Shown here piece by piece: positions 1 to 64,000 of a stretch of DNA of 64,000 bases. The notes under the pieces were generated by a model that saw only the letters and a list, made by a program, of their open reading frames with translations, was not told the origin of the DNA and made no database searches. Made by a program: the position numbers and the translations under genes. The first letter of the stretch is position 1. Every line of letters starts with the position of its first letter. The stretch spans positions 1 through 64,000 of the forward strand of contig JACFMQ010000003.1 in the NCBI GenBank assembly GCA_019455325.1, read 5' to 3'. Origin of the DNA: Rhodocyclaceae bacterium (GTDB taxonomy: Bacteria; Pseudomonadota; Gammaproteobacteria; Burkholderiales; Rhodocyclaceae).

Positions 1-48
1 TATTTCTTCCTGAAGATCAAGGCTGCCTTCCCCGGTAAAGCGCGATGA
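1..48 (+). CDS. C-terminal end of an unidentified protein (partial)
   Basis: The first 48 bases read as an open frame ending in a TGA stop, with the residues YFFLKIKAAFPGKAR. The start lies outside the window and 15 residues are too few to assign a family. A strong terminator follows about 30 bases later, which supports this being a real gene end. Confidence 0.5.
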   Translation, partial: YFFLKIKAAFPGKAR

Positions 49-80
49 ACCTTTTCTTTTCCCCGTTTCCGCCTCCCGAA

Positions 81-120
81 AAGCGGAAGGCCGCCCGCAG
101 GCGGCCTTCCGCTTTCTTCT
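81..120. terminator. Bidirectional rho-independent terminator
   Basis: A perfect 15-bp inverted repeat (81-95 and 100-114) with a CGCA loop is followed by a T-rich tract on the plus strand (TTCTTCTTTT). It sits between the end of the left partial gene and the end of the convergent HU gene, so it can serve both. Confidence 0.85.
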
Positions 121-138
121 TTTCTGCAGCGGGATTGC

Positions 139-423
139 TTACTTCTTCTTCTTGGCGACGGCGGCCTTGAAGGACGCGCCAGCCGAGAACTTCGGAACGG
201 TCGTCGCCGGAATCTTGATGGCGGCGCCGGTCTTCGGGTTCTTGCCGGTACGGGCAGCGCGCTTGGCGGCCTTGAAGGAACCGAAGCCGACCAGCGTCAC
301 GTTGTCGCCCTTGGCGACGGCCGTGGTGATGGCGGCGACGGCGGCGTCGAGCGCACGGCCGGCAGCGGCCTTGCTGATATCGGCACCGGCAGCGATGGCA
401 TCGATGAGTTCACTCTTGTTCAT
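139..423 (-). CDS. hupB: HU family DNA-binding protein
   Basis: This 94-residue protein is the length of bacterial HU and begins [18 protein letters not shown]. It carries the typical beta-arm motif RTGKNPKTG that inserts into the DNA minor groove, and a basic tail ending in KKKK. HU bends and compacts DNA as a dimer in the nucleoid. It is a single gene, ending at the shared terminator on one side and with a roughly 120-bp leader before the liv operon on the other. The family assignment is firm. Whether it is the alpha- or beta-type subunit cannot be judged. Confidence 0.95.
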
Positions 424-543
424 TCAGAGTCTCCTACGGGTGAGTGTGTTGACGGAAGGCGGTAGCCGCGGGTGATTGTGTCATAGGCTTTTTTCAAATG
501 CCACAACTTTTTTGTCGGTTTTTTCCTTCGCAACCCTTGCGCC

Positions 544-1284
544 TCAACGCTTCCCGCCGAGTCCGAGGTAGGCTTCGACGACCCGGGGGTCGCTGGCAAG
601 CTCGGCGCCCGGTCCGGCCAGCGAGATTTCGCCGGTTTCCAGAACATAGCCGTAATCCGCCACCTGCAAGGCGGCGCGGGCGTTCTGCTCGACCAGGAGG
701 ACGGAAACGCCCATCCCGCGCAGCCTGGAAACGGTGCGGAAAATCTCGCGGATGATCAGCGGCGCCAGGCCCAGACTGGGCTCGTCGAGCATCAGCAGCT
801 TCGGCTTGGCCATCAGCGCCCGGCCCATGGCCAGCATCTGCCGCTCGCCGCCGGAGAGCGTGCCGGCCGTCTGCTCGGCGCGCTCGCGCAGCCGCGGAAA
901 GATGTCGTAGACCTCCGCCAGCGTCTCCCGGATGCCGCCGTCGCCGCGCCGGTGGCGGTCGAAGGCGCCGAGCAGCAGGTTGTCGCCGACGCTCATGTCG
1001 GCGAACAGCTCGCGCTTCTCCGGCACCAGCGTCAGGCCGAGGCCGACGCGCTCCTCGACCTCGACGTCGCCGCCGAGCGCTCGCCCGGCGTAGACGACCT
1101 CGCCGCGGCCGGGCAGGAGGCCCATCAGGCACGAGAGCAGCGTCGTCTTGCCGGCGCCGTTCGGGCCGATGACGGTGACGATCTCGCCCTCGCGGATGGT
1201 CAGGCCGACCTTGTGCAGCGCCTCGACCTTGCCGTAGGAGACGGACAGATCCTTCGCTTCGAGCAGCACGGGGCGCACGGTCAT
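544..1284 (-). CDS. livF: Branched-chain amino-acid ABC transporter ATPase LivF
   Basis: This 246-residue ABC ATPase has Walker A GPNGAGKTT near residue 40, the signature LSGGERQMLAMGRAL, Walker B LLMLDEPS and a switch-His region LLVEQN. Those features and its length are typical of LivF. It is the last gene of a minus-strand liv operon. Its ATG overlaps the stop of the upstream livM-livG gene by four bases (ATGA), which fixes the start and implies translational coupling. It would pair with the LivG domain to power uptake of branched-chain amino acids or similar substrates. Confidence 0.92.
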   Translation of the reverse strand: MTVRPVLLEAKDLSVSYGKVEALHKVGLTIREGEIVTVIGPNGAGKTTLLSCLMGLLPGRGEVVYAGRALGGDVEVEERVGLGLTLVPEKRELFADMSVGDNLLLGAFDRHRRGDGGIRETLAEVYDIFPRLRERAEQTAGTLSGGERQMLAMGRALMAKPKLLMLDEPSLGLAPLIIREIFRTVSRLRGMGVSVLLVEQNARAALQVADYGYVLETGEISLAGPGAELASDPRVVEAYLGLGGKR

Positions 1285-3062
1285 TCGACACCTCCCAGAT
1301 AGGCTTCGAGCACCTTCGGGTCTTCCTGGATCTGCTGCGGCAGGCCCTCGGCGAGCTTCTCGCCGAACTCCATGACGACCACGCGGTCGGCCAGCCCCAT
1401 GACGAAATCCATGTCGTGCTCGACGAGCAGGATGCCCATGCCCTCGGCGCGCAGCCGGCGCAGCAGGTCGGCGAGCGCCTGCTTCTCCAGGTAGCGCAGG
1501 CCGGCCGCCGGTTCGTCGAGCAGCAGCAGGCAGGGGTCGGCGGCGAGCGCGCGGGCGATCTCGACGATGCGCTGCTTGCCCAGCGGCAGGCTGCCGGCGG
1601 CGTCGAACAGGTGCTCGCCGAGGCCGACGCGCGCGATCTGCCGCGCCGCCTCGCAGCGCAGCCGGCGCTCCTCGTCGCGGTCGAGGCGGCAGGCAGCGTG
1701 CACGAAGTGGCGGCGGCCGCGCAGGTGGGCGCCGATGGCGACGTTGTCGAGCACGCTCATCGCCGGCAGCAGGCGCACGTGCTGGAAGGTGCGGCTCATG
1801 CCGCGGCGGGCGATCTCGCGCGCCGGCAGGCGGTCGACGCGCCGGCCGAGGAAGCGCACCTCGCCGTCGCTCGGCGGGTTGACGCCGGAGATGCAGTTGA
1901 ACAGCGTGCTCTTGCCCGCGCCGTTCGGGCCGATCAGCGCCATCACCTCGCCGGCGCGAACGCCGAAGGAGATTTCGCTGTTGGCGGCGAGGCCGCCGAA
2001 ATGCTTGCTCACCTCGCGCACTTCGAGGATGGTCTCGCCGCTCGCCGGCACCTCGCGCCGCGGCAGGGGCTCGGCGTCGGCGACGCAGCCGGCCTCGGCC
2101 GGCGCCGGCCAGAGGTGCTCGACGCGCGCCGACAGCGCCGGCCACAGCCCGTCGCGGGCGCGGTGCAGCACGAAGATCATGACCAGGCCGAAGACGATCA
2201 CCTCGAAGTTGCCGGACTGGCCGAGGAGCTTCGGCAGCAGATCCTGCAGCCACTGCTTGAGGATGGTCACCAGCCCGGCGCCGAGGAGCGCGCCCCAGAC
2301 GTGGCCGACGCCGCCGATGACCGCCATGAACAGGTATTCGATGCCCTGCGTCAGCGAGAACGGCGTCGGATTCACGAAGCGCTGCAGGTGCGCGTAGAGC
2401 CAGCCGGAGACGCAGGCGAACTGGGCGGCGACGGTGAAGATGACGATCTTGTACCAGGCGGTGTTCACGCCCATGGCCTCGGCCATGACGACGCCGCCCT
2501 TCAACGCGCGGATGGCGCGGCCGTCGCGCGAGTCGAGCAGGTTGCGGGTGGTGACGACGGCCAAGAGCAGCGCCGCCCAGATCAGGTAGAAGAACTCACG
2601 GCCGCTGCGCAGCTCGACGCCGCCGAGCGACACCGGCGGGATGCCGCCGAGGCCGGTATGGCCGCCGAAGGCCTCGATGTTGCCGAACAGGAAATAGAGG
2701 CTCAGGCCCCAGGCGATGGTGCCGAGCGGCAGGTAGTGGCCGCCCATGCGCAGCGTGACGAAGCCGAGGAAGAGGGCGACGGCGGTGGTCGCGGCAAGCG
2801 CGACGACGAGCGTCAGCCACGGGCTCCAGCCGAAGGCCGTGGACAGCCAGGCGGTGGTGTAGGCGCCGATGCCGACGAAGGCCGCCTGGCCGAAGCTGGT
2901 CAGGCCGCCGACGCCGGTGAGCAGCACCAGGCCGAGCGCGACCAGCGCGTAGAGGCCGATGTAGTTGGCCAGCGTCACGTAGAACTCGGCCGACGCCGGG
3001 AGCGCCACCGGCAGCAGCGCGACGAGGGCGACGAAGGCCGCCAGCGGCAGGCGGCGCATCAT
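1281..3062 (-). CDS. livM-livG: Fused branched-chain amino-acid ABC permease/ATPase (LivM-LivG)
   Basis: One 593-residue frame holds a LivM-type permease (about residues 1-330, multiple membrane segments, motif GGVGHVWGALLGA) joined through a short Pro/Glu linker to a LivG-type ATPase (about 345-593). The ATPase part has Walker A GPNGAGKST, a variant signature LPLGKQRIVEIARAL and Walker B LLLLDEPAAGL. LivM and LivG are usually separate proteins, but such fusions occur in Proteobacteria. The start is the first of two adjacent ATGs and overlaps the livH stop by four bases. There is no internal stop, and no ribosome-binding site was noted at the domain boundary, so I read it as a true fusion. 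Confidence 0.93.
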   Translation of the reverse strand: MMRRLPLAAFVALVALLPVALPASAEFYVTLANYIGLYALVALGLVLLTGVGGLTSFGQAAFVGIGAYTTAWLSTAFGWSPWLTLVVALAATTAVALFLGFVTLRMGGHYLPLGTIAWGLSLYFLFGNIEAFGGHTGLGGIPPVSLGGVELRSGREFFYLIWAALLLAVVTTRNLLDSRDGRAIRALKGGVVMAEAMGVNTAWYKIVIFTVAAQFACVSGWLYAHLQRFVNPTPFSLTQGIEYLFMAVIGGVGHVWGALLGAGLVTILKQWLQDLLPKLLGQSGNFEVIVFGLVMIFVLHRARDGLWPALSARVEHLWPAPAEAGCVADAEPLPRREVPASGETILEVREVSKHFGGLAANSEISFGVRAGEVMALIGPNGAGKSTLFNCISGVNPPSDGEVRFLGRRVDRLPAREIARRGMSRTFQHVRLLPAMSVLDNVAIGAHLRGRRHFVHAACRLDRDEERRLRCEAARQIARVGLGEHLFDAAGSLPLGKQRIVEIARALAADPCLLLLDEPAAGLRYLEKQALADLLRRLRAEGMGILLVEHDMDFVMGLADRVVVMEFGEKLAEGLPQQIQEDPKVLEAYLGGVE

Positions 3063-4096
3063 TCTTCCTCCTCCGTGTGGCGGGCGCCGAGCGAGCGCCA
3101 GAGCAGCACCGGGATGATCAGCGTGAACACGATCACCTCCTTGTAGGCGCTGGCCCAGAACGAGGAATACGCTTCCAGGAAACCGACCAGCAGCGCGCCG
3201 GCCGCCGCCACCGGATAGCTCACCAGGCCGCCGATGATGGCGCCGACGAAGCCCTTGAGGCCGATCAGGAAGCCGGAGTCGTAGTAGAGCGTGGTGATCG
3301 GCGAGATGAGCACGCCGGAGAAGGCGCCGATCAGCGCCGCCAGCGTGAAGGAGAGCTTGCCGGCCAGCGTCGTCGAGATGCCCATCAGGCGCGCGCCGGT
3401 GCGGTTCAGCGCGGTCGCGCGCAGCGCCTTGCCGTAGATGCTGCGGCCGAAGAAGGCGTAGAGGCCGACGATCAGCGCCGCCGAGATGAGCAGGATCCAC
3501 AGCGTCTGGTACTGCAGCGAGGTGAAGCCGAGATCGAGCGCACCCTCGGTGAAGGCCGGCGTGCGCGTGCCCTCGGCGCCGAAGAAGAGCAGGCCGAGCC
3601 CGGTCAGCACGAGGTGCACGGCGATCGAGACGATGAGCAGGATGAGCACCGGCGCTTCGGCGATCGGCTGGTAGGCCAGCCGGTAGATCATCGGCCCGAG
3701 CGGCACGACGATGGCCAGCGCGAGCAGCACCTGCGCCGCCAGCGGCAGGCCGGCGGGGTCGACGCCGGCGAGCAGCAGCCACAGCGCCAGCGGCGCCGCC
3801 AGGTTGAGGGCGAGGATGCGCGGCAGCCGGCGCGCGCTGCCATGGCGCAGCGCGCGCGCGCCGTCGATGGCAGCGACCGCGGCGCCGAGGACGACGACCA
3901 GCCACAGCGTCGCCGGCAGCTTGCCGGCCTGCAGCGTCGCCAGCGTCAGCGCGCCGTAGGCGACGAACTCGCCCTGCGGAATGAAGATGACGCGCGTCAC
4001 CGCGAAGACCAGCACCAGCGCCAGCGCGAGCAGCGCGTAGATGGCGCCGTTGGTCAGGCCGTCCTGGCCGAGAAGGAGGGCGATCTGAAAATCCAT
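3059..4096 (-). CDS. livH: Branched-chain amino-acid ABC permease LivH
   Basis: This 345-residue integral membrane protein has the LivH N-terminal pattern (LTNGAIYALLALALVLVFAVTRVIFIPQG begins near residue 14) and the conserved loop GKALRATALNRTGARLMGI. It is somewhat longer than the usual 290-310 residues because of an extra hydrophobic insertion around residues 65-130. It forms the second transmembrane half of the importer with the LivM domain. It lies about 100 bases downstream of the binding-protein gene and overlaps livM by ATGA. Confidence 0.93.
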   Translation of the reverse strand: MDFQIALLLGQDGLTNGAIYALLALALVLVFAVTRVIFIPQGEFVAYGALTLATLQAGKLPATLWLVVVLGAAVAAIDGARALRHGSARRLPRILALNLAAPLALWLLLAGVDPAGLPLAAQVLLALAIVVPLGPMIYRLAYQPIAEAPVLILLIVSIAVHLVLTGLGLLFFGAEGTRTPAFTEGALDLGFTSLQYQTLWILLISAALIVGLYAFFGRSIYGKALRATALNRTGARLMGISTTLAGKLSFTLAALIGAFSGVLISPITTLYYDSGFLIGLKGFVGAIIGGLVSYPVAAAGALLVGFLEAYSSFWASAYKEVIVFTLIIPVLLWRSLGARHTEEEE

Positions 4097-4196
4097 GCAA
4101 ATCCCTGCGCCCGGCGTACCGTCGCGCCGGGCTGTTCGTATGACGGCGGCGGAGCGCCCGCCGCCGTCGGCTCGGCGCCTGGCGCCGCTTCTCCCG

Positions 4197-5339
4197 TTAC
4201 TTCACCAGCTTCCAGGCGCCGCCCTCGATCTTGACCATGACGCGGGCGCGCTGGTCGAAGCCGAGGTGGTCGGTCGCACTCATGTTGAACACGCCGTGCG
4301 CCACCGGCAGTTCCTTGATGCCTTCCAGCGCGTCGCGCAGCGCCGCGCGGAATTCCCTGGTGCCCGGCTGCGCCTTCTTCAGCGCCGCCGGCACCGCCGC
4401 TTCGAGCAGCCGGTAGGCGTCCCAGGCGTGCGCGCCGAAGGTCGACACGCTGCCCTTGCCGTGCGCCGCCTCGTACTTCTGCACGTAGTCCTGTGCCGAT
4501 TTCTTCACCGGGTTGTCGGCCGGCAACTGGTCGGCGACGAGCACCGGGCCGGCGGGCAGGAAGGTGCCCTCGCAGTCCTTGCCGCAGACGCGCAGGAAGT
4601 CGGCGTTGGCGACGCCGTGCGTCTGGTAGATCAGGCCCTTGTAGCTGCGCTCCTTCAGCGCCTTCTGCGGCAGCGCGGCCGGCGTGCCGGAGCCGCCGAT
4701 GAGCACCGCGTCCGGCTTGGCGGCGATGATCTTCAGCACCTGGCCGGTGACCGAGGTGTCGGCGCGGTTGAAGCGCTCGCTGGCGACGACCTCGATCTTG
4801 CGCGCCTTGGCGACGCCGGCGAATTCGTTCGCCCAGCCCTCGCCGTAGGCGTCGGAGAAGCCGATGTAGGCGACGCGCTTCACGCCGTTGTCGCTCATGT
4901 GCTCGGTGATCGCCGTCGACATCTGCGCGTCGTTCTGCGGCGTCTTGTAGACCCAGCGGCGGCGCGCGTCGACCGGATCGACGATGGCGCGGCCGGCGGC
5001 CATCGAGATCATCGGCGTCTCCGCCTCGGCGGCGACGTCGATCATCGCCAGCGAGGCCGGCGTGACGGTCGAGCCGATGATTACGTCGACCTTTTCCTCG
5101 GCGACGAACTTCTTCGCGTTCTTCACCGCGGTCGTCGTGTCGGAAGCGTCGTCGAGCAGCACCACCCGCAGCTTCTGGCCGGCGATGGTCTGCGGCACCA
5201 GCGCGAAGGTGTTCTTCTCGGGAATGCCGAGCGAGGCGGCGGGGCCGGTCGCCGAGACGGTGACGCCGACGGTGATGTCGGCCAGCGCGGCGGCGGGCAG
5301 GGCGAACAGCAGGGCGGCGATCAGCCTTTTTTGTTTCAT
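4197..5339 (-). CDS. livK: Branched-chain amino-acid ABC transporter substrate-binding protein
   Basis: This 380-residue periplasmic binding protein starts with a Sec signal peptide (MKQKRLIAALLFALPAAALA, cleavage before DITV). A type I periplasmic binding fold of the LivJ/LivK family follows (VGVTVSATGPAASLGIPEKN, GSTVTPASLAMIDVA). A strong GGAGGAGACC ribosome-binding site precedes the ATG. It is the first gene of the liv operon. The ligand may be a branched-chain amino acid, an amide or an aromatic acid, and cannot be told from sequence. Confidence 0.92.
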   Translation of the reverse strand: MKQKRLIAALLFALPAAALADITVGVTVSATGPAASLGIPEKNTFALVPQTIAGQKLRVVLLDDASDTTTAVKNAKKFVAEEKVDVIIGSTVTPASLAMIDVAAEAETPMISMAAGRAIVDPVDARRRWVYKTPQNDAQMSTAITEHMSDNGVKRVAYIGFSDAYGEGWANEFAGVAKARKIEVVASERFNRADTSVTGQVLKIIAAKPDAVLIGGSGTPAALPQKALKERSYKGLIYQTHGVANADFLRVCGKDCEGTFLPAGPVLVADQLPADNPVKKSAQDYVQKYEAAHGKGSVSTFGAHAWDAYRLLEAAVPAALKKAQPGTREFRAALRDALEGIKELPVAHGVFNMSATDHLGFDQRARVMVKIEGGAWKLVK

Positions 5340-5566
5340 CGTGGTCTCCTCCGGGATGAGCGGTTCTGATCCTTTGATTTTTCGGGTCCGGGCCGCGCCG
5401 GGGCCGGCGCCGCGGCGGCAAAACCCGGGAGGGTACGACATTCCGCGCCGATGCGCACCACCGGCGGCCCGCCGCCGCGCCCGCGGCCGGCGCGGCGGCG
5501 GGCGCCGGACGCCCGCCGGCACAGGGATTCCGGCTTTCCGGCCCCGGCCGGGCGCCGGCCGCGGGC

Positions 5567-6496
5567 TCAGCCGCCGGCGTCGACGCCAAAGAGCGGCAGC
5601 GCGTCCCAGTACGGCTCCGGCCCGAGCCGCTCGGCCAGGTAGTCGACCAGCACGCGCACGCGGCGCGGCACGTAGCGGTTGCCGGGGAAAACCGCGTAGA
5701 TGCCCAGCTCCGGCAGCGCGTGGCCGGTGAGGATCGGGCGCACGCTGCCGGCGGCGATCGCCGCCGCGGCGATGAAGGACGGCGCGCAGGTGATGCCGAT
5801 GCCGCGGATCGCCGCGTCGAGCAGCGCGTCGCCGTTGTTCGCCAGCAGCCGGCCGCGGATCGGGAACCAGCGCAGCTCGCCGTCGACGACGAAGCCCCAG
5901 CTCGACTGCGCCGTCGGCACGTAGCCGAAGCACTCGTGCTCGATCAGCTCTTCCGGCCGCTTCGGTTCGCCGCGCCGGCGCAGGTAGTCGTCGGAAGCCA
6001 CGACCAGCATGCGGCAGACGCTCAGGCGGCGCGCCACCTCCAGCGGCGCCAGCCGGCCGGTGATGCGGATGGCGAAGTCCACGCCCTCCTCGATCAGGTT
6101 CACCTGGCGGTCGGTGTAGTCCACTTCCAGCGTGATCTCCGGGTAGCGCGCGCCGAAGTCGAGCAGCAGCGGCGTCAGGTGGCGCAGGCCGAAGCTGAAC
6201 GGCACGCTGACGCGGACGTGGCCGCGCGGCACCTGGCCCTCGGCGGCGAGGTCCGATTCGGCGGCCTCGACCAGGTCGAGGATCTCGCGGCATTTCTCCA
6301 GGTAGGCGACGCCGGCCGAGGTCAGGTTGAGCCGGCGCGTGCTGCGCGCGATCAGCTTGACGCCGAGGTGCGCCTCCAACGCCGCCACCTGCCGCGTCAC
6401 CACCGAACGCGCCACGTTGGCCTGCCGGGCCACGGCCGAGAAACTGCCCATCTCGGCGACGCGGCGGAACATCTCCATGGTTTCCAGACGGTCCAT
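5567..6496 (-). CDS. LysR family transcriptional regulator
   Basis: This 309-residue LysR-type regulator has an N-terminal winged helix-turn-helix (MEMFRRVAEMGSFSAVARQANVARSVVTRQVAALE) and a C-terminal effector domain starting about residue 90. I chose the ATG giving MDRLETMEMF, the usual beginning of this clade, rather than an upstream start eight codons earlier. It is divergent from the dioxygenase operon with only about 53 bp between starts, so that operon is the likely target. A T-N11-A palindrome sits immediately upstream of its start. Its effector is unknown. Confidence 0.9.
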   Translation of the reverse strand: MDRLETMEMFRRVAEMGSFSAVARQANVARSVVTRQVAALEAHLGVKLIARSTRRLNLTSAGVAYLEKCREILDLVEAAESDLAAEGQVPRGHVRVSVPFSFGLRHLTPLLLDFGARYPEITLEVDYTDRQVNLIEEGVDFAIRITGRLAPLEVARRLSVCRMLVVASDDYLRRRGEPKRPEELIEHECFGYVPTAQSSWGFVVDGELRWFPIRGRLLANNGDALLDAAIRGIGITCAPSFIAAAAIAAGSVRPILTGHALPELGIYAVFPGNRYVPRRVRVLVDYLAERLGPEPYWDALPLFGVDAGG

Positions 6497-6498
6497 TG

Positions 6499-6513
6499 TT
6501 GCATTCCGCGCAA
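6499..6513. promoter_or_regulatory. Candidate LysR box (TTGC-N7-GCAA)
   Basis: The 15-bp palindrome TTGCATTCCGCGCAA lies in the 53-bp gap between the divergent lysR-type and dioxygenase genes, two bases from the regulator's start codon. It matches the general T-N11-A pattern of LysR-type operators. Its position fits autorepression together with control of the divergent operon. This is inference from pattern and position only. Confidence 0.45.
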
Positions 6514-6549
6514 CGAACAATTCCGCATTGTCACCTATCTAAGGCACAA

Positions 6550-7422
6550 ATGCTCGCCTACATTATGTCCATGGCAACGCTCACCGAAATCCGCCCGACC
6601 CGCCGCCCGCTGCCGGCCCTCTTCGTCCCGCACGGCGCGCCGAGCTTCGCGCTGCACCCCGGCGCCGCCGGCGCGGCGCTGACGCGCTTCGCCGGCGGCC
6701 TGCCGCGGCCGCGCGCGATCCTCGTCGTCAGCCCGCACTGGAACACCGACGCGCCGACGCTCGGCGCCGCCGAATGGCCGACGACGATGCACGACTTCTC
6801 CGGTTTCCCGGCCGCCCTCGACGCCATCCGCTACCCGGCGCCGGGCGCCCCGGAACTCGCCGGCGAGGTCGTGGAAACGCTCGCCGCGGCGGGCTTCGCC
6901 GCGCGCCTCGACGACCGGCGCGGCCTCGACCACGGCGCCTGGATTCCGCTGCGCCTGCTCTACCCCGAGGCCGACGTGCCGGTGGCGACGCTCTCCTTGC
7001 AGGCGCACCGCGGCACCGAGCACCACCTGCGGCTGGGCCGGGCGCTCGCCGGACTCGCCGCCGACGGCGTGCTCGTCGTCGCCTCCGGCAACCTCACGCA
7101 CAACCTCGCCGACGTCCGCCTCGGCTGGCCCGGCGACGAGGCGCCGGCCTACGTCCGCCGCTTCGCCGACTGGATCTGGGCGCGGCTCGAAGGCGGCGAG
7201 GCCGAGCCGCTGCTGCGCTACCGCGCGCTGGCGCCGGACGCGGCGCGCGCGCATCCGGGCGAGGAGCACCTGCTGCCGCTCTTCGTCGCCCTCGGCGCCG
7301 CCGGGAACGACTGGTGCGTCGAACGACTCTACAGAGGCATCGACGACCGGGCACTGGCCATGGACGCCTTCGCCTTCCGCGCGCGCCACGACGACAACGA
7401 CAAACACGGAGAACCCGCATGA
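6550..7422 (+). CDS. DODA-type extradiol ring-cleavage dioxygenase (LigB family)
   Basis: This protein of about 290 residues belongs to the class III extradiol dioxygenase / DODA (YgiD-like) family. Four expected metal or acid-base histidine motifs are visible: VPHGAPSF, SPHWNTD, LDHGAWIPLR and NLTHNLAD. Such enzymes bind Fe(II) or Zn and open catechol-type rings; the substrate here is unknown. I take the ATG preceded by AAGG at the right spacing. Starts at 6565 or 6571 are also possible. The stop overlaps the next gene by ATGA, so it heads an operon with cytochrome b561 and two YceI proteins. Confidence 0.85.
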   Translation: MLAYIMSMATLTEIRPTRRPLPALFVPHGAPSFALHPGAAGAALTRFAGGLPRPRAILVVSPHWNTDAPTLGAAEWPTTMHDFSGFPAALDAIRYPAPGAPELAGEVVETLAAAGFAARLDDRRGLDHGAWIPLRLLYPEADVPVATLSLQAHRGTEHHLRLGRALAGLAADGVLVVASGNLTHNLADVRLGWPGDEAPAYVRRFADWIWARLEGGEAEPLLRYRALAPDAARAHPGEEHLLPLFVALGAAGNDWCVERLYRGIDDRALAMDAFAFRARHDDNDKHGEPA

Positions 7423-7967
7423 CCCCGGACAACGACCGCTACACCCACACCGCCGTGGCGCTGCACTGGCTGATGGCCGTGCTGCTCGTCGGCCTCTTCG
7501 CCGTCGGCCTGTACATGACCGGCCTCAAGCTGTCGCCGCAGAAGCTGCAGATCTATTCGTGGCACAAGTGGGCCGGCGTCACCCTCTTCCTGCTGGCGCT
7601 CGCCCGCCTCGCCTGGCGCCTCGGCCACCGGCCGCCGGCGCCGCCGGCGACCATGCCGCGCTGGCAGCACGTCGCTGCCGAGGGCACGCACCACCTGCTC
7701 TACGTGCTGATGCTGGCGATCCCGCTCACCGGCTGGCTGATGAGTTCGGCCAAGGGCTTCCAGACCGTCTGGTTCGGCGTGCTGCCGCTGCCCGACCTGC
7801 TGGCCAAGGACGAGGCGCTCGGCGAGCTGCTGGCGGGGGCGCACAAGGCGCTCAACCTCGGCCTCGCCGCGCTCGTGCTGGGGCACGTCGGCGCCGCGCT
7901 CAAGCACCACTTCATCGACCGCGACGGCGTGCTGGCGCGCATGCTCCCCTTCCTCCGTTCGCACTGA
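7419..7967 (+). CDS. Cytochrome b561 family membrane protein
   Basis: This 182-residue four-helix membrane protein of the YodB/CybB-type cytochrome b561 family has candidate haem-ligand histidines in HTAVALHWLMA, YSWHKWAG, EGTHHLLYVLM and LVLGHVGAALKHH. It probably passes electrons from the quinol pool to a periplasmic partner. Its ATG overlaps the dioxygenase stop and it is followed after about 20 bases by a YceI gene. The b561-YceI pairing is common in Proteobacteria and suggests a shared periplasmic redox or quinone role. Confidence 0.92.
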   Translation: MTPDNDRYTHTAVALHWLMAVLLVGLFAVGLYMTGLKLSPQKLQIYSWHKWAGVTLFLLALARLAWRLGHRPPAPPATMPRWQHVAAEGTHHLLYVLMLAIPLTGWLMSSAKGFQTVWFGVLPLPDLLAKDEALGELLAGAHKALNLGLAALVLGHVGAALKHHFIDRDGVLARMLPFLRSH

Positions 7968-7987
7968 CCCCACCCCAAGGAGAACCC

Positions 7988-8548
7988 ATGAAAAGACACA
8001 TCCTCGCCGCCGCGCTGCTCGGCCTCGGCCTGGCCACGCAGGCCGGCGCCGTCGAGTACGCGCGCTTCCAGCCGGAGCAGAGCCGGGTCGAATTCACGTC
8101 GAAGCAGATGGGCGTCGCCGTCGACGGCCGCTTCCGCAAGTTCGACGTCCAGCTCGCCTTCGACCCGGCAAAGCCGACCGCGGCCAGCGCCCGCATCGAC
8201 ATCGCGCTGGCCAGCATCGACGCCGGCTCGAAGGACGCCGACGACGAGGTGGCCGGCAAGCAGTGGTTCGACCTCAAGGCCTTCCCGACGGCGAGCTTCG
8301 TCGCCACCGGCGTCAAGGCGCTCGGCGGCGACCGCTACGAGGCCGTCGGCAAGATCAGCATCAAGGGCCGCACGCAGGACGCGGTGCTGCCCTTCACCGT
8401 CAAGCACGACGGCAGGCTCGCCACCTTCGACGGCAGCCTCGTCGTCAAGCGCCTCGACTTCGCCGTCGGCGAAGGCGCCTGGGCCGACGTCGGCACGGTC
8501 GCCAACGAAGTCCAGGTGAAGTTCCGCATCGTCGCCGCCGCCAGGTAA
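7988..8548 (+). CDS. YceI family periplasmic protein (first copy)
   Basis: This 186-residue protein has a signal peptide (MKRHILAAALLGLGLATQAGA) followed by a single YceI lipocalin-like beta-barrel, which in characterised members binds polyisoprenoid chains. Recognisable motifs are SRVEFTSKQMGVAVDGRF and KISIKGRTQDAVLPF. The start follows an AAGGAGAAC ribosome-binding site. It sits between cytochrome b561 and a second YceI gene, so it may carry a quinone-like lipid for the cytochrome. That link is inferred. Confidence 0.92.
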   Translation: MKRHILAAALLGLGLATQAGAVEYARFQPEQSRVEFTSKQMGVAVDGRFRKFDVQLAFDPAKPTAASARIDIALASIDAGSKDADDEVAGKQWFDLKAFPTASFVATGVKALGGDRYEAVGKISIKGRTQDAVLPFTVKHDGRLATFDGSLVVKRLDFAVGEGAWADVGTVANEVQVKFRIVAAAR

Positions 8549-8573
8549 CCCCACCCCCTCAAGGAGAAGCCCC

Positions 8574-9143
8574 ATGAAGAAAACCCTCGCCAGCCTCGCC
8601 ATCGCCTCGCTCGTCGCCGCCCCGGCCTTCGCCGCGCCGGAGACCTACGTCATCGACGGCACGCACACCTTCCCGCGCTTCGAGTACAACCACCTCGGCT
8701 ACTCGACGCAGGTGCAGCGCTTCACGAAGACCAGCGGCACCGTCGTCTGGGACCGCGCGGCGAAGACCGCCAGCATCGACATCGTCATCGACGCGAAGTC
8801 GGTCGACACCGGCTACGCGGTGTTCAACGAGCACATCCAGGGCCCCGACTACCTCGACACGGCGAACCACCCGACCGCCACCTTCAAGTCGACGGCCGTG
8901 CAGTTCGACGGCGACCGGCCGGCGAGCATCGACGGCAACCTGACGATCAAGGGCGTCACCCGCCCGGTGACGCTGACCGTCACCTCCTTCCAGGCGATGC
9001 CGCACCCGATGCTGAAGAAGCCGGCGATCGGCGCCAACGCGGTGACCAGGATCAAGCGTTCGGAATTCAACGCCGGCAAGAACGCTCCCTACGTCAGCGA
9101 CGAGGTGACCATCCACATCCCGGTCGAGGCCATCCAGAAGTAA
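8574..9143 (+). CDS. YceI family periplasmic protein (second copy)
   Basis: This 189-residue secreted protein has a signal peptide (MKKTLASLAIASLVAAPAFA) and a YceI fold with the typical start YVIDGTHTFPRFEYNHLGYS and NLTIKGVTRPVTL. It is clearly diverged from the YceI copy just upstream. It is preceded by a good AAGGAGAAG site and ends four bases before the convergent CpxA-like kinase gene. It closes the dioxygenase-b561-YceI-YceI operon. Confidence 0.93.
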   Translation: MKKTLASLAIASLVAAPAFAAPETYVIDGTHTFPRFEYNHLGYSTQVQRFTKTSGTVVWDRAAKTASIDIVIDAKSVDTGYAVFNEHIQGPDYLDTANHPTATFKSTAVQFDGDRPASIDGNLTIKGVTRPVTLTVTSFQAMPHPMLKKPAIGANAVTRIKRSEFNAGKNAPYVSDEVTIHIPVEAIQK

Positions 9144-9147
9144 GCCT

Positions 9148-10284
9148 TCAGCCGGCGGCGGGCAGGTCGATGGCGACCGTCAGCCCGCCGCCGTCGCGGT
9201 TGACGGCGCGGATGCCGCCGCCGTGCAGCCCGGCGACGGCCCGGGCGATGGCCAGCCCGAGCCCGTAGCCCTCGCCCGCCATGCCGGCGCCGCCGCTGCG
9301 CGCGAACGGCTCGAAGATGCGCGTCAGCGCGTCCGCGGCCACGCCCGGCCCGCGGTCGGCGACCTCGACGACGACCGTCGCCGCCCCGCACCGCGCAACG
9401 ACCTCGACGACGCCGCCGGCCGGTGAATGGCGCAGCGCGTTGCGCAGCACGTTCTCCACCGCCCGCCGCAGCAGCTCCGCGTCGCCGCGCAGGAAGAGCG
9501 GCGCCGGCGCCGCCAGCGTCACCGTGCAGCCCTTGGCCTCCGCCTCGAAGCGCGCGTCGGCGACGAGCGCCTCCAGCAGCGCCGCCAGGTCGACGTCCGC
9601 CGCCGGCGTGCCGGCCATGCCCGATTCCAGCCGCGCCAGCGTCAGCAGTTCGCCGACGAGCGCGTCGATGCGGCCGGTGTCGCGTTCGATGCGGCCGACC
9701 AGCTCCGCCGCGCGCGCCGGCCGCTGCCGCAGCAGGCCGGCCGCCGCCTGCAGCCGCGCCAGCGGCGAGCGCAGTTCGTGCGACACGTCGTGCAGCAGCC
9801 GGCGCTGCGCGCCGACCAGCGACTGCAGGCGCTCGACCATGCGGTCGAAGTCGCCGCCGAGATCGGCCAGCTCGTCCTTGCGCCGGCCCATCGCCGGCCC
9901 GGCGCGGGTCTCCAGCCGGCCCTGCGCGACCGCGTCGAAGGCCGCGCGCAGGCTGCGGATCGGCCGCGCGAAATACCAGGCGAGCAGCGCCGCGACGAAG
10001 AGGCTGACGAGACTGCCGGCGAGCAGCGGCATGGCCGGCGGCAGCAGCGGATGGCGGTGCCCCGGCGGCGGCATGAGCTCATCGGCGAACAGCTCCGGCG
10101 GCGGCATCGCCTCGTCGGCGAACGGCGGCGACAGCATCGCCTCGACGCCCGGCGGCGGCGGCCGCTCGGACTCGGAACGCAGGCTCCAGATGGCGACGCC
10201 GACGCCGAACGAGGCGAGGAACTGCGCCAGCCACAGCGCGACGAAGAATTTCCAGAACAGACGGCCCATCGCTCGCTCCCTCAT
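9148..10284 (-). CDS. CpxA-like sensor histidine kinase
   Basis: This 378-residue kinase has a first membrane helix near residue 10, a short periplasmic loop rich in proline, methionine and acidic residues, and a second helix near residue 90. HAMP, HisKA (LLHDVSHELRSPLARLQ) and HATPase (VENVLRNALRHSP; GYGLGLAIARAV) follow. The very short sensor loop and the partner regulator place it in the CpxA/RstB group. I chose the ATG that overlaps the regulator's stop (ATGA); an alternative ATG lies five codons inside. The Pro/Met/acidic loop could be a metal or envelope-stress sensor, but nothing proves this. Confidence 0.88.
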   Translation of the reverse strand: MRERAMGRLFWKFFVALWLAQFLASFGVGVAIWSLRSESERPPPPGVEAMLSPPFADEAMPPPELFADELMPPPGHRHPLLPPAMPLLAGSLVSLFVAALLAWYFARPIRSLRAAFDAVAQGRLETRAGPAMGRRKDELADLGGDFDRMVERLQSLVGAQRRLLHDVSHELRSPLARLQAAAGLLRQRPARAAELVGRIERDTGRIDALVGELLTLARLESGMAGTPAADVDLAALLEALVADARFEAEAKGCTVTLAAPAPLFLRGDAELLRRAVENVLRNALRHSPAGGVVEVVARCGAATVVVEVADRGPGVAADALTRIFEPFARSGGAGMAGEGYGLGLAIARAVAGLHGGGIRAVNRDGGGLTVAIDLPAAG

Positions 10285-10961
10285 ACCACCAGCAGGTAGC
10301 CCCTGCGGATCACCGTCTGGATGCGCGAACGGCCGTCCGGCAGGCGGCCGAGCTTGTGGCGGATGCTGCTCATGTGCACGTCGATGCTGCGGTCGAAGCG
10401 GACGAGCGGCCGGCCGAGCGCCTGCTCCGAAAGCGCCTCCTTGCTGACGACGCGGCCGGCCTGGCGGGCGAGCAGCTCGACCAGGCTGAACTCGGTGCTG
10501 GTCAGGTCGAGCGGCCGGCCGTCCTGCTCGGCGCGGCGCTCGGCCGGCCACAGCGTCAGCACGCCGGCGCGGATCGGCGCCGGCGGCGCCGCCGGCACGG
10601 CGCCGGTGCGCTTCAGGATGGCGCGCAGGCGGGCGGTCAGCTCGCGCGGCGTGCACGGCTTCGGCACGTAGTCGTCGGCGCCGAGTTCGAGGCCGGCGAT
10701 GCGCTCGTCGTCGTCGCCCTTCGCCGTCAGCATCAGCACCGGCACCGCGCTCGCCGCGCGGATCCGGCGCAGCGCCTCGATGCCGGAGCAGCCCGGCATC
10801 ATCACGTCGAGCACGACGATGTCGAAGCCGCCGGCCAGCGCGGCGCGCGCGCCGGCGTCGCCGGCGTGCGCCGCCTCGACGACGAAACCCTCGCCGCGCA
10901 GGTAGTCGCGCAGCAGTTCGACCAGTTCGACGTCGTCGTCGACCAGCAGCACCTTGGCCAT
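10281..10961 (-). CDS. CpxR-like response regulator (OmpR family)
   Basis: This 226-residue regulator has a receiver (VDDD, phospho-acceptor Asp in VVLDVMMP, Lys in PKPCTPREL) and a C-terminal winged helix. The stretch LGRPLVRFDRSIDVHMSSIR closely resembles E. coli CpxR. The start follows a GAGGAGAAAGAGGAAG ribosome-binding site. It is coupled to the kinase by a four-base overlap. TTTAC-N5-TTTAC boxes lie upstream, in the region shared with the divergent EF-hand gene, so autoregulation and control of that gene are likely. Confidence 0.9.
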   Translation of the reverse strand: MAKVLLVDDDVELVELLRDYLRGEGFVVEAAHAGDAGARAALAGGFDIVVLDVMMPGCSGIEALRRIRAASAVPVLMLTAKGDDDERIAGLELGADDYVPKPCTPRELTARLRAILKRTGAVPAAPPAPIRAGVLTLWPAERRAEQDGRPLDLTSTEFSLVELLARQAGRVVSKEALSEQALGRPLVRFDRSIDVHMSSIRHKLGRLPDGRSRIQTVIRRGYLLVV

Positions 10962-11045
10962 CGCTTCCTCTTTCTCCTCTTTGCGCGGCAATGCTTGCCG
11001 CCCCGCGGCGCGGCGGCGTCGGCAAGCCGCTGAACGAACACCGGT

Positions 11046-11060
11046 TTAACGCCGATTTAC
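11046..11060. promoter_or_regulatory. CpxR-like box 1
   Basis: TTAAC-N5-TTTAC is one mismatch from the CpxR consensus GTAAA-N5-GTAAA read on the other strand. It lies 85 bp upstream of the CpxR-like gene's start and about 220 bp upstream of the EF-hand gene. The surrounding TTTAACGCCGATTTACCCG is closely repeated in box 2. Confidence 0.55.
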
Positions 11061-11144
11061 CCGGCAATTCTCGCCGCCCCATCTGCCGCCCGGCCCGAGA
11101 CCGGTTCGGCGACGGTGCATATTGCATCAGATTCCGTCGTTTCC

Positions 11145-11169
11145 TTAACGACGCTTTACCCGTTTTTAC
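11145..11169. promoter_or_regulatory. CpxR-like box 2 (three half-sites at 10-bp spacing)
   Basis: Three half-sites TTAAC, TTTAC and TTTAC start exactly 10 bp apart (11145, 11155, 11165). The last two form an exact TTTAC-N5-TTTAC CpxR consensus. The array lies about 110 bp upstream of the EF-hand gene and 185 bp upstream of the regulator. The 316-bp gap between these divergent genes holds no gene. Confidence 0.65.
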
Positions 11170-11277
11170 ACCGCAAACCCTGAATCCACGGGCGTTCTGG
11201 CCGATCTCTTGCATTGTCGCGACAGTGCGCGCAATGGCGCGCAGCGACCGCAACGAACCCGGCACAAGGAGATGACC

Positions 11278-12225
11278 ATGAGCAGTATTGGTGCAGTAGG
11301 CAGCAACAACGCGATGATGTACGGCGCACAGATGCGCCAGCGGCCCGACCCGTCGGCGATGGCCGAGAAGCTGTTCAGCGCGCTCGACACCGACAGCCAG
11401 GGCTACATCGAGCAGGCCGATCTGGAAACGGCCTTCGGCAAGATCGGCACCGACGCGAACGGCGCCGCCGAGCTGTTCGCGCAGCTCGACGGCGACGGCG
11501 ACGGCAAGGTGACGCAGGACGAGTTCAGCAGCGCCATGCAGGCGGCGGCCGACGAACTCGACGCGCAGTTCGGCGCCATGCGCATGCAGGGCGGCATGCC
11601 GCCCCCGCCGCCGCCCGCCGACGACGCCGGCTTCACGCAGGAGGAGCTGGCAAGCCAGTTGAGCGAGATCGGCGACAGCGACAGCCAGCGCGCCGACCTG
11701 ATCTCGAACATCCTCGCCAACTTCGAGGCGGCGGACGCCGACGGCGACGGCAAGGTCAGCTTCCAGGAGGCGCTCGCCTACGACGAGGAGAATCGCGCCC
11801 AGAGCAGCGGCGCCGCGTCGGCGACCGCCGAACCCGGCGAGCAGTTCGGCGCCATGCGCGCAGCGGGCGGCATGCCCCCGCCGCCGCCGTCCGCCGGCGA
11901 CGCCGGCTTCACGCAGGAAGAACTGGAAAGCCAGTTGAGCGAGATCGGCGACGGCGACAGCCAGCGCGCCGGGCTGATCTCGAACATCGTCGCCAACTTC
12001 GAGGCGGCAGATGCCGACGGCGACGGCAAGGTCAGCTTCCAGGAGGCGCACGCCTACGACGAGGAGAACCGCGCCCAGAACGCCGGCTCCACGTCGACCG
12101 CCGCCTCGGCGGCCGACACGAACGGCGAGGCGAAGCTGCTGATGCAGTTGGCGCGGCTGATCGAAGCCTACGGCCTCGGCGACGACGGCGGCACGCGCTC
12201 CGCGACGCTCTCGATCGCCGCCTGA
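11278..12225 (+). CDS. EF-hand calcium-binding protein with tandem repeats
   Basis: This 315-residue acidic protein has four good EF-hand loops: DTDSQGYIEQAD (about 37-48), DGDGDGKVTQDE (71-82) and DADGDGKVSFQE twice (153-164 and 245-256). Residues of about 97-175 and 189-267 are a near-identical tandem duplication, each starting QFGAMR, with a GGMPPPPP stretch, a helix pair and one canonical loop. There is no signal peptide or membrane helix. The second ATG is chosen because AAGGA lies seven bases upstream. It resembles XopAW-like EF-hand proteins. It is divergent from the cpxR-like gene and shares its boxes, so it is a likely regulon member. Confidence 0.85.
   Translation: MSSIGAVGSNNAMMYGAQMRQRPDPSAMAEKLFSALDTDSQGYIEQADLETAFGKIGTDANGAAELFAQLDGDGDGKVTQDEFSSAMQAAADELDAQFGAMRMQGGMPPPPPPADDAGFTQEELASQLSEIGDSDSQRADLISNILANFEAADADGDGKVSFQEALAYDEENRAQSSGAASATAEPGEQFGAMRAAGGMPPPPPSAGDAGFTQEELESQLSEIGDGDSQRAGLISNIVANFEAADADGDGKVSFQEAHAYDEENRAQNAGSTSTAASAADTNGEAKLLMQLARLIEAYGLGDDGGTRSATLSIAA
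11565..11801 (+). repeat. Tandem repeat unit 1 in the EF-hand gene
   Basis: This 237-bp unit recurs 276 bp downstream (11841-12077) in the same frame with high identity. It encodes the proline tract, a helix pair and one EF-hand loop. Units are separated by a 39-bp Ala/Ser/Thr-rich linker. Confidence 0.8.
11841..12077 (+). repeat. Tandem repeat unit 2 in the EF-hand gene
   Basis: Second copy of the in-frame 237-bp unit. Differences from unit 1 are scattered substitutions, for example ALAYDEEN versus AHAYDEEN. This fits an internal duplication that is still recent enough for slippage or recombination. Confidence 0.8.
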
Positions 12226-12398
12226 CGCACGGCCGGCGGGGCGGAGGCGCCGGCCGCAGGCGCGCCCGCCCCGTCTTCGTGCCGCCGCCGCGGCCGGCGG
12301 CATGCACGCATCCCCGGACTTCCCGCAGCGCGCCGGCCGGCGCACAATGGCGGCGGATCGCTTGCGCGCGCGAGCGCACCGACCGGAGGCCGACGACG

Positions 12399-12632
12399 AT
12401 GAACCCCGAGGACCTGGAACGCCTGGTGACGACCGCGATGCCCTTCGGCAAGTACGAAGGCCGGCTGCTCGCCGACCTGCCCGGGAACTACCTGAACTGG
12501 TTCGCCCGCAAGGGTTTCCCGGCCGGCGAGATCGGCCGCCTGCTGCGCCTGATGCAGGAGATCGACCACAACGGGCTGCGCCCGCTGCTCGACCCGCTGC
12601 GCCGTGCCCCGCGGGGCGCGGCGCCCGACTGA
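12399..12632 (+). CDS. DUF3820 family protein
   Basis: This 77-residue protein has the DUF3820 signature MPFGKYEGRLLADLPGNYLN followed by WFARKGFPAGEIGRLL. The family is widespread and often stands next to or is fused with nucleases, but its function is not established. The preceding 173 bp hold nothing I recognise. Here it is followed 30 bases later by an RNase D-like exonuclease in the same direction, so the two may be co-transcribed. Confidence 0.85.
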   Translation: MNPEDLERLVTTAMPFGKYEGRLLADLPGNYLNWFARKGFPAGEIGRLLRLMQEIDHNGLRPLLDPLRRAPRGAAPD

Positions 12633-12662
12633 CCGCCCCCGCCCCGCACCGAGGAAATCCGC

Positions 12663-13268
12663 TTGCCCGCCCCGCTGCCCCCCGCCATCGACGGCCTCGC
12701 GCCGGAGGCGCTGCCGCCCTATCCCGGCCTCGCGCTCGCCGACGTCACCCTGGTCGCCGACGCGGCAGCCGCGTCGGCGGCGGCCGCGCTGCTGCTCGCC
12801 GCCGACGCGATCGGCTTCGACAGCGAATCGAAGCCGACCTTCGCCAAGGGCGAGGCGTCGACCGGGCCGCACCTCGTCCAGCTCGCCACCGACGACCATG
12901 CCTGGCTGTTCCCGACCGCCGTCGCCGCCGGCCTGCCGGTGCTGAAGGCGGTGCTCGAATCGACGCACGTGCAGAAGATCGGCTTCGGCCTCGGCAACGA
13001 CCGGAGCGCGCTGCAGTCGCGCTTCGGCATCGCGCTCGCCAACGTCCTCGACCTCGGCGAGCGGCTGCGCGGCCCCGGCCATCGCGGCACCGTCGGCGCG
13101 AAGACGGCGGTCGCCCGCTTCTTCGGCCAGCGCCTGCAGAAATCGAAGCGGATCGGCACCAGCAACTGGGCGGCGGCGCGTCTCAGCGAGCGGCAGATGC
13201 TCTACGCGGCGAACGACGCGCACGTCGCGCTGCGCGTCTACCGGGCCTGGCTGCGGGTGCCGGTCTAG
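12663..13268 (+). CDS. 3'-5' exonuclease domain protein (RNase D-like)
   Basis: This 201-residue DEDDy-type exonuclease domain shows IGFDSESKP (Asp/Glu of motif I), KIGFGLGNDRSALQ (motif II Asp) and YAANDAHVALRVY (Tyr and Asp of motif III). The start is a TTG preceded by GAGGAAAT at good spacing; no ATG fits. It lacks the HRDC domains of full-length RNase D, so it is a stand-alone exonuclease acting on RNA or DNA 3' ends. It follows a DUF3820 gene. Confidence 0.85.
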   Translation: MPAPLPPAIDGLAPEALPPYPGLALADVTLVADAAAASAAAALLLAADAIGFDSESKPTFAKGEASTGPHLVQLATDDHAWLFPTAVAAGLPVLKAVLESTHVQKIGFGLGNDRSALQSRFGIALANVLDLGERLRGPGHRGTVGAKTAVARFFGQRLQKSKRIGTSNWAAARLSERQMLYAANDAHVALRVYRAWLRVPV

Positions 13269-13335
13269 GCCGCTTCATCGCGGCGGCGCGAAGGAGTATC
13301 GTTGCCGCATCGCCGCCGACACCGCGAGGCACGCC

Positions 13336-13614
13336 ATGAGCCACAAGCACAGAAACGTCCTGCAGGCCGTCTTTCACGACCCCGTGAGCAGCAACATCCA
13401 GTGGCGCGAGGTCGAATCCCTGCTCAAGCACCTCGGCGCCACCGTCGAACCGGCGCACGGCGCCCGCTTCCGCGTCCTGCTCAACCGCCGCGAGTTCTTC
13501 CTGCACCACCCGCACCACAGCAACGAACTCTCCAAGCAGGAGGTGAAGTACCTGCGCGAGGGCCTGGCCGCCGCCGGCGTGACGCTGTCGAGCTACGACG
13601 CGGAACGGGCGTAG
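13336..13614 (+). CDS. HicA-like small protein
   Basis: This 92-residue protein resembles HicA double-stranded RNA-binding toxins: IQWREVESLLKHLGATVEPA, then RFRVLLNRREFFLHHPHH and a C-terminal helix LREGLAAAGV. It is longer than canonical HicA (about 60 residues). No HicB antitoxin is adjacent, since the next gene is convergent and encodes an unrelated sulfatase. I consider it a solitary HicA-fold RNA-binding protein; toxicity is unproven. Confidence 0.7.
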   Translation: MSHKHRNVLQAVFHDPVSSNIQWREVESLLKHLGATVEPAHGARFRVLLNRREFFLHHPHHSNELSKQEVKYLREGLAAAGVTLSSYDAERA

Positions 13615-13617
13615 CGC

Positions 13618-15615
13618 TCAGCGCTTCTCGGGCAGCCGGTAGCGCTGCTCGCGGTAGAGCCAAGCCGGCAGCAGCGCGTGCGCCAGCGCGCGTCGCTCGC
13701 GGGCGGCCGCGTCGGCCGGCGGCGGCGCCGCTTCCAGGTGCTTCTTCCGCGCGTCGTAGCGGCCGTGCGCCGGCGCCCGCTCCGGGCGCAGCACGACCAC
13801 CTCGTCCCCCTCCATCCAGGCGTAATGCTGCTCGTACTGCATCATCGCCCGGCCGGGCAGGTCGTCCGGCTCGCGCGTCAGGTCGCGGCCGATCATCGGA
13901 TGCACGGCGTCCACCCCGAGCAGCGAGAGCAGCGTCGGCGCCAGGTCGATCTGGCTGGCGACGGTCTTCACCGTCTTCGGCTGGAGGTCGGCGCCGAGGA
14001 TCAGGCCGGGGATGTGGAAGCGTTCGATCGGCACCAGGCTGTCGCCGCGCACGCGGATGTCGTGGTCGGCGACGACGAGGAAGAGCGTGTCCTGCCAGTA
14101 CGGGCTGGCCTTGGCCTGCGCCATGAAGCGGCCGAGCGCCCAGTCGGTGTATTTGACGGCGTTGTTCTCGGTGCCCTTCGGCTCCTCGTGCAGTTCGATG
14201 CGTCCGTCCGGGAACTCGAACGGCGCGTGGTTCGACGAGGTGAACACCAGCGTGAAGCTCGGCCGGCCCTCGGCGTGCTTGGCCAGCAGGCGCTCGTGCG
14301 TCTTGTTCAGCAGGTCCTCGTCGGAGACCCCCCAACTGCCCTTGAACGCCGGCGCCGCATAGTCGTTCTGGTCGGTGACGCGCGAGAAGCCGTTGCCCAT
14401 GAAGAAGCCGCGCATGTTGTCGAAGTGCGACTCGCCGCCGTAGATGAACTCCGATTCGTAGCCGTGGTCGCCGAGGATCGATGCGAGCGACGCGAAGTCG
14501 CGCTGCGCCAGCGCCAGCTTGACCACGGCCTGCGCCGGCGTCGGCGGGAAGCCGGCGACCACCGCCTCGATGCCGCGGATCGAGCGCGTGCCGGTGGCGT
14601 AAAGCTGCTCGAACCACCAGCCCTCGCGCTTGAGCTTTTCCAGCTCGGGCGTCACCGGCACGCCGCCGAGCGATTCGACGAAGGTGGCGCCGAGGCTTTC
14701 TTCGAGGACGATCACCAGGTTGAGCGGCTTCGCCCGGCGCACCGTCGCCTGCTGCCTGGTCAGCGTCGGCATCTCCGGGTCGTCGAGCAGCGGGCGGCCG
14801 TCGCCCAACTGCGCGCGGGCCGCGCGCACTTCGTCGAGGATCTCCGCCGCATCGAGCTTGCCGTAGATCTCGCTCGACCGCGCCTCGTGGCTCATGCCGT
14901 AGACGGCGTGCGTGACCGACCAGGCGGAGTTGAGGATCAGCGTGTTGACCATCGGGTCGCCGGTCAGCGCGAACAGCGCCGGGTTGGCCGGCCGGTGGTC
15001 GACGCTGGAGCGGATGGCGAAGAGGCAGACGAAGAGGATCAGCGGCCAGGTGAGCCAGAGCCGGGCGGCCGACCACGTCGGCGGGCGGGCGAGCCAGGGC
15101 CGCAGCAGGCGGGCCGTGCCAGCGGCGGCGAGCGCGGTGAGCAGCGTGCCGCCGACGAGGTGCAGGCGGAAGCCGGTCCACAGCATCGAGAAGACCTCGC
15201 CGGGGTATTTCAGGTATTCGACGAAGAGGCGGTTCGGGCGCGCGTCGTATTCGCCGATGAAGGCCGGCGACGCCGCTTCCAGCAGCACCAGGGCGGCGAC
15301 GGCGAGGATCGTCCAGAAGGCGGCGAGGCGGCGCCAGAAGGGCCAGAGCGGGCGCAGCGCGAGGAGCGGCGCGAGCAGCAGCAGGGGCAGCGCCAGCAGG
15401 CTGAGCTGGATGACGTCGACGCGCAGGCCCTGCAGCAGCATCTCCGGCCAGATGCCGGTGGCGGCGACGCGCTCGGACTGCCAGAGCATCAGCGCGGCGC
15501 GCGACAGCGAGAGCAGCGGCAGGCCGACGAGGAAGAGCAGGGCCAGCGGCGCATACGGGCCGCAGACGTCGAGGCGGCGCCACAGGCGGTCGACGGGAGA
15601 AAGGACAGGAGGCAT
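13618..15615 (-). CDS. LTA synthase family membrane sulfatase/phosphoglycerol transferase
   Basis: This 665-residue protein has about five N-terminal membrane helices (within residues 20-200) followed by a periplasmic sulfatase-fold domain. Visible are the nucleophile-Thr region YATGTRSIRGIEAV, metal-binding EESLGATF and DHDIRVRGDS, and IYGGESHFDNMRGFF. Gram-negative members transfer phosphoglycerol or phosphoethanolamine to envelope glycans or lipids. It is transcribed divergently from the colR-like gene across 180 bp that carry a phased operator, so ColRS control is possible. Confidence 0.88.
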   Translation of the reverse strand: MPPVLSPVDRLWRRLDVCGPYAPLALLFLVGLPLLSLSRAALMLWQSERVAATGIWPEMLLQGLRVDVIQLSLLALPLLLLAPLLALRPLWPFWRRLAAFWTILAVAALVLLEAASPAFIGEYDARPNRLFVEYLKYPGEVFSMLWTGFRLHLVGGTLLTALAAAGTARLLRPWLARPPTWSAARLWLTWPLILFVCLFAIRSSVDHRPANPALFALTGDPMVNTLILNSAWSVTHAVYGMSHEARSSEIYGKLDAAEILDEVRAARAQLGDGRPLLDDPEMPTLTRQQATVRRAKPLNLVIVLEESLGATFVESLGGVPVTPELEKLKREGWWFEQLYATGTRSIRGIEAVVAGFPPTPAQAVVKLALAQRDFASLASILGDHGYESEFIYGGESHFDNMRGFFMGNGFSRVTDQNDYAAPAFKGSWGVSDEDLLNKTHERLLAKHAEGRPSFTLVFTSSNHAPFEFPDGRIELHEEPKGTENNAVKYTDWALGRFMAQAKASPYWQDTLFLVVADHDIRVRGDSLVPIERFHIPGLILGADLQPKTVKTVASQIDLAPTLLSLLGVDAVHPMIGRDLTREPDDLPGRAMMQYEQHYAWMEGDEVVVLRPERAPAHGRYDARKKHLEAAPPPADAAARERRALAHALLPAWLYREQRYRLPEKR

Positions 15616-15696
15616 GGGAGCGGGCGGAGTGTCTGACGCAGGCGGTCGGGGTTGGGTGCGCGGAAGATCGTGTGTAGGCGGACGGTAGCCGGGCCC

Positions 15697-15727
15697 GCGT
15701 CAAAAAAATGTGAAACCGGCGTCAAAC
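15697..15727. promoter_or_regulatory. Triple 11-bp-phased direct repeat (candidate ColR operator)
   Basis: Three half-sites begin exactly 11 bp apart: GCGTCAAAA (15697), ATGTGAAAC (15708) and GCGTCAAAC (15719), consensus NNGTSAAAC. OmpR-family regulators typically bind head-to-tail half-sites spaced by one helical turn. The array lies about 33-63 bp upstream of a TATGAT -10 box (15760-15765), consistent with an activator of colR, and between colR and the divergent sulfatase. Confidence 0.6.
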
Positions 15728-15795
15728 TCCGCCGCCCGCCGCCGGCGCCGCCGCCGGAGTATGATCGCGCCTGCCTGCTTCCGACGGAAACCGCC

Positions 15796-16464
15796 ATGCG
15801 CCTGCTGGTCATCGAGGACAACCGCGACATCCTGGCCAACCTGGCCGACTACCTGGGCCTCAAGGGCTACACCGTCGACTGCGCCGCCGACGGCCTGACC
15901 GGCCTGCACCTCGCCGCGACGCAGCACTACGACCTGATCGTGCTCGACGTGATGCTGCCCGGCCTCGACGGCTTCGGCCTGTGCCGGCGGCTGCGCGAGA
16001 GCGAGCGCAGCGACGTGCCGATCATCATGCTCACCGCCCGCGACGCGCTGGATGACCGCCTGCGCGGCTTCGAGACCGGCGCCGACGACTACCTGACCAA
16101 GCCCTTCGCGCTGCCCGAGCTGGCGGCGCGCATCGAGGCGGTGCTCAAGCGCGCGCGCGGCGGCGGCCGCGAGCTGCGCGTCGGCGACCTGCGCTACGAC
16201 CTCGACACGCTGGCCGTGAGCCGCGCCGGGCAGGACCTGCATCCGGGGCCGATCGGCCTCAAGCTGCTCGCCGTGCTGATGCAGAAAAGCCCGGCGGTGG
16301 TGCGCCGCGAGGTGCTGGAAGAGGCGCTGTGGGGCGATTCGCCGCCCGACAGCGACAGCCTGCGCAGCCACGTCCACGCGCTGCGCCAGTTGATCGACAA
16401 GCCCTTCCCGACGCCGCTGCTGCACACCGTGCACGGCATCGGCTACCGCCTGGCCGAACACTGA
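15796..16464 (+). CDS. colR: ColR-like response regulator (OmpR family)
   Basis: This 222-residue regulator has a receiver (VIEDNRDI, phospho-acceptor Asp in IVLDVMLPG, Lys in TKPFALPE) and an OmpR winged helix ending HTVHGIGYRLAEH. The ColR assignment rests on context. Downstream genes encode a SAM methyltransferase, an InaA-type kinase and a sensor kinase, the same set as the Pseudomonas colRS-warA-warB locus that maintains the outer membrane under metal or polymyxin stress. Here the order is colR-warA-warB-colS. A TATGAT -10 and a phased repeat precede it. Confidence 0.8.
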   Translation: MRLLVIEDNRDILANLADYLGLKGYTVDCAADGLTGLHLAATQHYDLIVLDVMLPGLDGFGLCRRLRESERSDVPIIMLTARDALDDRLRGFETGADDYLTKPFALPELAARIEAVLKRARGGGRELRVGDLRYDLDTLAVSRAGQDLHPGPIGLKLLAVLMQKSPAVVRREVLEEALWGDSPPDSDSLRSHVHALRQLIDKPFPTPLLHTVHGIGYRLAEH

Positions 16465-16558
16465 GCGGCGCATTCGACACCTTCTTCACGCCGCCGCGAC
16501 CTTTCCCTGACCGTCTCCGCGCCACGCTTGCGGCTCCCGCATCCACCGGAGCCGAGCC

Positions 16559-17251
16559 ATGTCCCGCCGCACCGCTTCTGCCGGCATCGAACTGCCGTTC
16601 AGCGACAAATACACCGCCGCCCACGCGCAGGCGTATCACGACAAGCACCGGGGCGATCTGCGCCGCCGCCTGTCCAACCTGCGCGAGCAGCAGCTCGCCC
16701 GCCGCGCGCTGGCGCTCGCCGGCCAGCCCGAGCAGGTGCTCGATCTGCCGTGCGGCGCCGGGCGCTTCTGGCAAACCCTCGCCGAGCATCCGGCGCGGCG
16801 CATCGTCGCCGCCGACAACTCGCGGGACATGCTCGACGTCGCCTTCCGGAACGCCGACGCGCGCCTGCTCGAACGCATCTCCCCGCTGCATGCCTCGGCC
16901 TTCGCCATCGGCCTGCCCGACCGCTCGGTGGACTGCGTCTTCTGCATGCGCCTGCTGCACCACGTCGGCGAGGCGGCGCACCGCATGGCCATGCTGCGCG
17001 AGTTTCATCGCGTCACCCGCGATACGCTGATCGTCTCGCTGTGGGTGGACGGCAACTGGATGGCCTGGCGCCGCCGTCGCCAGGAAGCGCGCCGTCTCGG
17101 ACGCGACCGGGAACGCCCCGCCAATCGCTTCGTGCTGCCGCGCGAGCGGGCGGAAGCGGAGTTCGCCTTCGCCGGCTTCGACATCGTCGATCACCTGGAT
17201 TTCCTGCCCCGGCAGTCGATGTGGCGCGTCTATGTCCTGCGCCGCGCCTGA
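16559..17251 (+). CDS. SAM-dependent methyltransferase (WarA-like)
   Basis: This 230-residue class I methyltransferase has motif I VLDLPCGAGRFWQ, an acidic strand-2 residue in IVAADNSRDML and motif IV VDCVFCMRLLHHV. In Pseudomonas the equivalent gene of the colRS locus is linked to LPS biosynthesis. The ATG follows the colR stop by 94 bases, and the gene end overlaps the kinase start by 20 bases. The substrate is not known; an LPS-core component is plausible from the kinase next door. Confidence 0.82.
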   Translation: MSRRTASAGIELPFSDKYTAAHAQAYHDKHRGDLRRRLSNLREQQLARRALALAGQPEQVLDLPCGAGRFWQTLAEHPARRIVAADNSRDMLDVAFRNADARLLERISPLHASAFAIGLPDRSVDCVFCMRLLHHVGEAAHRMAMLREFHRVTRDTLIVSLWVDGNWMAWRRRRQEARRLGRDRERPANRFVLPRERAEAEFAFAGFDIVDHLDFLPRQSMWRVYVLRRA

Positions 17252-19313
17252 TTTCGAGGACTGGTGGTCGTTTCCCGGTGCCTGGGTCGAGGCGCCGAAC
17301 CAGCGCCGCAGCGGCTGGAGCGGCGTGGTGCGCGTCGAGGCGGCCGGGCGTTCCTTCTACGTCAAGCGCCAGTACCGGCACCTGTGCCGCGACCTGCGCC
17401 ATCCGTTCGGCTGGCCGACCGCCAGCCGCGAATGGCGCAACCTGCGCCGCCTCCGGGCGCTCGGCATCGCCGCGCCGCGGCCGGTGTTCCACGCCGTTCG
17501 CCGGGGCGAGGACGGCACCGAGGCGGTGCTCGTCACCGAGGCGCTGGACGGCTTTTCCCCGCTGGCCGAACTCGGCGCCATGCCGGCCGCCGGCCGGGAG
17601 GCCATCGCCCGCGCGCTGGGCGACTGCCTGGGCCGTCTGCACCGCGCCCGCCTGCAACACGGCTGCCTGTACGCCAAGCACGTCATGGTCCGGCTGGCGG
17701 ACGACGGTTCGCCGCAGGTGGCGCTGCTCGACCTGGAGAAGATGCGCGCCCGCCTCACGGGCCGCAAGGCGGCCGACCGCGATCTCGACCAGTTGCGCCG
17801 CCATCAGCGATTCTTCGATGACGCCGAATGGGCGACGCTGATCGACAGCCACGCCCGCGCCCTGCGCGGCGCGTCGCCGGCCGGGCCGCTTCGGCCGCCG
17901 CCCGCGCCGGCGGCGCCGCGCTATGATTCGCGGGATGCCCGCGACCGACCGAACCGCCCCGAAACGCCCGCCGACCCGCGTCCGCCGGCCGCCGCCGTTC
18001 GCCTGCCCGCCCGTCGGGAGGGGCGCCCTGCCGTGAGAACCTCGCTCGCCCGCCGCCTGTTCCGCACCATCTTCGCCATCGGCCTGATCAACGTGGCGAT
18101 CACGCTGATCGCCGTCGAATACATCTACGAGGACATGGAAGAGACGATCCTCGACCTCGAACTGACAGCCGAGCGCGCGAACTTCGAGCGGCAGATCGCC
18201 GATCCGGCGAAGGTGCAGTCTTGGCGCACGGCCTGGCTCGTCGCGCTCTACGTGCCGGACGGCGCCGACGAGCCGGAGGACATGCCGGAAATGTTCGCCG
18301 GCCGCGCGCCGCCGTTCTCCGCCGAGCTCGAGATCGGCGAGCGCACCTATCTCGTTTCCATCGAGCGCACCGCCGAGCCGCCGGGCGCGCTCTACCTGTC
18401 GCAGGACATTTCGCTGATGGAGGAACGCGAGGGGGTGACGCAGACGGTCACCGGGGTTCTCGCCGCGGGCATGCTGCTGCTCGGCTTCGTCCTCGCCCGC
18501 CTCGGCACGCGGCGCATCGTCGGCCCGCTCGACGAACTGGCCGGGCACATCGCCGGCATCTGTCCGGGCACGCCGTTCGCGCGCATCGGCAAGCGTTACG
18601 AGGACGAGGAGCTGGCCGCCATCGCGCGCACCCTCGACGAACTGCTCGACGCGCTGGACGCCTACGTGCGGCGCGAAAAGACGCTGGTCGCGCTGGCCAG
18701 CCACGAACTGCGCACGCCGGTGGCGGTGATCGCCGGCGCCGTCGACGTGCTCGAACAGCGCGGCACGCTCGGCGAGGCCGACCGGGACACGGTCGCCCGC
18801 ATCCGCCGCGCCACCGACGAAATGCGCGCCGACGTCGAGGCGCTGCTGAAGCTCGCCCGCCGCACCGACGACGCCGAGCGAAGCGCGCCGGTCGACCTCG
18901 GCGCAGCCGTGCGCGCGGTGGTCGCCGAACTGGAAAGCAGCGCGCCGGAACAGTCCGGCCGCATCGACTGCCGCTGCGACGCGTCGGCGCCGTGCATCGT
19001 CGCCGACCCGGCGCTGGTGCGGATGCTGCTGCGCAATCTGGTGCAGAACGCCCTGCGCCACACGCGCCAGGCCGTGCGCATCGACGTCGGGGGCAGCGGC
19101 CTGCGCATCGCCGACGAGGGCCAGGGGCTGCCGGAACACGTCCGGGCGCGCCTCGCCGGCGACGTGGCGGGCGAGGTGCCGGAGGACGGCCTCGGCCTGT
19201 TCATCGTCCGCCTGATCTGCGAACGCCTCGGCTGGCAGTTGCGCATCCGGCGCAGCGACACCGGCGGCACCGTTCTCGACATTCTTTTTCCGCCGACGGC
19301 CAATGGGTCATAA
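17232..19313 (+). CDS. InaA/WarB-like LPS kinase and ColS-like sensor kinase in one open frame
   Basis: A single 693-codon frame has two parts. Residues 1 to about 216 are an InaA/WaaP-type lipopolysaccharide kinase (VKRQYRHLCRDLRHPFG, catalytic HGCLYAKH, metal-binding LLDLEKMRAR). Residues 268-693 are a sensor kinase with two membrane helices, a Glu-rich periplasmic loop (EDMEE, EPEDMPEMF), HAMP, HisKA (ALASHELRTPVAVIAG) and HATPase (GLGLFIVRLICERLGW). The link (217-267) is Pro/Arg/Ala-rich and looks like former intergenic DNA without a stop. An internal GTG at 18033 with GGGAGGGG upstream could start ColS separately. Either a fusion or two overlapping products is possible. Confidence 0.8.
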   Translation: MSCAAPDFEDWWSFPGAWVEAPNQRRSGWSGVVRVEAAGRSFYVKRQYRHLCRDLRHPFGWPTASREWRNLRRLRALGIAAPRPVFHAVRRGEDGTEAVLVTEALDGFSPLAELGAMPAAGREAIARALGDCLGRLHRARLQHGCLYAKHVMVRLADDGSPQVALLDLEKMRARLTGRKAADRDLDQLRRHQRFFDDAEWATLIDSHARALRGASPAGPLRPPPAPAAPRYDSRDARDRPNRPETPADPRPPAAAVRLPARREGRPAVRTSLARRLFRTIFAIGLINVAITLIAVEYIYEDMEETILDLELTAERANFERQIADPAKVQSWRTAWLVALYVPDGADEPEDMPEMFAGRAPPFSAELEIGERTYLVSIERTAEPPGALYLSQDISLMEEREGVTQTVTGVLAAGMLLLGFVLARLGTRRIVGPLDELAGHIAGICPGTPFARIGKRYEDEELAAIARTLDELLDALDAYVRREKTLVALASHELRTPVAVIAGAVDVLEQRGTLGEADRDTVARIRRATDEMRADVEALLKLARRTDDAERSAPVDLGAAVRAVVAELESSAPEQSGRIDCRCDASAPCIVADPALVRMLLRNLVQNALRHTRQAVRIDVGGSGLRIADEGQGLPEHVRARLAGDVAGEVPEDGLGLFIVRLICERLGWQLRIRRSDTGGTVLDILFPPTANGS
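17922..18035 (+). promoter_or_regulatory. colS: Possible internal promoter and start for ColS
   Basis: Inside the open frame, a TATGAT -10-like box (17922-17927), a GGGAGGGG Shine-Dalgarno (18015-18022) and a GTG codon at 18033 (start VRTSLARRLFRTIF) are arranged like a gene start. Translation from this GTG would give a complete 426-residue ColS kinase without the lipopolysaccharide-kinase part. Confidence 0.5.
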
Positions 19314-19361
19314 TCGGACATACCATCGGCCCGCGCGCCGACGCACACGACGGACACAAAA

Positions 19362-19802
19362 ATGACGCAAAACCTCACGCCCCAACAGATCGCCGAACGC
19401 TGCGCCGAGCTCATGTGGCCCGACGACCGGGCGGCGCAGGGGCTCGGCATCGAGCTCGTGCGCGTCGCGCCCGGCGAGGCGGTGGCGCGGATGACGGTGC
19501 GCGCGGACATGGTGAACGGCCACGACACCTGCCACGGCGGCTTCATCTTCGCGCTCGCCGACGTCGCCTTCGCCTACGCCTGCAACACCTTCAACGTGCG
19601 CACCGTCGCCGCCGGCGTCGACATCAACTTCATCGCCCCGGCGCACACCGGCGAAGTGCTCGGCGCGCACGGACGGGCCCGGCACCAGGGCGGACGCAGC
19701 GGGATCTACGACATCGAGGTGAAGAACGGCAAGGATGAACTGATCGCCGTCTTCCGCGGCCGCTCGACCCGCGTCGGCGGCCATTTCTTCGAGGCCGGCT
19801 GA
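19362..19802 (+). CDS. paaI: Hydroxyphenylacetyl-CoA thioesterase PaaI
   Basis: This 146-residue hot-dog-fold thioesterase has the PaaI signature NGHDTCHGGFIFALADVAFA, including the catalytic Asp, and AAGVDINFIAPAH. PaaI hydrolyses dead-end phenylacetyl-CoA-type esters during aromatic degradation. No other paa genes are in view, though aryl-pyruvate oxidoreductase genes lie about 20 kb away. It starts about 48 bases after the ColS stop and has a CATAAT-like box in the gap. Confidence 0.9.
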   Translation: MTQNLTPQQIAERCAELMWPDDRAAQGLGIELVRVAPGEAVARMTVRADMVNGHDTCHGGFIFALADVAFAYACNTFNVRTVAAGVDINFIAPAHTGEVLGAHGRARHQGGRSGIYDIEVKNGKDELIAVFRGRSTRVGGHFFEAG

Positions 19803-19967
19803 ATGCGCGCCCGCGGCCTGCCGCCGTCCCGGCCGGGAACGGCGCCGCCGGCCGGCAGTCTACCGTCGGCACTGCCGGCCGGAGCGACGACACGTTTCAG
19901 ATACATTTGTCGCTGGTTTCGGTTACGTACCGGCCAAGATTTAACATTCTGGCCGTAGGCGCCTGCC

Positions 19968-19973
19968 TATAAT
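19968..19973 (+). promoter_or_regulatory. TATAAT -10 box upstream of the Aer-like receptor
   Basis: A perfect TATAAT lies 62 bp before the GTG start of the chemoreceptor gene, in a 232-bp gap that otherwise contains only a GC-rich imperfect palindrome after paaI. No convincing -35 stands at 16-18 bp; the hexamer at 17 bp is CATTCT. Confidence 0.45.
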
Positions 19974-20034
19974 CGCGTGATGCCCCGACTATGCGGTTCG
20001 TAATATAACGAACAAGAACACTGGAAAGACCTAC

Positions 20035-21669
20035 GTGAAGATCAATCTGCCCGTCACCGACGCGGAATCCCTTCTCCCCGAAGATGAGTTCATCTATTCA
20101 CGCACCAACCTCAAGGGCATCGTCGAGGAAGCCAACGAAGCCTTCTGCAAGGTCAGCGGCTTCACCCGCGAGGAGCTGGTCGGCAAGAACCACAACATGG
20201 TCCGCCACCCCGACATGCCGCCGGCCGCGTTCGAGGATCTCTGGCGCGACCTGAAGAACGGCCGCCCGTGGCGCGGCATCGTCAAGAACCGGCGCAAGGA
20301 CGGCGGCTTCTACTGGGTCGTCGCCAACGTGTCGCCGGTGCGCGAGCACGGCAAGATCGTCGGCTACCAGTCGGTGCGCAGCCGCCCGAAGCCCGAGGAG
20401 ATCGCCGCCGCCGACGCCGCCTACAGGCGGGTGCGGGAGGGCGACACGTCGATCTACGTCGAGCACGGCCGGGTCGTCAAGAAGCGCCCGGCCTGGCTGA
20501 CCGCGCTGCTCACGCTGCGCAGCCAGATGTCGCTCGCCGGGCTGGCCGGCGTCGGCGCTTCCCTGCTGCTGCTGCTCGCCGCCAGCGGCCGCGTCGCGCT
20601 GCCGGCCGAGGCGCTGACGGCGGTCGCCGCGGCGACCCTGCTCGGCTCGCTGTATTTCCTGTTCATCTACACGCCGGCGGTCAACCGCGACCTGAACGCG
20701 GCCTCCGACTGGCTCGAGCGCGTGCTGCGCACCGGCGACCTGCGCGGGCGCATCGACCTCGACCGCCGCGACGTCATCGGCGGCATCGCGCGCAAGACGG
20801 ACAGCTTCATCTCCAGCATCCAGGCCGTGCTGCAGGGCGTCGCCGACGTCGCCGGCCAGGTCGACTACGCGGCGCAGGAAGTGAACACCGGGATCAAGGA
20901 CGTGCACCGGGCGGCCGAGGAGCAGACCCGCGCCACGTCGGCGGCGGCCGCGGCCGCCGAGGAGGTGACGGTGTCGATCAGCGAGGTGGCGGCCAACGCC
21001 CAGGAAACGCGCGGCACCGCCGAGCAGGCCGGGCAGACCGCGCAGGAAGGCGCCCGCGTCACCAACGACGCGACGGCGACGATCCAGACGCTGGCCGACA
21101 CCGTGCAGCGCTCGGCCGAGCACGTCGAGTCGCTCGGCACGCGCTCCGAGGAGATCAGCCGCATCGCCGGCGTCATCAAGGAGATCGCCGACCAGACCAA
21201 CCTGCTCGCCCTGAACGCCGCCATCGAGGCGGCGCGCGCCGGCGAGCAGGGGCGCGGCTTCGCCGTCGTCGCCGACGAGGTGCGCAAACTCGCCGAACGC
21301 ACCGGCAAGGCGACGCAGGAAATCAGCGCGATGATCCAGACCATCCAGCAGGAGACCGGCACCGCGGTCGATGGCATGCGCGCCGGCGCCCGCCACGTCG
21401 CCAGCGGCGTGCAGCTGGTCGGCGAGACCGAGAACTCGCTGCGCCGGATCAACGAGGAAATGGCGGCGACGGTGCGCATGGTGTCCGACATCTCGCACGC
21501 CTCGCGCGAGCAGCAGACGGCGATGACCATGCTCGGCCAGGATCTGGAGCAGGTGGCGATGATGACCGAGCAGAACGCCACCGCCGTCGCCCAGACGACG
21601 GAGATGGTCGACTACCTGGAAAACGTCGTCCAGCGGATGCGCAAGGCCGTCCACCAGTACGACCTCTGA
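20035..21669 (+). CDS. PAS-containing (Aer-like) methyl-accepting chemotaxis protein
   Basis: This 544-residue receptor has an N-terminal cytoplasmic PAS domain (about 15-125; [36 protein letters not shown]). Two adjacent membrane helices (about 165-215) and an MCP signalling domain with the invariant hairpin [20 protein letters not shown] follow. This Aer layout suggests sensing of redox or oxygen via a PAS-bound flavin or haem rather than a periplasmic ligand. The start is a GTG with GGAAAG upstream. Confidence 0.9.
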
Positions 21670-21688
21670 CGCTCGCCCTCCCTCGCCC

Positions 21689-22003
21689 TCAGCCCGTCGC
21701 CACCAGCCCGCGGCGGCCGCGCCTGAGCAGCCGGCCGAGCCGGCGCTCGGCCTCGGCCGCCGACGCGCAGGCGTGCTCGGGATAGGCGTTGCAGGCGGCC
21801 CAGCGGCCGTCGGCGAGCGGCACGGCGGCGACCGGGCGGCCGCCGTCGACGGCGGCGACGATGGCGCCGCCGGGCCGTTCCCAGGCGGCGACGACGAGAT
21901 CCATCGCCTCGTCGCGCGGCAGGTCGAGCGCGACCAGCGCGTCGAGCGCGGATTCGTGCTCGGAGCGGACGACGGCGGGGAAATAGCGGCGGGCGGCTTC
22001 CAC
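21689..22003 (-). CDS. Small conserved-looking hypothetical protein
   Basis: A 104-codon frame reads from a GTG (VEAARRYFPAVVRSEHESAL) and carries a predicted helical N-terminus followed by a beta-rich AIVAAVDGGRPVAAVPLADG. It is divergent from the ubiH-like gene with 69 bp between, and ends near the receptor stop. The composition looks like a real protein rather than shadow frame. I recognise no family. Confidence 0.5.
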   Translation of the reverse strand: MEAARRYFPAVVRSEHESALDALVALDLPRDEAMDLVVAAWERPGGAIVAAVDGGRPVAAVPLADGRWAACNAYPEHACASAAEAERRLGRLLRRGRRGLVATG

Positions 22004-22072
22004 GCCCCGGTTTTTACTTGTAAAACGGCGCCGGCACAAGGCAAAATCCCCGTTCCCGTTTTTGCCCGCACC

Positions 22073-23233
22073 ATGCATTTCGACCTGATCATCGTCGGCG
22101 GCGGACTGGCCGGCCTGTCGCTGGCCTGCGCGCTGCGCGACGCTCCCCTGCGCATCGCCCTTCTCGAACAGCGCCCGCCGCGGCGCCCGGAAGGCTGGGA
22201 CGCGCGCGTCTATGCGATCAGCCCGGCGAACCGCGACTTCCTCGAACGCATCGGCGTCTGGAAGCACCTCGACGCGACGCGCATCGCGCCGATCGCCGCC
22301 ATGGCGGTCCGCGGCGACGCCGGCGCGCGCCTCGACTTCTCGGCCTACGAGACCGGCGTCGGCGAACTCGGCTTCATCCTCGAATCCTCGCTGATGGCCT
22401 GCGAGCTGTGGGAGAACGTCAAGCGCCAGGGCAACGTCGACCTCTTCTCCCCGGCCTCGCCGCAGCGCGTCGAGATGCGCGAGGACGCGGCCTTGCTCGG
22501 GCTGGCCGACGGCCGCACCCTCTCCGCCCGCCTGCTGGTCGCCGCCGACGGCCGCGACTCCTGGCTGCGCCGCGCCTGCGGGCTCGACGCCTTCGACACG
22601 CACTACAACGAGCAGGGCGTCGTCGCCAACTTCGCCTGCGAGCGGCCGCACCGCGGCATCGCCCGCCAGTGGTTCCGCGACGACGGCGTGCTCGCCTGGC
22701 TGCCGCTGCCGGAGCAGCGCATCTCCATCGTCTGGTCGGCGCCGGACGCGCTCGCCGACGAACTCGTCGCGCTGCCGCCGGACGCGCTCTGCGCCCGCGT
22801 CGCCGCCGCCGGCGAGCATGCGCTCGGCGACCTGTCGCCGCTGACGCCGGCCGCCGCCTTCCCGCTGCGCCTGATGCGCGTGCCGAAGGTGGTGGCGCCG
22901 CGGCTGGCGCTGATCGGTGACGCCGCGCACGGCATCCACCCGCTCTCCGGGCACGGCATCAACCTCGGCTATCAGGACGCGCGCACGCTCGCCGGGGTGC
23001 TCGCCGACTGCCAGCCCTGGCACGACGTCGGCAGCCTGCGCGTGCTCGAACGCTACCAGCGCGCGCGCCGGGAAGAGGTGCTGCTGCTGCAGACCGCCAC
23101 CGACGCGCTGCGCCGCCTGTTCAAGACCGACCTGCCGGGGCTGCGACCGCTGCGCAATCTCGGAATGAACCTCACCAACGCCCTGCCGCTCTTAAAGAAC
23201 ACGCTCGCCCGCTACGCGCTGGGCACGCTGTGA
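22073..23233 (+). CDS. UbiH/UbiF/VisC family FAD-dependent hydroxylase
   Basis: This 386-residue flavoprotein monooxygenase has N-terminal dinucleotide motif LIIVGGGLAGLSLACAL, a middle motif VAADGRDSWLRRACG and a second FAD motif LIGDAAHGIHPLSGHGINLG. These are hallmarks of ubiquinone-ring hydroxylases. Which ring carbon it hydroxylates (UbiH, UbiF, UbiI, UbiL or UbiM role) cannot be told. It is followed 28 bases later by dsbC in the same direction. Confidence 0.92.
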   Translation: MHFDLIIVGGGLAGLSLACALRDAPLRIALLEQRPPRRPEGWDARVYAISPANRDFLERIGVWKHLDATRIAPIAAMAVRGDAGARLDFSAYETGVGELGFILESSLMACELWENVKRQGNVDLFSPASPQRVEMREDAALLGLADGRTLSARLLVAADGRDSWLRRACGLDAFDTHYNEQGVVANFACERPHRGIARQWFRDDGVLAWLPLPEQRISIVWSAPDALADELVALPPDALCARVAAAGEHALGDLSPLTPAAAFPLRLMRVPKVVAPRLALIGDAAHGIHPLSGHGINLGYQDARTLAGVLADCQPWHDVGSLRVLERYQRARREEVLLLQTATDALRRLFKTDLPGLRPLRNLGMNLTNALPLLKNTLARYALGTL

Positions 23234-23261
23234 GCCCCGACCACCCCCCATGGAGAAGCGC

Positions 23262-23969
23262 ATGCTGAAGAAACTGCTGCCGTCGCTGATCGGCCTGACG
23301 CTGGCCGCCGGCGCCGTCGCCGACGAAGCCACGGTGAAGAAGAACTTCGAGGCGAAGTTCGGCGTCAAGGCCGACAGCGTGGCCAAGGCCGGCTACCTCG
23401 GTCTCTACGAGATCTACGCCGACGGGCAGATCATCTACGGCGACGAGAAGGGCACGGCCTTCGTCGTCGGCCCGCTGATCGACGGCAAGACGATGAAGAA
23501 CGTCACGCAGGAACGCATGAACAAGCTGAGCGCGATCAAGTGGAGCGACCTGCCGCTCGAACGCGCGGTCAAGCAGGTGCGCGGCGACGGCCGGCGCCTG
23601 CTGGCCTCCTTCGAGGACCCGAACTGCGGCTACTGCAAGCGGCTGGCGCGGGACCTGCTGAAGCTCGACAACGTCACCATCTACACCTTCCTCTACCCGA
23701 TCCTGTCGCCGGACTCGGTCGACAAATCCAAGCAGATCTGGTGCGCCGACGATCGCGCCAAGGCGTGGAACGACTGGATGGTGGACGGCCGGGCGCCGAC
23801 CGGCCGGGGCGACTGCGACACGACGGCGATCGCCCGCAACCAGGAGTTCGGCCGCAAGCTGAACATCAACGGCACGCCGACGCTGTTCTTCGCCGACGGC
23901 GAGCGCATTCCGGGCGCCGTGCCGCTGGCGCGGATCGAGGAGAAGCTGTCGCAGACGGCCGGCAGGTAG
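23262..23969 (+). CDS. dsbC: Thiol:disulfide interchange protein DsbC
   Basis: This 235-residue periplasmic isomerase has a signal peptide (MLKKLLPSLIGLTLAAGAVA), an N-terminal dimerisation domain (about 20-85; LYEIYADGQIIYGDEKG) and a thioredoxin domain with active-site CGYC (122-125) and cis-Pro in INGTPTLFFADG. I chose the second ATG because GGAGAAG sits six bases upstream; the ATG four codons earlier is poorly placed. It corrects wrong disulfides in exported proteins and depends on DsbD for electrons. Confidence 0.93.
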   Translation: MLKKLLPSLIGLTLAAGAVADEATVKKNFEAKFGVKADSVAKAGYLGLYEIYADGQIIYGDEKGTAFVVGPLIDGKTMKNVTQERMNKLSAIKWSDLPLERAVKQVRGDGRRLLASFEDPNCGYCKRLARDLLKLDNVTIYTFLYPILSPDSVDKSKQIWCADDRAKAWNDWMVDGRAPTGRGDCDTTAIARNQEFGRKLNINGTPTLFFADGERIPGAVPLARIEEKLSQTAGR

Positions 23970-24005
23970 GCCGCGCGCCGCGGCGCACGGCCCTGGGCGG
24001 CCGCC

Positions 24006-24389
24006 CTACTTCAGCGCGAAGCGGACGGTCGCGGTCGGCTTGCCGGGCAGCTTCACCGCCGCCACGACCTTGGCGCCGGCCACGGGAAACGAACCCTTCG
24101 CCTCCAGGAAGTCACCGGCCGGCCTGAGCTCGACCTCCTGCTTCTCGCCGCCGGCGAGCAGCGTCAGCTTCGCGCTGGCGCCGGCTACGTCGACCGCTTT
24201 GCCGTGGTCGCGCACGTGCAGCCGGATCAGCTCGGGCGCGGCGACCAGTTCGTAGTCGACGTCCTTGACCTCGGCGACGACGCCGCCGTGCAGCGGCGCG
24301 TGGTCGTGATCGTGGTCGTGCTTGCCGGCGGCGTGCGCCAGACCGGCAAGGCCGAGGACGGCGGCGGCGATCAGGGAGAGGGTCTTCAT
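24006..24389 (-). CDS. Small periplasmic His-rich protein of the metal-efflux cluster
   Basis: This 127-residue exported protein has a signal peptide (MKTLSLIAAAVLGLAGLAHA) followed by a His/Asp cluster GKHDHDHDHAPLHGG and a beta-rich domain. It lies 29 bases after the RND pump gene and is probably the last gene of that operon. The His/Asp tract suggests metal binding in the periplasm. I do not recognise a characterised family, so the role is inferred from composition and location. Confidence 0.8.
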   Translation of the reverse strand: MKTLSLIAAAVLGLAGLAHAAGKHDHDHDHAPLHGGVVAEVKDVDYELVAAPELIRLHVRDHGKAVDVAGASAKLTLLAGGEKQEVELRPAGDFLEAKGSFPVAGAKVVAAVKLPGKPTATVRFALK

Positions 24390-24418
24390 CGTCTTTCCTT
24401 TCGTGGGTGAATGAAGCG

Positions 24419-27400
24419 TCAAAGGGCGCCGGCGTCGCGGTCGGCGGTCAGGCGCTCGGCGTCGCGCCGGCCGAACAGCCAGAACATCGCCGGCGTCAGG
24501 AAGGTGTCGAGCAGCGTCGAGCTGATCAGGCCGGAGAAGATGACCACGGCCACCGGATGCAGGATCTCGGTGCCCGGCCGCTCGGCCTCGAAGAGCAGCG
24601 GCGCCAGCGCGAAGGCGGTGACCAGCGCCGTCATCAGCACCGGGGAGAGGCGTTCCAGCGAGCCGCGCAGGATCATCGCGCGGTCGAAGGCTTCGCCCTC
24701 CATGCGCATCAGGTTGATGTAGTGGCTGACCTTGAGGATGCCGTTCCGCACCGAGATGCCGGCGAGCGTGATGAAGCCGACCAGCGCCGCCACCGACAGC
24801 GGCTGCCCGGAGAGCCACAGCCCGATCACCGCGCCGACCAGCGCCAGCGGAATGTTGGCCATGATCAGCACCGAGAGCCGCACCGACTTGTAGCGCGAGA
24901 ACAGCACCGTGAACATCAGCGCCAGCGAGACGACCGAGAGCAGGCCGACCAGGCGCGAAGCCTCCTCCTGCGCCTGGAACTGCCCGCCGACGGTGACGAA
25001 GTAGCCCTCCGGCAGCCGCGTCTCGGCGATGGTCTTGCGGATATCGGCGACGATGTCGGAGAGCGCCCGCCCCTGTGCGTTCGCCGAAATGACGATGCGC
25101 CGGCGGCCGTCGTCGCGGCTGATCTGGTTCGGCCCGTCGTCGTCCTCGATGCTGGCGATGCGCGAGAGCGGCACGCGCCCGCCCGGCGTCTCGATCAGGA
25201 TGCGGCCGAGCCCGTCGAGCGAGCGCGCCGACTCCGGCAGGCGCACGACCAGCGCGAAGCGCCGCCCGCCCTCGACGATCTGCGCCACCTTCTCGCCCTC
25301 GACCAGGCTTTGCAGCGTCGCCAGCACCTGCGGCGCCGGCACGCCGTACTGCGCGGCCGCCGCGTAGTCGATGCGCACCTTGATCTGCGGCGCCAGCACC
25401 TGCTTCTCGATCTCCAGGTCGGCGAGGCCGGGGATGGCGGCGAGCCGGCCGCGCAGCGCGTCGGCCTGGCCGCGCAGCGTGTCGAGGTCCTCGCCGAAGA
25501 TCTTGACGGCGATCTGCGAGCGCACGCCGGAGAGCATGTGGTCGATGCGGTGCGAGATCGGCTGGCCGATGCCGGCCGCGGCCGGCAGGTTGACGAGCCG
25601 GCCGCGGATGTCGGCGGCGATCTCGTCCATCGGCCGGGTGAGTTCGGACGCGGGCTTGAGGCCGACGTCCAGTTCGCTGACGTGCACGCCCTCGGCGTGC
25701 TCGTCGAGCTCGGCGCGGCCGCTGCGCCGGCCGACGTGCACCACCTCCGGCACCTGCCGCACCAGCACTTCGGCCTCGCTCGCCAGCGCCGACGACTCGG
25801 CCAGCGTCACGCCGGGGTCGAGGCGCAGGCCGACGAGCAGCGTGCCTTCGTTGAACGGCGGCAGGAAGGTCTTCGGGAAGAAGGGCACGGCCGCCGCCGC
25901 CAGCAGCACGGCGACGACGCCGGCGGCGAGCGCCGCGCGCGGCCGCTCGAGCACCGCCGCCAGGCTCCGGCGGTAGCCGGCCTTGAGCCAGGCGAGCAGC
26001 CGCGTGTCGCCGTGGTCGAGCGACTTCATGCGCGGCAGCAGGTAGAAGGAGAGCACCGGCGTGACCGTCACCGAGACCACCAGCGAGGCCAGCGTGGACA
26101 CGATGAAGGCGACGCCGAGCGGCACGAACAGCCGTCCCTCCATGCCCGGCAGCGCAAAGAGCGGCAGGAAGACGAGGACGATGATCACCGTCGCGTAGAG
26201 GATCGCCGAACGCACCTCCATCGTCGCCCGCGCCACCAGTTCGATCGGGTGCAGCCGGTGCTCGCCGTGTTTGGCGCGGTCTTCCTTGAGCCGGCGCAGC
26301 ACGTTCTCGACGCCGACCACCGCGTCGTCGACCAGGCCGCCGATGGCGATGGCCAGGCCGCCGAGCGTCATGGTGTTGATCGACAGGCCGTAATGCTTGA
26401 ACACCAGCGCGGTCATGAAGATCGACACCGGAATCGCGGTCAGCGCGATCACCGTCGGCCGCAGCGTGCCGAGGAAGAAGAAGAGGATCACCGCGACGAA
26501 GACCGAGGCGCCGATCAGCTTGCCCTGCAGCGTCGAGATCGAGGCTTCGATGAAGCTGGCCTGGCGGAAGGTGACCTGCGGCGCCTCCATGCCGGCCGGC
26601 AGCGATTTCTGCAGGTCGGCGAGCGCCGCCTCGATGCTGCGCGTCAGATGGATGGTGTCGGCCGTCGGCTGCTTCTGGATGCCGAGGATCACCGCCGGCC
26701 GGCCCTCGAAGCCGGCGTCGCCGCGCTTGATCGCCGGCGCGAAGGTCACCTCGGCGATCTGCCGCAGCAGCACCGGCTGGCCGTTCCGCGCGGTCAGCGC
26801 CAGGTTCTTCAGGTCGTCGAGGCGCGAGCTGCGGCCGAGGTGGCGGATCAGGTATTCGCGGCCGTTCAGTTCGAGGAAGCCGCCCGAGGTGTTCGCCGAG
26901 AAGCCCCGGAGCGCGCCGGCAAGCTGCTCCTGCGAGATGCCCAGCCCGGCCATGCGCACGGTGTCCGGCTGCACCTGGAACTGGCGCACTTCGCCGCCGA
27001 TCGGGATCACCTGCGCAACGCCGGGCACGGCCATCAGGCGCGGGCGCAGCACCCAGTCGGCGTACTCGCGCACCTGCATCGGCAAGATTCGGGCGGTGTC
27101 GATCGGAATCGCGATCTGCATGATCTCGCCCATCACCGAGCTGACCGGCCCCATGCGCGGCACGACGCCCGGCGGCAGCCCCTCCTCCATCGCCGACAGG
27201 CGCTCGGCGACCATCTGCCGGGCGCGGAAGACGTCGGTGGACCAGTCGAAGACGACATAGACGAAGGACAGGCCGGCGCTGGAAGTCGAGCGCACGCCCT
27301 CGACGCCGGGCAGGCCGTTCATCGTCGTCTCCAGCGGGAAGGTGATCAGTTGCTCCACCTCCTCGGCGGCCATGCCGCCGGCCTCGGTCATGACGGTGAC

Positions 27401-27538
27401 GGTCGGCCGGTTGAGGTCGGGGAAGACGTCGACCGGCGTGCGCGACAGCGTGAACGCGCCGTAGGCGACCAGCGCCAGGCTGGCGATGATCACCAGCAGC
27501 CGGTTGCCGAGGCTGTTGTCGAGTAGCCACTTGAACAT
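24419..27538 (-). CDS. czcA: Heavy-metal efflux RND permease (CzcA/CusA type)
   Basis: This 1039-residue HME-RND pump has the expected length and duplicated layout. It has a first helix at the N-terminus (LLVIIASLALVAYGAFTLSRTPVDVFPD), two large periplasmic loops and two bundles of helices. The helix-4 proton-relay motif is GGLVDDAVVGVENVLRR, where two aspartates replace the VDGAVVIVEN of zinc/cobalt CzcA, so the metal may differ. It works with the adaptor and TolC-like gene of the same minus-strand operon. CzcI at the operon head argues for Zn, Co or Cd. Confidence 0.92.
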   Translation of the reverse strand: MFKWLLDNSLGNRLLVIIASLALVAYGAFTLSRTPVDVFPDLNRPTVTVMTEAGGMAAEEVEQLITFPLETTMNGLPGVEGVRSTSSAGLSFVYVVFDWSTDVFRARQMVAERLSAMEEGLPPGVVPRMGPVSSVMGEIMQIAIPIDTARILPMQVREYADWVLRPRLMAVPGVAQVIPIGGEVRQFQVQPDTVRMAGLGISQEQLAGALRGFSANTSGGFLELNGREYLIRHLGRSSRLDDLKNLALTARNGQPVLLRQIAEVTFAPAIKRGDAGFEGRPAVILGIQKQPTADTIHLTRSIEAALADLQKSLPAGMEAPQVTFRQASFIEASISTLQGKLIGASVFVAVILFFFLGTLRPTVIALTAIPVSIFMTALVFKHYGLSINTMTLGGLAIAIGGLVDDAVVGVENVLRRLKEDRAKHGEHRLHPIELVARATMEVRSAILYATVIIVLVFLPLFALPGMEGRLFVPLGVAFIVSTLASLVVSVTVTPVLSFYLLPRMKSLDHGDTRLLAWLKAGYRRSLAAVLERPRAALAAGVVAVLLAAAAVPFFPKTFLPPFNEGTLLVGLRLDPGVTLAESSALASEAEVLVRQVPEVVHVGRRSGRAELDEHAEGVHVSELDVGLKPASELTRPMDEIAADIRGRLVNLPAAAGIGQPISHRIDHMLSGVRSQIAVKIFGEDLDTLRGQADALRGRLAAIPGLADLEIEKQVLAPQIKVRIDYAAAAQYGVPAPQVLATLQSLVEGEKVAQIVEGGRRFALVVRLPESARSLDGLGRILIETPGGRVPLSRIASIEDDDGPNQISRDDGRRRIVISANAQGRALSDIVADIRKTIAETRLPEGYFVTVGGQFQAQEEASRLVGLLSVVSLALMFTVLFSRYKSVRLSVLIMANIPLALVGAVIGLWLSGQPLSVAALVGFITLAGISVRNGILKVSHYINLMRMEGEAFDRAMILRGSLERLSPVLMTALVTAFALAPLLFEAERPGTEILHPVAVVIFSGLISSTLLDTFLTPAMFWLFGRRDAERLTADRDAGAL

Positions 27539-27547
27539 TCTCGTCCC

Positions 27548-28573
27548 TCAGCGGATCTGGTTGATCAAGGTCGCGCCGCGCACGACGACGCGCTCGCCGG
27601 CCTTCAGGCCGCTGGTGACGGCGACGTTTACGCCGTCCAGCGGTTCGAAGGTCACGGGACGCGGCGCGAAGCGCTCGGGCGCGGTCTTCACCCAGACGAC
27701 GGTCTGGTTCGCCGGGCTCTTCATCAGCGCCTGCGCCGGCACGGCGATGCCGGCGACCGTGCGCCGCGTCGACACGACGACGCGCACCGGCTGGCCGACG
27801 GCGAGCGCGGCGAGCGCCTCGCCCTCGGCGCGGAAGACGAGCGGCAGCGCCTGCTCGCGCAGCACGCGCGCGACACCGAGCAGCGCGAGCGGCACGCGGC
27901 GCTCGCCGACGACGATGGCGGCGCCGGCAACGTCGGCGGCGTCGACCGGCGCGAAGGCCACGGCCTCGACCAGCAGGCGGCGCGGATCGACGATCTCGAA
28001 CAGCGTCTCGCGCGCTTCGACGACCTGCCCGGCAACGACGTTCGCCGCCGCCACGACGCCGCTCACCGGCGCCCGCAACTGCTCGTTGGCGACGGCCGCC
28101 TCGGCTTCCTCGATGGTCTTCCGCGGCACCGTGTCGGCCAGCTCGCGCAGGCGCCGCAGGCGCGCCTCGGCGAGCGAGCGTTCGCCGCCGCCGGCCTCGG
28201 GCGTGACCCAGGCCAGCACCTGGCCCTTCTTCACCGGCTGGCCGGGCAGCGGAAAGCCGCCGGCGGCGGCCGTGACGCGGCCGGCGACCATGGCCTGCAC
28301 CTTGCCGCCGGCGTTCGGGTCCATCACCACCTTGCCGGCCAGTTCGAAGCTGCGCGGCAGTTCGCCGGCCACGGCCGGCTGCGTGCGCACGCCGAGCTGG
28401 CGCTGCGCCGGCTTGGGCAGGAAGACGCTGCCGTCCGGCTGGCGCTTCGGGCCGCTGCCGTGCGCCGCGGCGGCGTCGCCGTGGTCGTGGTCGTGGCCGT
28501 CGTGGGCCAGCGCCGGAGCGTTCGCCAGCGCGACGGCGAGCGCGAGCGTCGAGAACAGGCGTGCGGGCTTCAT
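27548..28573 (-). CDS. czcB: RND efflux periplasmic adaptor (CzcB type)
   Basis: This 341-residue membrane-fusion protein has a signal peptide, an N-terminal metal-binding-like stretch (HDGHDHDHGDAAAAHG), a split barrel-sandwich domain (GRVTAAAGGFPLPGQPVKKG and LRAPVSGVVAAANVVAGQVV), a short helical hairpin and a beta-barrel. The hairpin is short, as in metal-pump adaptors. Its ATG overlaps the upstream gene's stop by four bases, and the pump gene starts nine bases after it ends. Confidence 0.9.
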   Translation of the reverse strand: MKPARLFSTLALAVALANAPALAHDGHDHDHGDAAAAHGSGPKRQPDGSVFLPKPAQRQLGVRTQPAVAGELPRSFELAGKVVMDPNAGGKVQAMVAGRVTAAAGGFPLPGQPVKKGQVLAWVTPEAGGGERSLAEARLRRLRELADTVPRKTIEEAEAAVANEQLRAPVSGVVAAANVVAGQVVEARETLFEIVDPRRLLVEAVAFAPVDAADVAGAAIVVGERRVPLALLGVARVLREQALPLVFRAEGEALAALAVGQPVRVVVSTRRTVAGIAVPAQALMKSPANQTVVWVKTAPERFAPRPVTFEPLDGVNVAVTSGLKAGERVVVRGATLINQIR

Positions 28574-29148
28574 GCGGCACCTCCGGCGTGCGTGGTGCGG
28601 CGGCGCGCGGCCGCGTAGAGAAGCGCCAGTCCGGCGAGCGCGGCGGCGGCCCAGGCAGCGTACGTCGGCCAGTCGCGGTGAGGCTCGGCGACGGCAGCCG
28701 CGTCGTCGTGCACGTCCAGTTCGCCGGCGAGCAGGTCGCTCTCCGCGCCGGCGAGCAGCGTGAACATCAGCGACCTGACGCCCGGCTTCGCCAGCTCGAC
28801 GAGCAGCGCCGCGTCGGTCAGCGCGTAGTCGCCGCGCTCCGGCCGGAAGACGGCGTCCGCCGCCCGGCCTTCGAATCCACCCAACAGCGCGACCGACAGC
28901 GCGGCGCCGAGCACCGGTTCGTTGCTGTCGGCGCGGTCGACGAGGATCGCCAGTTCGCCGCCGTCGAGGCGGCCGACCAGTTCGAAGGTCTCGGAGACGG
29001 CGGTCACCGACGGCACGACGATGCCGTCGGCGGCAGCCGGCGCTTCGCCGTGGTCATGCCCCGGCCCAGCCCAGGCCGCGGCGGACAGCAGGGAAAGGAC
29101 GGCCAGCCAGCCGGCGGTCGCCCAGGAGGAGAGATTCGGTCTTTTCAT
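28570..29148 (-). CDS. Exported single-helix protein of the metal-efflux cluster
   Basis: This 192-residue protein has a signal peptide (ending AAAWAGPG), a small HDHGE motif, a beta-rich periplasmic domain (about 40-145) and one C-terminal membrane helix (WAAAALAGLALLYAAARRR). It lies between the TolC-like and adaptor genes and overlaps the adaptor by ATGA. Similar proteins are found in that place in other Czc-type operons, but I know of no assigned function. It may be a periplasmic metal carrier or assembly factor. Confidence 0.82.
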   Translation of the reverse strand: MKRPNLSSWATAGWLAVLSLLSAAAWAGPGHDHGEAPAAADGIVVPSVTAVSETFELVGRLDGGELAILVDRADSNEPVLGAALSVALLGGFEGRAADAVFRPERGDYALTDAALLVELAKPGVRSLMFTLLAGAESDLLAGELDVHDDAAAVAEPHRDWPTYAAWAAAALAGLALLYAAARRRTTHAGGAA

Positions 29149-29166
29149 GTGCGGGATTCCTGTCGT

Positions 29167-30444
29167 TCATTCGGGCAGCAGGCCCAGCGCCTGGCGCAGG
29201 GCGGAGACGGCGGCGGCGTGGTCGATGCGCGCACGGCCGGCCTGGCGGCCGGCTTCGGCCGCCTCCAGCTCGACGCGCAGGCGCGTCGGCAGGTCGGACT
29301 CGCCGAGGCGGAAGGATTTGTCGAAGAAGCCGCGCGTCTCGGCGGCGAGGCGGGCGCGCGTCTCGGCGGCGGCCAGTTGCGCCGCCGCCGCGTCGACGCG
29401 CTGGCGCGCGGCGTCGCGCTCGGCGGCGAGGCGCTCGCCTTCGAGGCGCAGCAGCTCCTCGGCCTCGATCGCCTCGGCGTGCGCCAGGCCGGCCTTGGCG
29501 CGATGGCGCGGCTCGGCGCCGAACGGGATGCGCACGCCGACGGTCAGCGCCTGCCCCCAGGATTCGCCGAAGGCGCCGCGCTCGCGCGTCGCCAGCAGCG
29601 TCAGCTCGGGGTTGGCGCGCGTCTGCGCGCCGGCCAGGTCGGCGCCGCGGCGGGCGACCTCGGCGCGGTCGCGCAGTTCGTCGAGCACCGGGTGCGCGGC
29701 GTCGAGGACGTCAGGGCCGGCGGGCAGGCCCGGCAGCGTTTCGGCGACGGCCGCGCCGTCGGCGAGCGGCGGCCGGCCGGTCAACGCGCGCAGCCGCTGC
29801 GCCGTCGCGCCGAGGCCGGCGGCAGCCTCGGCCAGCGCCGCTTCGGCGCCGGCCACGGCGCCGTCGGCCTGGTGCCGGTCGGCGCGCGCCAGGTCGCCGG
29901 CGCGCACGCGGCGGGCGACGTCCTCGGCCAGCGCGCGGGCGCTGGCCAGCCGATCCTCGGCCAGCGCCTTCTCGCCGCGCGCCCGCTGCCAGTCCCACCA
30001 CGCCTCGCGCACGGCGGCGGCGGTGCGCAGCCGCGCCGCCTCGGCGCGGCTCGCCGCGGCGCGCGCCTCGGCGTCGGCGAGCGCGCCGGCGCGCGCCCGT
30101 TCGCCGGGCAGCCACAGCGGCAGGGCGACGCCGATCTCGTATTCGCGGCCGCCGTCGTTGCCGGTGACGCGGTCGGTCTTGCCGGAGAGTTCCAGCGCCG
30201 GCGGCTCGGCCAGCCAGGCGTCGGCGGCCTGGCGGCGAGCCTCGGCGGCGTCGCGCCGGGCCGCCAGCGAGCGGGCCTCGGGCTGCCGCGCCCAGGCGGC
30301 GGCGAAGGCTTGCCGGAGCGTGGCCGGCGCGTCGCCGGGCGCCGGCTGCGCGTGCGCGCCGGCGGCGAGCACGACGCCCGCGGCGAGCAGCAGGGCGGGC
30401 AGCGGCCGCGCGGGGCGTGGGTGAAGGCGTTCGTTTCGTTGCAT
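29167..30444 (-). CDS. czcC: TolC/CzcC family outer-membrane efflux protein
   Basis: This 425-residue protein has a signal peptide and two long Ala/Glu/Arg-rich alpha-helical repeats typical of TolC-type channels (EARRQAADAWLAEPPALELSG, GDLARADRHQADGAVAGAEAAL). I chose the ATG giving MQRNERLH because GGAGAAT sits seven bases upstream; an earlier ATG has no such site. It provides the outer-membrane duct for the RND pump of the same operon. Confidence 0.9.
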   Translation of the reverse strand: MQRNERLHPRPARPLPALLLAAGVVLAAGAHAQPAPGDAPATLRQAFAAAWARQPEARSLAARRDAAEARRQAADAWLAEPPALELSGKTDRVTGNDGGREYEIGVALPLWLPGERARAGALADAEARAAASRAEAARLRTAAAVREAWWDWQRARGEKALAEDRLASARALAEDVARRVRAGDLARADRHQADGAVAGAEAALAEAAAGLGATAQRLRALTGRPPLADGAAVAETLPGLPAGPDVLDAAHPVLDELRDRAEVARRGADLAGAQTRANPELTLLATRERGAFGESWGQALTVGVRIPFGAEPRHRAKAGLAHAEAIEAEELLRLEGERLAAERDAARQRVDAAAAQLAAAETRARLAAETRGFFDKSFRLGESDLPTRLRVELEAAEAGRQAGRARIDHAAAVSALRQALGLLPE

Positions 30445-30587
30445 CCGATTCTCCAATGGGTCGAAGGCACGCATCCGGCGTGCGGGAGAATCGGCGAGGC
30501 ATGCCCCTCAGGGGCCGCGGCGTGCCGGGGGATCGCTCACCCGGGCGGGCGCGAGTGCGAAAAAGCGTGTGCGCGTCGCCTCGCCGA

Positions 30588-30938
30588 TCAGGCGAGGACG
30601 CGCCAGTTGGGACGTTCGGGGCGCGCCGTCGGCGCCGAGGCGGGAGGATCGGGGAAAGGGTCGACGACCGCGGCGTCGGCCGCGACGACGGCCGGCGCGG
30701 CGGCGACGAAGACGGCCACGGCGCACACGGCGTGACAGACGCTGCAGTCGCCGTCGACGGCGCCGGGCAGCTTGGCGTCCGCCGCCCCGTCGGCAACGTG
30801 TCCGTCGTGGCGGTGCTCGTGGTGCCCGAAATGCGACGCCTCCGCCGCCGTCTCGTGCTGGCAATAGACGGCGGCCGCGGCCCAGGACACCTGGAGCGGC
30901 AGCAGCACGAGCATGAGGATGGCGACGAACCTGCGCAT
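30588..30938 (-). CDS. czcI: CzcI family metal-resistance protein
   Basis: This 116-residue protein begins MRRFVAILMLVLLPLQVSWA, then AAAVYCQHETAAEASHFGHHEHRH, with a conserved DGDCSVCHAV pair of cysteines and a C-terminal RPERPNWRVLA. All of these match CzcI of Cupriavidus-type czc operons. CzcI is a periplasmic His/Cys protein thought to modulate czc expression. It is the first gene of the minus-strand cluster, 143 bases before the TolC-like gene. It has no obvious Shine-Dalgarno, and its -10 box is so close that the transcript may be leaderless. Confidence 0.88.
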   Translation of the reverse strand: MRRFVAILMLVLLPLQVSWAAAAVYCQHETAAEASHFGHHEHRHDGHVADGAADAKLPGAVDGDCSVCHAVCAVAVFVAAAPAVVAADAAVVDPFPDPPASAPTARPERPNWRVLA

Positions 30939-30946
30939 GGCGGCGG

Positions 30947-30975
30947 ATTCTAGCACCCGTCCGCCGGCGGAAAAA
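30947..30975 (-). promoter_or_regulatory. Promoter of the czcI operon
   Basis: Read on the minus strand, TTTTTC (30970-30975) and TAGAAT (30947-30952) are 17 bp apart. The -10 ends only eight bases before the czcI ATG, so transcription would begin at or next to the start codon. The rest of the 373-bp gap up to the response-regulator gene holds no gene; it carries AT-rich stretches and a G/C-run near 31229-31245. Confidence 0.5.
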
Positions 30976-31311
30976 CCCCGACGCGGACGCGGGCGACGGA
31001 CGGCGCAGTTGAACGGCGCATCCCCGAGTCGCGCGCACGGGCAAGAATCGTGAAGCAATTTTTACAGATCGCCAGGGGCCAAGCCGGTATCCTTTGCGGG
31101 CCATGGCGTCAGCGCGGGATCGCGGTTGGCCATGCGTCGCCGCATCTGTCATCGGACGGAAACAGAAATCGATGAATTTCGGTTTCGTTTGGCGCGGAAC
31201 AACCTGCCGAAACGTTTTTGGTTTAAAAAAGGGGGGCGCCCCCGGCACTTACCGGGCAGCCCGAGAGGCAATGCCACGGCGGCAGTGCAAGCACGGCAAG
31301 GCACAACAATC

Positions 31312-32010
31312 ATGAAAATCGCTCTGCTGGAAGACGATCCGGCCGCTGCAGAAACCACGATCGGCTGGCTCGAAAACGCCGGGCATTCGGTCGCACACTT
31401 CACCAACGGCATGACTTACGCTCGCATGGTCGAGCAGGAACCCTACGATCTTTGCCTGATCGACTGGATGGTGCCGGACCTGAACGGCCTGGACGTCCTG
31501 TCGCGCCTGCGCATCGGCCTCAAGGACAAGATGCCGCCGGTGATCTTCATCTCGTCGCGGGACGGCGACGAGGACGTCGTCGGCGCCCTTTCCTCGGGCG
31601 CCGACGATTACGTGGTCAAGCCGGTCGCCGAGCAGGTCCTGCTGGCGCGCATCCGGGCCGTCATGCGCCGCGCCGGCGCCGTGCCGCACCACGCCATGAC
31701 GCAGAGCTTCGGCCCGCTGGCCGTGGACTTCGCGCGCGGCGAGATCCTGCTCGACGGCCGCCGCGTCGATCTCACCGAGCGCGAGAACCGGCTGGCCCTG
31801 TATTTCTTCCAGAACATCGGCTCCCTGCTGAGCCGGGAACACCTGATCCAGGTCGTCTGGGGCCGCAACCCGAACATCGACACGCGCACGGTGGACGTGC
31901 ATATCAGCGCCTTGCGTCGTAAGCTCCAGCTCACCGCCGAAACGGGCTGGAGACTGGCTTCCGTCTACCGCCACGGCTATCGTCTGGAACGCCAGGAAAG
32001 CAGCCCATGA
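31312..32010 (+). CDS. Response regulator (OmpR family) of the CHASE2 system
   Basis: This 232-residue regulator has a receiver (LEDDPAAA, phospho-acceptor Asp in LCLIDWMVPDL, Lys in VVKPVAEQ) and a winged helix (DTRTVDVHISALRRKLQL). The ATG, preceded by AAGG, begins MKIALLEDD. Its stop overlaps the next gene by ATGA. With the LysM/FecR protein and the CHASE2 kinase it forms a three-gene unit. Targets are unknown. Confidence 0.9.
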   Translation: MKIALLEDDPAAAETTIGWLENAGHSVAHFTNGMTYARMVEQEPYDLCLIDWMVPDLNGLDVLSRLRIGLKDKMPPVIFISSRDGDEDVVGALSSGADDYVVKPVAEQVLLARIRAVMRRAGAVPHHAMTQSFGPLAVDFARGEILLDGRRVDLTERENRLALYFFQNIGSLLSREHLIQVVWGRNPNIDTRTVDVHISALRRKLQLTAETGWRLASVYRHGYRLERQESSP

Positions 32011-33647
32011 ACGCCACCCTCCCGCGCCTCCCCGTCGCCCTGGCGACGTCGCTCGCGTGTCTGTTCGCCCCCCTGCCGGCCTCCGCGGCCGACGCCGTCG
32101 TCCACTACACGATCCAGCGCGGCGACACGCTGATCCACCTCGCTCAGCGCCACCTGCTGCGGGAAGGCGACTGGGTCCGGCTGCAGCGGGACAACGCCAT
32201 CGCCGATCCGCGCCGCCTGCGGCCGGGCAGCCGGCTGCGCGTTCCCGTCCGCCTGCTGCGCCAGGCGCCGGCGGCGCTGACCGTCGAGGCCGTCCATGGG
32301 CCGGTCCTGTGGCGCGCCGGGGAAGGCGAATGGGCGCCGGCCAAGGGCGGCGACCGGCTGGACGCCGGCGCCACCGTCAAGACCGGCGCCGACGCCAGCG
32401 CGCTGCTGCGCCTCGCCGACGACACGCGCATCCTGATCTCGCCGGAAAGCGCCGTCGTGCTCGACGGCCTCCGCCAGTACGGCACCGGCATGATGGTCTA
32501 CAGCCGTCTCCGGCTCGACCAGGGTCAGGCCGAGATCGACGCCAATCCCGGCCAGCGGCCCAACGTCAACCTGCGCATCGACACGCCGGGCGCCCAGACC
32601 GTGGTGCGCGGCACGCGCTTCCGCGTCGGCACCGACGGCGCCGCGACGCGCGAGGAGACGCTGCAGGGCGCGGTCACGGTGACGGCCGGCGGACGCGGCG
32701 TCAGCGTCGAACAGGGCAAGGGCACGGTGGCGCGGACGGGCGAACCGCCGATGCCGCCGACCGCCCTGCTGCCGGCGGCGGACACCGCCGGCCTGCCGAC
32801 GCGCTTCGAACGGCTGCCCATGCGCTTCCCGGTGCCGCAACTGCAGGACGCCGAGGCGTGGCTGGGACAGATCTCGCCGGACGAGGATTTCCGCCGGATT
32901 CTTCTCGAACGGAGCACCGCCAAGGGTCCGCTGGTCTTCGCCGACCTGCCCAACGGCGACTACGTGCTGCGCCTCCGCGGCGCCGACCGCTTCGGCCTGC
33001 AGGGCCACGATGCGCTGCATCGCTTCACGGTGTTCGCCCGCCCGTTCGCGCCGGGCATCAACGCGCCGGGCGACGGCGGCACGGTCCGCACGGCGCGCCC
33101 GCGCTTCGAATGGACGCATGCCGTGGACGTCTCCGGCTACCGCCTGCAGGTCGCCGAGCGGGAGGATTTCGCCGCGCCGCTGCACGACGCCGGCGCCGGC
33201 GGCACCGAATGGACGCCGGCCGCCGACCTGCCCGCGGGCCGCCTGTACTGGCGCATCGCCAGCATCGACGGCAGCGGACGGCAAGGCCCCTGGAGCACGG
33301 CCGCCGCCTTCACCTACAAGCCCGGCCCCGGCCCCGTCGACGCCGGCCGGATATCCACGCAGCTGCGCGACGACGCGCTGCAGCTCGAACTCGGGCCGCC
33401 GCCGGCCGAGCTGCGCTACGCGGTCGTGCTGTCCGGACGCCCCGACCTGGGCGAACCGCTCGCCGAGGTCCGCGCCGACGACGGCAGCATCCGGCTGCCG
33501 CGCCCGGAGGGCGGCACCTACTACCTCGGCATCGGCTTCGAGGACATCGCGGACGGAACGCCGGGACCCAAATCGGTCAGCAAGATCGACGTGCCGCACC
33601 CCTTCCCCTGGCCCGCCCTGTTGATCCTGCTGCTGCCGCTGCTGTGA
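32007..33647 (+). CDS. LysM and FecR domain exported protein
   Basis: This 546-residue protein has a signal peptide (ending PLPASAAD), a LysM module (about 33-80; HYTIQRGDTLIHLAQRHL), a FecR-type beta domain (about 90-250; TVKTGADASALLRLADDTRI and TPGAQTVVRGTRFRVGTDG), a region with fibronectin-like WRIASIDGSGRQGPWS, and a hydrophobic C-terminal segment. It is probably anchored in the envelope, binding peptidoglycan and feeding a signal to the CHASE2 kinase encoded next. It overlaps the regulator gene by four bases. Confidence 0.88.
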   Translation: MNATLPRLPVALATSLACLFAPLPASAADAVVHYTIQRGDTLIHLAQRHLLREGDWVRLQRDNAIADPRRLRPGSRLRVPVRLLRQAPAALTVEAVHGPVLWRAGEGEWAPAKGGDRLDAGATVKTGADASALLRLADDTRILISPESAVVLDGLRQYGTGMMVYSRLRLDQGQAEIDANPGQRPNVNLRIDTPGAQTVVRGTRFRVGTDGAATREETLQGAVTVTAGGRGVSVEQGKGTVARTGEPPMPPTALLPAADTAGLPTRFERLPMRFPVPQLQDAEAWLGQISPDEDFRRILLERSTAKGPLVFADLPNGDYVLRLRGADRFGLQGHDALHRFTVFARPFAPGINAPGDGGTVRTARPRFEWTHAVDVSGYRLQVAEREDFAAPLHDAGAGGTEWTPAADLPAGRLYWRIASIDGSGRQGPWSTAAAFTYKPGPGPVDAGRISTQLRDDALQLELGPPPAELRYAVVLSGRPDLGEPLAEVRADDGSIRLPRPEGGTYYLGIGFEDIADGTPGPKSVSKIDVPHPFPWPALLILLLPLL

Positions 33648-33674
33648 TCGCGGCCTCCGGACGCGGGCCCGGCC

Positions 33675-35546
33675 ATGAAACAGACGACACGACCGTTCCA
33701 TTGCACGAGTCTTCTGTACGTCGCCGCCATCCTGCTGGCGCTTTCGGTCGCCGTCTCGGCCAGCGGCGCGCTCGCGCGCCTCGGCAACCTCATCTACGAC
33801 TTGGGCCAGCGCATCTCCGCTCCGGGCATCGCGCCGGAGATCGTCGTCGTCGGCATCGACCATGACAGCCTGACCGCGATCGGCCGCTGGCCCTGGCCGC
33901 GCGAGGTGCACGCCCAGTTCCTGGCCGCCCTGTGCAGCCACGCCCCGGCCGCCGTCGGCCTGGACATCGCATTCGTCGAACCCGACCGCGGCAAGGCCGC
34001 CGACGCGGCGCTCGCCGACGCCATCGGCAAGTGCGGCAAGGTCGTGCTGCCGGTGATCTACGACCGCGTCAGCCGGCCCGGCGATCACGCCGCCGCCGGG
34101 CCGGTGCCGGCGCTCGCCGGCGCGGCCGCCGGCATCGGCCGGGTCAATCTCGATCTCGACATCGACGGCATCGCGCGCAGCTTCACGGTCGGCGCGCCTT
34201 TCGCGCACCCCCTGTTCGCCGAAGAGCTGCTGCGCGTCGCGGCAATCGCCCCGGCACCGCCGCCGGCGTACGCGCCCCGCTCCCGCTTTCCGTATGCCGG
34301 CCCGGCCCGGACCTTTCCCCAGCTATCGTACGCCGACGTCCTGCAGGGGCGCGCGCCGGCCGCGGCCCTCGCCGGCAAGATCGTCCTGGTCGGCGCGACC
34401 GCCGTCGGCATCGGCGACGTGCTGGCGACCCCGGTGTCCACCGCCGAGCCCATGCCGGGCGTCGAAATCCAGGCCAACATTCTCAACGCGCTGCGCCAGG
34501 GCCGGCTGATCGAGCATGCGCCCGCCGGCACGGTGATCGCGGTCAATGCGCTGCTGTCGCTGCTCCCCCTGCTCTGGCTGCCGCGCCTGGCGCCGCTGAC
34601 CGGGCTGCTCGCCAGCCTGGCCTGGATGTCGCTGCTCGGGCTCGGCGCCGCGCTGTGGCCGCTGCTGGCGCGCCAATGGATCGAGCCGGGCGGGGCGATA
34701 CTCGCCGCGCTGCTCGCCTACCCGCTGTGGAGCTGGCTGCAACTGGAATTCGCCCATCGCCACCTGAGCGACGAGATCGAGCGCCTGTCCCGCCATCTGC
34801 CGCAAGCCTCGACCGATCGCAAGGCGAGGGGAAGGGTGCGCGGCATCCTGCAGAAGATCGGCTGGGTGCAGACGGCGCAGGCGCGCCTGCAGGCGCTCGA
34901 AGCGCAGCGCAACGAGGCCCTGGCCTTCATCTCGCACGACCTGCGTCTGCCGATCGCCAACGTCCTGCAGCAGCTCAGGGAAGCGCCGGGGAACGAACCC
35001 CAGGTCCGCCAGTTGCAGCGGGCGCACGACATGGCGCAGAGCTTCCTGTCGCTCTCGCGCGCCGAAGCCCTGGAAAGCGGGCGCATGCAGGAGATGGATC
35101 TGGTCGCGGTCCTCTACCAGGCGGTCGATCAGATGTTCGCCCCGGCGCAAAGCCGCGGCATCACGCTCCGCCGGCGCCTGCCCGACGAACCCGTCTGGAT
35201 CGTCGGCGATTTCGGCCTGCTCGAACGGGTGGTGCTCAACCTGCTGCACAACGCCATCTCGCTCTCGCCCGGCGCCAGCGAAATCGAGGTCGGCCTGGAG
35301 GCGGGAGCGGAGAGCGTCGAGTTCTGGGTGAAGGATCAGGGCCCGGGGCTCGGAGAAGCGGAAATCGCCCGCCTCTTCCAGCGCTTCGGCAACTCGGCGG
35401 CAGCGGCCCGCCACGAGAGCACGGGCCTCGGCCTGTATCTGGTGCGCACCGTCGCGGAAAAACACGGCGGCCGCGTCGGCGTCGAGTCGGCGCCGGGGCA
35501 CGGCGCCCGCTTCTGGGTGAGCCTGCCCACCGCCAATCCGGGCTAG
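33675..35546 (+). CDS. CHASE2-domain sensor histidine kinase
   Basis: This 623-residue kinase has one N-terminal helix, a periplasmic CHASE2 domain (about 45-280; VVVGIDHDSLTAIGRWPWPR and GKIVLVGATAVGIGD), three helices around 285-360, a HisKA region (LAFISHDLRLPIANVLQQL) and an HATPase (LLHNAISLSPGAS, GLGLYLVRTVAEKHGG). The N/D-box spacing is normal and the phospho-acceptor His is present. It completes a regulator-FecR-kinase operon. CHASE2 ligands are generally unknown. Confidence 0.92.
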   Translation: MKQTTRPFHCTSLLYVAAILLALSVAVSASGALARLGNLIYDLGQRISAPGIAPEIVVVGIDHDSLTAIGRWPWPREVHAQFLAALCSHAPAAVGLDIAFVEPDRGKAADAALADAIGKCGKVVLPVIYDRVSRPGDHAAAGPVPALAGAAAGIGRVNLDLDIDGIARSFTVGAPFAHPLFAEELLRVAAIAPAPPPAYAPRSRFPYAGPARTFPQLSYADVLQGRAPAAALAGKIVLVGATAVGIGDVLATPVSTAEPMPGVEIQANILNALRQGRLIEHAPAGTVIAVNALLSLLPLLWLPRLAPLTGLLASLAWMSLLGLGAALWPLLARQWIEPGGAILAALLAYPLWSWLQLEFAHRHLSDEIERLSRHLPQASTDRKARGRVRGILQKIGWVQTAQARLQALEAQRNEALAFISHDLRLPIANVLQQLREAPGNEPQVRQLQRAHDMAQSFLSLSRAEALESGRMQEMDLVAVLYQAVDQMFAPAQSRGITLRRRLPDEPVWIVGDFGLLERVVLNLLHNAISLSPGASEIEVGLEAGAESVEFWVKDQGPGLGEAEIARLFQRFGNSAAAARHESTGLGLYLVRTVAEKHGGRVGVESAPGHGARFWVSLPTANPG

Positions 35547-35568
35547 CCCGGCGACGGGCAGAAAGCAG

Positions 35569-35593
35569 AAAGGCCCGAACGAGTCGGGCCTTT
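35569..35593. terminator. Terminator between the CHASE2 kinase gene and tRNA-Ala
   Basis: A 10-bp perfect stem (AAAGGCCCGA / TCGGGCCTTT) with a five-base loop lies between the kinase gene and the convergent tRNA gene, 14 bases past the tRNA 3' end. It can end both transcripts; its T tract is short on each strand. Confidence 0.75.
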
Positions 35594-35606
35594 CAACGGT
35601 ATCGGG

Positions 35607-35682
<76 letters not shown>

Positions 35683-35694
35683 GTAGAGCGCGGG

Positions 35695-35722
35695 ATTATA
35701 CCTGCCCTGCGCCAACTTTCAA
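35695..35722 (-). promoter_or_regulatory. Promoter of tRNA-Ala
   Basis: On the minus strand TTGAAA (35717-35722) and TATAAT (35695-35700) are separated by 16 bp and lie 12 bp upstream of the mature tRNA 5' end. This is a near-consensus sigma-70 promoter. Confidence 0.8.
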
Positions 35723-35791
35723 TCGTTCGCCGCACGGCGGGAACCGCGGCGGGCGGCGCGCTGTCCTGACGGTATCGACGAGGAGAGCGAC

Positions 35792-36130
35792 ATGACCGAC
35801 ACCTGCGACCTTTCCACCCGCCGCTGCACGCCCTGCGAAGGCGGCGTGCCGGCGCTCGACGGCGACGCCGTGCGCCGGCTGCTGGCCGGGCTCGACGGCT
35901 GGGCCGCCGACGGCGATGCCATCGCCAGGACCTTCCGCTTCAGGAATCACCATGAGGCCATCGCCTTCGTGAACGCGGTGGCCTGGATCTCGCACCGCGA
36001 GAACCACCACCCCGAGCTGACCGTCGGCTACGCCGACTGCCGCGTGCGCTACTGGACGCACGCGATCGGCGGGCTCTCCGAGAACGATTTCATCTGCGCG
36101 GCGAAAGTGGATCGCCTGCTCGCGCCGTAG
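35792..36130 (+). CDS. phhB: Pterin-4a-carbinolamine dehydratase
   Basis: This 112-residue protein carries the PCD/DCoH signature: FRFRNHHEAIAFVNAVAWIS followed by ENHHPELTVGYADC, with the catalytic histidines. It recycles the tetrahydrobiopterin or tetrahydropterin cofactor of phenylalanine hydroxylase, although phhA is not in this window. It ends one base before the convergent tsaC stop. Confidence 0.92.
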   Translation: MTDTCDLSTRRCTPCEGGVPALDGDAVRRLLAGLDGWAADGDAIARTFRFRNHHEAIAFVNAVAWISHRENHHPELTVGYADCRVRYWTHAIGGLSENDFICAAKVDRLLAP

Positions 36131-36131
36131 C

Positions 36132-37112
36132 TCAGGCGCCGGCGCCAGCGAGCGCGCGCCGCAGGCGGTCGGCGACGGCCTGCCATGCCGGCGTTTCCGG
36201 GATCGCCTCGACGACGATCAGGTCGACGCCGGCGTGGTCGAGTTCGCGCAGCGCCGCGTAGAGGTCGTGGGCGTAGCCGGCCGGTTGGGCCGGCAGCATC
36301 TTCCAGACGTGCGGCGAGTCCGACCCCGGCGACGAATGCGCCAGCACGCCGCAGCGGCGGCCGTCGCGGCGCATGGCGTCGAGGAATTCCGGCAGGCGCG
36401 CGCCGTCGACGCGGCGCATCGGCGCCGCCGGCGCGTAGTGCGCTTCCAGCGTGCCCGAGGCGCGCGGCGCGGCGGCGGTCGGCGCCGCCGGCAGCGCGCC
36501 GCAGACGGCCTCGATGGCCGACGGCGTGACGTGGCCGGGGCGCAGCAGCACCGGCAGGCCGGAGGAGAGGTCGATGATCGTCGATTCGATGCCGACCGCG
36601 CACGGCCCGCCGTCGAGCACCAGCGCGACGGCGTCGCCGAGCTCCTCGCGCACGTGTTCGGCGGTGGTCGGGCTGATGCGGCCGAAGCGGTTGGCCGACG
36701 GTGCGGCGATGCCGCCGCTGCCGCCGGCGGCGGCGAAGGCGCGCAGAAGGTCGAGCGCGACCGGATGCCCCGGCACGCGCAGGCCGACGGTGTCCTGGCC
36801 GCCGGTGACGGCGTCGGGCACGCCGGCGGCGCGCTTGAGGATCAGCGTCAGCGGGCCGGGCCAGAACGCCTCGGCGAGTTCGAAGGCGAGGTCGGGAACC
36901 TCGCGCGCCCAGCGCTCCAGATGCGCGGCGCCGGGGATGTGCACGATCAGCGGATGGTCGGCCGGACGCCCCTTGGCGGCGAAGATCTTGGCCACGGCCG
37001 CCGGGTTGGCGGCGTCGGCGCCGAGGCCGTAGACCGTTTCGGTCGGGATGCCGACCAGTTCGCCGGCCTTCAGCAGTTCGACGGCGCGGGCGATTTCCGC
37101 CTTGTCACTCAT
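36132..37112 (-). CDS. tsaC: L-threonylcarbamoyladenylate synthase (Sua5/TsaC)
   Basis: This 326-residue enzyme is the long Sua5 type: an N-terminal YrdC domain (about 8-195; VGIPTETVYGLGADAANPAA, IFAAKGRPADHPLIVHI) plus a C-terminal Sua5 domain (about 215-322). It makes threonylcarbamoyl-AMP for t6A modification at position 37 of ANN-decoding tRNAs. The ATG follows GGAGG with six bases between. That Shine-Dalgarno lies in a stem of the intercistronic repeat shared with iorB, so translation may be modulated. It is the last gene of a minus-strand cluster after purK. Confidence 0.92.
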   Translation of the reverse strand: MSDKAEIARAVELLKAGELVGIPTETVYGLGADAANPAAVAKIFAAKGRPADHPLIVHIPGAAHLERWAREVPDLAFELAEAFWPGPLTLILKRAAGVPDAVTGGQDTVGLRVPGHPVALDLLRAFAAAGGSGGIAAPSANRFGRISPTTAEHVREELGDAVALVLDGGPCAVGIESTIIDLSSGLPVLLRPGHVTPSAIEAVCGALPAAPTAAAPRASGTLEAHYAPAAPMRRVDGARLPEFLDAMRRDGRRCGVLAHSSPGSDSPHVWKMLPAQPAGYAHDLYAALRELDHAGVDLIVVEAIPETPAWQAVADRLRRALAGAGA

Positions 37113-37115
37113 CCC

Positions 37116-37227
37116 GCGCCTCCGCCGGGCCGCCCCAAGGAGGCGCCGCCGGGAACCGAAGTGGTCGCTGCAAGCGATCCACGAACACCGATCACCCCCT
37201 TCCCGGGGAAGGGGGTTGGGGGGAAGG
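37116..37227 (-). repeat. Intercistronic three-hairpin repeat, copy A (purK-tsaC)
   Basis: Read on the minus strand the element has three potential hairpins: CCCCCTTCCC/GGGGAAGGGGG at 37195-37215, overlapping the purK end; a middle hairpin GTGGTCGCT/AGCGATCCAC with one bulge; and GCGCCTCC (37139-37146) pairing GGAGGCGC (37116-37123) around a 15-nt loop. The last stem contains the GGAGG ribosome-binding site of tsaC. The first and last blocks are shared with copy B at 40552-40660. Confidence 0.8.
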
Positions 37228-38466
37228 CTCGTCGACGATGCCGATGGCGGCGCGGGCTTCCATGGCGATCTGCACCGCCCGGTCGAAGTCGCCGTCGATC
37301 ACCGTGAAGTGCGCCATCTTGCGGCCGTGGCGCGCGTGGTGCTTGCCGTAGAAGTGCAGCTTGAGGTTCGGGAACGCGGCGAGCTTCGTCCAGTCCGGCT
37401 CGCGGTAGCGCTCGCCGGTGTCGGTTTTTTCGAACCACAGGTCGCCGAGGATGTTCACCATCACCGCCGCCGAATGCGCGCGCGGCTCGCCCAGCGGCAG
37501 GCCGCACAGCGCGCGCACCTGCTGCTCGTACTGGCTGGCGACGCAGGCGTCGACGGTGTAGTGGCCGCTGTTGTGCGGCCGCGGCGCCATCTCGTTCACG
37601 TAGAGCTCGCCGCGGCTGACGAAAAATTCGACGCCGAGCGTGCCGACGTAGCCGAGCTTCTCGGCGATGCGCTCGGCGTATTCGGCGGCGCTGTCGCGCA
37701 GGCAGGCCGAGGCGCGCGCCGGCGCGATGGAGACGTCGAGGATGCCCTTGCGGTGGCTGTTCTCGGCGGTCGGAAAACATTTGACGACGCCGTTCTCGTC
37801 GCGCGCGAGCACCACCGAAACCTCGTAGTCGAGGCTGAGCCTGCGTTCGAGGATGCACACCTCGCCGCCAAAGGCGCGGAAGGCGGCGAGCGCCTCGTCG
37901 CGGTCGTTCGCCGCCGCCTGCCCCTTGCCGTCGTAGCCGAAGCGGGCGACCTTGAGGATGCCGGGGAAGAGGCCGGCGTCGGCGTTGCGGATGTCGTCTT
38001 CCGCGTGCACCGGCGCGAAGGCGCCGTGCGGCAGGCCGTTGTCGCGCAGGAAGGTCTTCTCGGCGATGCGGTTCTGGCACACCGCCACGGCCGCCGCCGA
38101 CGGCCGCACCGGGATGAACTTGGCGAGGTAGTCGAGCGTGTCCGCCGGCACGTTCTCGAACTCGGTGGTAATTGCGGCGCAGCCCTGCGCCAGTTCGTCG
38201 AGCGCGGCGTAGTCGTCGTAGGCGGCCGGCAGGTGGCGATCGGCGATGCGGCCGGCCGGGCTATGCGGATCCGGGTCGAGCACCCAGACCTTGTAGCCCA
38301 TCTCGTGCGCGGCGGCGACGAAGAAGCGGCCGAGCTGGCCGCCGCCGAGCATGCCCAGCGTTGCCGGAGGCAACACTGGGCTGTTAGGAGCGAGGAGCGA
38401 GGAGTGAGGAGAAATCTCTCCGGCATCCGTCGCACACGCGCTGCTTTTCAACTCCTCACTCCTCAC
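37192..38466 (-). CDS. purK: 5-(carboxyamino)imidazole ribonucleotide synthase PurK
   Basis: This 424-residue ATP-grasp enzyme converts AIR to N5-CAIR in purine synthesis, coupled with PurE. The core begins LPPATLGMLGGGQLGRFF; ATP-grasp motifs include KVARFGYDGKGQ and NEMAPRPHNSGHYT. Both ends are unusual. The GTG chosen adds about 30 residues (MRSEELKSSACATDAGE) encoded by a GAGGAG repeat, with AGGAG upstream, while a GTG at 38376 would give the normal-length start. The last residues PSPQPPSPGRG come from the intercistronic repeat. It follows purE closely. Confidence 0.9.
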   Translation of the reverse strand: MRSEELKSSACATDAGEISPHSSLLAPNSPVLPPATLGMLGGGQLGRFFVAAAHEMGYKVWVLDPDPHSPAGRIADRHLPAAYDDYAALDELAQGCAAITTEFENVPADTLDYLAKFIPVRPSAAAVAVCQNRIAEKTFLRDNGLPHGAFAPVHAEDDIRNADAGLFPGILKVARFGYDGKGQAAANDRDEALAAFRAFGGEVCILERRLSLDYEVSVVLARDENGVVKCFPTAENSHRKGILDVSIAPARASACLRDSAAEYAERIAEKLGYVGTLGVEFFVSRGELYVNEMAPRPHNSGHYTVDACVASQYEQQVRALCGLPLGEPRAHSAAVMVNILGDLWFEKTDTGERYREPDWTKLAAFPNLKLHFYGKHHARHGRKMAHFTVIDGDFDRAVQIAMEARAAIGIVDEPSPQPPSPGRG

Positions 38467-38479
38467 TCCTGACTCCTCT
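38385..38479 (-). repeat. GAGGAG/CTCCTC inverted repeat at the purE-purK junction
   Basis: Two arms of about 27-29 bp (TAGGAGCGAGGAGCGAGGAG at 38385 onward, and ACTCCTCACTCCTCACTCCT at 38451 onward) flank a 38-bp spacer. The element lies between the purE stop and the PurK core and is probably translated as the PurK N-terminus. Related elements occur in the two AceF linkers. Confidence 0.75.
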
Positions 38480-38979
38480 CAGACCTCAGGCAGTTTCATC
38501 GCCAGCACCTTGTCGGTCTGGGCCTGGCGGAAGGCGGCGAGTTTCTGCGCCAGCGCGGCGTCGCCGTTGGCCAGCATGGCCACGGCGAAGAGCGCGGCGT
38601 TGGCGGCGCCGGCCTCGCCGATGGCGAAGGTGGCGACCGGCACGCCCTTCGGCATCTGCACGATGGAGAGCAGCGAATCCTGGCCCGAGAGCGCCTTCGA
38701 CTGCACCGGCACGCCGAGCACCGGCACCGTCGTCTTCGCCGCCAGCATGCCCGGCAGGTGCGCGGCGCCGCCGGCGCCGGCGATGATCGCCTGCAGGCCG
38801 CGGTCGGCGGCTTCGGCGGCGTAGGAGAAGAGCAGGTCCGGCGTGCGGTGCGCGGAGACGACGCGCGCCTCGAAGGGCACGCCGAATTCCTTGAGGATGA
38901 CCGCGGCCGCCTGCATCGTCGGCCAGTCGGAGTCGGAGCCCATGACGACGCCGACGAGGGGTTGCGCGTTCTGCGTCAC
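38479..38979 (-). CDS. purE: 5-(carboxyamino)imidazole ribonucleotide mutase PurE
   Basis: This 166-residue class I PurE carries [32 protein letters not shown] and [20 protein letters not shown], which line the CAIR site. It converts N5-CAIR made by PurK to CAIR. The start is a GTG overlapping the folD stop by four bases (GTGA) with AGGAG upstream. It is encoded next to purK and folD, a sensible set for one-carbon-dependent purine synthesis. Confidence 0.93.
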
Positions 38980-39827
38980 TTGACGCTCCTTTCCGCCGCC
39001 TCCAGCGTGTTGGCGAGCAGCATGGTGATGGTCATCGGGCCGACGCCGCCGGGCACCGGCGTGATCGCGCCGGCGACTTCCCTGACGCCGTCGAAATCGA
39101 CGTCGCCGCAGAGCTTGCCGTCGGGCAGGCGGTTGATGCCGACGTCGACGACCACGGCGCCCGGCTTGACCATGTCGGCGGTGACGAAGCGCGGCCGGCC
39201 GACGGCGGCGACGAGCACGTCGGCGCGCTTGGTATGGAAGGCGAGGTCCTTCGTCTGCGAGTGGCAGACCGTGACCGTGGCGCCGGCGTGCAGCAGCAGC
39301 ATGGCCATGGGCTTGCCGACGATGTTCGAGCGGCCGATGACCACCGCTTCCTTGCCCTTCAGGTCGATGCCGGCATCCTCGAAGAACTTGGTGACGCCGT
39401 AGGGCGTGCACGGGATGAAGCGCGGCTGCCCCTGCATCAGCGCGCCGACGTTCTCGGCGTGGAAGCCGTCGACGTCCTTCTCCGGCGCGATGGCCTCGAG
39501 CACGCGGTCGCTGTCGAAGCCCCTGGGCAGCGGCAGTTGCACGAGGATGCCGTGAATCCTCGGGTCGGCGTTGAGTTCGGCGATCTTGGCGAGCACCGCG
39601 TCCTGCGCCACGTCGGCCGGGTAGACGATCTTCTCGGAATGGAAGCTCGCCTTCTCGCAGGCCGCCACCTTGTTGCGCACGTAGACGGCGGAGGCCGGGT
39701 CCTCGCCGACGAGGATCACGGCCAGCCCGGGGCGCGCGCCTTTCGCGGCGAGCGCCTCGGCGCGGGTCTTGAAGTCGGCGCGCAGCTTCTGCGCCAGGGC
39801 GTTGCCATCGAGGATCGTTGCGGTCAT
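38976..39827 (-). CDS. folD: Bifunctional methylenetetrahydrofolate dehydrogenase/cyclohydrolase FolD
   Basis: This 283-residue FolD starts [20 protein letters not shown] and has the catalytic [17 protein letters not shown] Lys region, [22 protein letters not shown], and Rossmann motif [13 protein letters not shown]. It interconverts 5,10-methylene- and 10-formyl-THF, supplying purine synthesis. I chose this ATG over a TTG five codons upstream. It is coupled to purE by overlap and follows iorB after about 90 bases. Confidence 0.93.
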
Positions 39828-39915
39828 GTCAGCCACTGTCAAAAAAGAAAAGGGGAAAGGTGGAGGCGCCGGCCTCGACCTTTCCCTTTGACGGAAAAGC
39901 GTATTTTAACGCAAA

Positions 39916-40551
39916 TCAGGCGAGCGCTTCCGCCCGCGCGTCCTGCGTCTTCTGCGCCTCGGCGGCGGCGGCGCGGCCGGCGGCGAAGGCCTGGCGGTTC
40001 ATCTCGATGACCTTCTCGCCCTTGCGGGCAAAGCGCTTGAGCACGCACTGTTCGAGCACGTCGGCGGAGAACGGCAGGTGGTCGGCGATGGCGCCGAGCA
40101 TCACCGTGTTGCCGAGGCGGATGTCGCCCAGGCCGTTGGCGATGGCCGAGGCGTCGAAGGAGTAGACGCGGGCGCCCGAACCGCGCATCTCGCCGACCGG
40201 GTCGGCCGGGTATTCGAACAGGCCCAGCTCGACCACCGGCGGCGCCAGATTGCCGGTGTTGATCAGCGCCAGCGCGTCCGGCCGCATCATGTGCCGCCAG
40301 CGCATGCCCTCGGCCGCCTCGAAGGCGAGCAGGATGTGCGCGCTGCCCGGCGCGATCTGCGGCGAGAGCACCTTCGGCCCGAAGCGCAGGTGCGAGGAGA
40401 CGACGCCGCCGCGCTGCGCCATGCCGGCGACCTCGGTCTTCTTCACGTCGTGGCCGAGCGCGATGGCCGCTTCGGCGAGGATTTCGGTGGCGGTCATGAC
40501 GCCCTGGCCGCCGACGCCGACGACGAGGATGTTGGTGATGTTGTCGCTCAT
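39916..40551 (-). CDS. iorB: Indolepyruvate ferredoxin oxidoreductase beta subunit
   Basis: This 211-residue gamma-type domain protein (ILVVGVGGQGVMTATEILAE, KTEVAGMAQRGGVVSSHLRF) is the small subunit of aryl-pyruvate:ferredoxin oxidoreductase. It combines with IorA to oxidise indolepyruvate, phenylpyruvate or hydroxyphenylpyruvate to the aryl-acetyl-CoA with ferredoxin as acceptor. The ATG follows the repeat-borne GGAGGCAGC, where the Shine-Dalgarno is part of a potential 9-bp stem starting one base before the start codon. Confidence 0.93.
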   Translation of the reverse strand: MSDNITNILVVGVGGQGVMTATEILAEAAIALGHDVKKTEVAGMAQRGGVVSSHLRFGPKVLSPQIAPGSAHILLAFEAAEGMRWRHMMRPDALALINTGNLAPPVVELGLFEYPADPVGEMRGSGARVYSFDASAIANGLGDIRLGNTVMLGAIADHLPFSADVLEQCVLKRFARKGEKVIEMNRQAFAAGRAAAAEAQKTQDARAEALA

Positions 40552-40660
40552 GCTGCCTCCGCCGGGCCGCCCCAAGGAGGCAGCATCGTATTGAATGAAA
40601 GCCGCGCATGCGGCTGCACCGTTGTCGCCCCCTTCCTCGGGAAGGGGGTTGGGGGGAAGG
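40552..40660 (-). repeat. Intercistronic three-hairpin repeat, copy B (iorA-iorB)
   Basis: It has the same order as copy A on the minus strand: CCCCCTTCCTCGGGAAGGGGG (40628-40648), a middle AGCCGC-GCAT-GCGGCT hairpin, and a 9-bp stem GCTGCCTCC/GGAGGCAGC (40552-40560 with 40576-40584) around the identical 15-nt loop. The outer pairs of the last stem differ from copy A on both sides, so pairing is kept. The Shine-Dalgarno of iorB lies in this stem. Confidence 0.8.
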
Positions 40661-40669
40661 TTCTCATAC

Positions 40670-42547
40670 TCAGTGCCTCTGCAATGGCTTGATCTGGATG
40701 ACCTTGTCCGCGTGCACGATGGCGTCCGGCGCGCACGGCTGCACGCACAGGCCGCAGCCGGTGCACACCGAGCTCTCGATGCGCACGAAGGCGAGATCGA
40801 CGGTCTTGCCGGAAGGCTTGACGACCGAGTCGCGCTTGGTCACGTGGATCGCCGGGCAGCCGGTGTCCAGGCAGTTGCCGCAGCCGGTGCACTTGTCGTC
40901 GATAACGGTGAAGGGCTTGAGCTTGTGGTAGTCCTGGATCAGCACGCAGGGCTGGTTGGTGATGATCACCGACGGCTCCGGCACCTTGGTTTCGTCGCGC
41001 AGCGTCTTGAACAGCGTCGGCAGTTCGTAGGGGTTCACCACGTGCACGCGCTCGTCCTTGACGCCGAGCGCCTTGACCAGCTTCTCGAAGTCGACGCGCG
41101 GCGCCTCTTCGCCGTGGATGTCGCGGCCGTTGCCCGGATTGTCCTGGCCGCCGGTCATGCCGACGGCGCGGTTGTCGAGCAGCAGCACGGTGACGTTGCC
41201 GCGGTTGTAGACGATGTCGAGCAGGCCCTGCATGCCCATGTGCAGGAAGGTCGAGTCGCCGATGACGGCGACGATCTTCTTGTCCTTGTCGCTCTCGCCG
41301 CGGCCCTTGTCGAGGCCGAGCGCCATGCCCATCGAGGCGCCCATCGAGATGCAGGCGTCGAGCGCGTTCCACGGGTGGCCGAAGCCGAGCGTGTAGCAAC
41401 CGATGTCGCCGGAGATGGTGATGTTGCGCAACTGCGAGAGCGTGTAATAGACGCCGAGGTGCGGACAGGCCACGCACATCGTCGGCGGCCGCGGGAACAC
41501 CGGCAGCGGCGCGACCGGGCGCGCCTTCTTCTCCGGCTCCGGCACTTCCTCGCCCAAGAGCCGCAGCACGGCCGGCTTCAGCACCGGCGGCGACAGCTCG
41601 CCCGAGCGCGGCAGGATGTCCTTGCCGACGACCTTGATGCCCTGCGCCTTCAGCTCGGTTTCGAGCAGCGGCTCGACTTCCTCGACGACGACACAGTGCT
41701 CGACCGTAGCCGCGAAGGCGCGGATCTTCTCGAACGGCGCCGGGAAGGAGAAGCCGAGCTTCAGCACCGGCGCATCCGGGAAGGCTTCCTTCACGTGCAT
41801 GTAGGCCGGGCCCGAGGCGACGAAGCCGACGCGGCGGTCGCTGCCGGCGTCGACGAAGTTCAGCGCGGAGGTTTCGGCCTCGGCGCGCAGGTCGATCTCG
41901 CGCTGGAACATCAGCGGGATGCGGCGGGCGGCGGCGCCCGGCACCATCACCCAGCGCGCCGCTTCCTTCTTGAAGCCCGGCGCGACGTGCGGCGCGCGCT
42001 CGCCGACCGTGACCAGCGCCTTGACGTGGCAGATGCGCGTGGTCATGCGCAGGATCACCGGCGTCTGGAAGCGCTCGGAGAGCTCGTAGGCGAGCCTGGT
42101 GTATTCGTAGGCTTCCTGCGAATCGGCCGGTTCGAGGATGGGCACGTGCGCGAAGCGGCCCCAGAAGCGCGAATCCTGCTCGTTCTGCGACGAGGAGAGG
42201 CCCACGTCGTCGGCCACGGCGATGACCAGGCCGCCGGCGACGCCGGTCAGCGTCAGCGTCATCAGCGCGTCGGAGGCGACGTTCAGGCCGACGTGCTTCA
42301 TCGCGCAGAACGAACGCGAGCCGGCCATGGCCGCGCCGAAGGCGACTTCGAGCGAGGTCTTCTCGTTCACCGACCACTCGGAATAGAGATCCGGGTAGGT
42401 CGAGATCACCTCCAGCATCTCGGTCGCCGGCGTGCCCGGATAGGCCGCCGCCACCTTCACGCCGGACTCCCACACGGCGCGCGCCACCGCCTCGTTGCCG
42501 GACATCAGAAGCCGGCTCTGCGCCGGCGCGGGCATCACCGCCGCCAT
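40670..42547 (-). CDS. iorA: Indolepyruvate ferredoxin oxidoreductase alpha subunit
   Basis: This 625-residue enzyme has N-terminal pyrimidine-binding domain (AAAYPGTPATEMLEVIS, WSVNEKTSLEVAFGAAMAG), a TPP-binding domain (about 350-530; ISGDIGCYTLGFGHPWNALD, VIGDSTFLHMGMQGL) and a C-terminal ferredoxin with clusters CTGCGNCLDTGCP and CTGCGLCVQPCAP. It decarboxylates aryl pyruvates and passes electrons to ferredoxin, as in anaerobic aromatic amino-acid breakdown. It has a GAGGAGATTCC ribosome-binding site and starts the minus-strand cluster. A tandem AATATGGTT repeat lies upstream. Confidence 0.94.
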   Translation of the reverse strand: MAAVMPAPAQSRLLMSGNEAVARAVWESGVKVAAAYPGTPATEMLEVISTYPDLYSEWSVNEKTSLEVAFGAAMAGSRSFCAMKHVGLNVASDALMTLTLTGVAGGLVIAVADDVGLSSSQNEQDSRFWGRFAHVPILEPADSQEAYEYTRLAYELSERFQTPVILRMTTRICHVKALVTVGERAPHVAPGFKKEAARWVMVPGAAARRIPLMFQREIDLRAEAETSALNFVDAGSDRRVGFVASGPAYMHVKEAFPDAPVLKLGFSFPAPFEKIRAFAATVEHCVVVEEVEPLLETELKAQGIKVVGKDILPRSGELSPPVLKPAVLRLLGEEVPEPEKKARPVAPLPVFPRPPTMCVACPHLGVYYTLSQLRNITISGDIGCYTLGFGHPWNALDACISMGASMGMALGLDKGRGESDKDKKIVAVIGDSTFLHMGMQGLLDIVYNRGNVTVLLLDNRAVGMTGGQDNPGNGRDIHGEEAPRVDFEKLVKALGVKDERVHVVNPYELPTLFKTLRDETKVPEPSVIITNQPCVLIQDYHKLKPFTVIDDKCTGCGNCLDTGCPAIHVTKRDSVVKPSGKTVDLAFVRIESSVCTGCGLCVQPCAPDAIVHADKVIQIKPLQRH

Positions 42548-42564
42548 GGAATCTCCTCGCTCGT

Positions 42565-42584
42565 AATATGGTTTGAATATGGTT
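42565..42584 (-). promoter_or_regulatory. Tandem AATATGGTT operator-like repeat upstream of iorA
   Basis: AATATGGTT occurs twice at an 11-bp period (42565-42573 and 42576-42584), 18-37 bp upstream of the iorA ATG. It is likely to overlap the core promoter, and the phase suggests a head-to-tail binding site. The rest of the 312-bp iorA-aceE gap contains the aceE promoter and no gene. Confidence 0.4.
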
Positions 42585-42654
42585 CAAAAACAGGGGGCCA
42601 ACATAGCGTTTCTGTAACACGTCCTCGTTGATGCAGATCAATAGGTGGCCGCCC

Positions 42655-42684
42655 TTGACACGGTCGTGACGTCGACGCTATGGT
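42655..42684 (+). promoter_or_regulatory. Promoter of the aceE-aceF-lpdA operon
   Basis: A consensus TTGACA (42655-42660) and TATGGT (42679-42684) are 18 bp apart, in the intergenic region between iorA and aceE. The aceE ATG is about 175 bp downstream, leaving a long untranslated leader with no recognised riboswitch. Confidence 0.6.
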
Positions 42685-42859
42685 TTTGCATCGCGAAAGA
42701 TGATTCCGCGATACGAAAAATAATGATGCGGCGCAACACCAATCAAAGGAGCGTCGTATTAAGCTTGGCCGGTCGCGACCCGATCCTCGCGCCAGGCACC
42801 TGGGCGCCGCCGCCTACCCGGCCGTCGGCACAAGAACACTTCACACACTGGAGACACCC

Positions 42860-45553
42860 ATGGCAGCTCAAACCGAGAACTCCGGCGCGGTCGACCTCGA
42901 CCCGCAGGAAACCCAGGAATGGCGCGACGCGCTCGCCGGCGTCGTCGATAAGGAGGGCGCCGAGCGCGCGCACTTCCTGATCGACGACCTGATCGGGCAG
43001 GCGCGTGAACAGGGCATCGACATCCCCTACAGCGCCAACACCGAATACATCAACACCATCCCGGCCGAGCAGCAGCCGAAGTACCCGGGCAATCCCGATC
43101 TCGAGCTGAAGATCCACAGCTACATCCGCTGGAACGCCATGGCCATGGTCGTGCGCGCCAACAAGCACACCAACGTCGGCGGCCACATCGCCTCCTTCGC
43201 CTCGGCCGCCGCGCTCTACGACGTCGGCTTCTCGCACTTCTGGCACGCGCCCTCCGACAAGCACGGCGGCGACCTGATCTTCTTCCAGGGCCACTCGGTG
43301 CCCGGCATCTACGCCCGCGCCTTCATGCTCGGCCGGCTGAGCGACGAGCAGATGGACAACTTCCGCCAGGAGGTCGACGGCAAGGGCATCTCGTCCTATC
43401 CGCATCCGTGGCTGATGCCGGACTTCTGGCAGTTCCCCACCGTGTCGATGGGCCTCGGCCCGATCCAGGCCATCTACCAGGCCCGCTTCATGAAATATCT
43501 GGCCAGCCGCGGACTGATCGACGCCGCCGACGCCGGCGGGCGCAAGGTCTGGGCCTTCCTCGGCGACGGCGAGACCGACGAGGTCGAATCGCTCGGCGCC
43601 ATCGGCATGGCCGGCCGCGAGAAGCTCGACAACCTGGTCTTCGTCATCAACTGCAACCTGCAGCGCCTGGACGGCCCGGTGCGCGGCAACGGCAAGATCA
43701 TCCAGGAGCTGGAGGCCGAGTTCCGCGGTGCCGGCTGGAACGTCATCAAGCTGATCTGGGGCACGCACTGGGACGCGCTCTTCGCCCGCGACAAAAAGGG
43801 CATCCTGAAGAAGCGCATGATGGAGTGCGTGGACGGCGACTACCAGACCTTCAAGGCCAAGGACGGCGCCTACGTGCGCGAGCACTTCTTCAACACGCCG
43901 GAACTGCAGGAACTGGTCGCCGACTGGACCGACGACGAGATCTGGCAACTGAACCGCGGCGGCCACGACCTGTTCAAGATCTTCGCCGCCTACGACCGCG
44001 CGATCAAGCACAAGGGCCAGCCGACGCTGATCCTGGCGAAGACGATCAAGGGCTACGGCATGGGCGGCGCCGGCGAGGCGATGAACATCAGCCACCAGCA
44101 GAAGAAGCTCGACCGCGAACAGGTCAAGCGCTTCCGCGACCGCTTCGGCCTGCCGGTGCCGGACGATCAGCTCGACAAGCTGCCCTACCTCAAGTTCGCC
44201 GAAGACTCGCCGGAATATCAATACCTGCGCGAGCACCGCATGGCGCTCGGCGGCTTCCTGCCGCAGCGCAGGCGCAAGGCGGCGCCGCTGACGATCCCGG
44301 CGCTCGATACCTTCTCGGCGCTGTTGAAGGCGTCTGGCGAGGGCCGCGAGCTGTCGACGACGATGGCCGTCGTGCGCATCATGAACATGCTGTTGAAGGA
44401 CAAGCAGCTTGGCCAGCACGTGGTGCCGATCGTTCCGGACGAGTCGCGCACCTTCGGCATGGAGGGCATGTTCCGCGCGGTTGGCATCTGGAGTCAGGAA
44501 GGCCAGAAGTACGTGCCGGAAGACCACGACCAGTTGATGTTCTACAAGGAGTCGACGACCGGCCAGGTGCTGCAGGAAGGCATCAACGAAGCCGGCGCGA
44601 TGAGCGACTGGATCGCCGCCGCCACCGCCTACTCGGTGCACAACGTGCAGATGATCCCGTTCTACATCTGCTATTCGATGTTCGGCCTGCAGCGCACCAT
44701 GGACCTCGTCTGGGCCGCCGGTGACCAGCGCTGCCGCGGCTTCCTGGTCGGCGGCACGGCCGGCCGCACGACGCTGAACGGCGAGGGCCTGCAGCACGAG
44801 GACGGCCACAGCCTGGTCCTCGCCGGCCTGGTGCCGAACTGCGTCTCCTACGATCCGACCTTCCAGTACGAGGTCGCCGTCATCGTCCAGGACGGCCTGC
44901 GTCGCATGTACCAGGAGCAGGAAGACGTCTTCTACTACCTGACGGTGATGAACGAGAACTACGAGCATCCGGAAATGCCGGCCGGCGCCGGGCAGGACAT
45001 CCTCAAGGGCATGTACCTGTTCAGGAAGGGCGCCGTCGCCGAAGGCAAGAAGGCGGCGCCGCGCGTGCAACTGCTCGGTTCAGGCACGATCTTCCGCGAG
45101 GTGATCGCCGCAGCCGAACTGCTCAAGCAGGACTGGGGCGTCGACGCCGACCTGTGGGGCTGTCCGTCGTTCAACGAACTGGCGCGCGACGGCAACGACG
45201 TGGCCCGCTGGAACCTGCTCAACCCGGCCGAGAAGCCGCGGCTGTCGCACGTCGAGAGCAGCCTGAACGACACGCGCGGCCCGGTCGTCGCCGCCACCGA
45301 CTACGTGCGCCTGTTCGCCGAGCAGATTCGCCCGTTCGTCAATCGCCGCTACGTGACGCTCGGCACCGACGGCTTCGGCCGCTCCGACACGCGCGAGAAG
45401 CTGCGCCACTTCTTCGAGGTGGACCGCCACTGGATCGCGCTGGCCGCGCTGAAGGCGCTGGCCGACGACGGCGAGATCGAGCGCGGCAAGGTCGCCAAGG
45501 CGATCCTGAAGTACGGGATCGACGTCAACAAGCCGAACCCGATGAGCGTCTGA
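42860..45553 (+). CDS. aceE: Pyruvate dehydrogenase E1 component (homodimeric)
   Basis: This 897-residue protein is close to the standard AceE length. It carries the TPP motif GDGETDEVESLGAIGMAGR with its Mg-binding residues, the N-terminal QEWRDALAGVVDKEGAERAH, and the catalytic-loop region around SYDPTFQYEVAVIVQDGL. It decarboxylates pyruvate and reductively acetylates the lipoyl domains of AceF. It heads a plus-strand operon with aceF (13 bases later) and lpdA, behind a long leader. Confidence 0.95.
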   Translation: MAAQTENSGAVDLDPQETQEWRDALAGVVDKEGAERAHFLIDDLIGQAREQGIDIPYSANTEYINTIPAEQQPKYPGNPDLELKIHSYIRWNAMAMVVRANKHTNVGGHIASFASAAALYDVGFSHFWHAPSDKHGGDLIFFQGHSVPGIYARAFMLGRLSDEQMDNFRQEVDGKGISSYPHPWLMPDFWQFPTVSMGLGPIQAIYQARFMKYLASRGLIDAADAGGRKVWAFLGDGETDEVESLGAIGMAGREKLDNLVFVINCNLQRLDGPVRGNGKIIQELEAEFRGAGWNVIKLIWGTHWDALFARDKKGILKKRMMECVDGDYQTFKAKDGAYVREHFFNTPELQELVADWTDDEIWQLNRGGHDLFKIFAAYDRAIKHKGQPTLILAKTIKGYGMGGAGEAMNISHQQKKLDREQVKRFRDRFGLPVPDDQLDKLPYLKFAEDSPEYQYLREHRMALGGFLPQRRRKAAPLTIPALDTFSALLKASGEGRELSTTMAVVRIMNMLLKDKQLGQHVVPIVPDESRTFGMEGMFRAVGIWSQEGQKYVPEDHDQLMFYKESTTGQVLQEGINEAGAMSDWIAAATAYSVHNVQMIPFYICYSMFGLQRTMDLVWAAGDQRCRGFLVGGTAGRTTLNGEGLQHEDGHSLVLAGLVPNCVSYDPTFQYEVAVIVQDGLRRMYQEQEDVFYYLTVMNENYEHPEMPAGAGQDILKGMYLFRKGAVAEGKKAAPRVQLLGSGTIFREVIAAAELLKQDWGVDADLWGCPSFNELARDGNDVARWNLLNPAEKPRLSHVESSLNDTRGPVVAATDYVRLFAEQIRPFVNRRYVTLGTDGFGRSDTREKLRHFFEVDRHWIALAALKALADDGEIERGKVAKAILKYGIDVNKPNPMSV

Positions 45554-45565
45554 GGAGGAACCGAC

Positions 45566-47176
45566 ATGAGTCAGATCGTGGAAGTGAAGGTTCCGGACAT
45601 CGGCGATTTCAGCGACGTGCCGGTGATCGACGTGTTCGTGAAGCCGGGCGACGTGGTCAAGGTGGACGATGCGCTGGTGACGCTCGAATCGGACAAGGCG
45701 ACGATGGACGTGCCGAGCAGCGTCGCCGGCGTGGTGAAGGAAGTGAAGGTGAAGCTTGGAGACCGTATCTCCGAGGGCAGCGTGGTCGTCATCGTTGAGG
45801 CCGGCGCCGCCAGTGAGGAGAAAGGAGTGAAGAGTGAGGAGCAAAAACCCGCTCCGGCCCCGCTCCTCTCTCCTTCCTCCTCCCTCCTCACTGAAGTCAG
45901 GGTTCCGGACATCGGCGACTTTTCCGAGGTGCCGGTGATCGACGTCTTCGTCAAGGTCGGCGACGCGGTGAAGGTCGACGACGCGCTGGTCACGCTCGAA
46001 TCGGACAAGGCGACGATGGACGTGCCGTCCTCCGTCGCCGGCGTCGTCAAGGAAGTGAAGGTCAAGCTCGGCGACAAGGTTTCCGAGGGCTCGGTGATCG
46101 TGGTGGTCGAAGCGGCCAGCGCCGCTTCGACCGGCGAGGAGAAAGGAGCGAGGAGCGCGGAGCAAACGCCCGCTCCGGCGGCGACTGCACCGGCGAGCAC
46201 CCCGCCGGCTCCGGCGCGGCCCTCCTCCCTCCTCCCTCCTCCCTCCTCTCTGCCTCCAGGCGGCAAGACGCACGCCAGCCCGTCGGTGCGCGCCTACGCC
46301 CGCGAACTCGGCGTCGATCTCGCCAAGGTGCCGGCCACCGGGCCGAAGGGACGCATCCTCAAGGAAGACGTCACCGGCTTCGTCAAGGGCGTGATGAGCG
46401 GCGCCGTCGCCGCGCCGGCGGCGGTCGGCAGCCTCGGCGGCGGGCTCGACCTGCTGCCCTGGCCGAAGGTCGACTTCTCGAAGTTCGGCCCGATCGAGAC
46501 GCAGCCGCTTTCCCGCATCAAGAAGATCTCCGGCCAGAACCTGTCGCGCAACTGGGCGATGATCCCGGCCGTGACCTACCACGAGGACGCGGACATCACC
46601 GATCTGGAAGCCTTCCGCGTGCAGTTGAACAAGGAGAACGAGAAGTCCGGCGTCAAGCTGACCATGCTCGCCTTCCTGATCAAGGCCTGCGTCAAGGCGC
46701 TGCAGAAGTTCCCCGAGTTCAACAGCTCGCTCGACGGCGACAATCTGGTGCTGAAGCAGTACTACAACATCGGCTTCGCCGCCGACACGCCGAACGGCCT
46801 GGTCGTGCCGGTGGTCAAGAACGCCGACCAGAAGTCGGCGCTGGAAATCGCCAGGGAATCGGGCGAACTCGCCAAGCAGGCGCGCGACGGCAAGCTGAAA
46901 CCGGCCGACATGCAGGGCGCGTGCTTCACCATCAGCTCGCTCGGCGGCATCGGCGGCACCTACTTCGCGCCGATCGTGAACGCGCCGGAGGTCGCCATCC
47001 TCGGCGTCAACAAGTCGGCGATGAAGCCGGTGTGGGACGGCAAGGCTTTCGTGCCGCGCCTGATCCTGCCGCTGTCGCTGACCGCCGACCACCGCGTCAT
47101 CGACGGCGCGCTGGCCACCCGCTTCAACGTCTATGTCGCGCAGCTGCTCGCCGACATGCGCCGCATGATCGTTTGA
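45566..47176 (+). CDS. aceF: Dihydrolipoyl acetyltransferase (PDH E2) with two lipoyl domains
   Basis: This 536-residue E2 has two lipoyl domains (about 1-78 and 111-186) with lipoyl-lysine motif ESDKATMDVP, a peripheral-subunit-binding domain (about 236-270; ASPSVRAYARELGVDLAKV) and a catalytic core ending LTADHRVIDGA. The linkers after each lipoyl domain are atypical. They contain EEKGVKSEEQ...SSSLLTEV and EEKGARSAEQ...SSLLPPPSSLPP, encoded by purine/pyrimidine-strand repeats related to that near purK, instead of a plain Ala/Pro linker. Confidence 0.95.
   Translation: MSQIVEVKVPDIGDFSDVPVIDVFVKPGDVVKVDDALVTLESDKATMDVPSSVAGVVKEVKVKLGDRISEGSVVVIVEAGAASEEKGVKSEEQKPAPAPLLSPSSSLLTEVRVPDIGDFSEVPVIDVFVKVGDAVKVDDALVTLESDKATMDVPSSVAGVVKEVKVKLGDKVSEGSVIVVVEAASAASTGEEKGARSAEQTPAPAATAPASTPPAPARPSSLLPPPSSLPPGGKTHASPSVRAYARELGVDLAKVPATGPKGRILKEDVTGFVKGVMSGAVAAPAAVGSLGGGLDLLPWPKVDFSKFGPIETQPLSRIKKISGQNLSRNWAMIPAVTYHEDADITDLEAFRVQLNKENEKSGVKLTMLAFLIKACVKALQKFPEFNSSLDGDNLVLKQYYNIGFAADTPNGLVVPVVKNADQKSALEIARESGELAKQARDGKLKPADMQGACFTISSLGGIGGTYFAPIVNAPEVAILGVNKSAMKPVWDGKAFVPRLILPLSLTADHRVIDGALATRFNVYVAQLLADMRRMIV
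45812..45892 (+). repeat. GAGGAG/CTCCTC inverted repeat in aceF linker 1
   Basis: A purine arm (AGTGAGGAGAAAGGAGTGAA onward, 45812-45841) and a pyrimidine arm (45862-45892, ending CTCCTCACT) flank a 20-bp centre. The whole element is in frame and is translated as the first inter-lipoyl linker. Confidence 0.75.
46134..46251 (+). repeat. GAGGAG/CTCCTC inverted repeat in aceF linker 2
   Basis: The purine arm (46134-46162) and pyrimidine arm (46220-46251, several CCTCCCT units) flank an Ala/Pro-coding centre. It shares GGAGCAAA-N-CCCGCTCCGGC with linker 1, so both linkers probably arose together with the lipoyl-domain duplication or by repeated insertion. Confidence 0.75.
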
Positions 47177-47186
47177 GGAGCCGACG

Positions 47187-48974
47187 ATGAGCGATAGTTC
47201 TCAACTCGTTGAAGTGAAGGTTCCGGACATCGGCGACTTCGCCGACGTGCCGGTGATCGACCTGTTCGTCAAGGCCGGCGACGCGATCAAGGTGGACGAC
47301 GCGATCGTCACTCTGGAATCGGACAAGGCGACGATGGACGTGCCGTCCACCGTCGCCGGCACGGTCAAGGAAGTGCTGGTCAAGCTCGGCGACCGGGTCA
47401 AGGAAGGGGCGCTGCTGATTAAGGTCGAAGCGTCGGCCGGCGCATCCGCCCCCGCCCCGGCGGCGGCATTCCCCGCGCCTGCGGCCGCACCGGCCGTACC
47501 GGCCGCCGCGCCGACGGCGGCGAGTCACGCCGGCGGCGCCGACATCGAGTGCGACATGCTCGTCCTCGGCGCCGGCCCCGGCGGCTATTCGGCGGCGTTC
47601 CGCGCCGCCGACCTCGGCCTGAAGACCGTCATCGTCGAGCGCTACGCCACGCTCGGCGGCGTCTGCCTGAACGTCGGCTGCATCCCGTCGAAGGCGCTGC
47701 TGCACGTGGCCGCGGTGATGGACGAGGCCGAGCACCTGGCGGCCGCTGGCATCGCTTTCGCCAAACCGCGAGTCGACATCGACAACCTGCGCGCGCACAA
47801 GGAGAAGGTCGTCGGCAAGCTCACCGGCGGCCTCGCCGGCATGGCCAAGGGCCGCAAGGTCGAGATCGTGCGCGGTTACGGCACTTTCCTCGACCCGAAC
47901 CACGTCGCGGTCGAACTGACCGACGGCCCGGCGCAGGACAGGACCGGCGGCAAGAAGACGATCCGGTTCAGGAACTGCATCATCGCCGCCGGCTCGGCCG
48001 CGGTGCACCTGCCGTTCATCCCGCGCGACCCGCGCATCGTCGATTCCACCGGTGCGCTCGAACTGCGCTTCGTGCCGAAGAAGATGCTGGTCATCGGCGG
48101 CGGCATCATCGGCCTGGAGATGGCCACCGTCTATTCGACGCTCGGTGCCCGGGTCGACGTCGTCGAGATGATGGACGGCCTGATGCAGGGCCCGGACCGC
48201 GACGCGGTCAAGGTCTGGGAGAAGCAGAACCTGCACCGCTTCGACAAGGTGATGCTGAAGACGAAGACCGTCGCCGTCGAGGCCAAGGACGACGGCCTCT
48301 GGGTCAGGTTCGAGGGCGAGGGTGCGCCGGCCGAAGCCGTGAAGTACGACATGATCCTGCAGTCCGCCGGCCGCGCGCCGAACGGCAAGGCGATCGGCGC
48401 CGACAAGGCGGGCGTGGTCGTGAACGAGCGCGGCTTCATCCCGGTGGATGCGCAGATGCGCACCAACGTGCCGCACATCTTCGCCATCGGCGACATCGTC
48501 GGCCAGCCGATGCTGGCGCACAAGGCGGTGCACGAGGCGCACGTGGCGGCGGAAGTCGCGGCCGGCCACAAGGCCGCCTTCGACGCCGGCGTGATTCCCG
48601 GCGTCGCCTACACCCACCCCGAGGTCGCGTGGGTCGGCTACACCGAGGAGCAGGCGAAGAAGGAAGGCCGCAAGGTCGAGACCGCCAAGTTCCCGTGGGC
48701 CGCCTCCGGCCGCGCCATCGCCAACGGCGCCGACTATGGCTTCACCAAGCTGATCTTCGACGCCGAGACGCACCGCGTCATCGGCGGCGCCATCGTCGGC
48801 CCCTCGGCCGGCGACATGATCGGCGAGGTGTGTCTGGCCATCGAGATGGGCTGCGACGCGGTCGACATCGGCAAGACCATCCACCCGCACCCGACGCTGG
48901 GCGAGACGGTGGGCATGGCGGCGGAAGTGGCGCACGGGAGTTGTACGGACGTGCCGCCGGCGCGGAAGAAGTAG
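47187..48974 (+). CDS. lpdA: Dihydrolipoyl dehydrogenase with N-terminal lipoyl domain
   Basis: This 595-residue E3 carries its own lipoyl domain (about 5-80, ESDKATMDVP), an Ala/Pro linker (about 85-115) and a full flavoprotein disulfide reductase. The latter has FAD motif LVLGAGPGGYSAAFRAADLG, redox pair GGVCLNVGCIPSK, NAD motif MLVIGGGIIGLEMATVYS and C-terminal catalytic HPHPTLGETV. It reoxidises dihydrolipoamide on AceF. The lipoyl domain is almost the same as the two in AceF. The gene ends at a strong terminator, closing the operon. Confidence 0.95.
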   Translation: MSDSSQLVEVKVPDIGDFADVPVIDLFVKAGDAIKVDDAIVTLESDKATMDVPSTVAGTVKEVLVKLGDRVKEGALLIKVEASAGASAPAPAAAFPAPAAAPAVPAAAPTAASHAGGADIECDMLVLGAGPGGYSAAFRAADLGLKTVIVERYATLGGVCLNVGCIPSKALLHVAAVMDEAEHLAAAGIAFAKPRVDIDNLRAHKEKVVGKLTGGLAGMAKGRKVEIVRGYGTFLDPNHVAVELTDGPAQDRTGGKKTIRFRNCIIAAGSAAVHLPFIPRDPRIVDSTGALELRFVPKKMLVIGGGIIGLEMATVYSTLGARVDVVEMMDGLMQGPDRDAVKVWEKQNLHRFDKVMLKTKTVAVEAKDDGLWVRFEGEGAPAEAVKYDMILQSAGRAPNGKAIGADKAGVVVNERGFIPVDAQMRTNVPHIFAIGDIVGQPMLAHKAVHEAHVAAEVAAGHKAAFDAGVIPGVAYTHPEVAWVGYTEEQAKKEGRKVETAKFPWAASGRAIANGADYGFTKLIFDAETHRVIGGAIVGPSAGDMIGEVCLAIEMGCDAVDIGKTIHPHPTLGETVGMAAEVAHGSCTDVPPARKK

Positions 48975-48994
48975 GGGCAGGGCTGCTTCACGGC

Positions 48995-49024
48995 AAAGGG
49001 CGACGGATTCCGTCGCCCTTTTTG
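48995..49024 (+). terminator. Rho-independent terminator of the aceE-aceF-lpdA operon
   Basis: An 11-bp perfect stem (AAAGGGCGACG at 48995-49005 with 49011-49021) and a five-base loop are followed by TTTTTGTTT, 21 bases after the lpdA stop. Confidence 0.85.
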
Positions 49025-49198
49025 TTTGCGTTCGCCGGACGTCCGAGCAAGCGACGCCACCTATCGACAGAGGGCCGCCGTGTTTGTATCCTGCCACCAT
49101 GCATCCTTATGGCATTCCAGCCGATTGACGCGGGATAGGCGGCGCCAAGACCAACCAGCCAACCAGAGTGCCGCATTTGACCGCCGTATATTCCGGAG

Positions 49199-49333
49199 AT
49201 GGATTCACCGATGGCCAAAAAAATCAAATTCCATCAGTACCTTGGCAACGCAACGCTCTACAGGATAGATGGCGCGCTTCCTGGATATGAGACGCATATG
49301 ATATCCACTTCTAGTTGGGGGACTTCACTTTGA
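49199..49333 (+). CDS. Small ORF interrupted by the first integron cassette
   Basis: A 44-codon frame begins MDSPMAKKIKFHQYLGNATL (a second ATG lies four codons in). Its last six codons lie in the cassette, because the cassette junction G|TT falls at 49314/49315 within SSWGTSL. If the right-hand flank after the last attC (TTGAGATCG) is rejoined, the frame reads TSS followed by TGA. It may be a small host gene or a remnant of an earlier cassette. The other DNA between the lpdA terminator and here (about 175 bp) shows no gene or attC-like palindrome. Confidence 0.3.
   Translation: MDSPMAKKIKFHQYLGNATLYRIDGALPGYETHMISTSSWGTSL
49314..49323 (+). other. Left cassette boundary (GTTGGGGGAC core site)
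   Basis: GTTGGGGGAC is the exact reverse complement of the ten bases at the left end of the first attC (GTCCCCCAAC, 50028-50037). That is the relationship expected between the first bases of an integron cassette and the R-double-prime box of its own attC. The cassette thus starts at 49315. No attC or recognisable attI lies to the left. Confidence 0.7.
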
Positions 49334-49355
49334 ACTTTATGCCGAGGGTGGCTGA

Positions 49356-50021
49356 GTGAAGAAAGGCTTCGGGAGTATTCACTACTGCGCCCACTTCCTC
49401 GACCGAGTGGTGTCGAAGTCTGCTCGTTCATCGAGCGATGGCGTTGCTGCCTTCCATATTGCATCGCATCTTCTGAAGGAACTCGACGCGCTCCAAGACA
49501 AGAACCCGCTGGTCACGCTGTCCTTTGCAACCGACTCCCTTCGTGTGTATTTCCGTGGGCAATTGCAGTTTCACATTCAACCGAGAAAGTTCAGAACAAT
49601 TATCTGGATACCGGGCGCCTACAGCAGAGAACTCTGCCGAGAGATTCAAAAACGACCACAGTTGTTTGCCGTCGAAGGCGAGCACATCTCGTGGGTGTTC
49701 AGCGTGGGCGGCGTCAAATGGCTCATGGAGTACCTTCATTCAAACTGGCGACCTTCTGGTGCTGGCGCATCAAAGGCTCCTGTCGCTCACTCAAGACACA
49801 TTCCTGGCGAGGTCAGGCAGGCCGTTCTCACGGAGTTTCTTGCGTCTGGCCATTGGTGCCCTGGAGTGGCCGGCATCACCAAGCGACATAAAGTGAGTGA
49901 ATCTATGCGTATTGAGTTCGACCACATCTTGCCCCACTCGGTCGGTGGTTCAAATCACTACTGGAATATTCAAGTCCTGTGCTCCGAGTGTAACCAGCTA
50001 AAGAGAGCAACAGCGGCATGA
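49356..50021 (+). CDS. HNH-domain protein (cassette 1)
   Basis: This 221-residue protein starts at a GTG (MKKGFGSIHYCAHFLDRVV). The C-terminal 60 residues form an HNH-nuclease-like motif: HWCPGVAGITKRH, then EFDHILPHSVGGSNHYWNIQ and VLCSECNQLKR. The second Cys of the first CxxC pair is missing (CPGV). The N-terminal 140 residues (beta-rich, SHLLKELDALQDKNPLVTLS) match no family I recognise. The gene fills an integron cassette and has lower GC than its surroundings, so it is horizontally acquired. A DNA-cleaving or defence role is possible but unproven. Confidence 0.75.
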   Translation: MKKGFGSIHYCAHFLDRVVSKSARSSSDGVAAFHIASHLLKELDALQDKNPLVTLSFATDSLRVYFRGQLQFHIQPRKFRTIIWIPGAYSRELCREIQKRPQLFAVEGEHISWVFSVGGVKWLMEYLHSNWRPSGAGASKAPVAHSRHIPGEVRQAVLTEFLASGHWCPGVAGITKRHKVSESMRIEFDHILPHSVGGSNHYWNIQVLCSECNQLKRATAA

Positions 50022-50030
50022 ATCCGCGTC

Positions 50031-50097
50031 CCCCAACCCATCATTCCACCGGACCTGCGCGAAAAGCCGCGCAGGCCGGTGAATTCAAACGTTATGC
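50031..50097 (+). other. attC site 1
   Basis: A 67-bp site runs from CCCCAAC to GTTATGC. Its arms CACCGG-A-CCTGCGCG and CGCGCAGGCCGGTG pair with one unpaired A, the extrahelical base typical of attC, around an AAAAGC tip. It is almost identical in its inner 50 bp to attC 3. Recombination would cut G|TT at 50091/50092. Confidence 0.88.
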
Positions 50098-51089
50098 GTC
50101 TCGCAACCACTAAACCCATGAGCTTTCTCAGCCTCTTTGCTCTGTCACTTGCTTTTGCTTTGTCCGGCTGCACGGCTATTCAACGCACCGCACACATGTA
50201 CAGCAACGAAGCGCCTCAGCCTCTCTCGTTTCAGTACAAAGATGGTGGTTCAAGCACGTACTACTCCTTTGTGGTCGGCGACGCTTCACAGTCCGATACC
50301 ATGGTTTTCTTCTATGGCGCGACAGGCTGTCCCAGTTGGAGGTCCGTAATGCCTGGCTACGTCAGTGGCCTCACGGTCAATGCTCGTATTTTCGTTCTCA
50401 ACAAGCGATTTGTACCTGATCGTTCTACTGGGCTGTTCGACTGCGGCCACGAATTTCATCTGGCAAACAATCCAAATCAATGGGTCGCCGACTATTCGGA
50501 GTTCATCGCCGCGCAAATAAGTTCCGTTGCATCCAAGCCGAAGAACGTCGTCTTGGTTGGAGTCTCGGAAGGCGCGTTACCCGCAACCGAGGTTGCCGGG
50601 CTGTCTCCAGCGATCACCCATCTCGCGATCATCGGCAGTGGTGGCTACTCAATGCGTAAATCACTTGCCACACTCAGGCAAAGAGGCGCTATACAGTTCG
50701 ACGTCAACTCGGGCTGGGAGAAAATTACCGCTGATCCTCGCAGCATCGAAAAGGATTGGTACGGCAACCCCTATCGCTGGTGGACAGACATTATGGATAT
50801 CGATCCCATCAATAACCTTCTGAAGTTGAATATCCCCGTTCTAGTCGGCATTGGTGAGCGAGACCAAAGTGTTCCTGTTGAGTCCGTGCATTTCCTCGAA
50901 ACAAAGTTCAAAGAAGCAGACAAGGACAACCTCATCGCCCATATCTATCCCGGTGCAGATCATCGTTTGAACGCTAATGGCGTGTCTTATCGCAACGATT
51001 TTTTTGCAGAATTGGGGCGCCTGATACGACCAACGCATAACATTTCGGTCAAGCGGGACGCGCCGCAAGCGGCGCGCCCCTTACCTTAA
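50094..51089 (+). CDS. Putative lipoprotein alpha/beta hydrolase (cassette 2)
   Basis: This 331-residue protein has a lipoprotein signal (hydrophobic FLSLFALSLAFALSGC, lipobox LSGC) and an alpha/beta-hydrolase fold. The nucleophile elbow is GVSEGA, the acid lies in GIGERDQSV and the His in YPGADHRLN. The ATG is the one formed by the GTTATGC core site itself; a start eight codons later is possible, but would give a signal without positive charge. No Shine-Dalgarno is seen. The last 18 or so residues (ISVKRDAPQAARPLP) are encoded by the attC. The substrate is unknown. Confidence 0.78.
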   Translation: MRLATTKPMSFLSLFALSLAFALSGCTAIQRTAHMYSNEAPQPLSFQYKDGGSSTYYSFVVGDASQSDTMVFFYGATGCPSWRSVMPGYVSGLTVNARIFVLNKRFVPDRSTGLFDCGHEFHLANNPNQWVADYSEFIAAQISSVASKPKNVVLVGVSEGALPATEVAGLSPAITHLAIIGSGGYSMRKSLATLRQRGAIQFDVNSGWEKITADPRSIEKDWYGNPYRWWTDIMDIDPINNLLKLNIPVLVGIGERDQSVPVESVHFLETKFKEADKDNLIAHIYPGADHRLNANGVSYRNDFFAELGRLIRPTHNISVKRDAPQAARPLP

Positions 51090-51098
51090 ACGTTGGGC
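51035..51098 (+). other. attC site 2
   Basis: A 64-bp site runs from GCATAAC to GTTGGGC. Stem AAGCGGG-A-CGCGCCGC pairs with GCGGCGCG-CCC-CTT with an unpaired A. GCATAAC is the complement of the GTTATGC that opens its cassette, as expected. The hydrolase stop codon lies inside the site. Confidence 0.88.
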
Positions 51099-51158
51099 GT
51101 CTAGATAGGCGATCTAGGGCCACCTGTCGTGTTACATCAAAAAAAGGAAGAATCGGCG

Positions 51159-52601
51159 ATGAGGTTTCAAGATATCGAATTCGGAAAAACTTCCGGCGAA
51201 GCTGAAGCGGCTGAAATGCCGCACTTGGTTGCGCAGGGCTATTTTGATGACGGACTTCTAGAACCATTCATGCAGCGAAAAAAGTGGCTTCTCTTAGCCA
51301 GAAAGGGTGCAGGGAAATCCATGCTTGGAGAGAAGATCAAACAGATCGCCTCTCTATCCAAAGGAACCTCTGCGGCAACCCTAACTCACCTCGCTGACTT
51401 TCCATACAAAGCGTTCTCGCACTTAATGCCTGGCACCGTCGAAAACGCTTCTAGATACCCAGCATCTTGGTCTTGGCTTCTATGTCTCCAAATCATTGAT
51501 GCTCTACGTAACCATCCGGCAGTAAACACACCACTAAACATTGATGCCAACAAGGCAATTGGGCAATTGCAGGCTATTGGCCTCCTTCCAACGGCTGACC
51601 TTCAAAGACTTGTTGTTCATTCGTCGAAATCCGGTTTCAAGGCAAAGATTCCAAAGCTTCTCGAGTATTTCAGCGAAGGAGACAAGACCAATACGCCTAC
51701 TGATTTGGCATTCCTAAACCTTGTAGCGAGCCTGAAGGAGCTCATCGCCAAGTACTCGTTCCACGGCCAGCAGTATCTGATTATTGATGGTCTCGACGAC
51801 ATCTTGACGAAGGAAGCTATTCAGTATGAGACGCTTTCAGCCCTAATCTTTGAGGCTGGTCGGTTGAACTCCTATTTTGCGAGCAAGCATCTTCCCATTT
51901 GGATCATCGTACTGTGCAGGACCGATATCTATGAGGTTCTACCTGGTCCGAACAAGAACAAGGTTCGCCAGGACTTCTCCGTTGAAATTGATTGGTATCC
52001 CCAATCTGGCATAGTCGAGCAATCAAAACTTCACGATCTCGCCAACTTGCGCGCTCAGCTGAGCTTGAAGCGACCTGTAGATGTGTTTTCTGAATTTTTC
52101 CCGAAACACATGGACCATGGTGTCGCAACAAAGAAGTACCTAACGGACCTAACGCGTCACACGCCCAGAGATTTCATAGCTCTCCTCACACAAATTCAGC
52201 GCGCTGCAAAGAACAACCCCGTTACCAGAGCAGAGGTTCTGGACGGGGCTAAGCTGTATTCGGAGAAATACTTTCTTCCAGAAGTCAAAGATGAATTGGT
52301 TGGGTATGTCTCACCTCGAGAACTTCAAATATTTCTGAATAGCGTTAGCGAGATCCACGAACGGAGATTTAATATGAATACTCTTGGAAAGGTCGCCGCC
52401 ACGTTGGGATTGCAGCGGGACAAACTCGATGTGCTCATGCACGCGTTGTTTGCCGCGAGCGCTGTTGGTATGACTTGGCGTGATTCTCACACCAAGCAAG
52501 ACAGATTCGAATTCAAGTTCCGGAATCCTAATGCGTCATTTAGCCCCAAGAGAACAGTCGTATTGCATAAGGGATTGTGGAAGGCACTGAACATCAACTG
52601 A
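51159..52601 (+). CDS. P-loop ATPase, Sll1717-like family (cassette 3)
   Basis: This 480-residue protein has Walker A LLARKGAGKSMLG near residue 50 and Walker B YLIIDGLDDIL near 215, plus an arginine-containing strand ILCRTDIYEVLPG. The layout matches the STAND-like/Sll1717 P-loop group that often occurs alone in mobile and defence-rich regions. The C-terminal part (about 340-480) looks like a winged-helix-containing region. The ATG is preceded by GGAAGA at eight bases. Codon use is AT-richer than in host genes, so it is acquired. The function is unknown; an antiphage role is speculative. Confidence 0.8.
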   Translation: MRFQDIEFGKTSGEAEAAEMPHLVAQGYFDDGLLEPFMQRKKWLLLARKGAGKSMLGEKIKQIASLSKGTSAATLTHLADFPYKAFSHLMPGTVENASRYPASWSWLLCLQIIDALRNHPAVNTPLNIDANKAIGQLQAIGLLPTADLQRLVVHSSKSGFKAKIPKLLEYFSEGDKTNTPTDLAFLNLVASLKELIAKYSFHGQQYLIIDGLDDILTKEAIQYETLSALIFEAGRLNSYFASKHLPIWIIVLCRTDIYEVLPGPNKNKVRQDFSVEIDWYPQSGIVEQSKLHDLANLRAQLSLKRPVDVFSEFFPKHMDHGVATKKYLTDLTRHTPRDFIALLTQIQRAAKNNPVTRAEVLDGAKLYSEKYFLPEVKDELVGYVSPRELQIFLNSVSEIHERRFNMNTLGKVAATLGLQRDKLDVLMHALFAASAVGMTWRDSHTKQDRFEFKFRNPNASFSPKRTVVLHKGLWKALNIN

Positions 52602-52614
52602 GCCAAGATGCGAC

Positions 52615-52681
52615 GCCCAACCCATCATTCCACCGGACCTGCGCGAAAAGCCGCGCAGGCCGGTGAATTCAGACGTTGAGA
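52615..52681 (+). other. attC site 3
   Basis: A 67-bp site runs from GCCCAAC to GTTGAGA. Its first box with flank (GACGCCCAAC) is the perfect complement of GTTGGGCGTC at the start of its cassette. The body is nearly identical to attC 1. The cut point G|TT is at 52675/52676, after which non-cassette DNA begins. Confidence 0.88.
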
Positions 52682-52731
52682 TCGCCATTGAGTCGCTCTT
52701 CGGGATTCAGCTCCGGGCTGTAGCCGGTCAA
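52675..52731 (-). pseudogene. Remnant of an IS630-type transposase
   Basis: On the minus strand the 57 bp read LTGYSPELNPEERLNGDLN, matching the conserved DDE-domain end of IS630-family transposases (YSPELNP-E-LN-DL). The fragment starts within the last codons of parE and ends exactly at the last attC cut site. It therefore seems to be cut by both neighbours. Confidence 0.7.
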
Positions 52732-53036
52732 CAAGCCTCGCGTGCAAACCCGGCTTCACGCTGCCCGCGCACCGTGAGTACAAATACCGTGTCGATTTCG
52801 GCCACGTAACGGTACAGCGCCACGTAACCGTGTGTGCGGCGCCCGATCACCAGTTCCCGCTTGCCATTCCCGGCGGGGCGGCCGATCAGCGGGTTGCTGG
52901 CCAACACGTCGATGGCCTCGACGATCTCCCGTATCCGGTCCTCGGGATGTGCCGCCCGGTATTGGTCGAGATGATCCAGTATCCGCTCGAAATCCTCGCC
53001 GACGTCAGGAGCCAGTTCGATGCGCGTCGCCGTCAT
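52728..53036 (-). CDS. parE: ParE/RelE family toxin
   Basis: This 102-residue toxin of the RelE/ParE superfamily (APDVGEDFERILDHLDQYRA, GRPAGNGKRELVIGRRTHGYVALY) has the usual length and a basic C-terminal strand. Its ATG overlaps the antitoxin stop by four bases (ATGA). Its end abuts an IS630 remnant that is adjacent to the cassette array. ParE toxins usually target gyrase, RelE members the ribosome; which applies here is not clear. Confidence 0.88.
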   Translation of the reverse strand: MTATRIELAPDVGEDFERILDHLDQYRAAHPEDRIREIVEAIDVLASNPLIGRPAGNGKRELVIGRRTHGYVALYRYVAEIDTVFVLTVRGQREAGFAREAC

Positions 53037-53317
53037 GGCACCAGCTTGCGGGCGACAGGCCGGGGCGCGGCCTTGCCGGCGGCACGATCCTTCAGCCAGT
53101 CGCGCATTTCTTCCCAGGCAACGGCCTGCCCGGATTCGATGATGCACGCGTAACGCTGGTCCGCCACCGCATCGAACTCGGCGCGCAATTCGGCCCGTTC
53201 GGTTTTTTCGGCAATCGCCGCCAGGATGAAATTGTGCGAAGTGGTGCCCGCGCGCTTCGCCGCTTCGGCAACACGGAACTTGAGTTCATCGGGCAGGCGG
53301 ATGGTCGTCGTGCTCAT
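53033..53317 (-). CDS. Ribbon-helix-helix antitoxin (ParD/DUF1778-like)
   Basis: This 94-residue protein begins with a ribbon-helix-helix DNA-binding motif (STTTIRLPDELKFRVAEAAK). A C-terminal acidic-then-basic tail follows (EEMRDWLKDRAAGK), suitable for wrapping the toxin. It lies directly upstream of the toxin gene on the minus strand and probably represses its own promoter. The pair has host-like high GC and no attC of its own, so it does not look like a cassette. Confidence 0.87.
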   Translation of the reverse strand: MSTTTIRLPDELKFRVAEAAKRAGTTSHNFILAAIAEKTERAELRAEFDAVADQRYACIIESGQAVAWEEMRDWLKDRAAGKAAPRPVARKLVP

Positions 53318-53502
53318 GGTCACTCCCGGGAATCGAGCGTTGGTCGTCGGCCCAATGTAGCACAAACGTGATACAGCCTGCCGGCTTCGACTGTCTGCCG
53401 GTGATGCGCGAAGGGTCCGACCGCTCTCCCGGGAGCTTCCAGACCCGCAGGGTATACTCGCCCCGTCCTGCCACCCGCCTCGCCTTTCGCCAGAGTTCCG
53501 CC

Positions 53503-54372
53503 ATGCCAACCTGCCTCGCCCTGCCCGCGACCATCCTCGTGCTCACCCTCGGCCTCGCTGCGCCGGCCTTCTCCGCCACCGACTACGGCGACGAACAGTT
53601 CCGGCTCGAACACGGCCACGACGGCAAGGACGTGTTCTGGGCGCCGACGCCGGACGCAATGGTGACGCTGATGCTGCAAACGGCCAAAGTGACGCCGGCC
53701 GACGTCGTCTACGACCTCGGCGCCGGCGAGGGCCGCATTCCCATCGCCGCCGCCCGCGAGTTCGGCGCGCGCGCCGTCGGCATCGAATACACGCCCGAGG
53801 TGGCCGAGCTGGCGCGGCGCAACGTCCAGCGCGCCGGCCTCGACGGCCGCGTGCGGATCGTCACCGGCGACATCTTCGTCGAGGATTTTTCCGAGGCGAC
53901 GGTGGTGACGATGTTCCTGACGCCGATCGTCAACCGCAAGCTGCGGCCGCTGCTGCTGAAGATGAAGCCCGGCACGCGCGTCGTCTCGCACAGTTTCCAC
54001 ATGGGCGACTGGAAGCCCGACGCGCAGTTCTCTACGAAGACCGCGGAAGGCTTCTTCTGGATCGTCCCCGCGCCGGTCGAGGGTGAGTGGTCGCTGCGCC
54101 TGCCGGGCGCGCCGGAAGCGGCCCGACTGCGCCTGAAACAGGCTTACCAGCAGGTTTCCGGCACGCTCGCGCTGGGCGAGCGGACGCTGCCCGTCGAAGG
54201 ACGCCTGGAAGGCGCGACCCTGCATCTCGACTACCTCCGGCCGGACGGCGCGACAGCGACCATCGTCGCCACGGTCGACGGCGACCGCCTCGCCGGCCGG
54301 CAGACGCACCCGCAGGCCGCCGGCCCGGTCGCCGGCGAACGCCGCCGAGGCGCCGGCGATGGCCGCGACTGA
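53503..54372 (+). CDS. Exported SAM-dependent methyltransferase-like protein
   Basis: This 289-residue protein begins with a signal-like segment (MPTCLALPATILVLTLGLAAPAFSA) and then a class I methyltransferase domain: VYDLGAGEGRIPIAAARE, GIEYTPEVAELARRN, and TGDIFVEDFS. A C-terminal beta domain (about 200-280) follows. Class I methyltransferases are normally cytoplasmic since they need SAM, so a secreted or membrane-anchored form is unusual, though this family (H3K79-like/DUF938-like) is widespread. Its end overlaps the permease start by 14 bases. Confidence 0.8.
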   Translation: MPTCLALPATILVLTLGLAAPAFSATDYGDEQFRLEHGHDGKDVFWAPTPDAMVTLMLQTAKVTPADVVYDLGAGEGRIPIAAAREFGARAVGIEYTPEVAELARRNVQRAGLDGRVRIVTGDIFVEDFSEATVVTMFLTPIVNRKLRPLLLKMKPGTRVVSHSFHMGDWKPDAQFSTKTAEGFFWIVPAPVEGEWSLRLPGAPEAARLRLKQAYQQVSGTLALGERTLPVEGRLEGATLHLDYLRPDGATATIVATVDGDRLAGRQTHPQAAGPVAGERRRGAGDGRD

Positions 54373-55732
54373 CGCTTCCGCCAGCCCGCGCGGGCGATTG
54401 AGCACGACCGGCGCCGTCGCCATCGTCGTCGGCATCGTCGTCGGCGCCGGCATCTTCAAGACCCCGGCGATGATCGCCGGCATCACGCAGGACGCCGGCT
54501 GGCTGTTCGCCGTGTGGGTCGCCGGCGCCCTCGTCTCGCTGGCCGGCGCGCTGTGCTACGCCGAGCTGTGCGCCGCGCACCCGCACGCCGGCGGCGACTA
54601 CCACGTGCTCACGCGCGCCTACGGCAGGCACCTCGCCTTCCTCTACGCCTGGTCCAAGGCGATGGTCATCCACACCGGCTCGATCGCGCTGCTCGCCTTC
54701 GTCTTCGGCGACTACATGACGCGCGCGCTCGACCTCGGCCCGCATTCCGCGGCGATCTGGGCAATCGCCGTCGTCGTCGCGCTGACGCTCACCAACATCC
54801 TCGGCCTGCACCTCGCCGCCCGCCTGCAGACGGCGCTGGTCGTGCTGCTCGTCGCCGGGCTGGCGGTGGTCGTCTTCGCCGGCCTCGCCGCGCCGCCGGC
54901 CGACGCCGCGCCGGCGCCGTTCTTCGCCACGACGCCGGCGCCGGGCCTGCTCGGGCTGGCCATGGTCTTCGTGCTGCTCACCTTCGGCGGCTGGAACGAG
55001 GCCGCCTACCTCTCGTCCGAGCTGCGCGGCGGGCCGCGCGCCATCGTCCGCGCACTGGTCGTCAGCCTGGCGATCATCACCGCCCTCTACCTGCTGGTGA
55101 ACCTGGCGCTGCTGCGCGGCCTCGGGCTGGAAGGGCTGGCCGCCAGCAAGGCCGCCGGCGCCGACGTGCTCGGCCGTCATTTCGGCCCGTGGGCCGAGCG
55201 GCTGCTCGGCCTGCTGGTGGCCGTCGCCGCGCTGACCAGCATCAATTCGACGATGATCGTCGGCGCCCGCACCAACTACGCGCTCGGCCGCGACTGGGCG
55301 CTGCTGCGCCGCCTCGGCCGCCGGCAGGCGGGCGCCGGCACGCCGGTCAACGGCTATCTCGTGCAGACGGCGATCAGCCTGGCGCTGGTCGTCTTCGGCG
55401 CCTTCCAGGCCGACGGCTTCGAGGCCATGGTCGAGTTCACGGCGCCGGTGTTCTGGTCCTTCCTGTTCCTGGTCGGGCTGTCGGTGTTCCTGCTGCGCCG
55501 GCGCAACCCGGAGATCGCGCGGCCCTTCCGCGTGCCGCTCTACCCGCTGACGCCGATCGTCTTCTGCCTGGCCTGCGCCTGGCTGGCCTGGTCGAGCATC
55601 GCCTACGCCGCCAGCCGCGAGGCGGTGCACGTCTCGCTGCTGGTGATGCTCGCCGGCCTCGTCGCGCTCGCCGGGCTCGTCGCGCACGGCCGCGCGCGGC
55701 GCCTGCCGGCGGCGGCCGAGGCACCACGCTAG
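54359..55732 (+). CDS. APC family amino-acid permease
   Basis: This 457-residue protein has 12 predicted helices and the APC consensus GIVVGAGIFKTPAMIAG in helix 1 and TFGGWNEAAYLSSELR in helix 6. It is a proton-coupled amino acid or amine transporter. Its start lies within the end of the methyltransferase gene. Its TAG stop overlaps the convergent protease stop through the palindrome CTAG. The substrate is unknown. Confidence 0.9.
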   Translation: MAATDASASPRGRLSTTGAVAIVVGIVVGAGIFKTPAMIAGITQDAGWLFAVWVAGALVSLAGALCYAELCAAHPHAGGDYHVLTRAYGRHLAFLYAWSKAMVIHTGSIALLAFVFGDYMTRALDLGPHSAAIWAIAVVVALTLTNILGLHLAARLQTALVVLLVAGLAVVVFAGLAAPPADAAPAPFFATTPAPGLLGLAMVFVLLTFGGWNEAAYLSSELRGGPRAIVRALVVSLAIITALYLLVNLALLRGLGLEGLAASKAAGADVLGRHFGPWAERLLGLLVAVAALTSINSTMIVGARTNYALGRDWALLRRLGRRQAGAGTPVNGYLVQTAISLALVVFGAFQADGFEAMVEFTAPVFWSFLFLVGLSVFLLRRRNPEIARPFRVPLYPLTPIVFCLACAWLAWSSIAYAASREAVHVSLLVMLAGLVALAGLVAHGRARRLPAAAEAPR

Positions 55733-57069
55733 CGCACGTAGCCCCAGCCCTTCAGCCGCGAATAGGCGTACTGCGCCGCGTCGCCCTGCGCGCTCTGGCG
55801 CAGGAAGGCGTCGTAGTGCCGGGCGGCGGCGCGGCGGTCGCCCAGGCCTTCGAGCGACACGCCCTTGAGGAAGGTGACGCCGGAATCGCCGGGCAGCAGG
55901 CGGTCGCATTCGTCGAGGCGCCGATAGGCGTTCGCCGGGTCGCGCAGTTCCAGCGCGAGCACGCCGGCGACCTTGTGCGCCTGCGCCTCCTGCGGATAGA
56001 TGCGGCGCGCGCTGTCGGCGTAGTCGAGCGCCTGCCGGCCGCGGCCGGTGGCCTGCAGGCACTGCGCCATGCGCACGTTGGCGGCGTAGTCCTGCGGCGT
56101 GCGCTTCACCGCCGCCGTGAATTTTTCCTCCGCCGCGCGGTAGTCCTTCTTCGCCATCGCCGTCTCGCCGTGCTTGAGGTCGTCGATGGTCGGCTTCAGT
56201 TTGCGCAGGCCGGCGGTGCTGTCCATGAAGCGCTGGCGCTGCGCCTCGCGCCCCCGGCTCGCGGCGTAGCGCGTCTCGGCCATGCGCTGCGCGGTGTCGC
56301 GCCGCTCGCGGCTCATCGGGTGCGTCGAGAACATGGTCTGCACGAGGCTCGGCGCCTCCTTCTCCTGGTCAACCAGCAACTGCTGCAGGCGCACCATGCC
56401 GCCCGCCGGATAGCCGGCGCGCACCATGTATTCCTGGCCGAGCGCGTCGGCCTCGCGCTCGTCGTCGCGCGAGTAGCCGGAGAGCAGCGCGCTGGCGCCG
56501 ATCTGGCTGCCCAGCGCGACGACGCTGCCCCACGAGGAATCGCGTGCGGCGATGTTCACGCCGGCCACCGCCACCTGCGCGAGCAGCGAGCGGCCCTGCT
56601 GCTGCGCCACGTGGCGCGCGTTGACGTGGCCCAGTTCGTGGCCGAGCAGCGCCGCCAGTTCGGCCTCGTCGTCCAGCTCGACGAGGATGCCGCGGGTGAC
56701 GCCCATGGCGCCGCCGGGGAAGGTGTAGGCGTTCACGTAGTTGGCGTTGAGCGCGCGGTAGGAGTACGGCATGGCCGGCCGGTGCACGGCGTCGTCGAGA
56801 CGGCCGCCGACCTCGGCGACGTAGTGGTTGACCGCCTCGTCCTGCACGGCGCCGAGGTCGCGCGAGAACTGGTGCGGCGAGACGCGCGCGTCGACGGCCT
56901 TTTCGTCGGCCTCGCTCATGCCGACGAGGATCGATTCGCCGGTCACCGGCGAGGTGGTGCAGCCGGAAAGGCCGCCGGCGACGCAGCCGGCGCCGAGCAG
57001 CCACAGCGCCTGGCGGCGCGTCAGGCGGTTGCGTTCGAGGCTGCGGGCGAGTTGTTCGAAGGAAATCAT
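55729..57069 (-). CDS. M48 family periplasmic metalloprotease with TPR repeats
   Basis: This 446-residue protein has an N-terminal signal with a twin-arginine-like TRRQALWLLGAGC and a lipobox LSGC (Cys37). The M48 domain shows HELGH (144-148) and the third ligand in SGYSRDDEREADALG, and TPR-like repeats run from about 285 to 430. It resembles BepA/YfgC, which assists and degrades outer-membrane proteins such as LptD. A TAGAAT -10 lies about 35 bp upstream of the ATG on the minus strand. Confidence 0.9.
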   Translation of the reverse strand: MISFEQLARSLERNRLTRRQALWLLGAGCVAGGLSGCTTSPVTGESILVGMSEADEKAVDARVSPHQFSRDLGAVQDEAVNHYVAEVGGRLDDAVHRPAMPYSYRALNANYVNAYTFPGGAMGVTRGILVELDDEAELAALLGHELGHVNARHVAQQQGRSLLAQVAVAGVNIAARDSSWGSVVALGSQIGASALLSGYSRDDEREADALGQEYMVRAGYPAGGMVRLQQLLVDQEKEAPSLVQTMFSTHPMSRERRDTAQRMAETRYAASRGREAQRQRFMDSTAGLRKLKPTIDDLKHGETAMAKKDYRAAEEKFTAAVKRTPQDYAANVRMAQCLQATGRGRQALDYADSARRIYPQEAQAHKVAGVLALELRDPANAYRRLDECDRLLPGDSGVTFLKGVSLEGLGDRRAAARHYDAFLRQSAQGDAAQYAYSRLKGWGYVR

Positions 57070-57221
57070 GGCGAAACCTCCGCCGGATACGGTGATGGCG
57101 CAAATTCTAAGCCGACTCGGCCGCGGCCGCGCCGCCGGCCCGCGGAAATCCCGCGGCGCCGGATCATTCCCGCTAGAATCGGGACGAAAATCCGCCCGCA
57201 GAAACCCATGGGGAGTCCGAC

Positions 57222-58838
57222 ATGAAGAACATTTCCGTCCGCCTGGCGGCGCTCGCCGCCGGCCTCCTGCTCCTTGCCGTGGTCGTCGGCGCGCTCGGCC
57301 TGAACGGCATGCGCCACGCCGTCGGCGGCCTGGACACCGTGTACCAGGATCGCGTCGTGCCGCTGCGCGACCTCAAGGAAATCGCCGACGCCTACGCCGT
57401 GGACATCGTCGACGTCACGCACAAGGTGCGCAACGGCAGCCTGCCGGCGGCCGATGGCCTGGCCGCCGTCGAGCGCGCCGAGGCGCTGATCGGCAAGAAC
57501 TGGAAGGACTACCTCGGCACCACCCTCGTCGAGGAGGAGCGGCGGCTGGTGCCGGAGATCGAGAAGCGCATGCAGGCCGCCGACGCGGCCAAGGCCCGCC
57601 TGAAGACGCTGCTGCGCGAGGGCGACCCGGAGGCGCTCGCGGTCTTCGCGGCGGGCGGGCTCTACCCGGCGGTCGACCCGGTTTCCGAGGCTTTCTCGCA
57701 GCTGATCGAGACGCAGCTGACCGTCGCCAAGCGCGAGTACGAGGCGGCGCACGCCGAGTACGACCGGCTCTTCGCGCTGCTCGCCGCGCTCGTCGCCGTC
57801 GGCGTACTGCTCGGCGCCGGCGTCAGCCACTACCTGGTCGGCTGGGTGATCCGCGCGCCGCTCGCCGCCGCCCGGCGCTTCGTCGGCGAGATCGCCGCCG
57901 GCAATCTGCGCGCCGACATCGAGATCCGCCGCGACGACGAGATCGGCGCCATGCTCCGCGAGCTGCTGCGCATGCGCGACCAGCTGCGCGAGGTGATCGG
58001 CACGATCCGCGGCAACGCCGGGCACCTCGCCCGCTCCAGCGAGAACCTGGCGACCTCGACGGCGCAGATGTCGACGGCCAGCGACCACCAGTCGGAATCG
58101 GCCTCGTCGATGGCCGCCTCGGTCGAGGAGATGACCGTCAGCATCTCGACCGTCGCCGGCAGCAGCGAGGGCGCCCGCGACGTCGCCGCGCGCGCCGGCG
58201 GCGAGGCGGACGAGGGCGTCGAGGCGATCCGGCGCGTGGCGCGCGACATCCAGGACATCGCCGCCACGGCCGAGGCGTCGGCGCAGGCGGTGCAGGCGCT
58301 CGGCGGGCACACCGAGCGCATCGCCTCCATCGTCGGCGTGATCAAGGAGATCGCCGACCAGACCAACCTGCTGGCGCTCAACGCCGCCATCGAGGCGGCG
58401 CGCGCCGGCGAGCAGGGCCGCGGCTTCGCCGTCGTCGCCGACGAAGTGCGGAAGCTCGCCGAACGCACCACGCAGTCGACGCAGGAGATCGGCCCGATGA
58501 TCGCCGCCATCGTCGACGGCACGCGCGGCGTCACCGAGCGCATGAACCAGCAGGCCGTTCAGGTGCAGGACGGGGTGCGCCTCGCCGACGAGGCGATCGG
58601 GACGATCAGCCGCATCTGCGACGGATCGCAGCAGGTGCTCGGCGCCATCAACGACATCAGCGCGGCGATGAACGAGCAGAGCACGGCGAGCGCCGACATC
58701 GCCCGCCGCGTCGAAAGCATCGCGCAGATGACCGAGGAGAACAGCGCCGGCGTGCGCCAGGTGCTCGGCGAGGTGGACGAGCTGCGCAAGGTTGCCGCGC
58801 AGCTCGACGCGGCCGCCGGCCGCTTCCGCACCGAGTAG
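57222..58838 (+). CDS. Methyl-accepting chemotaxis protein (4HB sensor)
   Basis: This 538-residue receptor has helix 1 at residues 8-30, a four-helix-bundle periplasmic domain (about 35-180), helix 2 (about 183-205), HAMP and an MCP signalling domain with [20 protein letters not shown]. It is divergent from the M48 gene; a TAGAAT box lies about 45 bp upstream. It is next to CheY/CheX genes that run the other way, so it probably feeds the same pathway. Confidence 0.92.
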   Translation: MKNISVRLAALAAGLLLLAVVVGALGLNGMRHAVGGLDTVYQDRVVPLRDLKEIADAYAVDIVDVTHKVRNGSLPAADGLAAVERAEALIGKNWKDYLGTTLVEEERRLVPEIEKRMQAADAAKARLKTLLREGDPEALAVFAAGGLYPAVDPVSEAFSQLIETQLTVAKREYEAAHAEYDRLFALLAALVAVGVLLGAGVSHYLVGWVIRAPLAAARRFVGEIAAGNLRADIEIRRDDEIGAMLRELLRMRDQLREVIGTIRGNAGHLARSSENLATSTAQMSTASDHQSESASSMAASVEEMTVSISTVAGSSEGARDVAARAGGEADEGVEAIRRVARDIQDIAATAEASAQAVQALGGHTERIASIVGVIKEIADQTNLLALNAAIEAARAGEQGRGFAVVADEVRKLAERTTQSTQEIGPMIAAIVDGTRGVTERMNQQAVQVQDGVRLADEAIGTISRICDGSQQVLGAINDISAAMNEQSTASADIARRVESIAQMTEENSAGVRQVLGEVDELRKVAAQLDAAAGRFRTE

Positions 58839-58844
58839 GCGCCG

Positions 58845-59210
58845 TCAGGCGGCCAGCTTGCGCAGCGATTCGAGCACCGCGTCGCCCTTGAACGGCTTGA
58901 CGATCCAGCCGCGGATGCCGGCCGCCTTGCCGCGCTCCTTCATGCTCGGGCTGCTCTCGGTGGTGAGCATGATCACGTTGACGCCGGCGTTGCCGAGCTC
59001 GCCGCGGATCTTCTCGACCATGGTCAGGCCGTCCATGTTCGGCATGTTCACGTCGCTGATCACCAGCCGGATGCCGGGGTCGGCCTTCAGCCTGGCCAGG
59101 CCGTCCTTGCCGTCGACGGCGGTGGCCACGTCGAGGCCGCTGTTCTTCAGAAAGCCGGCGACCTCGTCGCGCACCGTGCTGGAATCGTCAACCACCAGAA
59201 TCTTCGCCAT
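58845..59210 (-). CDS. CheY-like single-domain response regulator
   Basis: This 121-residue stand-alone receiver has VVDDSSTVRD, phospho-acceptor Asp in VISDVNMPNMDG, Thr/Ser switch in IMLTTESS and Lys in IVKPFKGD. It is the output protein of a minus-strand chemosensory-like gene set. Because two CheX-type phosphatases lie just upstream, its phosphate is probably removed by them rather than CheZ. Confidence 0.93.
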   Translation of the reverse strand: MAKILVVDDSSTVRDEVAGFLKNSGLDVATAVDGKDGLARLKADPGIRLVISDVNMPNMDGLTMVEKIRGELGNAGVNVIMLTTESSPSMKERGKAAGIRGWIVKPFKGDAVLESLRKLAA

Positions 59211-59236
59211 TGCGTCGCTCCTCGAAAAAAATCGGA

Positions 59237-60208
59237 TCAGAACAGTTCGAGCTCGCCCGACGCGACCATCTCGTCCGCGTCGTGTGCGATCTCGCGGAAT
59301 GCCTCCGGCGACCAGCCGAGGTTGAAGACGAAGCGCTGGTAGAGGCGGAAGCCGCTCCCGTCCGCGTCGTCGCCGAGCCGGTAGAGGAAGCACAGTTGCG
59401 GGTTCTCGCAGCCGAAGGAGATGTAGCGCTGCCGGTGGTTGACCACCAGCGGCACCTGGATGCGCGCGTCCGGCGCGCCGTCGCCGACGTAGCGGTTCTT
59501 GAAGGCGCCCCAGATCAGGTTGGTGATCTCGCCGAGCAGGCTGTTCACCGCGCGAAAGCCCGGCGCGCTCCCGTCCGCCGGCGCGCCGAGCAGGTCGAGC
59601 AGCGGCCGCTCCTCGGTCTGCAGCATCATGTAGCCGCGGCACCAGCCGCTTTCGAGCGGGATCAGGCTGAACACCTCGCCGAAGATGACCCGGTCGCGGA
59701 CCAGGTAGGGCGTCTCCCAGCGCACCGTCAGGTTCGGGAACTGACCGGCGAGCACGTTCTCGGATATCTCCGAGATGCCGCGCACCAGCGCGTTCGGATA
59801 GACCTCGCTGAAGATGTACTCGTCGATGGCCCGCCGCAGCGCCGCCGTATCGTGCGCCGTGTAGGCGGCGCAGACCACGCGCCGCAGGCGCTCGTTCACG
59901 CCGTCGAGGTCGGCCGCCGTCTCGCGGCGCAGGATGATCGGCAGCTCCGGGCGCACGGTGTGGATGCGCAGCGCGATCTCGGCGTTCTCCTCGGCGTCGG
60001 CGCCGTAGCGCTCGGCGTAGAGGATGGCGCCGAGGTCGATGTTCGAGCGCAGCACCGACATCAGCCGGTTCTTGCGCACCTTCAGCGCGACCAGGCCGTT
60101 CTCGTCGCAGAAGCGCTTGATCGTTTCCTGGTGTTCGCCGCCGTCGTCGAGCACCAGCACCTTGCTGACCAGGCGGTCGCGCAGCGCCCGCTCTCCCGGT
60201 GAATTCAT
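59237..60208 (-). CDS. Pseudo-receiver plus CheX-like phosphatase protein
   Basis: This 323-residue protein has an N-terminal receiver-like domain (about 15-130; VLVLDDGGEHQETI) and a C-terminal CheX/CheC-like domain. In the receiver part the strand that should carry the phospho-Asp reads GAILYAERYG, so it is probably not phosphorylated. In the CheX part the catalytic E-x-x-N motif is kept (LLGEITNLIWGAFKN). I chose the ATG giving MNSPGERAL. It likely dephosphorylates the CheY-like protein next door. Confidence 0.8.
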   Translation of the reverse strand: MNSPGERALRDRLVSKVLVLDDGGEHQETIKRFCDENGLVALKVRKNRLMSVLRSNIDLGAILYAERYGADAEENAEIALRIHTVRPELPIILRRETAADLDGVNERLRRVVCAAYTAHDTAALRRAIDEYIFSEVYPNALVRGISEISENVLAGQFPNLTVRWETPYLVRDRVIFGEVFSLIPLESGWCRGYMMLQTEERPLLDLLGAPADGSAPGFRAVNSLLGEITNLIWGAFKNRYVGDGAPDARIQVPLVVNHRQRYISFGCENPQLCFLYRLGDDADGSGFRLYQRFVFNLGWSPEAFREIAHDADEMVASGELELF

Positions 60209-60225
60209 CGTTTTCTCCCGCCGTT

Positions 60226-60753
60226 TCAGAAAAATTCCAGCGCGCCGGTTTCCTCGGCGGCTGCGTCCTCGGCGCAGAAATCGATGTCGCCGTAGGCGCT
60301 CAGGCACAGCGTCGCGTGCAGCGTCAGCCGCTCGCCGATGCGGATGCGGTGCTGCGCCAGGTGCGCCGGCGACAGTTCGTGCAGGTAGTCGGCGCAGGCC
60401 CGTTCGAGGAGGTAGGGCGTGGACATCCCGGTATGCACGAAATGCCGGCCCAGCTCGCGGTTCATCGCGCCGCAGCAGAGGTTGCCGACCTCGCCGAAGG
60501 CTTCGGCGAAGGCGCGTTCGTCGTCGGCGAAGTAGCGGGCAAGCTCGCCGTCGGCGTCGACATGGAAGACGGTGAGCAGGCGGAAGCGGAAGGAGGCGAT
60601 GGTCAGCACCAGCAGGTGGCGCTCGGGCGGCGCGGCGACCGCGCCCGGCAGGCGCTCGACGGCGACCGCGTCGGCCGGGTCCGCGGCCAGCGTCGCGCGC
60701 GCGGCGCGGGCGAAGATGAGGTCGAGGGCCTGTTTCGCGTTCTCGGAAACCAC
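60226..60753 (-). CDS. CheX-like chemotaxis phosphatase
   Basis: This 175-residue single-domain protein has the CheC/CheX E-x-x-N motif in FGEVGNLCCGAMNRELG and a beta-rich remainder. The start is a GTG, eight bases after the MCP-like gene ends. It is the second CheX-type protein in the set, clearly diverged from the other. It could form heterodimers with it or act on a different receiver. Confidence 0.75.
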   Translation of the reverse strand: MVSENAKQALDLIFARAARATLAADPADAVAVERLPGAVAAPPERHLLVLTIASFRFRLLTVFHVDADGELARYFADDERAFAEAFGEVGNLCCGAMNRELGRHFVHTGMSTPYLLERACADYLHELSPAHLAQHRIRIGERLTLHATLCLSAYGDIDFCAEDAAAEETGALEFF

Positions 60754-60761
60754 GTCGCCCC

Positions 60762-61535
60762 CTAGTCCGCCAGACGGTCGCGCAGTTGCGCGACCGCTGC
60801 CTCGACGCCGCTCACCGCGGCGACGATCATTTTGCCGTCGGCCTGGATCTCCTGGAAGGTCGCGGTCGTCGTCAGGTCGTTGCGGTGCAGGCTGCGGCCG
60901 TACTCGATCGACAGGGTCTCGGAGCGCTCGGCCAGCTTCCTGACCTCGTCGGCGACCACGGCGAAGCCGCGACCGGCCTCGCCGGCGCGCGCCGCCTCGA
61001 TCGCCGCGTTCAGCGCGACGATGACCACGTGCTTGACGATGGCGGCGAACTCGTCGTTCTGCCGGTGCATCTCCTGGTTCTGCACGAGCAGCGAGGCCAT
61101 CTCCTCGTGCCAGTGCTCGAAGGTGACGGAAACCTGGCGCAGCGAAGCCACGTCCGTCGCCAGCCGCTCGACCTGCGCCAGCAGCTCGCCGCGGCCGCTT
61201 TCGGCGGCGCGGCAGGCGGCGGCGAGCGCGGCGTTCTCGGCCGTCTGCCGCGCGTTCTCGTCGGCGAGCGCCGCCAGTTGCGGTTGCAGCGCGTCCCGTT
61301 CGTCCCGCCGCGCCGCCAGCTCGGCAACGGCCGCCGCGCGCTCGACCTCGACCTCGGCCAGCGACGCGGCGAGCGCGGCCGCGCGCTGCTCGGCCTCGGC
61401 CAGCGCGGCGCCGTGCCGCGCCTCGTGCCGCGCCAGCTCGCCGCGGCGCAAGGCCCGCGCGCGCAGGCTGGCGACGACCCAGCCGCCGAGCGCGGCGACG
61501 GCGCCGGAGAGAAAGAGATAGATCGAAACCGCCAT
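60762..61535 (-). CDS. Short MCP-like signalling protein
   Basis: This 257-residue protein has one N-terminal membrane helix ([20 protein letters not shown]), a long coiled coil (about 30-150) and a shortened MCP hairpin with [20 protein letters not shown]. The [14 protein letters not shown] region follows, but there are no HAMP domain or methylation helices. Such proteins may act as an internal coupling hub. Its ATG is one base after the stop of the kinase gene. Confidence 0.82.
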
Positions 61536-61536
61536 C

Positions 61537-64000
61537 TCAGGTCGCCGCCGCCAGCTTGCCGGGCAGCGCCAGCACGCGCTCGAACAGGCCGGCAGCCGGC
61601 CCGTCGTCGTCCGCCGCCGGCGGCGCCGCGTGCCGGGCGTGCGCGACGGCCGGCGCAGCGTCGACGGCGAACTTGCCGGGCAGCGTGATCACCGTCTCGA
61701 AAGCGCGGAAGTCGGCGCCCTCGCGCGCGTCGGTGAACGCCAGGTCGAGGCTGCCGCCCTCGCGGCGGATGAAGTCGAGCACCGCGTCCATGCCGACGCC
61801 GCGGCCGGAGACCTCGGTCACTGCGCTCGCCGTCGAGAAGCCGGCGGCGAAGACCAGGCGCGCCGCCGCCTCGTCCGGGACGTCCTGCCCGGCTTCGAGC
61901 AGCCCCTTCTCCCGCGCCTTGCGGCGGATGTGCGCCAGCGCCAGGCCGCGGCCGTCGTCGCCGAGGCGCATGCACAGGCGCTCACCGATCCGCGCCAGCG
62001 TCAGGCGGATGGTGCCGGCCGGCGCCTTGCCGACGGCGACGCGCTCGGCCGTCGGCTCGATGCCGTGGTCGAGCGCGTTGCGATAGAGGTGCATGAAGAC
62101 GTTGCGCATCAGGTCGCCGGCCTGGTTACGCAGGCGGATGCCGGCGTCCTCGACCACCAGTTGCGGCGGCGCCTTGCCCAGCTCCTCGGCGAGCGAGGGC
62201 AGCGACGCGAAGACGCCGTCGAGGATGCCGCGGACGCTCTCGGTGCCGATCAGGCGCAGGTCGCAGCGGGTCTGTTCGAGCAGCGCCGCCAGCGTCTCCG
62301 GGCGCGCCGCGTGCGCGTCGATCGCTTCCAGCGCAGCGGCGATGCGGTCGATCTCCGGGCGCTCGACCATCAGGTATTTCTCGGCGCTGCCGCGGCGGCC
62401 GGGCCCCTTGCGGCCGAGCTTGTGGTCGTTGAGCGATTCGTACTCATCGACGCAGGCGAGCACCGCGCGCAACTGCGCGAGCAGCGCCGCCTTGTCGAAC
62501 GGCGTCTCCGGGCGGCGGCGGAATTCATCGTACGCCTGCTCGGCCTCGTGCACCAGGTTGGTCAGGTGCAGCAGGCCGTAGGTGCGCGCGTTGCCCTTGA
62601 TCGTGTGCATGTTGCGGAAGAGCTGGTCCACCAGCGCCGGCGACATGGCCCCGGCGGCGTCGAGCAGCGATTCGTTGGCGGCGATGAAGCCGTGCGCCGC
62701 GTCGATGAAGGCGTGGAACTTCTCCTGGCCGACCTGCAGGATCTGCCCGATCATCGCCAGCTCGCGCTTCTGGTGCTCGGCCTCGGCCTGCAGCCGGCGC
62801 AGCGCGGTAACGTCGCGCACGCAGACCATGATCTTCTCGACCGTGTCTTTCTCGTCGCAGATCGGCGACCAGGCAAGCTCCAGCGTCTTCTGCCGGCCGC
62901 CGGGCATGGTCACCGCCGTCTCGCCGGCCAGCAGGTGCGCATTGAAGTCGAAGTTCATGCGGTCCTCGCCGAGGCAGGCGGCGATGGTCGCGTCGATCTG
63001 CGCCCGCGCGTCGGCGCCGAGGTCGCTGCCGGCGAAGAGGAGGTCGAGCGCGCCGCGGCCGGCGATCTCGCGGGTCTCGTAGATCGATTCCAGGTAGGCC
63101 GAATACTCCGGATGGACGCGCCCGTCGTCGACCACGGTGAGGATGCCCTGCGTCAGGTTCTGCAGCATGCCGTGGATGTCGTTGGTCTTCTCGCGCAGCT
63201 CCGCGGTGCGCTGCGCCAGGCTTTCCGCCATCTGGTTGAACTGCGTGCCGACGGCGCCCAGCTCGTCGCGCGAGGAGACGACGACGCGCGCGCTGAGGTC
63301 GCCGGCGGCCATCGTCGTCACCGCCTCGGAGAGGCCGTTCAGGCCGCGCATGATCGAGATGTAGGCGGCGACGAAGCAGGCGAGGACGACCGCCAGGCCG
63401 AGCGCGATGGCGGCGGCGACGAGGGCGCGCTGCCATTCGAGCGCGCCCAGGCGGGCGGCGAGAAGCACGTCGGCGTTCTCGACGAGCACGCCGGCGATGG
63501 CCAGCGACTCGTCGAAGGCCCGCCCGGTCAGGTCGATGAAGGCGGCGGGCGTCATGTCGAAGTCGGTGGTGTCGAGCATCTTCACCGTGATCGCCTCCTG
63601 CACCGCCAGGTAGGCGGCGTTCAGGCGGCTGCCGGCCTCGTCGAGCGCGGGCGCCAGTTGCGGATGGTCGCGCGTCACCTTCTGCAGGTTGTCCATGCTC
63701 CACTGCACGAGCGCGTCGAAGTTGCCGCGCTGCAGCGTCAGGTCGGTGCGGCGGCTGCCGCGCACGCTCTTCTTGACGAGGACGACGCTGCCGAGCTGGG
63801 CGGCGCGGCCGTTGGTGTCGACCAGGCCGGGCAGGTGGCTGGTCATGATGTCGAGCAGGCGGCTGCTGGCGGCGTCGCCGTCGATCAGCAGGCCGGTGTC
63901 CTCGTTCAGCTTTTCCAGCGCGCCGCGCAGCGCGTCGACGGTCTGCGCCAGCGCCTCGGCGTCGCCCTCGGCGATGCGCCGCCGCAGCTCGGCGCCGTCG
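61537..64000 (-). CDS. CheA-like membrane histidine kinase with Hpt domain (5' end outside window)
   Basis: At least 820 residues are visible. They comprise a periplasmic helical sensor part, one membrane helix ([22 protein letters not shown]), HAMP, a PAS-like region, an Hpt domain with [15 protein letters not shown], and a CheA-type ATPase ([40 protein letters not shown]). No CheW domain follows the ATPase, so it differs from true CheA. The frame is open to the window edge, so the start is missing. It heads the minus-strand signalling set. Confidence 0.88.

Follow-up and report, generated by a model that had tools for sequence, protein, structure and literature searches.

Correia/NEMIS, RUP, BOX, ERIC and MITE-like repeats are short, structured and mostly non-coding sequences, which are intergenic and often transcribed together with genes. 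Several of them carry defined terminal inverted repeats or use TA targets. For Betaproteobacteria, a dispersed repeat named BRE (Beta-proteobacterial Repeat Element) was described as a GC-rich intergenic sequence of about 90 bp (Hot et al. 2011; PMC3110155). According to the available parts of that paper, BRE is often arranged in tandem (75-91 bp) and is variable in Bordetella, its mobility being inferred and no function proposed; it was found in Comamonadaceae and, a single time, in Azoarcus EbN1, and one copy lies beside lexA in three Bordetella species. From Bordetella an intergenic and structured repeat of 117 bp, Bor-1 of the SLS family, is also described, with 196 hits in B. bronchiseptica in the portion of the report at hand (Cozzuto et al. 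2008; PMC2267715).

The window analysed here is a 64,000-nt stretch of Rhodocyclaceae DNA (contig JACFMQ010000003.1). Between purK and tsaC it carries an element, copy A, that we consider probably to be a BRE-like, apparently non-autonomous mobile repeat inserted at the stop/start junction of the two genes. The three minus-strand hairpins that the original prediction had placed in this gap are all present, and the features of the locus are as follows.

37115 to 37227, minus strand: element copy A, the whole three-hairpin repeat (match to covariance model R2 at E 1.8e-13; purK-tsaC empty in G002, G003 and G006)
37195 to 37215, minus strand: hairpin 1 (CCCCCTTCCCCGGGAAGGGGG), within the purK frame (helix 1 covaries, n=37 copies)
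37192 to 37194, minus strand: TGA now ending purK, from the element
37161 to 37182, minus strand: hairpin 2 (GTGGATCGCTTGCAGCGACCAC; double changes at 6 of 6 pairs of helix 2)
37116 to 37146, minus strand: hairpin 3, a covarying stem round a conserved apical part
37124 to 37138, minus strand: conserved apical core TTGGGGCGGCCCGGC, near-invariant between copies
37119 to 37123, minus strand: GGAGG, the tsaC Shine-Dalgarno (SD) sequence, in the 3' arm of hairpin 3 (predicted probability of GGAG being unpaired, 0.20; locus L034)
37108 to 37113, minus strand: right target copy GATGAG, which contains the tsaC ATG
37228 to 37233, minus strand: left target copy, today GACGAG
37192 to 38466, minus strand: purK, lengthened into the element (NCBIfam)
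36132 to 37112, minus strand: tsaC, L-threonylcarbamoyladenylate synthase (NCBIfam)

Hairpin 3 of copy A consists of an 8-bp GCGCCTCC/GGAGGCGC stem with additional inner pairs, and the GGAGG on its 3' side is six bases from the tsaC ATG (37112), exactly as had been claimed. The odd PSPQPPSPGRG tail of PurK is likewise real: hairpin 1 is read through by the protein, this tail is translated from the element, and the C-terminal end GIVDEPSPQPPSPGRG is followed by the TGA just behind the hairpin, purK thus ending inside the element. PurK, the threonylcarbamoyladenylate synthase and the beta subunit of indolepyruvate oxidoreductase were assigned by NCBIfam above cut-off, whereas IorA was the best NCBIfam match yet stayed under its cut-off. 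The folding energy of copy A was unremarkable for such GC-rich DNA (z -1.5; 20 of 200 shuffles were as stable) and was dropped as evidence. What stands above chance is the combination of copies, covariation and flanking RTGA. Beyond the original prediction, the analysis added the conserved apical loop of hairpin 3, copies in the opposite orientation and empty sites.

The same arrangement had been predicted at iorA-iorB, where a second copy was found.

40552 to 40660, minus strand: second element copy, iorA-iorB, with the GGAGGCAGC arm before the iorB ATG (model R2, E 4.7e-20; empty sites in G003, G006 and G001)
40663 to 40667, minus strand: left target copy ATGAG, iorA-iorB
40547 to 40551, minus strand: right target copy ATGAG, at the iorB start

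Elsewhere in the window, two 68-nt direct repeats (50026-50093 and 52610-52677; 96% identical) both contain a palindrome-like stretch, CGGACCTGCGCG...CGCGCAGGCCGG, and a 276-nt tandem repeat (88% identical) occupies 11527-12078.

The element is a dispersed repeat of about 110 nt with three hairpins. Within the own genome, blast of copy A gave six places at E <1e-5, copy A itself counted; a covariance model of hairpin 3 trained on ten copies gave 28 matches at E <0.03, and a whole-element model made from 37 copies gave nine at E <1e-6. Copies occur in both orientations and also in tandem. Hairpin 3 is common to three forms, namely type A, the form of the window copies, type B, with the left module CCCCCACGC, and the homogeneous subfamily b, with the loop TTCGGGCGGCCGGGC. 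Longer forms with additional internal hairpins were also observed (L274, L275, L277, L300, L054 and L055), in which no inserted gene was seen by eye; at recN a longer form in G006 corresponds to the short form in the own genome.

Matches at E <=0.001 were detected in 18 of the 41 genomes searched, all 18 being among the 25 genomes of the own family, and in none of the 16 genomes outside it. An even sample of the class, searched like the former set with stricter filters, gave matches at E <=1e-5 in 2 of 143 genomes, the own one and one of the same order. By exact search for the loop in named genomes, at least 120 stretches were obtained, and the titles among those listed are betaproteobacterial or generic MAG labels except for L142 and L067. 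The latter is a loop match in a MAG labelled Gammaproteobacteria, for which binning errors are possible. The exact loop match L142, in a MAG labelled Hyphomicrobiales and thus outside Betaproteobacteria, represents either transfer or a binning error. A search for plasmid copies gave two Burkholderia records with a 27-nt match.

The stems had been expected to covary, and all three do. In the ten-copy set of hairpin 3, 93.7% of cells are paired, and both sides have changed in 29. For the three hairpins of 37 type-A copies, most of them chosen by the ten-copy model that favours hairpin 3 pairing, 95.2% of cells pair, with double changes at 18 of 29 pairs; the cells changed on both sides number 169, whereas shuffles gave 52 and slid controls no more than 36. 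The model that chose the copies did not include hairpins 1 and 2. Since this model favours pairing of hairpin 3, copies found by the loop only are the fairer test of that hairpin. The at least 120 stretches gave 134 such matches, of which 131 were used, three being too near an end; a stem of at least six pairs, with shifts of up to two bases permitted, was present in 88 of the 131, as against 7% when the right arms were shuffled between copies. An earlier loop-only set, from 80 of the at least 120 stretches, had such a stem in 66% of 88 copies. The apical part, TTGGG-GCGG-CCCGG, is near-invariant and the arms are free in sequence.

Comparison of orthologous junctions indicated how the copies arrived. 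At purK-tsaC the site is empty in G002, G003 and G006 and filled in the own genome (G000), in G001 and in the more distant G007; what precedes tsaC in G004 and G005 is, as far as readable, not purK. The flanks in the own genome are ...GACGAG on the left and GGGATGAG on the right. None of the six congeners has the element at metX-metW; their junction reads ATGAC, GAGACATGACGGAA or near it, whereas the own genome reads ATGAC, element, GTGACGG. In G007, of a more distant genus, an element nevertheless lies at metX-metW in the same orientation (L336), representing either recurrent insertion at one site or loss. Upstream of ispE the element is again absent in six of six congeners, the site reading GCGCCATGAGCGAC in G006 and ATGAGCGCC..., element, GTGAGCGAT in the own genome. 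The iorA-iorB junction is empty in G003, G006 and G001, filled in G000 and G005 with ATGAG on both sides, and occupied by unrelated inserts in G002 (L354) and G004 (L355). Less clean is trpB-trpA, where ATGAC stands at either end of the own copy and relatives (G001 among them) are without the element; these appear too diverged for the ancestral site to be read. Other palindromic inserts, of CTCTGCG-, CTTCGTG- and CACAGAG-type, were observed at iorA-iorB (L354, L355) and at trpB-trpA (L367, G005), and these operon junctions thus take more than one repeat family.

Sites common to several species, such as purK-tsaC (G000, G001 and G007) and iorA-iorB (G000 and G005), would also be expected of an immobile structured RNA, intergenic since ancestral times and passed down with its neighbouring genes. 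Given six of six congeners without the element both at metX-metW and upstream of ispE, as well as the tandem copies and both orientations, we find this explanation scarcely credible.

As read from filled and empty sites, the element inserts at RTGA stop/start junctions, with the target on both sides. RTGA in the same orientation, no more than about 12 nt from both ends, was detected for 23 of 37 type-A copies and for 1 of 185 control windows shifted outward. The other 14 copies include copy A, which fails because its left target copy, now decayed, reads ACGA. By reading, each of the 13 close subfamily b copies lies between two RTGA motifs; the 12 copies compared in detail have one orientation relative to genes, L049 reads alike, and the GA of the hairpin-side RTGA doubles as arm sequence. 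The two sides often differ in their first base (ATGA left, GTGA right), for which reason the sequence actually duplicated may be TGA or TGAN; its length, as judged from such flanks, may be 3 to 5 nt or longer. The RTGA bias could also reflect survival instead of targeting. Like a MITE, the element is a short, non-coding insert flanked by a duplicated target; inspection by eye revealed no clear terminal inverted repeats. Along subfamily b (L042-L056) the upstream junction is ATGA and the downstream gene often has a GTG start (7 of the 12 shown). The metW and ispE genes also start with GTG, where the empty sites in G006 have ATG.

The three empty purK-tsaC sites lack GGAGGCGC, indicating that the GGAGG-bearing arm came with the element. 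This finding bears on another account of the paired arms, in which fold-back copying (template switching), upon insertion or later, turns whatever sequence flanks the loop into a palindrome, and the arms pair without selection. Differences in the arms from copy to copy, combined with frequently good pairing, would fit such copying, as would two local observations: at L037 (own genome, C21:98670), which adjoins an apparent terminator, the arms TTTTCATC/GATGAAAA repeat the flanking TTTTTCAT, and in the G006 sense set arm identity is 0.44 against 0.55 for the rest (3 pairs from 3 copies, one of type B). The idea taken from L037, that arms are copied from the target, is out for copy A, its arm being missing from all three empty sites. 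Nor are the arms hypervariable relative to the rest in the largest within-genome set, G016 antisense, where 36 pairs gave 0.70 identity for arms and 0.66 for the left module. Hairpins 1 and 2, distant from the end, covary as well, and altogether we judge fold-back copying to be very improbable.

The original prediction had asked whether copies lie before start codons with GGAGG, and many copies do lie at starts. GGAG close to a start is expected of any gene. Arms were compared: from 151 cores pairing at 5 or more of 7 positions, 142 were classed and nine dropped. A further 20, among the 142, lacked a clear neighbour on the right and were excluded, and the resulting mixed sample had GGAG in 36 of 50 arms facing a near start and in 4 of the 72 remaining classed copies. 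The strand of the neighbour was assigned by a simple codon-composition score with assumed base frequencies. For model-found copies of the own family the contrast was 32 of 35 against 3 of 30. Among loop-only copies it was 4 of 15 against 1 of 42 for 80 of the at least 120 stretches, and 4 of 23 against 1 of 77 (p 0.0095) for the stretches listed, from whose 131 copies 7 too short and 24 ambiguous ones were left out. The weaker signal in loop-only copies indicates that an SD-bearing arm characterises the own family, whereas most copies elsewhere lack it. In reversed copies the opposite end carries GGGGGGAAGG, or AGGAGGGT in subfamily b, a few bases upstream of the start, and these copies appear to use an SD there. 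The arms in Bordetella genomosp. 4 are T-rich (GTTTTTGCC/GGCAAAAAA) beside a GC-rich stem; such a terminator-like sequence suggests a terminator function. Of the alternatives first offered, a selfish repeat that happens to supply ribosome-binding sites is well supported by the empty sites, RTGA, the many copies and the element-borne SD; "happens to" looks too weak for the own family (32 of 35 against 3 of 30), the link being much weaker for loop-only copies (4 of 23 against 1 of 77).

The other alternative was a portable translational control module, that is, a switch in which a protein, an RNA or temperature acts through the conserved loop to gate the SD of the next gene. Folding models predict sequestration of the SD: for 40 sense copies the predicted probability of the SD being unpaired has a median of 0.02 and a mean of 0.14, copy A standing at 0.20, and hairpin 3 averages -22.5 kcal/mol. 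For 16 reversed copies the median is 0.39, on a loose pattern with a few doubtful cases. The buried SD and the near-invariant loop would suit a switch, and tsaC, ksgA, gltD and trpA downstream presumably need expression, so that something would have to open or bypass the stem. The element at iorA-iorB is, in addition, better conserved than fourfold sites (100 of 109 bases kept against 82 of 120; p 1.3e-5). At the three other orthologous pairs, purK-tsaC, gltD and ackA, however, constraint did not differ significantly from that of fourfold sites, recN as the fifth pair being left out because G006 has the longer form. Over the four pairs, 123 of 132 hairpin 3 positions are identical, and 569 of 707 fourfold sites.

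Against gating stands that pairing is equally good when the arm contains no SD, with 7.79 pairs of 8 without and 7.64 with SD for model-found copies, and 6.94 (117 copies without) and 7.14 (7 copies with) for loop-only copies among the matches listed. Gating is thus unlikely to be the reason for the hairpin; burial of the SD looks like a predicted side effect, and the hairpin most simply helps the element to move or persist. The named downstream genes are also unrelated in pathway, and the element belongs to no Rfam family: above the gathering threshold nothing was detected in the window except tRNA and nothing in six related loci, the element itself giving sub-threshold matches only. We therefore regard the switch as unlikely; a regulator that works via the loop is conceivable but lacks support, and of the proposed control module the hidden SD stands as a prediction.

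Returning to the mobile repeat, a RAYT partner (PF01797, Y1_Tnp) was considered as the mover. No RAYT match at E <=1e-5 was found in G000, G006 or G012 (35 element matches), while RAYT is present in 14 of 25 genomes, including G007 (35 element matches), the richest genome, G016, being outside that search. RAYT as a partner is not supported, the copy-rich G000 and G012 giving no match at that threshold and G007 having both.

We propose that a putative recombinase recognises the folded hairpin through its invariant loop, in which case the stem may drift as long as pairing holds. With RTGA duplicated, the upstream gene would usually keep its stop and the downstream gene its start. In the own family, an SD would face outward at each end, GGAGG in the arm and GGGGGGAAGG or AGGAGGGT at the other, and insertion into an operon would be tolerated in either direction. 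Stop-start translational coupling would be lost upon insertion. In the sense orientation, the new SD would be enclosed by a hairpin of some -22 kcal/mol, so that initiation should be tuned or reduced.

More tentatively, and with less confidence than for copy A itself, these properties may define a class of mobile element: a hairpin recognised through an invariant loop, with free paired arms, RTGA targets, outward SDs at both ends in the own family, entry into operons either way with both genes left translatable, and arms adapted to context (SD in operons, U-tract in terminator-like Bordetella copies). If the reading of the element as an inserting, BRE-like repeat is right, insertions have turned coupled gene pairs of Betaproteobacteria into separately initiated ones, and each insertion, leaving a hairpin on or near an SD, is a natural experiment in the rewiring of translation by mobile DNA. 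It also raises the question of which enzyme moves an element whose end is variable in sequence and constant in fold.

With respect to known systems, the element differs in sequence from Correia/NEMIS, RUP, BOX and ERIC, its target being RTGA and the sequence of its terminal arm free. REP/BIME sequences associated with RAYT are palindromic, extragenic and of high copy number like the element, but neither the GTAG nor the CGTC tag of the families in the available text (PMC3733652) was noticed in it. Among the titles and abstracts listed in further literature searches, none describes RTGA targeting or supplied SDs. Bor-1 resembles the element as an intergenic structured repeat of Bordetella and, compared by its partly available description (PMC2267715), may be the same repeat.

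BRE is closer still. The accessible text of PMC3110155 does not contain the terms "target site", "inverted", "Shine-Dalgarno", "hairpin" or "duplication", and a search of the open literature for BRE names gave, besides that paper, one other, mentioning bprJ2. In Bordetella genomosp. 4 the loop model gave 39 matches at E <=0.1, and its tandem pairs are spaced by 75-79 bp, which falls within the 75-91 bp given for BRE in the accessible text (PMC3110155). A LexA motif was found at 0 of 30 loci taken from these 39 matches, all in this one other species. Five of the seven genera in Table 2 of that paper (Bordetella, Rhodoferax, Polaromonas, Acidovorax and Delftia), as far as the paper is available, are among the at least 120 loop stretches listed. 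Unlike the Bordetella copies, which carry the GCCCCCACGC module, the window copy is of type A with a different left module. Compared by description and not by sequence, with the published account available in part, the element likely belongs to BRE, with which it agrees in length, tandem habit and hosts. A repeat that appears BRE-like, and to which the available 2011 text assigned no function, thereby gains a target, a structure and an operon lifestyle.
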